From assembly GCA_947449875.1 (NCBI GenBank), contig CANFSY010000017.1:1-33127 (forward strand): DNA of 33,127 bases, in the 5' to 3' direction. This stretch comes from Paracoccaceae bacterium. GTDB taxonomy: Bacteria > Pseudomonadota > Alphaproteobacteria > Rhodobacterales > Rhodobacteraceae. Position numbers and translations under genes: made by a program. Below are positions 1 to 33,127 of this stretch, in pieces (position 1 is the stretch's first letter; each line of letters begins with the position of its first letter). A model generated the notes under the pieces. It saw only the letters and a program-made list of their open reading frames with translations. It was not told the origin of the DNA and searched no databases.

Positions 1-449
1 GACACCAGCACAATCTTGCCGCCGCGCCCTTGGGCTTTCATTTGAACCGTGGCCGCCCGCGCCAAAAGCCACGATTGCGTCACATTGGCATCCATCACGG
101 CCAAGAAGGTTTCCGGCGCCATATCGTCAATCTTGGCAACTTTGTTCATGCCAGATGCAACGACCAAAATATCCAATCCGCCAAAGGCGCTGACCGCAGC
201 CCCGACCAGCGCGCTGCAGGCCGCTTCGGTGTCGGGCCTTGTGTTGACCTCGACCACCTCTGCGCCGCCCGCGCGGCATTCGGCGGCGATGGCGGCAAGC
301 TCGTCCGCTTTGCCCGCCGCCAAAACCAAGCGGCACCCCGCCCCCGCAAAGACCCGCGCCGCAACCGCCCCAAAGGCCCCCGACGCGCCGGTGATCAGCG
401 CGACTTTGCCCTTGATATCGAACATCTCTAACGGGTTCGGCAGGCTCAT
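1..449 (-). CDS. SDR family NAD(P)-dependent oxidoreductase (C-terminus beyond window)
   Basis: Short-chain dehydrogenase/reductase, probably oxidising or reducing an alcohol/ketone with NAD(P). The visible 149 residues give the Rossmann half: VALITGASGAFG near residues 16-27 is the TGxxxGxG cofactor loop, and DANVTQSW near 120 holds the conserved structural Asn. The usual NNAG segment reads VVASG here, a departure from the family norm. The catalytic Tyr-x3-Lys lies past the window edge, so catalytic competence cannot be judged. The start ATG (449-447) overlaps the stop of the upstream cupin gene as ATGA, so the two are probably translationally coupled. It is the third gene of a minus-strand unit with the cyclase-family hydrolase and the cupin, which suggests a catabolic dehydrogenase; its substrate is unknown. 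Confidence 0.85.
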   Translation of the reverse strand, partial: MSLPNPLEMFDIKGKVALITGASGAFGAVAARVFAGAGCRLVLAAGKADELAAIAAECRAGGAEVVEVNTRPDTEAACSALVGAAVSAFGGLDILVVASGMNKVAKIDDMAPETFLAVMDANVTQSWLLARAATVQMKAQGRGGKIVLV

Positions 450-796
450 GCGGGCACCTTGGGCGGGTAAGGGATCACCACCAGCATCTTGCAGACGTGG
501 TTGGACCGGTTGACAATCTCGCGCACTTCATTCGGGGCGATGGTGACAGAATCCATCGGCCCAAGCTCGCTTTCCCGACCGGCCACGATGACGGTCATCG
601 CCCCTTCCAGCACGACATAAACCTTTTCAAACGGGGTCGAATCCGGCCCCGCCCCGCCACCGGGCAGAAATTGCGACAAGCCCAGCCATTGGTTGGTGGG
701 CCCGCCCGCCTCAAACCCCTGCAAGCGCAGACCGACCACGCCGCGGTGGTTCGGGGCCTCGTAGGGGGTTGCTTGGTCAAAGCGTTTTACCAGCAT
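446..796 (-). CDS. small cupin-domain protein
   Basis: 116-residue single-domain cupin. The beta-barrel signature is FEKVYVVLEGAMTVIV (residues 56-70) followed by a second strand set around IAPNEVREIVNRS. Canonical cupin motif 1 carries HxH before the Glu; here that stretch is PDSTPFE, with no His, and the motif-2 His is also absent, so classical metal binding looks lost. I chose the ATG at 796 because GGGAAGGG lies just upstream and the fold begins there; a longer frame reaches 880 but has no cupin-like sequence. It lies 61 bases after the cyclase gene and overlaps the SDR start by ATGA. It may be an isomerase, a ligand-binding accessory protein or a degenerate enzyme. Family assignment is firm, function unknown. 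Confidence 0.8.
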   Translation of the reverse strand: MLVKRFDQATPYEAPNHRGVVGLRLQGFEAGGPTNQWLGLSQFLPGGGAGPDSTPFEKVYVVLEGAMTVIVAGRESELGPMDSVTIAPNEVREIVNRSNHVCKMLVVIPYPPKVPA

Positions 797-857
797 GTGA
801 CTTGGCCCTTCCCTGTGATCTTGGCCTGAACGCAGCGTGCCCCGCTGTCGTGCAAGG

Positions 858-1694
858 TCAAAACGCCTCTCCCGCCTCAATCCGGTAGCCTTGGGATTTG
901 TCGATCATCGCCACCAGACGGATGATGCAGCCATCGCCGCGATCCCAGTTCCACGGGAAAAAGGCAAAGGTGCAGCGTTTGCCCGTGACAGCATCCAGAT
1001 CGCCGCCGACGTTTTCGATGCCCAAGATTCCAGCCTTGAACAAGATCTGGTGGACAGGTTCCCATTCGGGGAAATCTTCAGCCCAATCGCGTCCGCCCGA
1101 CCATTCGAAATACTCTTTCTTCAGATGCGGCAGCAGCGGGCCGTTGCGCTGCGGGCCGATGGCGGTGGCAAGGGGGTGATCATTGGCTTGGGTGTCATGG
1201 CCCACGACCTTGACGCCCTTCTTGACCATCCATTCCCCCGCCGAGGGCACAAAGCCCGGGCAATAGGCAAAGTAATCGCCGTCTTCGTACTGCTTGTGCC
1301 AGCCGGTGTTGAGGATCAGCACATCACCGGAGCGGATCGCATGGCCGCAGGCCTTTTCCAGATCTTCGCCAGTGATCGGCTCCCACTTCTTCTTGGGCAG
1401 GCTGACCACGATGCCGGTGCCAAAGAAATGCGGCAGGGGCACTTCGTTGATAAAGGGCGTGCCTTGCACCACATGGGCGGGGGCGTCGATATGGGTGGTG
1501 GCGTGCATCGTGGTGGTGATGCGTTGGCTGAGTACGCCGGATTTGGCCATGTAATGGATGCGTTCAATCTGCACATCCTGAAAATACGGCCAGTTGGGGT
1601 GTTGAAAGCCGAACCGGTGCGAGAGGTTATAGAACTCTAGCCCCATTGAATTGTCTAGATTGCCCTGGAATTCGATACCGCGCACCGTGACCAT
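858..1694 (-). CDS. cyclase-family metal-dependent hydrolase (kynurenine formamidase/isatin hydrolase superfamily)
   Basis: 278-residue protein of the putative cyclase family (PF04199), whose members hydrolyse C-N or C-O bonds in small cyclic or acylated compounds using a divalent metal. The metal motif HATTHIDAPAH (residues 64-74) matches HxGTHxDxPxH except that the Gly is Thr. A second conserved stretch, VVGHDTQANDHPL (about 163-175), follows. The ATG at 1694 is preceded by GGGGGAGG at good spacing; a longer upstream frame runs through the divergent regulator and is spurious. First gene of a minus-strand unit with cupin and SDR, transcribed away from the IclR gene. A sigma70-like promoter (TTGACC-N17-TATCGT) containing an operator palindrome lies upstream. 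Substrate unknown; ring-opened or lactone intermediates of aromatic catabolism are plausible from context. Confidence 0.85.
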   Translation of the reverse strand: MVTVRGIEFQGNLDNSMGLEFYNLSHRFGFQHPNWPYFQDVQIERIHYMAKSGVLSQRITTTMHATTHIDAPAHVVQGTPFINEVPLPHFFGTGIVVSLPKKKWEPITGEDLEKACGHAIRSGDVLILNTGWHKQYEDGDYFAYCPGFVPSAGEWMVKKGVKVVGHDTQANDHPLATAIGPQRNGPLLPHLKKEYFEWSGGRDWAEDFPEWEPVHQILFKAGILGIENVGGDLDAVTGKRCTFAFFPWNWDRGDGCIIRLVAMIDKSQGYRIEAGEAF

Positions 1695-1778
1695 GCACAA
1701 ACCTCCCCCGCTTGATGGCTGGCCTTGGCCAAACCTGTGTCTTTGCACCCTGCCTTGTGCAGGGCGCCGTCTTGCATG

Positions 1779-1807
1779 ACGATACATATGCACCGCATTG
1801 CGGTCAA
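1779..1807 (-). promoter_or_regulatory. predicted promoter of the cyclase-cupin-SDR unit
   Basis: On the minus strand TTGACC (1807-1802) and TATCGT (1784-1779) are separated by 17 bases, a good sigma70-type arrangement. The first ACCGCATTGCGGT palindrome (1792-1804) fills the spacer and overlaps the -35 box, so a bound regulator would be expected to block RNA polymerase. Prediction from sequence only. Confidence 0.55.
1792..1804. promoter_or_regulatory. operator palindrome 1 (ACCGCATTGCGGT)
   Basis: A 13-base perfect palindrome with an odd central base, ACCGCA-T-TGCGGT. It recurs at 1835-1847 with one end base changed. Its place in the divergent gap beside an IclR-family gene makes that regulator the likely ligand. 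Confidence 0.65.
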
Positions 1808-1834
1808 ATGATTCCCGCGATATGAGGGGACTGT

Positions 1835-1847
1835 ACCGCATTGCGGG
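1835..1847. promoter_or_regulatory. operator palindrome 2 (ACCGCATTGCGGG)
   Basis: Second copy of the palindrome, 12 of 13 bases identical to the copy at 1792. The copies are 43 bases apart, about four helical turns, so dimers would sit on the same DNA face. This copy is 37 bases upstream of the IclR start and may serve autoregulation. A further half-site (TCCGCA) is visible at 1858-1863. Confidence 0.6.
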
Positions 1848-1883
1848 CTGGAATCGGTCCGCAAGCTCTGGCATAGGGCGGCC

Positions 1884-2627
1884 ATGAAGGACGATATGAA
1901 ACCCAAAGACGGCATACAGGTGATCGCGCGCGCCGCCGCCGTGATGCGCGCCTTGAAAGACAGCCAGACGGGATTGAGCCTTGGGCAAATTGCCGAAAAG
2001 GTCGCCCTGCCCCGTTCGACCGTGCAGCGCATCGTGTCGGCTTTGATCGACGAGCGGCTGTTGATCGCCACGCGTGCGGCCGGGGTGCGTCTGGGGCCAG
2101 AACTGCAAGCCTTGGCCGAGGCTGCGCGCACCAACACGGTTGACCTGTGCCGCCCGCATCTGGCCGCCCTGATGGCCGCAACCGGCGAAACGGTTGACCT
2201 GTCGGCCCTGCGGGGTGGGCAAATGGTGTTTCTGGATCAGGTTCAAGGCAGCCACCGTCTGCGCGCCGTCTCCTCCGTGGGGGAGCATTTCGCGCTGACC
2301 ACCACTGCCAATGGCCGCGCGGCCCTGTCGATTTTGCCCGAAGATCAAGCGACCGCCTTGGCCTTGGCCGAATGGGCAGACGCGGGGGGCAATCTGCCCA
2401 TCTTGCAGGCCCGCTTGGCCTTGGCCCGCAAACTGGGTTTTGGCGAAGACAACGATGACCATACCGAAGGCATCTCGGCCATCGGCATCGCCTTTCGCGA
2501 TGTAAGCGGCGAGATTTTTGCCATATCCCTGCCCATCCCGACCTCGCGCTTTGCCGAACGGCGTGCGCAGGTGACCGCAGCCCTTTTGGCGGTCAAGGCC
2601 GATCTGGAAGGAACGCTGGCCGGCTAG
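1884..2627 (+). CDS. IclR-family transcriptional regulator
   Basis: 247 residues with the two-domain IclR layout. An N-terminal winged helix-turn-helix (about 10-70) includes GLSLGQIAEKVALPRSTVQRIVSAL, here named only by its ends GLSLGQ and RIVSAL. A C-terminal effector domain (about 75-245) includes VGEHFALTTTANGRAAL and GISAIGIAF. The family typically controls aromatic and acyl catabolic operons, responding to a pathway compound. It is divergent from the cyclase gene, with two matching palindromes in the shared gap, and ends 2 bases from the stop of the convergent BKACE gene. It therefore sits between two catabolic units and could sense an intermediate common to both. The effector is not deducible. 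Confidence 0.93.
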   Translation: MKDDMKPKDGIQVIARAAAVMRALKDSQTGLSLGQIAEKVALPRSTVQRIVSALIDERLLIATRAAGVRLGPELQALAEAARTNTVDLCRPHLAALMAATGETVDLSALRGGQMVFLDQVQGSHRLRAVSSVGEHFALTTTANGRAALSILPEDQATALALAEWADAGGNLPILQARLALARKLGFGEDNDDHTEGISAIGIAFRDVSGEIFAISLPIPTSRFAERRAQVTAALLAVKADLEGTLAG

Positions 2628-2629
2628 CG

Positions 2630-3463
2630 TCATGCCAGCCCCAGCATCGTGCGGGCCTGTGCCCAAGTGGCCACGGGGCGTTCGTATTTTTCGCACAAGT
2701 CCACCGCGCGGCGCACAAGGGCGGCGTTCGACGGGGCCAAGGTGTCACGGTCAAGGCGGACGTTATCCTCCATCCCCGTGCGGGTATGCCCGCCTTTGGC
2801 GATGGCCCATTCGTTGATCGTGACTTGCGCAGGGCCGATGCCTGCGGCGCACCACAAAGCTGTGGGGGCAAGACGGGAGAGGGTTTCGATGTAAAAATCA
2901 AAGATCCGCTCATCGGCTGGCATGGCGTTCTTAACGCCCATGACGAATTGCACATAAAGCGGCGCACTCAAGCGCCCATCTTGCGCCATAGAGGCGGCTT
3001 GCACGATATGCGACAGATCGAAACATTCGATTTCCGGCTTCACCCCGTGCTTGCGCATTTCTGCGGCCAGCCAATCGACCAAATCAGGCGGGTTTTCGTA
3101 CACGCGGGTGGGAAAGTTGTTTGACCCCACCGACAGGCTGGCCATATCGGGGCGAAGGGGCAACATACCGCCGCGCGCAGTACCTGCCCCCGACCTGCCG
3201 CCGGTGGACAGCTGAATAATCATGCCGGGGCAATGGGTTTTCAGCCCCTCGACCAGTCGGGCAAAGCGGTCGGGGTCAGAGGTGGGTTTGCCCGCGTCAT
3301 CGCGCACATGGCAATGGGCGATCGTAGCCCCCGCCTCAAACGCCGCTTGGGTGCTTTCGATCTGCTCGGCAATCGTGATTGGCACGGCGGGGTTGTTGGC
3401 TTTGGTGGGCAAAGACCCGGTGATGGCCACGCAGATTATGCAGGGGGTGGCAGCGGTGCTCAT
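2630..3463 (-). CDS. BKACE / DUF849 beta-keto acid cleavage enzyme
   Basis: 277-residue member of the 3-keto-5-aminohexanoate cleavage (Kce/BKACE) family. These Zn enzymes condense a beta-keto acid with acetyl-CoA and release acetoacetate plus a new acyl-CoA. Metal ligands are recognisable as HCHVRD (His50, His52) and GMEDN (Glu232). QLSTGGRSG (84-92) and SVGSNNFP (111-118) are family-typical active-site loops. Its start overlaps the intradiol dioxygenase stop as ATGA, so it is the last gene of the hydroxyquinol unit. Given that position, 3-oxoadipate is the obvious substrate, giving succinyl-CoA and acetoacetate; this is inference. The side-chain pocket that decides substrate class cannot be assigned by eye. 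Family call is strong, substrate moderate. Confidence 0.92.
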   Translation of the reverse strand: MSTAATPCIICVAITGSLPTKANNPAVPITIAEQIESTQAAFEAGATIAHCHVRDDAGKPTSDPDRFARLVEGLKTHCPGMIIQLSTGGRSGAGTARGGMLPLRPDMASLSVGSNNFPTRVYENPPDLVDWLAAEMRKHGVKPEIECFDLSHIVQAASMAQDGRLSAPLYVQFVMGVKNAMPADERIFDFYIETLSRLAPTALWCAAGIGPAQVTINEWAIAKGGHTRTGMEDNVRLDRDTLAPSNAALVRRAVDLCEKYERPVATWAQARTMLGLA

Positions 3464-4332
3464 GCTTTGGCCGCCAGAACGAAATCATGTTCGACAAGGT
3501 GGAAGGGGCCGTCCATCCCTTCGGCTTTGATGCGGGCGGGGTCGGTGATCAGGTCGAACTTCGCCAAAAGGCTGTGCTTGACGCCAAAGACCGCATCCGA
3601 GTGGATATAGGGATCATCGGGGTCGAAGATATGGGTGACAAGCGTGTCAAACCCTTGGGCCTCAAGGATATAATGCAAATGCGCGGGGCGGAAGGGGTGC
3701 CGCCCCAAAGCCGCCAGCAGCTTGCCCACGGGGCCGTCATCGGGGATGGGGTAGAACTTGGGCTTCACCCCTTTGAACCAATAGCGCCCGTCTGCGCCGG
3801 TGCGAAACACCCCGCGCAGGTTGAAATCGGGCTGGATGCCCTTTTGCTGCACATCGTAAAAGCCTTCGTCATTGGCCTGCCAGACATCAATCTTGGCATG
3901 GGCAATGGGCTTTCCCGCCGTATCCAGAATGCGCCCCCGCACCAGCATCGGCTCGCCCTTGGCATCCAGACAGATATTGGCCCCCATGGGCAATTCGGGC
4001 GCATCGGCCAGATGGAAGGGCCCCAAAACCGTCGATTCCGACGCGCCCGAGGGTTTGCGGTTGTTGATCGCATCCACCAGCATCGACACGCCCATGATAT
4101 CGGAAAACAGGATATATTCCTGCCGCCAATCGCTGCACATCTGGCCGGTGGCGGTCAGAAATTGCAGGGCGGTCATCCATTCTTCGGTGGTCGGTTCAAT
4201 CTCTTTCACAGCGGCGTGGATATGGCGGGTTAACACCGCCATCACCTGTTGCAGCCGCTGCGATTTGGCATCCGCGTTGCGGGCAATGACAACTTCGGCG
4301 CTGTCGGTTTCGGTGAAATATCCCGGTTCCAT
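3460..4332 (-). CDS. intradiol ring-cleavage dioxygenase, probably hydroxyquinol 1,2-dioxygenase
   Basis: 290 residues. A helical N-terminal dimerisation domain (about 1-100) is followed by the catalytic beta-sandwich starting at VLGPFH. The four non-haem Fe(III) ligands are Tyr159 (DEGFYD), Tyr194 (KFYPIP), His218 and His220 (PAHLH), spaced as in catechol 1,2-dioxygenases. The length fits hydroxyquinol dioxygenases rather than the shorter chlorocatechol enzymes. No muconate cycloisomerase or dienelactone hydrolase is nearby. Hydroxyquinol cleavage gives maleylacetate directly and would not need them, which supports that substrate. The gene begins 1 base after the stop of the FAD hydroxylase and overlaps BKACE by ATGA. 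Catechol or a substituted catechol remain alternatives. Confidence 0.9.
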   Translation of the reverse strand: MEPGYFTETDSAEVVIARNADAKSQRLQQVMAVLTRHIHAAVKEIEPTTEEWMTALQFLTATGQMCSDWRQEYILFSDIMGVSMLVDAINNRKPSGASESTVLGPFHLADAPELPMGANICLDAKGEPMLVRGRILDTAGKPIAHAKIDVWQANDEGFYDVQQKGIQPDFNLRGVFRTGADGRYWFKGVKPKFYPIPDDGPVGKLLAALGRHPFRPAHLHYILEAQGFDTLVTHIFDPDDPYIHSDAVFGVKHSLLAKFDLITDPARIKAEGMDGPFHLVEHDFVLAAKA

Positions 4333-4333
4333 C

Positions 4334-6088
4334 TTAGCGCCCCAGAATAGATTTCAGCACGCGGCGCAGGTCGGCGGCGGGGCTGTCGGTCAGGCTGTCA
4401 GCGCGCCACGCAACATGGTGGTCAGGGCGCACCAGAACGCAGCCCGCATCCGACACTTCGCGCGCCCGCGCCCAATCGCCGGTGTGATCCAGCAAGGCGC
4501 GGCGCGGGCCGATCAGGCGGGTATCGATCGTAATGCCCAAGTCTGCCCCGATGGTGCGAGCGGCGTCTACCCACGCCTCGCCCCCGATGCCGGTAAACAG
4601 GGCAAAGCGGCCATGGCCGCACAGATCAAGGGTGGAATGCTTCTTGCCGGCCGCATCAAAAATCCACACATGCGGCAGGCGCGCGCCGGGCCATGTGGTG
4701 GGTTGGTAGTGCAGCACGGCGTCGAGTTCGAACGCGGGTTCCATCTGGCCATCCGTCACCACGGCGGCGCTGTGGTAGCGTTGGTTCATTTCGATGCCAT
4801 GGGCATCGAATTCGTATTTTTTAAAGGCAATCGCCTCGCGCAGGGCGGCGCGCTGCGCCTCGCCCGCGGGGGTGGCATCGGCGCGGGCCTCCATATTGGC
4901 GCGGATTTTGTCGTGATCGGTGCCGCCTGTCATGCCAAGGGCCTGAAAGATCGGGCCAAACTCGCCGATCGACTGGTTGGCGCGGGTGACGATCTGGCGC
5001 GCAATCGGCGCACGTTCGGTGGAATAGCTGTCCAGCAGCGCGGGGGCCGCTTGCCCCTTAACCACCATCGCCAGTTTCCAAGCCAAGTTGAACCCGTCTT
5101 GGATCGAGGTGTTCGACCCCAGCCCGTTTGACGGCGGATGGCGGTGCGCGGCATCGCCCATGATAAACACCCGCCCGTTTTGCATATGGGTGGCGAACAT
5201 GTTGTTCACCGTCCAAGTGTTGGCCGAGATCAGGTCAATTTCCAGATCGGGGTCGCCCACCAGTTGGCGCGCCACCTGCGTGGCCAAAGCGGCATCCACC
5301 ACGGGGGCGGGTTGGGTGATGTCATAGCCCCAAACGATCAGCCATTCGTTCCAAGGCCGCACCATCCGCACCAGCCCCATGCCGATGCCCCCCACATCCG
5401 CGCCGGGCTGCATCACCCAGTACAAAACCGACGGGCGATGGGCGACATATTTCGACAGATCGGCGCGAAACAGAATGTTCATCGACCCGCCAACGCCCAT
5501 CTTGCCTTCAAACGGCAATCCGGCGTGTTCGGCGACGAGCGAATTGCCGCCATCCGCCCCCACAAGGTATTTCGAGCGCACGGTCAAATCCTTGCCCGTC
5601 AGCTTGTCGCGGCAGGTGGTGGTAACCCCCGTGTCGTCTTGCAAATGGTGCAGGTATTCCACGCTCATCCGGCTTTGCGACCCGCGCTGGCAGGCGGTTT
5701 TGAACAAAAGCGGTTCCATAAAGGTTTGCGGCAGGTCGTTCATCTCGCAGGGCGAGGACAGCAGATGTTCGGCCTTGGACATGGGATGGGTGCCCCAAGA
5801 ATTCATCCGGCCAATCTCTTCGCCCGCAAGGCTGACGCAAAAGATGTTCTCGCCCATTTGGGCCTGCGGAGTGGCGAACAGATAGGCTTCGTCTTCCACC
5901 TCGCGGCCCAGATCGCGCAGCACCTCCATGGTGCGCTGGTTGGTGATATGGGCGCGCGGCGTGTTGGCCAGCCAGCGGTAGCGGTTGATCACCATTGTAT
6001 CCACGCCGGAGCTGGCCAAAAGGGCTGCGGTGGCCGACCCTGCGGGGCCCGTGCCGATGATCAGAACGTCGGTGGTGATGTCAGCCAT
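4334..6088 (-). CDS. single-component FAD-dependent phenol/resorcinol-type hydroxylase
   Basis: 584-residue aromatic hydroxylase of the FAD_binding_3 (PheA/TfdB) type, using NAD(P)H and O2 to add an OH ortho or para to a phenolic group. Visible motifs are GTGPAG (12-17, FAD ADP-binding), the YLVGADGGNS segment near 190 (DG motif) and GDAAHRHPPSNGLG near 310 (ribityl-binding GD motif). A thioredoxin-like C-terminal region with GIGGEAWVDAA completes the TfdB-like length. I chose the ATG at 6088, with AGAGG upstream, because the GxGxxG fold begins at once. It overlaps the maleylacetate reductase stop by 8 bases. In this operon it most likely makes hydroxyquinol, for example from resorcinol; the precise phenol is not readable. 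Confidence 0.9.
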   Translation of the reverse strand: MADITTDVLIIGTGPAGSATAALLASSGVDTMVINRYRWLANTPRAHITNQRTMEVLRDLGREVEDEAYLFATPQAQMGENIFCVSLAGEEIGRMNSWGTHPMSKAEHLLSSPCEMNDLPQTFMEPLLFKTACQRGSQSRMSVEYLHHLQDDTGVTTTCRDKLTGKDLTVRSKYLVGADGGNSLVAEHAGLPFEGKMGVGGSMNILFRADLSKYVAHRPSVLYWVMQPGADVGGIGMGLVRMVRPWNEWLIVWGYDITQPAPVVDAALATQVARQLVGDPDLEIDLISANTWTVNNMFATHMQNGRVFIMGDAAHRHPPSNGLGSNTSIQDGFNLAWKLAMVVKGQAAPALLDSYSTERAPIARQIVTRANQSIGEFGPIFQALGMTGGTDHDKIRANMEARADATPAGEAQRAALREAIAFKKYEFDAHGIEMNQRYHSAAVVTDGQMEPAFELDAVLHYQPTTWPGARLPHVWIFDAAGKKHSTLDLCGHGRFALFTGIGGEAWVDAARTIGADLGITIDTRLIGPRRALLDHTGDWARAREVSDAGCVLVRPDHHVAWRADSLTDSPAADLRRVLKSILGR

Positions 6089-7166
6089 GAGAACCTCTGG
6101 TTTGGGGGGGCTGCCCGGCCCAAGCGGCGTGCAACAGGGCAAGCAGCGCGGGCTTTTCCAAGGGGCGGGGGTTGGGATAAGGGGTTTGCGTGGCCAGATC
6201 GGCGGCGCGGTCAAGATCGTCTTCGCGCAAGCCAAGGGCTTGCAGCGACAGGGGCGCGTTCAGGCGCTGCGCCAAGGCGTGCAGCCCCTGCCCCGCAGTC
6301 TGGGCGCCCAAGATGGCGGCCAAGGGGGCCAAAAGATCGGGCACTGCCGCCTCGTTATAGGCCACGGCGTGGGGCAGGATGACGGCATGGGTCTGCGCAT
6401 GGGGCAGACCAAAGCTGCCGCCCAAAGTGTGGCACAGCTTGTGGTGCAGGCCCATGCCCACTTGGCCCAAGACCAGCCCGCATAGAAAGCCGCCATATTG
6501 GCAATCGGCCCGAGCGGTCAGATTGTGCAGGTTTTCCAGCACCTTGGGCAAGGCCGCAATCAAAACCTGCGCGCCTTGCAAGGCCAGTGTGGTGGTCAGC
6601 GGGTTGCGGTCGGGGGCATAAAGCGCCTCGACCGCATGGGCCAGCGCGTTCAGGGCAGAGGTGAGCGTGATATCAGCGGGCAAGCTGGCAATCAGCTGCG
6701 GGTCATAGATCACAACCTGTGGTTGCAGGCGCGCATCGGTCAGCGTGGTTTTGCGGCCCGCTTCGGTTTGGCCCAAAATGCCCGTCACCTCTGACCCCGC
6801 ATGGGTGGTGGGCACGGCGATATGGGGCAGGCCCGTGCGCAGCGCCAGCGCCTTGCCCAATCCCGTGACCGATCCGCCCCCAAACGAGATCAGCGCATCG
6901 GCCTTGGCGGCCAGCACTAGGGGCAAGGCGGCCAAAGTCACCTCGACCGGTGTGTGCATTGCCGCCATGGGCAAAACCGCCACCACGCCAGCGCCGATAC
7001 GGGCGGCCATGTCCTGCGCCTGTGCGGCATGGCCGGGGGTGGCCAAAAGCACAGCGCGCGACAGCGACAGGCTTTGCAAGGCGGCGGCCACCGCGGGGGC
7101 GGCCGGTTGGCCAAACTGGGCGCGCAGGGCGGCCAGTCGCAGGGCAAAGGTCGGTATTTGGGTCAT
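6081..7166 (-). CDS. maleylacetate reductase (iron-containing alcohol dehydrogenase family)
   Basis: 361 residues of the group III alcohol dehydrogenase fold. It would reduce maleylacetate to 3-oxoadipate with NAD(P)H. FGGGSVTGLGKA (95-106) is the nucleotide-binding turn; PTTHAGSEVT (119-128) and the later HHKLCHTLGG are typical of maleylacetate reductases, and lie where the metal ligands are in other family members. GGCGGAGG precedes the ATG at 7166. First gene of the four-gene unit, divergent from a LysR gene; the reductase and the FAD hydroxylase overlap by 8 bases. It runs directly into the ring-cleavage genes, fitting the hydroxyquinol branch of the 3-oxoadipate pathway. Confidence 0.93.
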   Translation of the reverse strand: MTQIPTFALRLAALRAQFGQPAAPAVAAALQSLSLSRAVLLATPGHAAQAQDMAARIGAGVVAVLPMAAMHTPVEVTLAALPLVLAAKADALISFGGGSVTGLGKALALRTGLPHIAVPTTHAGSEVTGILGQTEAGRKTTLTDARLQPQVVIYDPQLIASLPADITLTSALNALAHAVEALYAPDRNPLTTTLALQGAQVLIAALPKVLENLHNLTARADCQYGGFLCGLVLGQVGMGLHHKLCHTLGGSFGLPHAQTHAVILPHAVAYNEAAVPDLLAPLAAILGAQTAGQGLHALAQRLNAPLSLQALGLREDDLDRAADLATQTPYPNPRPLEKPALLALLHAAWAGQPPQTRGSHG

Positions 7167-7231
7167 CGCAGCCTCCGCCGTTAGACTAGCCTTGAAGAAT
7201 TTGAAACTTGATCGGATTTTGCGCCTGCTTT

Positions 7232-7246
7232 ATACCATTTTGATAT
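7232..7246. promoter_or_regulatory. candidate LysR box (ATACCA-N3-TGATAT)
   Basis: Imperfect palindrome with a T-N11-A core, pairing 5 of 6 bases per arm. It lies in the divergent gap between the maleylacetate reductase and the LysR gene and overlaps the LysR start codon at 7245. Form and place suit autoregulation, but the motif is short and AT-rich. Confidence 0.35.
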
Positions 7247-8195
7247 GAAGATAGATCCCAGACAGCTTGAAATCCTTGCCGCCATCGTTCAGGCGGGCGG
7301 CTTGACCGAGGGGGCGGCCCTTTTGGGCAAATCGCAACCGGCCCTGTCACGGTCGGTCGCAGCGCTAGAGGCGCGCTTGGGCAGTGCGCTGTTCGTGCCC
7401 GGTCGCCGCCCTTTGCAGCCGACGGACCTTGGCGCGCGCTTGGCCGAGGAGGGAGCGCGCATTCTTCAGGCAGCGCAGGCCGCAGCTCATGCGGTGCAAA
7501 GTTACCGGTTGGGCAAGGCGGGGGCGGTGCGCGTGGCGGGCACGCCGGTGTTCATGGACGGGGTGATTGTGGCAATGATCGCAGGGTTTCAGGCGCAAAA
7601 CCCCGATGTGCGGCTGGAACAAAGCTATGGCTATGCGCCCGATCTTGCGGCATCGGTGCAAAGCGGGGCGCTGGATCTGGCGATTTGCCCGCTGCGGCCG
7701 GATGATCTGCCCGAGGGGTTGGCCTTTGACACGCTATTGGCTGGCCGAAACGTGATTGCAGCGCGCGAAGGCCACCCCTTGCTGCATGGCCATGCAGTGA
7801 CGGCGGCGGACTTGTTGCGCTTTCCCTGGATCGCCCCGCCGACCAACAGCCCGCTTTACGCCGATTTGCAGCGCGTCTTGTCGAAGATCAGCACCGAACA
7901 AATCCGCATCAGCTATTCGGGCGGCAGCCTGTCGGCGGTGATGGGAATGCTGGCGGGGTCTGACAGTTTGACGGTTTTGCCCTATTCGGTGCTGTTCGCG
8001 CTGCGGCGGCAATATCGGGTGGCGGCGCTGTCGATCCGCATCGAACACCCCGAGCGCAAATTGGGCCTGATGTATCGCAGCCCCCAAGACCTAAGCCCCG
8101 CCGCGCGGCGTTTGCGCACCTATCTGAGCGGTCAGTTTGACACATTGGCCGCCACGATCCAGCATCACGAACGGCACGTCTTGTGGCGCAGATAG
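7245..8195 (+). CDS. LysR-family transcriptional regulator (hydroxyquinol operon)
   Basis: 316 residues. The N-terminal winged helix-turn-helix (about 1-62) reads RQLEILAAIVQAGG then SQPALSRSVAALEARLG, and an effector-binding domain runs from about 92 to 300 (VAGTPVFMDG onward). It lacks a plasmid- or phage-like signature and matches its neighbours in base composition. It is transcribed away from the maleylacetate reductase across 78 bases, the classic LysR arrangement in which the regulator activates the divergent operon with a pathway compound as inducer. It ends 8 bases before the convergent stop of the chemoreceptor-like gene. Its role on the hydroxyquinol genes is inferred from position. 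Confidence 0.92.
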   Translation: MKIDPRQLEILAAIVQAGGLTEGAALLGKSQPALSRSVAALEARLGSALFVPGRRPLQPTDLGARLAEEGARILQAAQAAAHAVQSYRLGKAGAVRVAGTPVFMDGVIVAMIAGFQAQNPDVRLEQSYGYAPDLAASVQSGALDLAICPLRPDDLPEGLAFDTLLAGRNVIAAREGHPLLHGHAVTAADLLRFPWIAPPTNSPLYADLQRVLSKISTEQIRISYSGGSLSAVMGMLAGSDSLTVLPYSVLFALRRQYRVAALSIRIEHPERKLGLMYRSPQDLSPAARRLRTYLSGQFDTLAATIQHHERHVLWRR

Positions 8196-8203
8196 GCCCA
8201 AGG

Positions 8204-9322
8204 TCAGGCGGCGTGGTCGTTTGCCCTATAGGCTGACAAAATCGAAACCTTCTCGCCAAGCCTGTTTTGCAACACAAGCTCTGTCGCGGGGGCAAAGCGC
8301 GCATCAGCGGTCGGTGCAGAGGCCGGACGATGCAGTAAAACCTGTGTCTTGGAGTAGCCAAGTGCCGCCTGTGACAGCGCGGCGGCGAAGGTGGCGGTTT
8401 GGTGCAGATGATCGGTCAGATCGGCCAGATCAAGGCGCATTCTGTGCAAATTCTTGGCGCGGTAATCCAAATTCGCTGCTTGAGAAAGGGCCTGCACGCG
8501 CGCCGATTGGTCTTGCAAGCAAGCCGTCAACTGCACCAAGGCGGCGGCAAGGTCTTTGGGCGCGGGGCCCGCAAGCCACGACAAATCGCCCCACCCGCAG
8601 CCCTGCCGCAGCTTTTGCGCCAAAAGCGCTACGGCGCGATCAACCTCGGCAAAGGCGAAGGGAAAGGATGTGGCGGGTGGTGCGGGGCTAAGGGGGTCTT
8701 GGGCCAAGGCGGTGATCCGCTCGACCAAAGCTGCGATGAACTGCGCTTGGACAATCTGGGCATTAGTGCGGTCGGCCCAAAGCCCCTCTGCCCTGTCTTT
8801 GGCGGCAATTGCGGCAGATTGGGCGGTGCGCAAGACCCGTGCCATGGTTTGGGCCAAAGCGGCCAAAACTGCCGTCTCACCTGCAAAAAGCGCCAATCGT
8901 GCAAGGGTTTGTGGCCAGTCCGCCAGCGGGGGTGAAGCCAAGGCCTGTCGGGCAAATTCATTGGCCAAAACAACCGCACCAAACGCCAAAACGGCGGGCG
9001 CCGAGCAAAGCGGCAGCATCAAGGCCACAGCGACCACGATATAAACTGGCCCCAACGTCTGCCAAGGCGTGCCTTGCAACAGCCCCACGCCAAGCACCCC
9101 GACACCGCCGCAAGCCAAAGCCACAGCCACCGGCCCCAAAGGCGCAAGGTTGCGGCGCATGACTGCGCCGCTGGCCAAAAGGGCCAAGGCAATCGCCACC
9201 GCCATTGGCAAAACAGCATCTTCCCCCCGCAGGTACAGCAGACCCGCCACGAGCGGCAAATGCAACCACAGGCCCAAGACCAGCAGGCGGGCCGCGGTCA
9301 GGCGCAGGCGATCAAAGCCCAT
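8204..9322 (-). CDS. membrane protein resembling a chemoreceptor N-terminal module, signalling tip not recognisable
   Basis: 372 residues. The N-terminal 165 hold about six hydrophobic segments (roughly 9-31, 34-52, 60-83, 90-107, 108-125, 138-163). Features such as RLLVLGLWLHLPLVAGLL and TPWQTLGPVYIVVAVALM resemble the multi-pass N-terminus of some methyl-accepting chemotaxis proteins. The cytoplasmic part (170-372) is Ala/Gln-rich and probably helical, but I cannot find the conserved hairpin tip (EI...QTNLLALNAAIEAARAGE-type) or clear methylation heptads. GGAGG seven bases upstream supports the ATG at 9322. It may be a degenerate receptor or a different membrane-anchored coiled-coil protein. 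No CheA/CheW partners are nearby. Confidence 0.6.
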   Translation of the reverse strand: MGFDRLRLTAARLLVLGLWLHLPLVAGLLYLRGEDAVLPMAVAIALALLASGAVMRRNLAPLGPVAVALACGGVGVLGVGLLQGTPWQTLGPVYIVVAVALMLPLCSAPAVLAFGAVVLANEFARQALASPPLADWPQTLARLALFAGETAVLAALAQTMARVLRTAQSAAIAAKDRAEGLWADRTNAQIVQAQFIAALVERITALAQDPLSPAPPATSFPFAFAEVDRAVALLAQKLRQGCGWGDLSWLAGPAPKDLAAALVQLTACLQDQSARVQALSQAANLDYRAKNLHRMRLDLADLTDHLHQTATFAAALSQAALGYSKTQVLLHRPASAPTADARFAPATELVLQNRLGEKVSILSAYRANDHAA

Positions 9323-9346
9323 CGCGAAGCCTCCGACGTGGGGCAG

Positions 9347-9365
9347 GTCTGCCAAGGCGGCAGAC
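9347..9365. other. small stem-loop upstream of the membrane protein gene
   Basis: GTCTGCC-AAGGC-GGCAGAC forms a perfect 7-bp stem with a 5-base loop in the 164-base gap between coaD and the membrane protein gene. No T-run follows on either strand, so it is not an obvious terminator. It would lie in the leader about 12 bases before the GGAGG at 9330-9334. The rest of the gap shows nothing further that I can support. Confidence 0.4.
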
Positions 9366-9486
9366 GGACAAAAACAGGAAGCTTGGGTGTTGATGTGGTT
9401 TCATAGCGCCAGACTGACGCAACTTCGTTAAGCCAAGCCTAACAAACCACCGTTTCTTCGCCCGTTCCCAAAATTTTTCGCCCCCA

Positions 9487-9987
9487 TTAGCCCTTGCGGC
9501 GCAAGCGGCGCACCAAAGCGGCATCCACCGCCGGAGTGACGAATTTCGACACATCCCCGCCCAAGCGGCAAATCTCTTTCACCAGTTTCGACGCAATCGC
9601 CTGACGGCGGGCATCGGCCATCAAAAACACCGTCTCGATCGAGGCATCAAGCGCGCGGTTCATGCCAACCATCTGGAATTCATACTCAAAATCCGCCACA
9701 GCCCGCAGGCCGCGAATGATGATGCCCGCCCCCACATCGCGCGCGCAATCAATCAGCAGGTTTTCAAACGGATGCACGATGATCTCGCCGCCCACCCGCG
9801 CCGCAATTTCGCGGCACTCTTCTTCCACCATGAACACCCGCTCTTCCAGCCCGAACAGCGGCGTTTTGTCGCGGTTGATGGCCACACCAATCACCAAACG
9901 GTCGACCATCGCCATGGCGCGTTGGATGATGTCGATATGGCCCAAGGTGATCGGGTCAAAGGTGCCGGGGTACAGGCCGATGCGCAT
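9487..9987 (-). CDS. coaD: phosphopantetheine adenylyltransferase
   Basis: 166 residues, full length for CoaD, which transfers AMP from ATP to 4'-phosphopantetheine, the penultimate step of coenzyme A synthesis in the cytoplasm. YPGTFDPITLGH (6-17) holds the nucleotidyltransferase T/HxGH motif. IIRGLRAVADFEYEFQM (about 88-104) is the CoaD pantetheine-site signature. The C-terminal ISSxxVKE signature reads IASKLVKE. Flanked by a membrane protein gene downstream and a LysR gene upstream, with no clear operon partner. Confidence 0.97.
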   Translation of the reverse strand: MRIGLYPGTFDPITLGHIDIIQRAMAMVDRLVIGVAINRDKTPLFGLEERVFMVEEECREIAARVGGEIIVHPFENLLIDCARDVGAGIIIRGLRAVADFEYEFQMVGMNRALDASIETVFLMADARRQAIASKLVKEICRLGGDVSKFVTPAVDAALVRRLRRKG

Positions 9988-10059
9988 GGGATGCTCCGCA
10001 ATTTTATGGGCTTAAGCAACATGACGGCGGCTGCGGGCGCAAGGGGCAAAAGTGCGGTG

Positions 10060-10944
10060 TCAGGCGGCCTCTAGCCGCAGCAGTTCGGCGCGCACTTCGG
10101 CGGTCAGCAAGGCGGCAAAGCGGTTCAGCCGATCGACCCGCCCGTCGTCGGCGTGGCGGATCAGCCAAAAGCTGCGCTGCAGGCGGATTTGGTCGGGAAT
10201 GACGCGCACCAGTTCGGGGGCGGCGGGCAGGGCAAAATCGTGCACCACCCCCAAACCCGCCCCTTGGCGCAGAAAATTCAGCTGCACCGAGACGGAATTT
10301 GACGCCAAAGGCGGCGCTTTCACCCCGATTTCGGCCAGATAATCCAGCTCTTTGTCAAAGATCATGTCGGGAATATAGCCCACAAAGCGGTGCGCGGGCA
10401 GGTCTTGCGGGCCGCTGATGGGTGGATGAGCGGCAAGATAGGATTGCGAGGCGGCCAGATGCAGGCGGTAATCGGTCAGCTTTTGCACGGTCAGCCGCCC
10501 TGCCGTGGGGCGCGAGACGGCAATGGCCATGTCAGCCTCGCGTTTGGACAGGTTAAAGACGCGCGGCAGGGCCACGACATGCACCTCTAGCCCGGGGTTG
10601 GCGTCACAAATCCGCGCTAAAACCTGCGGCAACAGGTAGTTGGCACAGCCATCCGGGGCACCGATGCGGATTTGGCCGGTCAGACCCTCGGGGCCCGTCA
10701 AAGCTTCGGCAGCACCCTCCATCGCGGTTTCGACGCGTTCCGCATGGGTGAGAAGGCGCGCCCCCTGATCGGTCAGGGCATAGCCTTGCGGGCCTTTGGC
10801 GAATAGGCGGGCACCGATGGCATCCTCGAGCCGGGCAATGCGGCGGCCTACGGTGGCGGGATCAACCTTTAACGCGCGGCCTGCGGCGGAGAGGCTTTCG
10901 TGCCGCGCCACGGCCAGAAAGATGCGCAAATCGTCCCAATCCAT
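10060..10944 (-). CDS. LysR-family transcriptional regulator divergent from mmsA
   Basis: 294 residues. The N-terminal helix-turn-helix MDWDDLRIFLAVARH...LKVDPATVGRRIARLEDAIG (1-45) is followed by a LysR substrate-binding domain from about 90 (GQIRIGAPDG). The opening WDDLRIFLAVARHGSL-type sequence, with DPATVGRRI recognition, is typical of regulators divergent from aldehyde dehydrogenases. The gap to mmsA is 98 bases and contains two LysR-type inverted repeats, one of which begins 10 bases from this start codon, consistent with autorepression and control of mmsA. The inducer is unknown; a valine or propionate pathway compound would fit. Confidence 0.92.
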   Translation of the reverse strand: MDWDDLRIFLAVARHESLSAAGRALKVDPATVGRRIARLEDAIGARLFAKGPQGYALTDQGARLLTHAERVETAMEGAAEALTGPEGLTGQIRIGAPDGCANYLLPQVLARICDANPGLEVHVVALPRVFNLSKREADMAIAVSRPTAGRLTVQKLTDYRLHLAASQSYLAAHPPISGPQDLPAHRFVGYIPDMIFDKELDYLAEIGVKAPPLASNSVSVQLNFLRQGAGLGVVHDFALPAAPELVRVIPDQIRLQRSFWLIRHADDGRVDRLNRFAALLTAEVRAELLRLEAA

Positions 10945-10953
10945 CGCCGCCCC

Positions 10954-10971
10954 CTTTGCAATAGCGCAAAG
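10954..10971. promoter_or_regulatory. inverted repeat 1, CTTTGC-N6-GCAAAG
   Basis: A perfect 6-base inverted repeat around AATAGC in the LysR/mmsA gap. It shares the TTGC...GCAA core with the repeat at 10995-11012. Their centres are 41 bases apart, about four helical turns. Likely the site of the LysR regulator nearest its own gene. Confidence 0.55.
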
Positions 10972-10994
10972 CCCTTTTGAAATCTTGCCCCTTT

Positions 10995-11012
10995 CTTGCG
11001 CATTTGTGCAAG
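10995..11012. promoter_or_regulatory. inverted repeat 2, CTTGCGCA-TT-TGTGCAAG
   Basis: 18-base near-perfect palindrome (one mismatched pair) upstream of mmsA, with the same TTGC/GCAA ends as the repeat at 10954. It lies 30 bases before the mmsA start, where it could act as an activation or repression site. Confidence 0.55.
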
Positions 11013-11042
11013 GCTATTGTGCCCTAAACCTAGGAGGTCGCC

Positions 11043-12542
11043 ATGAAACATATCGGACACTGGATCAACGGCAAACATGTTGCCGGAACCTCGGGGCGCA
11101 CGGCCCCGGTGTACAACCCTGCCACGGGTGAAGTGCAGGCCCATGTCGCCTTGGCCAGCAAGGCCGAGCTTGACGCCGCAACCGCCGACGCCGCGGCAGC
11201 GCAGGTGAAATGGGGTGCCACCAACCCGCAGCGCCGCGCGCGGGTGATGATGGAATTCGTGCGCCTGCTCAACCGCGATATGGACAAGCTGGCCGTGGCC
11301 CTGTCGTCAGAACACGGCAAGACCGTGCCCGATGCCAAAGGCGATATCCAGCGCGGGCTGGAGGTGATCGAATTCTGCATCGGTGCCCCGCATTTGCTGA
11401 AGGGCGAATTCACCGATTCCGCAGGCCCCGGCATTGATATGTATTCCATGCGCCAGCCGATTGGCGTGGCTGCGGGGATTACGCCGTTCAACTTTCCGGC
11501 CATGATCCCGATGTGGAAAATGGGGCCGGCTTTGGCCTGCGGCAATGCGTTTATTCTCAAACCCTCCGAGCGTGATCCGTCGGTGCCGATGATGCTGGCG
11601 GAACTGATGCAAGAAGCGGGCCTGCCCGACGGCGTGTTGCAAGTGGTTAACGGCGATAAGGAATCGGTCGACGCGATTTTGGACAATCCGCAGATTGCCG
11701 CTGTGGGCTTTGTCGGATCGACCCCGATTGCAGAATATATTTATTCCCGCGGCACAGCCAACGGCAAGCGCGTGCAGTGCTTTGGCGGGGCCAAGAACCA
11801 TATGATCATCATGCCCGATGCCGATATGGATCTGGCCGCCGATGCTTTGGTGGGCGCGGGCTACGGGGCTGCGGGCGAGCGGTGCATGGCGATTTCGGTG
11901 GCCGTGCCTGTGGGCGATGAAACGGCAGACCGCTTGATTGCCAAGCTGATCCCGCGAATCGAAAAGCTGAAAGTCGGCCCCTATACGGGCGGCAATGATG
12001 TGGATTACGGCCCCGTTGTGACGGCTGCGGCCAAGGCCAATATCCTGCGGCTGGTGGAATCGGGCGTGGCGGCAGGGGCCAAATTGGTGGTCGACGGGCG
12101 CGGATTTAAACTGCAAGGCTATGAAGACGGCTTCTTTGTTGGCCCGCATCTGTTTGACCATGTGACATCCGATATGGAGATTTACCGCAAGGAAATCTTC
12201 GGGCCGGTTTTGTCAACCGTGCGCGCCCAAACCTACGAAGAGGCGCTGAAACTGGCGATGGACCATGAATATGGCAACGGCACCGCGATCTTCACCCGCG
12301 ACGGCGATACAGCGCGCGATTTTGCCAACCGCATCAACGTGGGCATGATCGGCATCAACGTGCCAATTCCCGTGCCGCTGGCCTATCACACCTTTGGCGG
12401 CTGGAAGAAATCGGCATTTGGCGATTTGAACCAGCACGGGCCGGACAGCTTCAGGTTTTACACCCGCACCAAGACGATCACGTCGCGCTGGCCCTCGGGG
12501 ATCAAGGAAGGCGCAAGCTTGAACTTTAAGCAGATGGATTAA
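11043..12542 (+). CDS. mmsA: CoA-acylating methylmalonate-semialdehyde dehydrogenase
   Basis: 499 residues. Converts methylmalonate semialdehyde to propionyl-CoA (and malonate semialdehyde to acetyl-CoA) with NAD+ and CoA, in valine and inositol breakdown. GITPFNFPAMIPMWK (145-159) is the family-typical nucleotide/active-site strand. The catalytic thiol is Cys281 in GAAGERCMA. The general-base Glu of hydrolytic aldehyde dehydrogenases is replaced, with FGGAKNHM (Asn252) in its place, as expected for the CoA-dependent type. AGGAGG five bases before the ATG. Followed by a strong terminator, so transcribed alone; probably controlled by the divergent LysR. The usual mmsB or acyl-CoA dehydrogenase partners are not in the window. 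Confidence 0.96.
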   Translation: MKHIGHWINGKHVAGTSGRTAPVYNPATGEVQAHVALASKAELDAATADAAAAQVKWGATNPQRRARVMMEFVRLLNRDMDKLAVALSSEHGKTVPDAKGDIQRGLEVIEFCIGAPHLLKGEFTDSAGPGIDMYSMRQPIGVAAGITPFNFPAMIPMWKMGPALACGNAFILKPSERDPSVPMMLAELMQEAGLPDGVLQVVNGDKESVDAILDNPQIAAVGFVGSTPIAEYIYSRGTANGKRVQCFGGAKNHMIIMPDADMDLAADALVGAGYGAAGERCMAISVAVPVGDETADRLIAKLIPRIEKLKVGPYTGGNDVDYGPVVTAAAKANILRLVESGVAAGAKLVVDGRGFKLQGYEDGFFVGPHLFDHVTSDMEIYRKEIFGPVLSTVRAQTYEEALKLAMDHEYGNGTAIFTRDGDTARDFANRINVGMIGINVPIPVPLAYHTFGGWKKSAFGDLNQHGPDSFRFYTRTKTITSRWPSGIKEGASLNFKQMD

Positions 12543-12566
12543 GCGCTGCGGCAAGTCTGTCAGATC

Positions 12567-12595
12567 AAGGCCCTCGTCAGAGGGCCTTTTTCTTT
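12567..12595 (+). terminator. rho-independent terminator after mmsA
   Basis: AAGGCCCTC-GTCA-GAGGGCCTT gives a 9-bp stem with a 4-base loop followed by a TTTTTC tract, 25 bases after the mmsA stop. It separates mmsA from the DUF2892 gene. Confidence 0.9.
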
Positions 12596-12672
12596 GGCGT
12601 GATGCAGATCAAGGCATCTTATTCAAAAGCGCTTATCCTTGCCAGCATTGCAGCCTTTAAAGGAGACGTCCC

Positions 12673-12870
12673 ATGTTCACCGCAAATATCGGCACAGCCG
12701 ACCGTATCATCCGCATCCTGATCGGGGCGGGGCTGCTGGTATGGTTCTTTATGGATCACGGAATGGGCCCATGGCATTGGGCCAAAGCGGTGTTTGGCGT
12801 TATTGCGCTGGCAACAGCGGCGCTGAACTTTTGCCCGCTTTACCGGCTTTTTGGCACCAAAACCAACTAA
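12673..12870 (+). CDS. DUF2892 (YgaP-like) small inner-membrane protein
   Basis: 65 residues. N-terminal [18 protein letters not shown] and C-terminal [15 protein letters not shown] are signature segments of DUF2892, with two hydrophobic helices (about 13-27 and 36-53). In other bacteria the domain is found fused to, or beside, rhodanese domains (YgaP) and sulfur-stress genes. A single-domain rhodanese is present here, on the far side of uvrA. AAAGGAGA precedes the ATG. The stop codon interlocks with that of the convergent uvrA. Physiological role not established. Confidence 0.88.
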
Positions 12871-15728
12871 GCCACCCGGCCTCGCTTGGCCGTCGCCAAC
12901 ATAGGTTTGAGATAGCGGCCGGTATGGCTGGCCCCAACCTCGGCCACCTGTTCCGGCGTGCCGGTCGCCACGATCTCTCCCCCGCCATCGCCCCCTTCGG
13001 GGCCGATATCAATCAGCCAGTCAGCGGTTTTGATCACGTCAAGGTTGTGTTCGATCACCACCACCGTATTGCCCTGATCGACCAAAGCATGCAGCACTTC
13101 CAGCAATTTGCGCACATCGTCGAAATGCAGGCCGGTTGTGGGTTCATCCAAAATGTACAGCGTCTTGCCCGTGGCGCGGCGTGACAGTTCTTTGGACAGT
13201 TTCACCCGCTGCGCCTCTCCACCTGAGAGGGTGGTCGCCTGTTGGCCGACCTTGATATAGCCAAGCCCCACTTCGCACAGCGCATCCATCTTGTCGCGGA
13301 TGGCGGGGACGGCTTGGAAGAACTGCGCGGCGTCTTCGCAGGTCATATCCAGCACGTCGGCGATGCTTTTGTTTTTGAACTTAATCTCCAAAGTCTCGCG
13401 GTTGTAGCGTTGGCCTTTGCAGGTTTCGCAAGTCACATAGACATCGGGCAAAAAGTGCATTTCGATCTTGATCACGCCGTCGCCCTGACAGGCCTCGCAC
13501 CGCCCGCCTTTGACGTTGAACGAAAACCGCCCCGACTGATACCCCCGCGCTTTGGCTTCGGGCAGGCCGGCAAACCAATCGCGGATCGGGGTGAAGGCGC
13601 CGGTATAGGTGGCGGGGTTCGACCGCGGGGTGCGCCCGATGGCGCGTTGGTCGATGTCGATGACCTTATCAAGGTGTTCAAAACCCTTGATCGTCTCGCA
13701 GGGGGCGGGCGTTTCATGCGCGCCGTTCAGGCGGGTTGCGGCGGTTTTGAACAGGGTTTCAATCGTCAGCGTCGATTTGCCGCCGCCTGACACGCCCGTA
13801 ACGCAGACAAACATCCCCAAAGGAAAATCTGCCGTCATCCCCTTTAGATTGTTGCCCGTGGCATTCACCACGGTCAGCTTCTTGCCATTGCCCTTGCGCC
13901 GCACCTTGGCCACGGGGATTGCGCGCGCCCCTGACAGGTATTGCCCCGTCATGCTGGCAGGATCGGCGGCAATCTGGGCAGGTGTTCCGCGCGAAACAAC
14001 CATCCCGCCATGCACCCCCGCCCCCGGCCCCATGTCAAAGACATAATCCGCCTCGCGGATGGCGTCTTCGTCATGCTCTACCACCAAAACCGTGTTACCG
14101 GCATCGCGCAGGTTTTTCAGCGTGGTCAAAAGGCGGTCATTGTCGCGCTGGTGCAGGCCGATGGAGGGTTCGTCCAGCACATATAGCACCCCCGTCAAGC
14201 CAGATCCTATCTGCGAGGCCAAGCGGATACGCTGGCTTTCCCCGCCCGACAAAGTGCCGGCATTGCGGCTCATCGTCAGGTAATTCAGGCCGACATTCAC
14301 CAAAAACCCCAGCCTTTCGCGGATTTCTTTCAAGATCGCCTTGGCAATTTCATTCTGCTGATCTGTCAATTTCTCGGGCACCGCACCGACCCAAGCAAAA
14401 GCCTCGGCAATCGACATTTGCACCACTTGGCCGGCATGCAGGCCTGCGATTTTCACGGCCAAGGCTTCGGGGCGCAGGCGGTAGCCGTGGCAGGTGCCGC
14501 AGGGGCGGTTGTTTTGGAACCGCTCCATCTCTTCACGGCTCCACGCCGAGTCGGTTTCTTTGTAGCGGCGTTCCATATTGGGCACGACACCTTCAAAGAT
14601 GCGCTTGACGGTGTAGATGCGCCCGCCTTCATCATAGCGAAATTCGATCTCTTCGCCGCCCGATCCGTGCAGGAACACCTGTTTGACCGCTTCGGGCAGG
14701 TCTTTCCATTTCTTTTTCTTATCAAAGCCGTAATGGGTGGCCATAGCGTCAATGGTTTGGGTGAAATAGGGCGATTTGGATTTGGCCCAAGGCGCTATCG
14801 CCCCTTGCGCCAGTGTCAGGCTTTGGTCGGGCACCACAAGGCGTTCGTCAAAGAACAGCTCCATCCCCAAGCCGTCGCAGACAGGGCAAGCGCCAAAGGG
14901 GGCGTTGAACGAAAACAGGCGCGGTTCGATTTCGGCGATGGTAAAGCCGCTGACGGGGCAGGCGAATTTCTCGGAATAGGTGATGCGGACAGGATCGCCT
15001 TCTGCGGGGGCAGTTTCGATCACCGCAATGCCATCGGCGAGGTTCAGCGCCGTGCGAAAGCTGTCGGCCAACCGCGTTTGCAGGCCATCGCGCACCACGA
15101 TGCGGTCGACGACCACGTCGATGTCATGGCGCAGCTTTTTGTCCAACGTGGGCGGCTCGTCCAAGTCGTAAAAGGCCCCGTCAACCTTGACACGCTGAAA
15201 GCCTTGTTTGCGCAGATCAAGGAATTCCTTGCGATACTCGCCCTTGCGGTCGCGGATCAGGGGGGCCAGCAGATAGGCGCGCGCCCCCTCTTCCATCGCC
15301 ATGACGGCATCGACCATATCTTGCACCTGCATGGCCGTGATGGGCAGGCCGGTTGCGGGCGAAAAGGGAATGCCCACGCGGGCGAACAGCAAGCGCAGGT
15401 AATCGTAAATCTCGGTCACGGTGCCCACGGTCGAGCGCGGGTTTTTCGAGGTGGTCTTTTGTTCGATCGAAATCGCGGGCGACAGGCCGCTGATATGGTC
15501 AACATCGGGCTTTCCGGCCATATCCAGAAACTGGCGCGCATAGGCCGACAGGCTTTCAACATAGCGCCGCTGGCCTTCGGCATAGATCGTGTCAAACGCC
15601 AGCGACGATTTGCCCGACCCAGACAGGCCGGTAATCACCACAAACTGGTCACGCGGAATATCGACATCCACGTTTTTCAGATTGTGCTCGCGCGCGCCGC
15701 GCACTTCGATGAACTTCTGCTCTGCCAT
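12867..15728 (-). CDS. uvrA: excinuclease ABC subunit A
   Basis: 953 residues, full length. DNA-damage sensor of nucleotide excision repair that loads UvrB onto lesions. Two ABC ATPase halves: Walker A GLSGSGKS (34-41) and GVSGGGKS (about 645), each with an LSGGE signature ([20 protein letters not shown]). Zinc-binding stretches are [15 protein letters not shown] and CEACQGDG...CETCKGQR; the first module has CPVS where E. coli has CPIC, so one ligand Cys is Ser. The C-terminal half carries the insertion ending in [10 protein letters not shown]. Monocistronic; upstream lie a predicted promoter and a LexA box, so SOS induction is expected. Stop overlaps that of the DUF2892 gene. Confidence 0.98.
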
Positions 15729-15750
15729 GATCTACCCCATAGGTCGTAAG

Positions 15751-15779
15751 AAGATAGGCTGTCGCGCCGCGCTTTCCAA
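15751..15779 (-). promoter_or_regulatory. predicted uvrA promoter
   Basis: On the minus strand TTGGAA (15779-15774) and TATCTT (15756-15751) have a 17-base spacer, about 23 bases before the uvrA ATG. It lies just downstream of the LexA box. Sequence-based prediction only. Confidence 0.45.
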
Positions 15780-15790
15780 CCCGAAACTGT

Positions 15791-15805
15791 GAACGAAAGA
15801 GGAAC
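15791..15805 (-). promoter_or_regulatory. LexA (SOS) box upstream of uvrA
   Basis: Reads GTTC-CTCTTTC-GTTC on the minus strand, an exact match to the alphaproteobacterial GTTC-N7-GTTC direct-repeat SOS box known upstream of uvrA in Rhodobacter. It is 63-77 bases before the uvrA start, 11 bases upstream of the predicted -35. Confidence 0.82.
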
Positions 15806-15839
15806 TGCGGCAGAGATGGTGAAACTTCCTGAGGCGGGC

Positions 15840-15867
15840 TTTACAAATTCAATATCTTGAATATATA
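15840..15867 (+). promoter_or_regulatory. predicted rhodanese promoter
   Basis: TTTACA (15840-15845) and TATATA (15862-15867) with a 16-base spacer; the perfect inverted repeat at 15847-15862 occupies that spacer. An AT-rich island in an otherwise GC-rich neighbourhood. Confidence 0.55.
15847..15862. promoter_or_regulatory. SqrR/BigR-type operator, ATTCAA-TATC-TTGAAT
   Basis: Perfect inverted repeat fitting ATTC-N8-GAAT, the pattern I recall for the sulfide/persulfide-responsive ArsR-family repressors SqrR (Rhodobacter) and BigR. It sits inside the predicted promoter of a rhodanese gene, the expected place for such a repressor. No repressor gene is in the window. Confidence 0.6.
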
Positions 15868-15893
15868 TAAACCAACCCAAGAAAGGCAAAACG

Positions 15894-16253
15894 ATGTTCA
15901 ATTTCCTGCGCCCTGCCCCCGCCCACCCCAAACTGACCCTGGCCGAAGTGGCAGCCCAAGTCGCCGCTGGCCAGATGCTGCTGGTCGATGTGCGCGAAAA
16001 GGCGGAACTGCACGCCTCTGGCACGGCCAAGGGGGCGATTCACATTCCGGTGTCACTTATTGCGATGAAGGGCGATCCTAAAGGCCCCGATTTCGACAAA
16101 CGCTTTGCGGGCAAGACGATTGCGGTCTTTTGCGCCTCGGGCGGGCGGTCGGGGATGGCGGCGCAGGCTTTGGAAAAGCTGGGCTATAGCGCGCTGAATT
16201 TGGGCGGCTTTGCCAATTGGGTGCAAGGCGGCGGCGCTGTGGTGCGGGTTTAG
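15894..16253 (+). CDS. single-domain rhodanese (sulfurtransferase)
   Basis: 119 residues, one rhodanese domain (about 13-118). LLVDVREKAELHASGTAKGA holds the conserved DVRE...G segment, and the active-site loop is CASGGRS with Cys80 as the persulfide carrier. It has no signal peptide, so it is cytoplasmic. Such proteins move sulfane sulfur between thiols and act in sulfide or persulfide handling. GAAAGG lies 7 bases before the ATG. The operator pattern at 15847-15862 suggests induction by sulfide/persulfide. A strong terminator follows, so it is transcribed alone. Physiological donor and acceptor unknown. Confidence 0.93.
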   Translation: MFNFLRPAPAHPKLTLAEVAAQVAAGQMLLVDVREKAELHASGTAKGAIHIPVSLIAMKGDPKGPDFDKRFAGKTIAVFCASGGRSGMAAQALEKLGYSALNLGGFANWVQGGGAVVRV

Positions 16254-16260
16254 GGCTGAA

Positions 16261-16288
16261 ACGGGGGGCTGGTGCCCCCCGCTTTTTG
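16261..16288 (+). terminator. rho-independent terminator after the rhodanese gene
   Basis: GGGGGGC-TGGT-GCCCCCC, a 7-bp GC stem with a 4-base loop, followed shortly by TTTTT. It also lies just past the stop of the convergent lpdA (16298) and may serve both directions weakly. Confidence 0.85.
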
Positions 16289-16297
16289 GCCCAAGCC

Positions 16298-17692
16298 CTA
16301 GAAATGCAGCGCGCGGCCGTAGGCGTCTAGCACCGATTCGTGCATCATCTCGGACAGGGTCGGATGCGGGAAGACGGTGTTCATCAGGTCCTCTTCTGTT
16401 GTCTCAAGCTGGCGGCCGATGACATAGCCTTGGATCAGTTCGGTCACTTCCGCGCCGATCATATGGGCGCCCAACAGCTCTCCGGTTTTGGCATCGAACA
16501 CGGTTTTGACCATGCCTTCCGCCTCGCCCAAGGCAATCGCTTTGCCGTTGCCGATAAAGGGGAAATGGCCAACCTTGACGGTGTATCCGGCATCCTTGGC
16601 CTTTTGCTCGGTCATCCCGACCGAGGCCACCTGCGGGCTGCAATAGGTGCACCCTGCGATGGAACCGGGCTTGATCGGATGCGGATGGCCGCCTGCGATC
16701 AGTTCGGCGACCATGACACCTTCATGGCTGGCTTTGTGCGCCAACCACGGCGCACCGGCGATGTCGCCGATGGCATAAAGGCCGGCCACGCCTGTGCGGC
16801 AGAATTCGTCTGTCACCACATGCGTGCGGTCGATCTTGACGCCCAAGGCTTCCAGCCCCAGCCCTTCGACATTGCCCACAATCCCCACGGCAGAGATGAC
16901 GGTGTCAAATTCCGGCGTGGTCGTGCCATTGGCATCTTCCAGATAGGCCACCACTTTACCGGGCGAGCGATCCAGCTTTTTGACCGTGGTTTTTTCCAAA
17001 ATCTTCATGCCCTGCTTGACGAACGCCTTCTTGGCAAAGGCCGAGATTTCGGCGTCTTCCACGGGCAGAACGCGGTCCATTACCTCGACCACAGTGGTGT
17101 CCGCACCCAAGGTGTTAAAGAAGCTGGCAAATTCGATCCCGATAGCCCCCGATCCGATGACCAGCAGCTTCTTGGGCATCCGCTTGGGCTGCAAGGCGTG
17201 GCGATAGGTCCAGACCAGATCGCCGTCGGCTTCCAGCCCGGGCAGTTCGCGCGCGCGCGCCCCCGTGGCAAGGATGATGGCCTTGCCCGCAAGCTCTTCC
17301 ACGCCCTTATCGGTCTTGACCGACACCACCCCCGCTTTGGGAATGGTGGCCACCCCCATAAACACGGTGATTTTGTTCTTCTTCATCAGATGCCCGATGC
17401 CGCCCGACAATTGCTTGGCCACCCCGCGAGAGCGCGCAACAACCGCGTCCAGATCAAAGCTGGCCCCCGTGACCGACAGGCCAAATTCCTTGGCGCGGTG
17501 CATCAGGTGAAACACTTCGGCAGAGCGCAGCATGGCCTTGGTCGGGATACAGCCCCAGTTCAGGCAAATGCCGCCCAGATTTTCGCGCTCGATGATAGCG
17601 ACCTTTTGGCCCAGTTGTGCGGCACGGATCGCAGCCACATAGCCCCCGGGGCCCGACCCAATCACCACCACATCGAAGCTTTGCGCTGCCAT
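16298..17692 (-). CDS. lpdA: dihydrolipoyl dehydrogenase (E3)
   Basis: 464 residues. Flavoprotein E3 that reoxidises dihydrolipoamide with NAD+ in the pyruvate, 2-oxoglutarate or branched-chain dehydrogenase complexes. GSGPGG (12-17) binds FAD, GGICLNWGCIPTK (40-52) holds the redox disulfide Cys43/Cys48, VIGSGAIGIEFA is the NAD-binding loop, and HPHPTLSE near the C-terminus supplies the His-Glu base pair. The Trp in CLNWGC is common in alphaproteobacterial E3. The ATG at 17692 follows GGGGAGAGA; a longer frame adds unrelated residues. No E1/E2 genes adjoin it, so it may be a shared or solitary E3. Confidence 0.96.
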   Translation of the reverse strand: MAAQSFDVVVIGSGPGGYVAAIRAAQLGQKVAIIERENLGGICLNWGCIPTKAMLRSAEVFHLMHRAKEFGLSVTGASFDLDAVVARSRGVAKQLSGGIGHLMKKNKITVFMGVATIPKAGVVSVKTDKGVEELAGKAIILATGARARELPGLEADGDLVWTYRHALQPKRMPKKLLVIGSGAIGIEFASFFNTLGADTTVVEVMDRVLPVEDAEISAFAKKAFVKQGMKILEKTTVKKLDRSPGKVVAYLEDANGTTTPEFDTVISAVGIVGNVEGLGLEALGVKIDRTHVVTDEFCRTGVAGLYAIGDIAGAPWLAHKASHEGVMVAELIAGGHPHPIKPGSIAGCTYCSPQVASVGMTEQKAKDAGYTVKVGHFPFIGNGKAIALGEAEGMVKTVFDAKTGELLGAHMIGAEVTELIQGYVIGRQLETTEEDLMNTVFPHPTLSEMMHESVLDAYGRALHF

Positions 17693-17711
17693 CTTGTCTC
17701 TCCCCAAAAAG

Positions 17712-17729
17712 TAGTTTGGCCTTAAACTA
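17712..17729. promoter_or_regulatory. palindrome upstream of lpdA, TAGTTT-N6-AAACTA
   Basis: Perfect 6-base inverted repeat around GGCCTT, 20-37 bases before the lpdA start, in the 74-base gap after the DUF924 gene. It may be an operator or part of a promoter; no cognate regulator is identifiable. Confidence 0.35.
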
Positions 17730-17766
17730 TCCCAAAACGTCAAGCAAGCTTACCTGCGCCGTGGGC

Positions 17767-18354
17767 CTATGCGTCTTTTGCATGGCTGTCTTGCAGGGCT
17801 TTCACCACCGCGCCGTAACCGCCTTCGGCCAGAAACGCCGCTTCTGGCGCGGTAGACTCGCGCCCTAGCGCGGCATTGCGACTTGGAAAGCGGCCAAAGC
17901 GGGCGATGACCTCGGCATGGGCGCGCGCGTGTAGCACCATGTCGGGGTCTGTGGGCAGGCGTTCTGTCATCAAGCGCACGGCGCGGGTTTGATCGGCGGG
18001 GTTTTCGGAATGCTCGAAGGGCATGTAGAAAAACTGCCGCTCCGGTTCGGGCGCGCCCATGTCCCAGCCTTCGTCCAGCGCGCGGCGGGCGGCGGCGAGG
18101 GCCAAGGCGTCGGTCGCAAAGCTATCGGCATGGCCACGGTGCATGTTGCGCGGCAATTGGTCGGTCAGGATCAAAAAGGCCAGCGTGCCCACGGTGCCAT
18201 CGACCCAATGATCCAAGCCGCCCTCGCGTGCCGCTTGCCACAGATCAAGGCACTGTTCGCGGCACAAGGCATCCAGCGCCTCGCCTCCCTCATACCAGCC
18301 CTTGGGCCCGACCGTGCCCAGCCAAAACTCTAATACGTCAACCGGATCATCCAT
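17767..18354 (-). CDS. DUF924 family protein
   Basis: 195 residues from the ATG at 18354. DDPVDVLEFWLG at the N-terminus, LILTDQLPRNMHRG in the middle and FYMPFEHSE are the DUF924 signatures; the domain is all-helical and TPR-like. Widespread in proteobacteria with no agreed biochemical role. Start choice is uncertain: an in-frame ATG at 18366 is close by and a longer frame reaches 18399; 18354 begins right at the conserved block. It is 49 bases after the MFS transporter gene, possibly the end of that transcription unit. Confidence 0.85.
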   Translation of the reverse strand: MDDPVDVLEFWLGTVGPKGWYEGGEALDALCREQCLDLWQAAREGGLDHWVDGTVGTLAFLILTDQLPRNMHRGHADSFATDALALAAARRALDEGWDMGAPEPERQFFYMPFEHSENPADQTRAVRLMTERLPTDPDMVLHARAHAEVIARFGRFPSRNAALGRESTAPEAAFLAEGGYGAVVKALQDSHAKDA

Positions 18355-18403
18355 GCCGCCCCCCATTTGACCGCAGGGTGACAGGTTCACGCCCGCCATG
18401 CAA

Positions 18404-19642
18404 TCAACCCGCGCGGCGGGTGCGGGGTTCTTGCTCCATCACCGCGCCGACAGCCAGCGAACTGGCCGTGGGCGAAAGGCTGGTAAAGCTGGCCTGTTCG
18501 ACCGGGCCAGACCTGCGGCTGATGCGCCATGCGGCGTAGCCGGCAAGGGCGGCAAACAGCAGGGCCAGAAACAGAAAATACCCCCCCGCCCCGATCTGCG
18601 CCATGAACCAGCCTGATACCAGCGGGCCAAAGATCGCGCCAAAGCCGTTGAGAAAGATCAATCCGGCCGAGGCACCGGGCATATCCTCTTTGCTAAGATA
18701 GTCATTCGTCAGGGCAATCAGCAGCGAATACAAAGGGTTGATGATCCCGCCCAGCAGCAGGGCGACGCCCAAGATCAGCGAAAACGGCAGGGCAATAAAG
18801 CTCGCCAGCGCCATCAGCACCGCGCCCACCCCCGACAGCCCCATGATCAACGCCCGCCGGTCCATGCGATCTGACGCCCAGCCGATGGGATATTGCAGCA
18901 CCAGCCCGCCCAGATACAGCGTGCCGCCAAAGGCCGCGATCTGGCCAAAGCTTAACCCCCGCATCGCCCCCCAGACTGACGCCATCCCGAACATCCCCGC
19001 ATAAATCCCCCCCGTCAGCAGCATTCCCATGCACCCCAAAGGCGAGGTGGCAAAAAGCTTGGCAAAGCTGATGCGTTTGGCATCTTCAAAGGTGGGGGCG
19101 GGCGTGTCGGCCAGAAGGATCGGCATAAAGGCCAAAGACACCAGCACCGAGGGGATGATAAACAGCCCAAAGCCCGCAGGGTCGCCCATGGCCAGCAGCC
19201 CTTGGCTGGCGATGATGCCCAACATCTGCACAATCATATAGGCCGACAGCGCCTGCCCGCGGGTTTCGTTGGTGGCGGTGTTGTTCAACCAGCTTTCCGC
19301 CGTCACATAGATGCCCGAAAAGCAAAAGCCGATCAAAACCCGCAACAGCGACCACGCCGTCCAATCCAGCACCAAAGGATACAAGATCAGCACCGCCGAA
19401 ATCAGCGAGCCAAGGGCCGAAAACACCCGCACATGCCCCACCCGCCGGATCATCGACGGGGCAAGGCGCGATCCGCCCAAAAAGCCCAAGAAATAGGCCG
19501 ACATCACGATGGAAAGCTGAAAGGTGGTGAAATGCTCGATGGCACCCCGAACGCCCAAAAGCGTGCCTTGCACCCCGTTGCCCACCATAAGCAGCATCAC
19601 GCCCAACAAAAGCGGCCACGAATGGGCAAGAACTTTTAGCAT
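18404..19642 (-). CDS. MFS transporter (YcaD-like)
   Basis: 412 residues with about 12 hydrophobic segments, beginning SWPLLLGVMLLMVGNGVQGT in the first helix. FLGGSRLAPSMIRRVGH is the loop 2-3 region, and ASDRMDRRALI follows the half-repeat as in major facilitator proteins. YVTAESWLNNTA (helix 4-5) and the overall pattern resemble YcaD-type transporters. Inner-membrane; substrate unknown. AAGGAG lies 7 bases before the ATG at 19642; a longer frame upstream is antisense-like noise over queA. 26 bases downstream of queA, so probably cotranscribed with it. Confidence 0.9.
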   Translation of the reverse strand: MLKVLAHSWPLLLGVMLLMVGNGVQGTLLGVRGAIEHFTTFQLSIVMSAYFLGFLGGSRLAPSMIRRVGHVRVFSALGSLISAVLILYPLVLDWTAWSLLRVLIGFCFSGIYVTAESWLNNTATNETRGQALSAYMIVQMLGIIASQGLLAMGDPAGFGLFIIPSVLVSLAFMPILLADTPAPTFEDAKRISFAKLFATSPLGCMGMLLTGGIYAGMFGMASVWGAMRGLSFGQIAAFGGTLYLGGLVLQYPIGWASDRMDRRALIMGLSGVGAVLMALASFIALPFSLILGVALLLGGIINPLYSLLIALTNDYLSKEDMPGASAGLIFLNGFGAIFGPLVSGWFMAQIGAGGYFLFLALLFAALAGYAAWRISRRSGPVEQASFTSLSPTASSLAVGAVMEQEPRTRRAG

Positions 19643-19668
19643 TGTCAGCTCCTTAGACGGGTCAGCGT

Positions 19669-20703
19669 TTACGGGATCAACAGCGACGAATCGCCGTAGG
19701 AAAAGAAACGATAGCCGTTTGCGATGGCATGGGCATAAACTTGGCGCATCCGCTCTGCCCCCATCAGGGCTGCAACCAGCATCAACAGCGTGGATTTGGG
19801 CAGGTGGAAATTGGTCATCAAGGCGTCGGTGACAGCAAAGCGAAAGCCCGGGTAGATGAAGATATCGGTCGGTCCGCGCCATGCTTGCACCTGACCCGTG
19901 GCCAAAGCCGCCGTTTCGATCAGACGCAGCGCCGTGGTGCCCACCGGAATGATCCGCCCGCCGGCCTGTTTGGTCGCGGCAATTTCGGCGGCGGCTTGGG
20001 GGGTCACCTCGCCCCATTCGGCGTGCATTTTGTGGGTGGTGACATCTTCGACCTTGACCGGCAAAAAGGTGCCCGCGCCGACATGCAGGGTGACTTCGCT
20101 GACATCCACGCCCTTATCGGCCAAAGCCTGCAAGAGCCATGGTTCAAAATGCAAGCTCGCCGTGGGGGCGGCCACAGCGCCGGGGTGGCGGGCAAAGACG
20201 GTTTGGTAATCGTCATTGTCTTGCGCATCGGCAGGGCGTTTGGCCGCGATATAGGGCGGCAGCGGCATGCGGCCCGCCGCGTGCAAGGCCGTATCAAAAT
20301 CGGGGCCTGTCAGATTGAACGCCAGCGTCAGATCCGTTTGTGACTTTTCCGCCACACTGGCTGAGAGGGTATCCGAAAAGCGGATCACCTCGCCCAGTTG
20401 CACCTTGCGCAAGGGTTTGGCCAAGGCCCGCCAGCCTGTGGCGGTGGGGTCAAGCAGGGTGACTTCCACCTTGGCAACCGCTTCGCCCCTTTGGCGGGTG
20501 CCAAACAGGCGCACGGGCAGGACGCGGGTGTTGTTCAAGATCAGCCGGTCGCCGGGGCGAAACAGGTCGACCAGATCGCGCACCTGCGCATCGCGCATCT
20601 CGTCGCGCGTGGCCACCAGCAAGCGCGCGCTGCTGCGCGGGCGAGCGGGGCGGGTGGCAATCAGCGCCTCGGGCAGGTCAAAGTCGAAATCAGACAGGTT
20701 CAT
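19669..20703 (-). CDS. queA: S-adenosylmethionine:tRNA ribosyltransferase-isomerase
   Basis: 344 residues. Adds the cyclopentane-forming ribosyl unit from AdoMet to 7-aminomethyl-7-deazaguanine in tRNA, making epoxyqueuosine. [15 protein letters not shown] at the start, [15 protein letters not shown] (about 54-68), [10 protein letters not shown] and [15 protein letters not shown] are the conserved QueA blocks. Start overlaps the stop of the large AsmA-like gene as ATGA, so it is translationally coupled to it. No tgt gene is visible in the window. Confidence 0.97.
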
Positions 20704-23700
20704 CCGCCACCTTCCAGTGCAGGGCTTGCGGGCAAATCCAGCGCGGGGGCGGGCGTACGAAACAGGTCGCGCACAATGCCGGGGGTCAGGATCGAGAGAG
20801 GGTTTACCGACACCTCGGCCGTCTTGGCGGGGCCTTTGAGCTTATAGGCAAAGCCAAAGAACCCCTCGCCCCGCTTGGTCAGAATGGACCCCAACCCGTT
20901 GAGCACATAGATGGGCGAGACAACGCCGCGCATATCCAGACGGTCGGTGTCGGAATGGTACAGCCCTTCAAACGACACCCCCATCGACGCGCCAATGGCC
21001 GACCCGCGCTGCACGTCAATTGTGTTGGGGGTGACGACAAACTGGGCATAGGTGGTGTCAAACACAATCCCCGCGCCGCGCAGCTGGTCTAACAGCCCCA
21101 CCACCGAAATCGCCGACAGCAGATCAACCATGACCGACCCGTTGTTGACGCGAATGTCCTTGATCGCGGCCGATCCGTCATAGGTGCCGCCCTGCGCCCT
21201 TGGGATCAGCGTCATCGACAAGCTGCCCCCTTGGGCCGAGGCGAAAACTCCCGCCGCTTTCAGCGCCTGCCCCGCATCGTCGGATTTGATCCGCACCGCC
21301 GTGCCGTATGGGCTGGGAACGGCAATGCCACTGATGGGGGCAACCTTGTTCAGAGCGCCGCGAAAGGTTCCATTAAAGCCGCCTTGGGTGGAAAACGCGC
21401 CCTCAAAGCCGCTGATGCGCAAGCTATCGGACAGTTTGACCGACTGGGCCGATATGCGCACCGTGTTGCCCTCGACCATGGGCGCAGCGGGAGGTGGGGT
21501 TTGGGTTTGGGGGAAATGTTGCAGGTCAATCGTGCCTGAGGTCATCGCCAAAGTCACAGGCCGACCGGGGCCTTGGCCTGCAATCTCGACAGCACCTTGC
21601 AGCCATGGGGCGATAGACACCGTATCAAACCGCGCGACGTTCAGCGTGCCATCAGGGTTCAGCAGCACCGCGCCCTTGGCGGTCAATTGCGCCCCCGACA
21701 AGGCCAAGCGCGTCACCTCGGGCTGCGCCCCAAGGCGGATATCTGCGTCCAGCCGCCCGCTTTGAGAGGCAGGCTTGGACCATCCCAGTTCAGGAATGGC
21801 CAGCGTCATCCCCGCCAGATCAGAGCGCAGCGTTAACACCGGCGGCTGGCCTTTGGGCAGGTCCAGCGTCACCTCCGCCTCGGCCGCGCCTGATACCATC
21901 CGGTCGGGCAGGCCAAGGGCGAATTCAGCCACCGCCGCTTGCGACAGGGTCACTTTGCCTGTGATTTGGGCCGCTGGCACCGGACGGGGGGCGGGAGCGA
22001 TGGGGATGCCCTCGGTCAGCCCGTCTTGCAGGGCTTGTTCCTGCGGGGTCGGTGCGGTTTCAGGCAGGTCTTGCACAAAGCGCCCGTCAAAGGGCACTTT
22101 GCCGATTAACCCCTTGCCTGAAATGCTCAACCCCTTGGGGGTCGCAGCAACGGTCAAAAGCGGCGAGGTCAGATGATGCCCCTTGATCAAAACATCCGAG
22201 GCAAAATCGGCCACCTTGGCCGCCACCTGAAAGCTGACATCCCAAGGCATCACCCGCCCTTTCATGGGAAAGCTCACCTGTGCGGTCACACGGGCGCGGC
22301 CTTGCCCCAAATCGACCGGTTCACCGGCCTTTTGCAGGTAGAAGAACGGCGGTTGATCCATCAAAGACAAGACTGCGGTCAAAGCGCCGGACATGTCTAA
22401 ATCAATATGGGCCACGGCGGGCTTTAAGGTGATGTCGGGCACCGAAAACACCGTGCCCGCCACATCCAGCACACCGCCCTGCGGCGGGGTGACGCTGCCC
22501 TTTGACATGACCAGCGTATAGGATTTGCCTTGAATCGTGGCATAGCCGTCGGCCTTTGTGATCGGGGGCATTTTGGGCATGATCTGCAGATCTGCGCCCG
22601 AAAAGCCATAGGACAGCTCGGCCTTGGGCTCTTGCCCTGGCACCAGACGCACGCTGGCGCGCAGGCCAGACAGGTCGGCGTTGCGAATGTTGGTGTCAAC
22701 CCAGTTGCGCGTGCCCGTCACCAACCGCAAAGGCCACAGCGCCAAAAGCCTGTCGCGCGAAATCTGGTTCAGCGTCAGATCCAGCGCCACGCGCCACCCT
22801 GCCGGATCAGTGGTGATCTGCCCCGACAGGCCCAGATGCTCGCCCCCTTCGTTCAGCGTCAACTGGCCGATGTCGAGCGTGAACGGGTCAAGCCGTAACC
22901 GCACATCCACCGCCCCTTGGTGAAAGGTGACAGGCGCTGCAAACAGGCCCGCAGGGTCGACCGCAAGGTCAGAAACCTCGATCTGCCCCAAAAAGGCTGC
23001 CGGAATGCGGCCTGACAGCGCGCCGGTGATCTTTTGGCCTTTGGCGTCAACCAGATAGGCTTGCCCCTTGGTGGTCACCCGCAGTGTGCGGCTTTGTACC
23101 GACAGGTCGGTGAGCAAAATGCGCCCCGCGCCCGGATCATAGCCCAGCCCAAGGCTGGCGCGGTCAAAATCAATCGGGGTGGCCATGGGCGCGGGTTGTA
23201 AAACGCCTGCGCCAATCTCGAGCCGCCCGTCAAGGGCTGCGATCCCGTCTTGATCCAACTGGGCCGCCAAACGCCCCGAGATCGGCGCGTCCAGCACCCC
23301 AAGCCATCCCAGCACAGGCGTTTGCGCCGCCAGATCCTTGGCCGCGACATTTTCGACCTGCACCGACACACGGGCCGAGGGCGCGCCCTTGGCGGCAATG
23401 GCGGTGACCACGGCACGGGTCGGGGCAGAACCGCCTGCGACCAAAGACAGGCTCAATTGGGCGGCAATCTCGGCCTCGCGGTTTTCAATCGACAGCAATC
23501 CATCGCCCACCTGCCACGTGCGACCGGCGCGCAGGTCGGTCAGGCTAAGGGTAAGACCTTCGATCTGCACGCGGGTCAAATGGCTGAGCGCGGGCAATGC
23601 AAAGGCATGGTCAAGGCTGGCAAAGACAGCCGCAAGGCTGTCAATCTTAGGCCCCGGACCCTTTGCCATATCCAAAAGCAAATTGCCTTGGGCGTCGCGG

Positions 23701-24206
23701 CGCAGATCGATACGCGCGCCGACGATGCGCAGACTTTTGGCACGAATCTGGCCATGCGGCAGGCCGGAAAGATCAAGGCTTAGATAGGTTTCGGGCAGAG
23801 CCAACAAGGTCTGCCCATCAGCCTGCAACAGGCGCAGATCGTCCAGCACCAGATGAGGCACCCAATCCTCGCCCAAGGTCACATCGATGCCGCCCAGCGA
23901 CAAAGCCCCCCCCGGAAGCACATCGCCCGCCATGCGGTTCAACCGCGCCTCGACCTCGGCCACGACCCAGACGGGCATAGGTAGGGTGCGGCCCAAGATT
24001 TGCAGCGTCAGCGCGCCAAGGGCGAAGATCAGAGCTAGGAAAACCATCCGCCCCCAAAGCCCGCTCCGGTGACGGCGCACCCGCTTGGGGCGGGGTTTGC
24101 GGGCAAAGCGGCTGCGCGCCGCAGGGGGGTGCAGGGGCAAATCCGGCTGTGTCACCGGCGCTTGCGGCTTTTGCCCCGCCTCGCCGCCCTGCCCTGCCCC
24201 TGTCAT
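20700..24206 (-). CDS. AsmA/YhdP-like envelope protein (DUF3971 / AsmA-2 type)
   Basis: 1168 residues. A basic, Pro-rich cytoplasmic tail (1-50) ends in [12 protein letters not shown], one membrane anchor runs from about 53 to 72 ([19 protein letters not shown]), and a very long beta-rich periplasmic part ends in an AsmA-like C-terminal region ([15 protein letters not shown]; the block around [20 protein letters not shown]). YhdP and other AsmA proteins form elongated bridges that help move phospholipid to the outer membrane. GTGAGG precedes the ATG at 24206. queA overlaps its stop by 4 bases. The family is confident; the lipid-transfer role is from relatives. Confidence 0.85.
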
Positions 24207-24241
24207 GCCTGCCTCACCGATCCCATGCGCAGCCGATGCCT

Positions 24242-24278
24242 TTATCTTTGACGAAAAGCAACTAGATCGCCAAGATAA
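24242..24278. promoter_or_regulatory. divergent promoter region with TTATCTT/AAGATAA inverted repeat
   Basis: In the 99-base gap between the AsmA-like gene and bcp, TTGACG (24248-24253) and AAGATA (24272-24277) with 18 bases between could form the plus-strand bcp promoter. TTATCTT (24242-24248) and AAGATAA (24272-24278) form a perfect inverted repeat, so a like -10 element faces the other way. Confidence 0.4.
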
Positions 24279-24305
24279 CTTCGCGCACAAGGCAAGGAGC
24301 CGCCC

Positions 24306-24773
24306 ATGACCTCTGCAGTAACCATCGGCCAAATGGCCCCGGATTTCACCCTGCCCCGCGATGGCGGGGCGTCTGTAACCCTGTCAAGCCTACGCCCTGC
24401 GCCTGTGGTTTTGTTCACCTACGGGGCCGATGGCACGCCCACGTGCACCAACGAGGTGATGGATTTCAACGCCCTTTTGCCCGAATTTGCAGCCCTTGGC
24501 GTGGTGGTCTTGGGCCTGTCAAAAGACAGCGCGGCCAAGCATGACAAGTTTGCAGCCAAAATGGGCCTTGGCATGGCGCTTTTGTCCGACAAAGACAGCC
24601 AGATGATGGAAGCGTGGGGGGCCTTTGGCGAAAAGCTGTTTTTTGGCAAACTGGTGCAGGGCGTGCTGCGCAGCACCTTCTTGATCGACGGGGCCGGAAA
24701 AATCGCGCATATCTGGAAAGTCGATAAGGTCAAAGGCCACGCTGCCGAAGTTTTGGCCCATCTGAAAGGCTAA
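24306..24773 (+). CDS. bcp: Bcp/PrxQ-type peroxiredoxin with a single cysteine
   Basis: 155 residues, thioredoxin-fold peroxidase reducing H2O2 and organic hydroperoxides. APDFTLPRDGG at the N-terminus is the AhpC/TSA opening, and the peroxidatic Cys47 is in GTPTCTNE, equivalent to TPGCT of Bcp. Typical Bcp has a resolving Cys five residues later; that place is Met here and no other Cys exists in the protein. It should therefore work by a 1-Cys mechanism with an external thiol. AAGGAG before the ATG at 24306. The DUF455 gene follows 27 bases later, perhaps in one transcript. Confidence 0.9.
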   Translation: MTSAVTIGQMAPDFTLPRDGGASVTLSSLRPAPVVLFTYGADGTPTCTNEVMDFNALLPEFAALGVVVLGLSKDSAAKHDKFAAKMGLGMALLSDKDSQMMEAWGAFGEKLFFGKLVQGVLRSTFLIDGAGKIAHIWKVDKVKGHAAEVLAHLKG

Positions 24774-24800
24774 AAGCCCGCCATCCAGAAAGAAGGGCCC

Positions 24801-25640
24801 ATGACCAAAACCCTGTCCGACATGGCGGTCGAGGTGCTGAACACCGCCGATGGTCGCGCCAAGACGGCGCTGTCGCGCACCCATGCGGCCGCTTGGTTTG
24901 CCGCGCGTGCGGCAGGCCAGCCCTTGGCGATTGGGGCGGCCGTACCGCCCCCCCAACCCGCCCGACCCGACAAGCCCGACCTGCTTTCGCCGCGCGATGT
25001 GCCCCGCCGCAGGCCTACCAGCGCCTTGGGGCGGATCGCCATGTTGCATGCGATCGGCCATATCGAGCTGAACGCGGTGGATCTGCACTGGGATCTGATC
25101 GCCCGCTTTGCAGCCACCCCAATGCCCTTGGGCTATTACGACGACTGGGTCAAAGCGGCAGATGACGAATCCAAGCACTTTAACCTGATCTGCGATTGCC
25201 TTGAAAGCATGGGCAGTTTTTACGGGGCTTTGCCCGCCCATGCCGGCATGTGGCGCGCCGCCGAAGACACGGCCGCGGATTTCTTGGGCCGCTTGGCCGT
25301 GGTGCCCATGGTGCTAGAGGCGCGGGGCTTAGATGTCACACCGGGGATGATCGCGCTGTTTGAAAAGGCCGGCAACGCGCAAGCTTTGGCCGCTTTGCAG
25401 GTGATTTACGCCGAAGAGGTGGCGCATGTCGCCTATGGGTCAAAATGGTTCAACTGGTTATGTGGCCGCGACGGGCTTGATCCGAAAGAGGCATTTCACA
25501 CCCTTGTGCGGCGCTATTTCCACGGGCTGCTCAAGCCGCCCTTCAACGAAGAAAAGCGCGCCGAGGCCGGAATTCCCCCCGATTTTTATTGGCCCTTAAC
25601 GCAAGCGCAAGACGACGACGCAGACGACCTGGGCGCATAG
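24801..25640 (+). CDS. DUF455 ferritin-like protein
   Basis: 279 residues of the DUF455 family, a ferritin-like four-helix bundle. Candidate di-metal ligands are in HAIGHIELNAVDL (about 83-95, His-x2-Glu), DDESKHF (Glu-x2-His), LEARGLD and YAEEVAHVAYG (Glu-x2-His). These give the paired E/ExxH pattern of di-iron proteins and recall the tRNA hydroxylase MiaE fold. The Pro-rich linker PPPQPARPDKPDLL near residue 50 separates a short N-terminal helix. The biochemical role is not established. 27 bases after bcp on the same strand, which fits an oxidative-stress or iron setting but does not prove it. Confidence 0.88.
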   Translation: MTKTLSDMAVEVLNTADGRAKTALSRTHAAAWFAARAAGQPLAIGAAVPPPQPARPDKPDLLSPRDVPRRRPTSALGRIAMLHAIGHIELNAVDLHWDLIARFAATPMPLGYYDDWVKAADDESKHFNLICDCLESMGSFYGALPAHAGMWRAAEDTAADFLGRLAVVPMVLEARGLDVTPGMIALFEKAGNAQALAALQVIYAEEVAHVAYGSKWFNWLCGRDGLDPKEAFHTLVRRYFHGLLKPPFNEEKRAEAGIPPDFYWPLTQAQDDDADDLGA

Positions 25641-25721
25641 CGGCGGATTCCCGCAAAGAGGGCGGCTGGCCCGATCAAAGCGGTTGAAAGGTTGGGATGC
25701 GCTGGCTACCCAGACCGAAGC

Positions 25722-25757
25722 CCGTTCTGGGCGATGAAAACCCCTGTCCCAGAACGG
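25722..25757 (+). other. 10-bp perfect inverted repeat at the start of the M23 peptidase gene
   Basis: CCGTTCTGGG (25722-25731) and CCCAGAACGG (25748-25757) pair perfectly around a 16-base loop that contains an in-frame ATG (25734). The right arm ends 9 bases before the preferred ATG at 25767, so the stem could hide the ribosome site. No T-run follows. Confidence 0.6.
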
Positions 25758-25766
25758 ACCCAAGCC

Positions 25767-27107
25767 ATGTTCTTAAGGTTGTCCCACCGGATCGACGCCG
25801 CTTTGACGCCGTGGTTTCCCGAACAGCGGCTGTTCTTGAAATCTGATGCCACGACCCGCTTTGTGCGTCTGCGGCCCCTGACCCAAGCTTTGGGGGCGGC
25901 GGTGGGATTTGTGACCTTGGGCTGGACCATTCTGGCCTCGGCGATCTTGCTGATGGATTTCATCAATGCCGGATCCTCGCGCGAGCAGGTGCAACGCCAA
26001 ACCACCCTGTTCGAGCAGCGTCTGAACGATCTTTCCGACGACCGCGACCTGCGCGTGGCCGAAGCCGCGGGGGCGCAAGAGCGGTTCAACCTTGCGCTTG
26101 GCCAAGTTTCTGCCATGCAAGAGCGGCTCTTGGCGTCTGAAACCCGCTTGCGCGAGCTTGAGACAGGGATCGACGTGATCCAATCCACCCTGCGCCGCAC
26201 CATTCAGGAACGCGACGAGGCTCGCACCGATCTGGCCAAAGCCGAGGCCACAAACACCCGACAAACCGGTTCGTCCCATAGCGATAAATCCGGCGCCCGC
26301 GATATGGCCAAGACCTTGGGCCTGATGGCAAATGCACTGACCGATACCGCCAAAGACCGCGACGCCGAAGTGGCGCGGGTCGCCGCCGAACAGGCCAAGA
26401 CCGCCGCCGTTGCCAAACAAAAACTGCAGATGGAATCACGCAATGCCATCATCTTTGGCAAGCTTGAAGAGGCACTCACCGTCTCGGTCGCGCCCTTGAA
26501 CAAAATGTTCACCGCCGCCGGATTGAACCCAGACGATCTGTTGGCCTCGGTGAAATCGGGGTATTCTGGTCAAGGCGGGCCCTTGTCCCCCATTTCCTTT
26601 TCCACCTCGGACCGCCCGTCTGACCCCGACGAACGGCGCGCCAATGCGATTTTGCAGGGCTTAGACACGCTCAACATCTACCGCCTCGCAGCTTACAAGG
26701 TGCCCTTTGGCCTGCCCTTGCACACGCGGTACCGCTTCACGTCAGGCTTTGGGGGGCGCAAGGATCCGATCAACGGGTCGGCGCGGATGCATGAGGGGCA
26801 GGATTTGGCGGGGGATTACGGCTCGCCCGTATATGCCACCGCTGACGGCACTGTGACCTATGCGGGATGGGAGAACGGCTATGGGCGGCTGATCAAGATC
26901 CGCCATGTTCAAGGCATCGAAACCCGCTTCGGTCATTTGTCGCAAATTGATGTGGCGGTCGGCCAAAAGATATCGCGTGGCGAAAAAATTGGTGATATGG
27001 GCAATTCTGGCCGATCCACCGGCACACACTTACATTACGAGGTTCGGCTTAGCGGCAAGGCCGTGAACCCGATGACTTTCATAAGGGCAGCGAACGATGT
27101 TTTCTAA
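25767..27107 (+). CDS. membrane-anchored M23 (LytM-type) peptidase
   Basis: 446 residues from the ATG at 25767. One transmembrane helix near 44-66 (GAAVGFVTLGWTILASAILL) is followed by a periplasmic coiled coil (about 72-235, rich in Arg, Glu, Gln) and a C-terminal M23 domain. The domain has Zn ligands in MHEGQD (His, Asp) and THLHYEV (HxH), with FGGRKDP and TADGTVTYAGW as family strands. It should cut peptidoglycan cross-links or bind them. An earlier in-frame ATG at 25734 lies in a hairpin loop and both starts have weak ribosome sites. Overlaps the bactofilin gene by 11 bases, a known cell-shape pairing. Confidence 0.92.
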   Translation: MFLRLSHRIDAALTPWFPEQRLFLKSDATTRFVRLRPLTQALGAAVGFVTLGWTILASAILLMDFINAGSSREQVQRQTTLFEQRLNDLSDDRDLRVAEAAGAQERFNLALGQVSAMQERLLASETRLRELETGIDVIQSTLRRTIQERDEARTDLAKAEATNTRQTGSSHSDKSGARDMAKTLGLMANALTDTAKDRDAEVARVAAEQAKTAAVAKQKLQMESRNAIIFGKLEEALTVSVAPLNKMFTAAGLNPDDLLASVKSGYSGQGGPLSPISFSTSDRPSDPDERRANAILQGLDTLNIYRLAAYKVPFGLPLHTRYRFTSGFGGRKDPINGSARMHEGQDLAGDYGSPVYATADGTVTYAGWENGYGRLIKIRHVQGIETRFGHLSQIDVAVGQKISRGEKIGDMGNSGRSTGTHLHYEVRLSGKAVNPMTFIRAANDVF

Positions 27108-27603
27108 AAGCCGCATCAATGAAACAAGCGCGAAGTCGGGCGAAGCGGAAAAGCCCAAAGTGACAGAAACGGCGCTAAGTAAGCCCGTGGCAGACTACGC
27201 ACCTATGCCGCCGAAAGGCAAAGCGGGCACCTCGATCTTGTCGACGGACCTGACGGTTGTGGGCGATTTGAAAACCACCGGCGACATCCAGATTGAAGGC
27301 CTGATTGAAGGTGACATCCGCGCCCATATGTTGATCGTGGCAGAAACAGCCACGATTCGGGGCGAAATTGTGGCGGATGACATTGTGATCAACGGTCGGG
27401 TGATCGGGCGGGTGCGGGGGCTGAAGGTGCGCCTGACCTCGACCGCGCGGGTCGAGGGCGACATCATCCACAAGACCATCGCCATCGAATCGGGCGCGCA
27501 TTTCGAAGGCTCGGTCCAGCGGCAAGATGATCCGCTGGCGGCCACCCGCACGGCGCTGCCTGCGCCGACGGCAGGCTACGACGGCAACGGCGCGTCGTCT
27601 TAA
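27097..27603 (+). CDS. bactofilin
   Basis: 168 residues. A central bactofilin domain (about 45-145) of repeated beta-helix strands shows hydrophobic/Gly periodicity: STDLTVVGDLKTTGDIQIEG, IEGDIRAHMLIVAETATI and VEGDIIHKTIAIESGAHF. Flexible Lys/Pro-rich N-terminal and Ala-rich C-terminal tails are typical. Bactofilins polymerise into membrane-associated filaments that place peptidoglycan enzymes. The start lies inside the 3' end of the M23 gene, implying coupled translation and a joint function. A terminator follows. Confidence 0.95.
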   Translation: MFSKSRINETSAKSGEAEKPKVTETALSKPVADYAPMPPKGKAGTSILSTDLTVVGDLKTTGDIQIEGLIEGDIRAHMLIVAETATIRGEIVADDIVINGRVIGRVRGLKVRLTSTARVEGDIIHKTIAIESGAHFEGSVQRQDDPLAATRTALPAPTAGYDGNGASS

Positions 27604-27612
27604 AGACCCTGT

Positions 27613-27643
27613 GGGCACCGCTTGGCGGTGCCTGCGCTTTTTC
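27613..27643 (+). terminator. rho-independent terminator after bactofilin
   Basis: GGCACCGC-TTG-GCGGTGCC, an 8-bp stem with a 3-base loop, followed after TGCGC by a TTTTT run, 10 bases after the bactofilin stop. Confidence 0.87.
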
Positions 27644-27726
27644 GGGTCAGGGATGCGATCAAACCCGTCTGGGGCAGGTCGCGAAACGCCTAGACGCCCG
27701 CAAGCCTTGTGCGCAACAGTCGCGCC

Positions 27727-29148
27727 ATGACACCTCCTTCCCCCATTTGCCGCAGCAGACCCGGTTATCTTCTGGCAGCAGCCGTCATGGCCTCGGCCAT
27801 GGGGTTTATCGATTCGTCGGTGACAGCCATCGCCCTCCCCGCGATCCGCGCCAGTTTGGGCGGGTCTTTGGCGCGGGCAGAATGGGTGCAGGCGGGGTAT
27901 TTGCTTGCTGTCACCGCGTTGGTGCTGGTGGGCGGGGCCATGTCAGACCGCTTTGGCGTGGTGCGGGTGTTTCAGGGCGGGATTTTGGCGTTTATGGCGG
28001 CGTCGTTGCTGTGCGCGGTGGCGCCTTCGATGCCGTTGATGATTGCCGCGCGGGTGCTGCAAGGCTTGGGCGCGGCGTTTATGGTGCCCGGGTCGATGAC
28101 CATCGTATCGCGCGCCTATGGCAGGGCTGATCGGGGCCGCGCGCTGGGGCTTTGGGCGGCGGCGTCAACCGCCACCACGGCGGGCGGGCCGATCTTGGGC
28201 GGGCTGGTGCTGACCATGGGCGGGCCCGAGGTGTGGCGGGTGATTTTTGCGATGAACCTGCCGCTTGGCGCAGGCGCGCTGTGGCTTTTGGCGCGCCATG
28301 CCGTACCGGATGCGGGGCGTCCGGGCACGCCGGTGGATCTGTGGGGGGCGGTGCTGGCCACGCTGGGTTTGGGGGCGACGGCCGTGGCCCTGACCGAGGG
28401 CCAGGCCTTGGCCCTGCCTGCGGGTGTTCTGGCCCTTGCAGCGGGGCTGGCCTTTCTTTGGGTGGAAAAGCGCCTGCCCGCGCCGATGATCCGGCTAGAT
28501 CTGTTTGCCAACCGCGCCTTTAGCGCGGTCAATCTGGCCACGTTGCTGCTGTATATCGGACTGAACGGGGTCAGTTTTTATCTGCCGATGACGGCGATTT
28601 CGGTCTGGCATATCAGCCCCTTGGGGGTGACGGCGGCGTTCTTGCCGATCTCGATCTGCATCGCCACGCTGTCGGGCCGTGCGGGGCGCTTGGCCGAACG
28701 GGTGGGGTTCGGTTGGCCTTTGACGGTGGGCAGCTTGATGGTGGCCTGCGCTTACGGGCTGATCGCCTACTTTGCCCCCGCGCAAGATTTCTGGCACCTG
28801 ACAGCACCCTTTTGCCTGATCACAGGGTTGGGGCTGGCTTTGGTGGTGGGGCCGCTGACCGCTTGTGTGATGGCGGCAGCGCCGGAAAGTGATCAGGGGG
28901 CCGCGTCAGGCATCAACAATGCCACGGCACGTGCGGCGGGGTTGATTGCGGTGGCGCTGATGGGGCGGATTGCGGTGTGGTCTTACGGGCCACTCAGCGC
29001 CGCGATGCCCGGCTTTGGGCTGGCGCAAGCGTCAGGGGCGCATGAAGCGGCAAGCAGTCTGGCCTTTGGCCATATCGCCGCAACTTGTGCAGTGCTGGCG
29101 GTGACAGCCGCCGCCGTGTCAGCCTTTGGCCTGATCCGGCGGGATTAG
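27727..29148 (+). CDS. DHA2-type MFS efflux transporter (EmrB/QacA family)
   Basis: 473 residues with about 14 hydrophobic segments. FIDSSVTAIALPAIRASLG in helix 1 is the DHA2 motif (D1-like D-x3-V-x-ALP). GGAMSDRFGVVRVFQ is the loop 2-3 motif A, and ARVLQGLGAAFMVPGSM is helix 4. WAAASTATTAGGPILGG in helix 5 is antiporter motif C. A proton-driven drug or metabolite exporter of the inner membrane; substrate unknown. Start unclear: a GTG at 27709 is in frame 18 bases earlier and neither has a good ribosome site. The stop interlocks with that of convergent prfB. Confidence 0.9.
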   Translation: MTPPSPICRSRPGYLLAAAVMASAMGFIDSSVTAIALPAIRASLGGSLARAEWVQAGYLLAVTALVLVGGAMSDRFGVVRVFQGGILAFMAASLLCAVAPSMPLMIAARVLQGLGAAFMVPGSMTIVSRAYGRADRGRALGLWAAASTATTAGGPILGGLVLTMGGPEVWRVIFAMNLPLGAGALWLLARHAVPDAGRPGTPVDLWGAVLATLGLGATAVALTEGQALALPAGVLALAAGLAFLWVEKRLPAPMIRLDLFANRAFSAVNLATLLLYIGLNGVSFYLPMTAISVWHISPLGVTAAFLPISICIATLSGRAGRLAERVGFGWPLTVGSLMVACAYGLIAYFAPAQDFWHLTAPFCLITGLGLALVVGPLTACVMAAAPESDQGAASGINNATARAAGLIAVALMGRIAVWSYGPLSAAMPGFGLAQASGAHEAASSLAFGHIAATCAVLAVTAAAVSAFGLIRRD

Positions 29149-30272
29149 TCTTCGCCCATCGCATCGGCGCGGCTTTTGCCTGACACGTCTTTGGCCAAGG
29201 TCGCGGCCATAAAGCGGTCTAGGTCGCCGTCCAGCACGCCTTGGGTGTCGCTGGTTTCCACCCCCGTGCGCAGGTCTTTGACCATCTGATAGGGCTGCAA
29301 AACATACGAGCGGATCTGGTTGCCCCAGCCCGCCTCGCCCTTGCTTTCATGCGCCTCAAGGATCGCGGCGTTGCGCTTATCAAGCTCTTGTTGGTACAGG
29401 CGCGATTTCAGCGCCTGCATGGCGATATCGCGGTTCTGGTGCTGCGATTTCAGCGAGGATGTCACCACAATGCCGCTGGGAAAGTGGGTGATGCGCACAG
29501 CCGAGTCGGTCTTGTTGACGTGCTGCCCACCCGCGCCTGATGAGCGATAGGTGTCGATGCGGATGTCTTTATCCTGCACCTCGATTTCGATATTGTCATC
29601 CACCACCGGATAGACCCAGACCGAACTGAACGAGGTGTGCCGCCGTGCTGCCGAATCAAAGGGGCTGATGCGCACCAGACGGTGAACACCGGCTTCCGAT
29701 TTTAGCCAGCCATAGGCATTCTTGCCGCTGATCTTATAACTGACAGACCGTATCCCCGCCTCTTCGCCCGCCGTTTCGGACTGCATCTCGACCGTATAGC
29801 CCTTTTTCTCGGCCCACCGCACATACATGCGTGAGAGGATTGACGCCCAGTCACAGCTTTCGGTCCCGCCCGCACCGGCGTTGATTTCCAAGAAGGTGTC
29901 GTTGCCATCGGCTTCGCCGTCCAGCAGCGCTTCAAGCTCTTTTTGGGCGGCAAGCTCTGTCAGCGCCTTTAGGGCGGCTTCGGCTTCGCCCACAATCTCG
30001 GCATCGGCTTCGGCCTCGCCCATCTCGATCAGCTCGACATTGTCGCGCAGGCCAGAGGAGATCAGATCATAGGTGGATTTCGCGTCAATCAACCCTTGGC
30101 GTTCACGCATCAGCTTTTGCGCCTTGGCGGGGTCGTTCCACAGATCGGGGTTTTCGATCAGGGCGTTGAATTCCTCCATCCGGTGCGGGGCGGTTTCGAT
30201 ATCCATCCGCTGCCCCAAGAGCGTCAGCGACTTTTTGATCGCGTCGACATGATTTTGGGTTTCAGAGCGCAT
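29145..30272 (-). CDS. prfB: peptide chain release factor 2
   Basis: 375 residues. Recognises UGA and UAA at the ribosomal A site. ISPFDSAARRHTSF near 200 holds the SPF tripeptide that marks RF2 rather than RF1, and GAGGQHVNKTDSAVR near 245 holds the GGQ peptidyl-tRNA hydrolysis motif. GGAAGG precedes the ATG at 30272. It is one uninterrupted frame, so the autoregulatory +1 frameshift of E. coli prfB is absent. Located 89 bases downstream of mrcA on the same strand, a neighbour pair I recall from Rhodobacterales genomes. Confidence 0.97.
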   Translation of the reverse strand: MRSETQNHVDAIKKSLTLLGQRMDIETAPHRMEEFNALIENPDLWNDPAKAQKLMRERQGLIDAKSTYDLISSGLRDNVELIEMGEAEADAEIVGEAEAALKALTELAAQKELEALLDGEADGNDTFLEINAGAGGTESCDWASILSRMYVRWAEKKGYTVEMQSETAGEEAGIRSVSYKISGKNAYGWLKSEAGVHRLVRISPFDSAARRHTSFSSVWVYPVVDDNIEIEVQDKDIRIDTYRSSGAGGQHVNKTDSAVRITHFPSGIVVTSSLKSQHQNRDIAMQALKSRLYQQELDKRNAAILEAHESKGEAGWGNQIRSYVLQPYQMVKDLRTGVETSDTQGVLDGDLDRFMAATLAKDVSGKSRADAMGED

Positions 30273-30361
30273 GAAAGACCTTCCCGATTGCGGCGTTGCG
30301 CCGGATTTAGCGACAGACGGCGCGAGGGGCAAGCCGCGACATGGGGTTTTGAAGATGCGGC

Positions 30362-32935
30362 TTAGTAAAGCCCGCCGGAACTGACGCTGCCAAAGGCGGC
30401 TTTGCCGTCTGTCCCCTCGGGCGGGGCGACCACAGGCGGGGCTTCCGATGGCGGGGCGGAGGGGTCGGTTTGATCTTGCTGCGCGAGGTCCGAGGTTTCG
30501 CCGGGCGCAAAAAGCGGCAAGTCTTGCCCCATGGCAAAGCCGCCGTCCACCGTGGCACCTGCGCCAAAGACCAGATCGCCACCATCGCGGAAATATTCGG
30601 CCTGCACATTGGCACCGCTGGCATCATCGGCCAAATGCTCGCCTGTGTAGCGGTCGATGTTCACAAAATGCCCGCCCGGCGGTACATTGAACTCACTCCC
30701 GCCAAAGCGTTTGACGGCCTCTTGCATAAAGGCCTGAAACACCGGAACACACAGCGTGCCGCCAAAGGCCTTGGACCCAAGGCTGCGCGGGTTGTCAAAC
30801 CCCATGTAACAACCCGCCACCACGTTCGAGGTGAAGCCGATGAACCACACATCCTTGGCATCGTTGGTCGTGCCCGTCTTGCCGGCCACGGGCACGGGCA
30901 GATGAACACCCGTTGCCGTGCCGCGCTGGATCACCCCCTCCATCATCGAGGTCAACTGATAGGCGGTTATGGCGTTCATCACCCGCTCGCGGTTGGTGGT
31001 GAGGGTCAGCCCCTCGCCCTGCGGCAGGCTGTCGATGCCACAGTTGACACAATCGCGCGCGTCGTGGCGATAGATCGTGGCGCCGTAGCGGTCTTGCACG
31101 CGGTCAACCAAAGTCGGCTCGACCCGTTCGCCGCCATTGGCGAACATGGCATAGGCGGCGACCATCTTGAACAAGGTGGTTTCCTGCGCGCCCAAGGAAT
31201 TGGCCAGCAAGGGTTGCAAATGGTCATAAACCCCGAAGCGTTCGGCATAGCCTGCAATCGTATCCATGCCGACCTCTTGGGCAATGCGGATCGTCATCAG
31301 GTTGCGGCTTTGCTCGATCCCCGTGCGCAGGGGGGCGGGGCCAAAGTATTTGTCGTGGCTGTTCTTGGGCGTCCACAGGCCTTGCGGGGTGTTGACCATG
31401 ATGGGGGCATCCACCACCAGCGTCGCGGGGGTAAAGCGCTGGTCAAGGGCTGCGGCGTAGACAAAGGGCTTGAAGGACGATCCGGGTTGGCGCGCCGCCT
31501 GCGTGGCGCGGTTAAAGACCGAATCCTGATAGGAAAAGCCGCCCTGCATGGCCATGACACGGCCTGTGTTCACATCCATCGCCATAAAGCCACCCTGCAC
31601 CTCTGGCACTTGGCGCAGCGACCAGTGGTCAAGCGCACCGTCGGGGCCAAGCTCGGGGCGCACCATGACAACATCGCCCACAGCCACCAGATCGGCGGGC
31701 ACCTTGGCCTTGCGCCCCAAAGTGCCATCGGCAAGGCGCTTGCGCGCCCATGTAACGTCTTTGGCCGGAATGTCGGCGGTTGCGTCTTCGCCTTCGATGC
31801 CCACACTGGCGGTCGATTTCCCCACAGCCAGCACAACAGCGGCCCGCCAGCTTTCCACATCGCGCGGCAGGCCGGCCACATCGGCAAGGGCGGCGCGCCA
31901 TGCGTCAGACGTCAGCGCGTCAGCGGGTAGGGTCTTGCCCGTGCCGCGCCACAGGCCCTGATCGCGGTCATAGCTTTCCAGCCCGTCGCGCAGGGCCTTG
32001 GCGGCGATCTTTTGCATCTGCGGGTCTTCGGTGGCACGAATCGACAGACCGCCCGAGAAAAACTCGTTCTCGCCAAAGGTACCTGACAGTTGGCGGCGAA
32101 TCTCGTCGGTGAAATAGTCGCGCGGCGGCATGTCGGTGCGGAAGGTGGGAATTTCACCGCCCTGCACCGTGCGCAAGGGTTCGGCTGCGGCAGATTTGCC
32201 AACAGCGGGGTCAAGATAGCCGTTCTGCACCATTTCATGCAGCACATAATTGCGCCGTTCGACAAGGCGGTCTTTGGCGCGCACAGGGTGAAATTCGGAC
32301 GGCGCTTTGGGGAAAGAGGCAAGGGTTGCCGCCTCGGCGGGGGTCAGCTCGTCAAGGGTTTTGTTGAAATAGGTTTGGGCTGCGGCGGCCACGCCGTAAG
32401 AGTTTTGGCCAAGGAAAATCTCGTTGAGATACAGTTCCAGAATGCGGTCCTTAGAGAGGGTCTGTTCCAGCCGTGTCGCCAGAATGATTTCCTTGATCTT
32501 GCGCGCCACGGTCCTGTCGCCCGACAACAGGAAATTCTTGGTCACCTGCTGGGTGATGGTCGAAGCCCCCCGCGTGTTCTGGCCGCGCGATTTGATCGCC
32601 TGATAGGCGGCGGCGAGCATGCCTTGCACATCATAGCCCGCATGGGTGTAAAAATGCTTATCCTCGGCCGAGATGAAAGCGTCTTTGACAAGGACGGGAA
32701 TGTCGCTGACCGGCACGAACAGGCGGCGTTCGGTGGCGAATTCGTCCATCAGCTTGCCTTCAGCCGAATAAATCCGGCTGATCGTGGGCGGCGCATATTG
32801 GGCCAAGCTTTCATGGCTGGGCAAATCGCGGCTGTAGATCGAGAATATCCCCCCCACCGTCAGCGCGGCAAAGAGTAACCCTAGCGTGACCATCGAGAAG
32901 ATGGCCCCGAAAAACGACACGATCAAACGCAGCAC
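30362..32935 (-). CDS. mrcA: penicillin-binding protein 1A (bifunctional)
   Basis: 857 residues. The signal-anchor helix is about 4-33. The glycosyltransferase domain has catalytic Glu91 in EDKHFYTHAG and ASTITQQVTKN. An OB-like PBP1A insert runs from about 310 to 430, and the transpeptidase domain has SSFK near 488, SRN and KTGTT near 685. It polymerises and cross-links peptidoglycan at the inner membrane. The C-terminal 80 residues are Pro/Ala-rich and low in complexity. Initiates with GTG at 32935, with AGGGGTG upstream and a good promoter. prfB follows on the same strand. Confidence 0.97.
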   Translation of the reverse strand: MLRLIVSFFGAIFSMVTLGLLFAALTVGGIFSIYSRDLPSHESLAQYAPPTISRIYSAEGKLMDEFATERRLFVPVSDIPVLVKDAFISAEDKHFYTHAGYDVQGMLAAAYQAIKSRGQNTRGASTITQQVTKNFLLSGDRTVARKIKEIILATRLEQTLSKDRILELYLNEIFLGQNSYGVAAAAQTYFNKTLDELTPAEAATLASFPKAPSEFHPVRAKDRLVERRNYVLHEMVQNGYLDPAVGKSAAAEPLRTVQGGEIPTFRTDMPPRDYFTDEIRRQLSGTFGENEFFSGGLSIRATEDPQMQKIAAKALRDGLESYDRDQGLWRGTGKTLPADALTSDAWRAALADVAGLPRDVESWRAAVVLAVGKSTASVGIEGEDATADIPAKDVTWARKRLADGTLGRKAKVPADLVAVGDVVMVRPELGPDGALDHWSLRQVPEVQGGFMAMDVNTGRVMAMQGGFSYQDSVFNRATQAARQPGSSFKPFVYAAALDQRFTPATLVVDAPIMVNTPQGLWTPKNSHDKYFGPAPLRTGIEQSRNLMTIRIAQEVGMDTIAGYAERFGVYDHLQPLLANSLGAQETTLFKMVAAYAMFANGGERVEPTLVDRVQDRYGATIYRHDARDCVNCGIDSLPQGEGLTLTTNRERVMNAITAYQLTSMMEGVIQRGTATGVHLPVPVAGKTGTTNDAKDVWFIGFTSNVVAGCYMGFDNPRSLGSKAFGGTLCVPVFQAFMQEAVKRFGGSEFNVPPGGHFVNIDRYTGEHLADDASGANVQAEYFRDGGDLVFGAGATVDGGFAMGQDLPLFAPGETSDLAQQDQTDPSAPPSEAPPVVAPPEGTDGKAAFGSVSSGGLY

Positions 32936-32958
32936 GGCGCACCCCTGTATGAGTGGTC

Positions 32959-32988
32959 GTTATACGCCAAAGCGGTGCGAAAGGTCAA
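32959..32988 (-). promoter_or_regulatory. predicted mrcA promoter
   Basis: Minus strand TTGACC (32988-32983), 18-base spacer, TATAAC (32964-32959), placing the transcription start about 15-20 bases before the GTG at 32935. Both boxes are close to the sigma70 consensus. Confidence 0.65.
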
Positions 32989-33015
32989 AAAACTTAACGT
33001 GTGCGCGCGCGAAAG

Positions 33016-33077
33016 GCGGTAGGATCCCGCCGATACCCGCAGCCCCAAGGGGATTGCGCTTGGCGGGATCCTGCCGC
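33016..33077. repeat. nested inverted repeat upstream of mrcA
   Basis: Outer arms 33016-33031 (GCGGTAGGATCCCGCC) and 33062-33077 (GGCGGGATCCTGCCGC) pair over 16 positions with one G-T wobble. Inside, CGCA-G-CCCC-AA-GGGG-AT-TGCG (33038-33058) forms a second stem. A third small repeat, GCAGCGT-N8-ACGCTGC, follows at 33099-33120. No T-run of note, so a poor intrinsic terminator. It lies upstream of the mrcA promoter in a gap with no recognisable gene; the final TCA (33125-33127) could be the stop of an upstream minus-strand gene. Confidence 0.7.
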
Positions 33078-33127
33078 ATCTTGGGCGCCAATCGTGCGCA
33101 GCGTTGCGACTGACGCTGCACCTATCA

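What the first reader, a model, noticed from the sequence alone, without database searches (positions are those of the whole stretch)
2630..7166. Hydroxyquinol operon that ends in a BKACE enzyme instead of CoA-transferase plus thiolase
Seen: four minus-strand genes overlapping or 1 base apart encode maleylacetate reductase, FAD hydroxylase, intradiol dioxygenase (Tyr159, Tyr194, His218, His220) and a DUF849 protein with HCHVRD and GMEDN. Known: hydroxyquinol cleavage gives maleylacetate, then 3-oxoadipate, normally finished by PcaIJ and PcaF; BKACE enzymes cleave beta-keto acids with acetyl-CoA to acetoacetate and an acyl-CoA. Inferred: BKACE converts 3-oxoadipate plus acetyl-CoA to succinyl-CoA plus acetoacetate in one step, skipping activation.
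Basis: partly seen in the sequence, partly recalled or inferred. Interest (0 to 1): 0.72.

Follow-up and report, generated by a model that had tools for sequence, protein, structure and literature searches.

The report
Hydroxyquinol operon ending in 3-oxoadipate-cleaving enzyme
A bacterium's genes for breaking down a phenol ring end in a single enzyme that most likely cuts the last ring fragment directly into succinyl-CoA and acetoacetate, a shortcut already proposed for two sister pathways and here seen to recur in a third.

Summary
Four overlapping or abutting minus-strand genes (7166-2630) encode maleylacetate reductase, a flavin phenol hydroxylase, a hydroxyquinol-type intradiol dioxygenase and a BKACE (DUF849) enzyme. 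The proposed reaction is very probably right too, but not new: the BKACE scores 488.8 bits (cut-off 350) on NCBIfam NF053568, "3-oxoadipate:acetyl-CoA acetyltransferase", and papers of 2019-2025 propose the step for the protocatechuate and catechol arms.

What I add: (1) close relatives sit with ring-cleavage genes of all three ortho arms (of 80 loci: 46 protocatechuate, 4 catechol-type, 3 hydroxyquinol, 27 neither). (2) BKACE follows the dioxygenase in 16 of 41 hydroxyquinol loci of the window's family (14 genera with the window's own) and 0 of 26 outside it. (3) In sister operons the slot holds CoA-transferase genes plus PcaF. (4) "Skipping activation" is overstated: these steps move to acetoacetate, with the same net balance. 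(5) The genome also holds an orphan PcaF and ScoAB, so the classical exit is not excluded. (6) The operon adjoins a phloroglucinol-type cluster with its own BKACE; both arms would converge on acetoacetate. No activity was assayed.

The parts
6081..7166 (-). maleylacetate reductase (iron-containing alcohol dehydrogenase family)
   Evidence: 3w5s maleylacetate reductase, 366 bits
4334..6088 (-). flavin-dependent phenol hydroxylase (2-hydroxybiphenyl / 2,4-dichlorophenol hydroxylase kin)
   Evidence: start at ATG 6088 chosen from the reading frame
3460..4332 (-). intradiol dioxygenase, hydroxyquinol 1,2-dioxygenase type; Tyr159, Tyr194, His218, His220
2630..3463 (-). BKACE (PF05853), NF053568 3-oxoadipate:acetyl-CoA acetyltransferase; His50, His52, Arg90, Arg228, Glu232, Asp233
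   Evidence: (488.8 bits, cut-off 350)
7245..8195 (+). divergent LysR regulator, probable regulator of the operon
   Evidence: same place in L176-L179 and L181
1884..2627 (+). IclR regulator, convergent with BKACE (2 bases apart)
   Evidence: borders the dioxygenase directly in G396 and G392, which lack BKACE here
861..1694 (-). cyclase-family (PF04199) hydrolase, candidate dihydrophloroglucinol cyclohydrolase of the neighbouring cluster
   Evidence: family match only
449..799 (-). cupin protein of the neighbouring cluster
3..449 (-). SDR, N-terminal 149 residues (contig end), candidate phloroglucinol reductase; residues 142-264 lie at the end of contig C40
   Evidence: (full-length SDR of G389; nearest solved chain 5g4k, 188 bits)

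Best explanation
A hydroxyquinol operon, probably LysR-controlled. The hydroxylase turns a phenol (resorcinol or a relative) into hydroxyquinol; the dioxygenase opens it to maleylacetate; the reductase gives 3-oxoadipate; BKACE transfers the acetyl end of 3-oxoadipate onto acetyl-CoA, giving succinyl-CoA and acetoacetate. Acetoacetate is then activated by ScoAB and split by acetoacetyl-CoA thiolase, so the net yield (3-oxoadipate + CoA to succinate + acetyl-CoA) equals that of PcaIJ/PcaF. One gene plus ketone-body enzymes replaces three dedicated genes. Shown: gene order, families, residues, recurrence, slot swap. Inferred: every chemical step.
For: NF053568 488.8 bits against cut-off 350. Of 80 named relatives (77-86% identity), 46 lie with protocatechuate dioxygenase (PcaG immediately upstream in 42 of 46), 4 with a catechol-type dioxygenase (in L021 beside a benzoate dioxygenase subunit over its cut-off), 3 with the hydroxyquinol dioxygenase; the product common to the three arms is 3-oxoadipate. 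BKACE directly follows the dioxygenase in 16 of 67 hydroxyquinol loci examined, all 16 among the 41 of family f1, in 13 genera besides the window's genus. Slot swaps: dioxygenase-PcaI-PcaJ-PcaF in L151 and L152; PcaC-H-G, two CoA-transferase-like genes, PcaF, PcaB in G413 against PcaC-H-G-BKACE-PcaB in G397. ScoA starts right after BKACE in 5 of 80 loci (the three scanned pass the ScoA/PcaI family model), as acetoacetate release predicts. Arg90 invariant in 117 of 117 rows of this clade (115 different), absent in 5 of 5 paralogues of the genome. Among 37 family-f1 genomes, 0 of 25 with a ring-cleavage route lack both BKACE and PcaF, against 6 of 12 without one (Fisher p 0.0004; sorted by hand).
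Against: No assay. The genome has PcaF (C4) and ScoAB (C58), so the classical exit is possible. 22 of 80 relatives show no ring-cleavage or pca gene of my query set within 9.5 kb, 13 of them with at least 3 kb on both sides; several of the ten loci tiled look like lone genes by eye. 9 of 80 loci have PcaF nearby; 7 of these, Halomonadaceae, also carry two CoA-transferase genes (PF01144 members, below the NCBIfam PcaI/PcaJ cut-offs), so BKACE can coexist with the classical exit. PcaF is as common in genomes with the linked BKACE (12 of 17) as in family members with an unlinked hydroxyquinol locus (13 of 19) (sorted). Linkage was absent from 26 of 26 loci outside the family.
Confidence: 0.85

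Rival explanations
1. BKACE belongs to the neighbouring cyclase-cupin-SDR-3HCDH cluster and cleaves triacetate (3,5-dioxohexanoate) in a phloroglucinol route, as in Clostridium scatologenes.
For: Cyclase, SDR and 3HCDH genes lie next to it in relatives and match the four-enzyme cluster of PMC10470551 (passages); the SDR's best solved match is 5g4k.
Against: The window BKACE scores 162.7 on the 3,5-dioxohexanoate model NF053538 (cut-off 430); that cluster has its own second BKACE, 520.8 bits on NF053538; the window BKACE overlaps the dioxygenase gene by 4 nt and lies on the far side of the IclR gene.
Confidence: 0.05
2. The operon's 3-oxoadipate is finished by the orphan PcaF plus ScoAB acting as PcaIJ, and BKACE is an accessory or salvage enzyme.
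For: Both are present in the genome; Halomonadaceae carry BKACE, CoA-transferase genes and PcaF in one cluster; PcaF is present in 12 of 17 genomes with linked BKACE.
Against: 5 of those 17, including near relative G388, have no PcaF match; BKACE and the CoA-transferase-PcaF set occupy the same slot in sister operons; no aromatic genes were recognised around the orphan PcaF (by eye).
Confidence: 0.08
3. BKACE cleaves a substituted 3-oxoadipate (chloro- or methyl-) because the hydroxylase and dioxygenase act on substituted phenols.
For: Nearest solved dioxygenase is a 6-chlorohydroxyquinol enzyme and the second-best hydroxylase group is 2,4-dichlorophenol 6-monooxygenase.
Against: The same BKACE clade serves protocatechuate operons, which give unsubstituted 3-oxoadipate; maleylacetate reductases also remove chlorine, giving plain 3-oxoadipate (recalled).
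Confidence: 0.05

Closest known systems
kce (DUF849) in pca operons of Methylobacterium (PMC8963497 and PMC12379598, passages read)
   Same: BKACE stands in place of PcaIJ/PcaF; proposed 3-oxoadipate + acetyl-CoA to succinyl-CoA + acetoacetate; a plasmid with pcaHGBL plus kce (and vanABK) let M. extorquens grow on protocatechuate
   Different: Protocatechuate arm, not hydroxyquinol; kce itself was not assayed or deleted in the passages I saw
COG3246 protein in a CatM/BenM-regulated operon of Ralstonia eutropha H16 (PMC6449761, passages)
   Same: Suggested beta-ketoadipate cleavage enzyme in ortho cleavage
   Different: Catechol arm; prediction only
NCBIfam NF053568, 3-oxoadipate:acetyl-CoA acetyltransferase
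   Same: Window BKACE is 138.8 bits over the cut-off
   Different: A model name; the assay behind it (recalled: Bastard et al. 2014, not held) was not read
[quoted passage not shown]
   Same: Same superfamily; metal and catalytic residues aligned
   Different: 252.6 bits against cut-off 382; the position that aligns with Kce Glu14 is Leu18 (mapping mine)
Triacetate acetoacetate-lyase cluster of Clostridium scatologenes (PMC10470551, passages)
   Same: Resembles the neighbouring cyclase-SDR-3HCDH-second BKACE cluster
   Different: Not the finding's BKACE; a different NCBIfam subfamily
Hydroxyquinol clusters with CoA-transferase and PcaF nearby: Paracoccus versutus pTAV3 and L151/L152
   Same: Kindred hydroxylase and hydroxyquinol-type dioxygenase in all three, with maleylacetate reductase and LysR in pTAV3
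   Different: Exit by CoA-transferase and 3-oxoadipyl-CoA thiolase; no BKACE in the stretches seen

Membership tests
BKACE (PF05853) | Profile match over the curated cut-off | tested here: met
   319 bits, cut-off 24.8
BKACE (PF05853) | Metal and catalytic residues (two His, Glu, Arg, Asp; roles recalled from Kce) | tested here: met
   His50, His52, Arg228, Glu232, Asp233 present in the window and in 117 of 117 rows
BKACE (PF05853) | Acetyl-CoA-dependent cleavage of a beta-keto acid | not testable with these tools
   needs an assay
NF053568 3-oxoadipate:acetyl-CoA acetyltransferase | Score over the equivalog cut-off | tested here: met
   488.8 against 350
NF053568 3-oxoadipate:acetyl-CoA acetyltransferase | Context of 3-oxoadipate-forming genes | tested here: met
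   MAR and hydroxyquinol-type dioxygenase in the operon; 53 of 80 relatives lie with one of three ring-cleavage enzymes, 5 with PcaB/PcaD/QuiC-like genes only, 22 with none found
[quoted passage not shown] acidic residue for the amino group (Glu14) | tested here: not met
   252.6 against 382; the aligned residue is Leu18 (that Glu14 is chain residue 20 is my mapping)
NF053538 3,5-dioxohexanoate (triacetate) BKACE | Score over cut-off | tested here: not met
   162.7 against 430; the genome's C24 and C40 paralogues do meet it
Hydroxyquinol pathway | Hydroxyquinol-type intradiol dioxygenase plus maleylacetate reductase | tested here: met
   by nearest solved relatives only, no NCBIfam cut-off passed
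Hydroxyquinol pathway | Hydroxylase that makes hydroxyquinol from a dihydroxybenzene | tested here: inconclusive
   nearest solved kin are 2-hydroxybiphenyl and 2,4-dichlorophenol hydroxylases
Classical PcaIJ/PcaF exit | CoA-transferase and 3-oxoadipyl-CoA thiolase genes in the operon | tested here: not met
   none in the operon; PcaF on C4 and ScoAB on C58 elsewhere

The most novel reading that the evidence does not exclude
The window is half of a two-BKACE polyphenol island: an oxidative hydroxyquinol arm ending in a 3-oxoadipate BKACE, and a reductive phloroglucinol arm (SDR, cyclase, 3HCDH, LIV-type transporter) ending in a triacetate BKACE. Ring opening by two different chemistries would converge on acetoacetate, fed to shared ScoAB and thiolase. 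In this family the 3-oxoadipate BKACE behaves as an exchangeable exit cassette that stands in protocatechuate, catechol and hydroxyquinol operons in place of a CoA-transferase plus PcaF.
Probability: 0.5. Interest if true: 0.58.

Novelty: new variant of a known kind. Interest (0 to 1): 0.42.

Why it matters
Pathway models that call ortho ring cleavage complete only when PcaIJ and PcaF are present would miss this route: in 8 of 25 ring-cleaving genomes of this family this BKACE was found and no PcaF match. The hydroxyquinol arm with this exit was not found in the held literature. The slot swaps give a direct bench test of whether one enzyme can replace three, and the neighbouring second BKACE suggests acetoacetate as a shared hub for polyphenol breakdown.

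Tried and rejected
Considered that BKACE served the neighbouring phloroglucinol-type cluster: rejected on family scores and because that cluster has its own BKACE. Considered that the linkage was confined to close relatives: one search gave only three same-genus cases, but a wider family search gave 13 more. Considered that PcaF is missing wherever BKACE is linked: false (12 of 17 have it). Co-absence over 38 genomes (0 lacking both) is not significant alone (p 0.16). The number of entries of BKACE into hydroxyquinol operons is unresolved: 8 label changes on the tree of 117 rows with 2 forced by well-supported branches, 5 with 3 forced on an earlier tree of 110 rows. Promoter and terminator scan: 3 promoter-like sites against a mean of 1.3 in shuffles and 5 terminator-like sites against 5.1, nothing to use; the LysR pattern T-N11-A is uninformative. 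DNA search of plasmids: in the ten rows listed of 433 records the match does not reach the BKACE part of the query. No structure was predicted, since close solved relatives exist (3fa5, 495 bits; 3chv; 3no5). PMC6365646 (passages) concerns a deoxyribonate BKACE and was not used.

Rows dropped and limits: of the dioxygenase places listed I examined 67 with their surroundings (27 of the 55 places; the other 40), leaving out mostly weaker matches (54-63% identity, mostly 45% or less) and one gene with five stops. In two of the 67 (L159, L286) fewer than 400 bases were held downstream, so BKACE could not have been seen. The tree left out a duplicate of the window, a partial gene and the five paralogues. 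The 25/12 split behind the Fisher test was made by hand with a cut (PcaH model match, or dioxygenase match at E 1e-95) chosen after seeing the data; weaker intradiol matches exist in some of the 12. Context labels are best tblastn hits to a query set partly named by NCBIfam and partly by eye (PobA). The catechol-type query passes no NCBIfam cut-off, the QuiC-like one only half of its cut-off.
Full report
OBSERVATION. The window is contig C17 of an incomplete genome (3.05 Mb, 179 contigs, 86.6% complete), so absence claims about this genome are soft. The four genes are present as described. They overlap by 8 nt, are 1 nt apart, and overlap by 4 nt (ATGA) in turn, which fits one transcription unit. 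The named residues are correct. A LysR gene diverges from the operon and an IclR gene converges on it.

IDENTITY OF THE PARTS. The reductase is nearest to solved maleylacetate reductases. The dioxygenase is nearest to 6-chlorohydroxyquinol and hydroxyquinol 1,2-dioxygenases, clearly ahead of catechol enzymes. The hydroxylase is kin to 2-hydroxybiphenyl 3-monooxygenase and 2,4-dichlorophenol 6-monooxygenase, so its substrate is open. The BKACE is nearest to three solved but unassigned proteins (3fa5, 3chv, 3no5) and passes the NCBIfam equivalog NF053568, 3-oxoadipate:acetyl-CoA acetyltransferase, by 138.8 bits. It fails the models for lysine-fermentation Kce and for 3,5-dioxohexanoate cleavage. 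The genome has five further BKACE genes: two pass the 3,5-dioxohexanoate model, three pass none.

RESIDUES. In 117 of 117 aligned rows of this clade (115 different) the two histidines (50, 52), Arg228, Glu232 and Asp233 are kept, and so is Arg90 in the STGGRSG loop. The five paralogues have Val, Lys or Met at Arg90 and Kce has Ala there. The position aligned with Kce Glu14, which contacts the substrate amino group (PMC10470551, passage), is Leu18 here (numbering mapped by me). A switch from an acidic contact to an invariant arginine fits a dicarboxylic substrate. That is inference; no structure was examined.

CONTEXT OF RELATIVES. Of 80, 46 lie with protocatechuate 3,4-dioxygenase, 4 with a catechol-type dioxygenase, 3 with the hydroxyquinol dioxygenase, 5 with PcaB, PcaD or a QuiC-like gene only, and 22 with none of these; 13 of the 22 have at least 3 kb on both sides. 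PcaG is immediately upstream in 42 of the 46. The catechol-type dioxygenase is below NCBIfam cut-offs, but in L021 it lies with a benzoate dioxygenase small subunit over its cut-off (244.3 against 225.55) and a truncated large-subunit match below it (677.1 against 780.95), which points to benzoate and catechol. The common product of the three arms is 3-oxoadipate. ScoA follows BKACE directly in 5 of 80 loci; the three scanned pass the PcaI/ScoA family model, and the matching ScoB of the window's genome is nearest to succinyl-CoA:3-ketoacid CoA-transferase. That is expected if acetoacetate is the product. Nine of 80 loci hold PcaF nearby (52-100% identity to a PcaF named by model); seven of them, Halomonadaceae, also hold two CoA-transferase genes (PF01144, below the NCBIfam PcaI/PcaJ cut-offs). 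This speaks against strict replacement.

RECURRENCE IN HYDROXYQUINOL OPERONS. Sixty-seven loci around hydroxyquinol-type dioxygenases were examined. BKACE is the next gene in 16 of 67: 16 of 41 in the window's family, 0 of 26 outside it; in two loci (L159, L286) too little downstream sequence was held. The 16 comprise three same-genus genomes and 13 genomes of 13 other genera; the window itself is a further case, and a second dioxygenase of G478 also adjoins a BKACE. Three named loci add cases (L017, L034, L056; L056 has the same BKACE protein as G680).

SLOT SWAPS. In L151 and L152 the kindred hydroxylase and dioxygenase (72-74% identity) are followed by genes passing the PcaI/ScoA and PcaJ/ScoB family models and by PcaF (by model in both) where the window has BKACE. 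In G413 the protocatechuate operon reads PcaC-H-G, two CoA-transferase-like genes, PcaF, PcaB; in G397 it reads PcaC-H-G-BKACE-PcaB. In G396 and G392, of the window's genus, the dioxygenase borders IclR directly without BKACE, and NF053568 members lie elsewhere in those genomes. So BKACE was inserted or lost at this junction.

GENOME-LEVEL COMPLEMENTARITY. Among 37 genomes of the family have PcaH and 14 of these have NF053568, 12 with both within 3 kb; the two without (G394, G413) have PcaF. Eight of 25 genomes with a ring-cleavage route have BKACE but no PcaF match. None of the 25 lacks both, against 6 of 12 without such a route (Fisher p 0.0004; hand-sorted, cut chosen afterwards). In a set of 38 genomes, partly the same ones, none lacks both, but this is not significant (p 0.16). 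PcaF presence does not differ between genomes with linked BKACE (12 of 17) and unlinked ones of the family (13 of 19).

BIOCHEMISTRY. By bookkeeping from known reactions, BKACE + ScoAB + acetoacetyl-CoA thiolase gives 3-oxoadipate + CoA to succinate + acetyl-CoA, as PcaIJ + PcaF does. The route does not avoid activation; it moves it to acetoacetate. The likely gain is one dedicated gene instead of three, or access to ketone-body and polyhydroxybutyrate pools.

PRIOR ART. Passages were read of PMC8963497 (Methylobacterium pca clusters lack pcaI, pcaJ and pcaF genes and almost all carry DUF849), PMC12379598 (same step proposed; M. extorquens carrying pcaHGBL with kce, and vanABK, grows on protocatechuate), PMC6449761 (COG3246 protein suggested as beta-ketoadipate cleavage enzyme in R. 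eutropha H16) and PMC4922564 (beta-ketoadipate listed for a subgroup of BKACE group G3; PMC8963497 speaks of group G4). Searches pairing BKACE terms with hydroxyquinol or maleylacetate found 0 papers in a library that misses most subscription journals.

THE NEIGHBOURING CLUSTER. In G389 and G390 the order beyond IclR is cyclase, cupin, SDR, 3HCDH, substrate-binding protein (families) and, by eye, LIV-type ABC transporter genes; in G390 a second BKACE (524.2 bits on NF053538, cut-off 430) follows, while the G389 contig ends before it. In the window's genome the same genes are split over C17 and C40: the SDR's residues 1-149 are at the start of C17 and 142-264 at the end of C40. The set resembles the phloroglucinol route of C. 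scatologenes (reductase, cyclohydrolase, dehydrogenase, triacetate lyase; PMC10470551 passages), whose authors report such clusters in marine alphaproteobacteria. The SDR's best solved match is 5g4k, which I recall as phloroglucinol reductase.

VERDICT. A real, recurrent operon. The proposed reaction is well supported by family and context and was already known or proposed for sister arms; the hydroxyquinol arm is a new variant.

Noticed in passing
window 3-1694 (minus) and G000:C40 (L240): A phloroglucinol-type reductive cluster (SDR, cyclase, cupin, 3HCDH, LIV-type transporter, second BKACE of the 3,5-dioxohexanoate family) adjoins the operon, split over two contigs.
   Followed up: partly
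G000:C4:36201-37394 (L192:8178-9398): Orphan 3-oxoadipyl-CoA thiolase (PcaF, 669.9 bits) with no aromatic genes recognised by eye around it.
   Followed up: partly
L181 (G399): Same-genus operon whose dioxygenase match stops at residue 225 and runs into an RNase D-like gene (by eye), with BKACE, IclR and the cyclase missing from the stretch: natural deletion or misassembly.
   Followed up: no
G567:C7:77287-78105 (L285): BKACE next to the dioxygenase carries one in-frame TGA; the genome has a second copy without stops.
   Followed up: no
G457:C8:263326-264183: Hydroxyquinol-type dioxygenase with five in-frame stops, probably a decaying gene.
   Followed up: no
L023, L024, L020, L022, L030: BKACE in clusters with a QuiC-like gene (3-dehydroshikimate dehydratase model, 673.4 bits, below its cut-off of 1200), in L023 and L024 with TRAP-type transporter-like genes by eye, suggesting quinate/shikimate use through the same exit.
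   Followed up: partly
L063, L076, L080, L084, L088, L089, L091 (Halomonadaceae): Two CoA-transferase genes, PcaF and BKACE in one cluster: two exits side by side, unexplained.
   Followed up: partly
L296 (Paracoccus versutus pTAV3): Hydroxyquinol cluster with arylsulfatase and formylglycine-generating enzyme beside CoA-transferase and pcaF, suggesting sulfated phenols as substrate.
   Followed up: no
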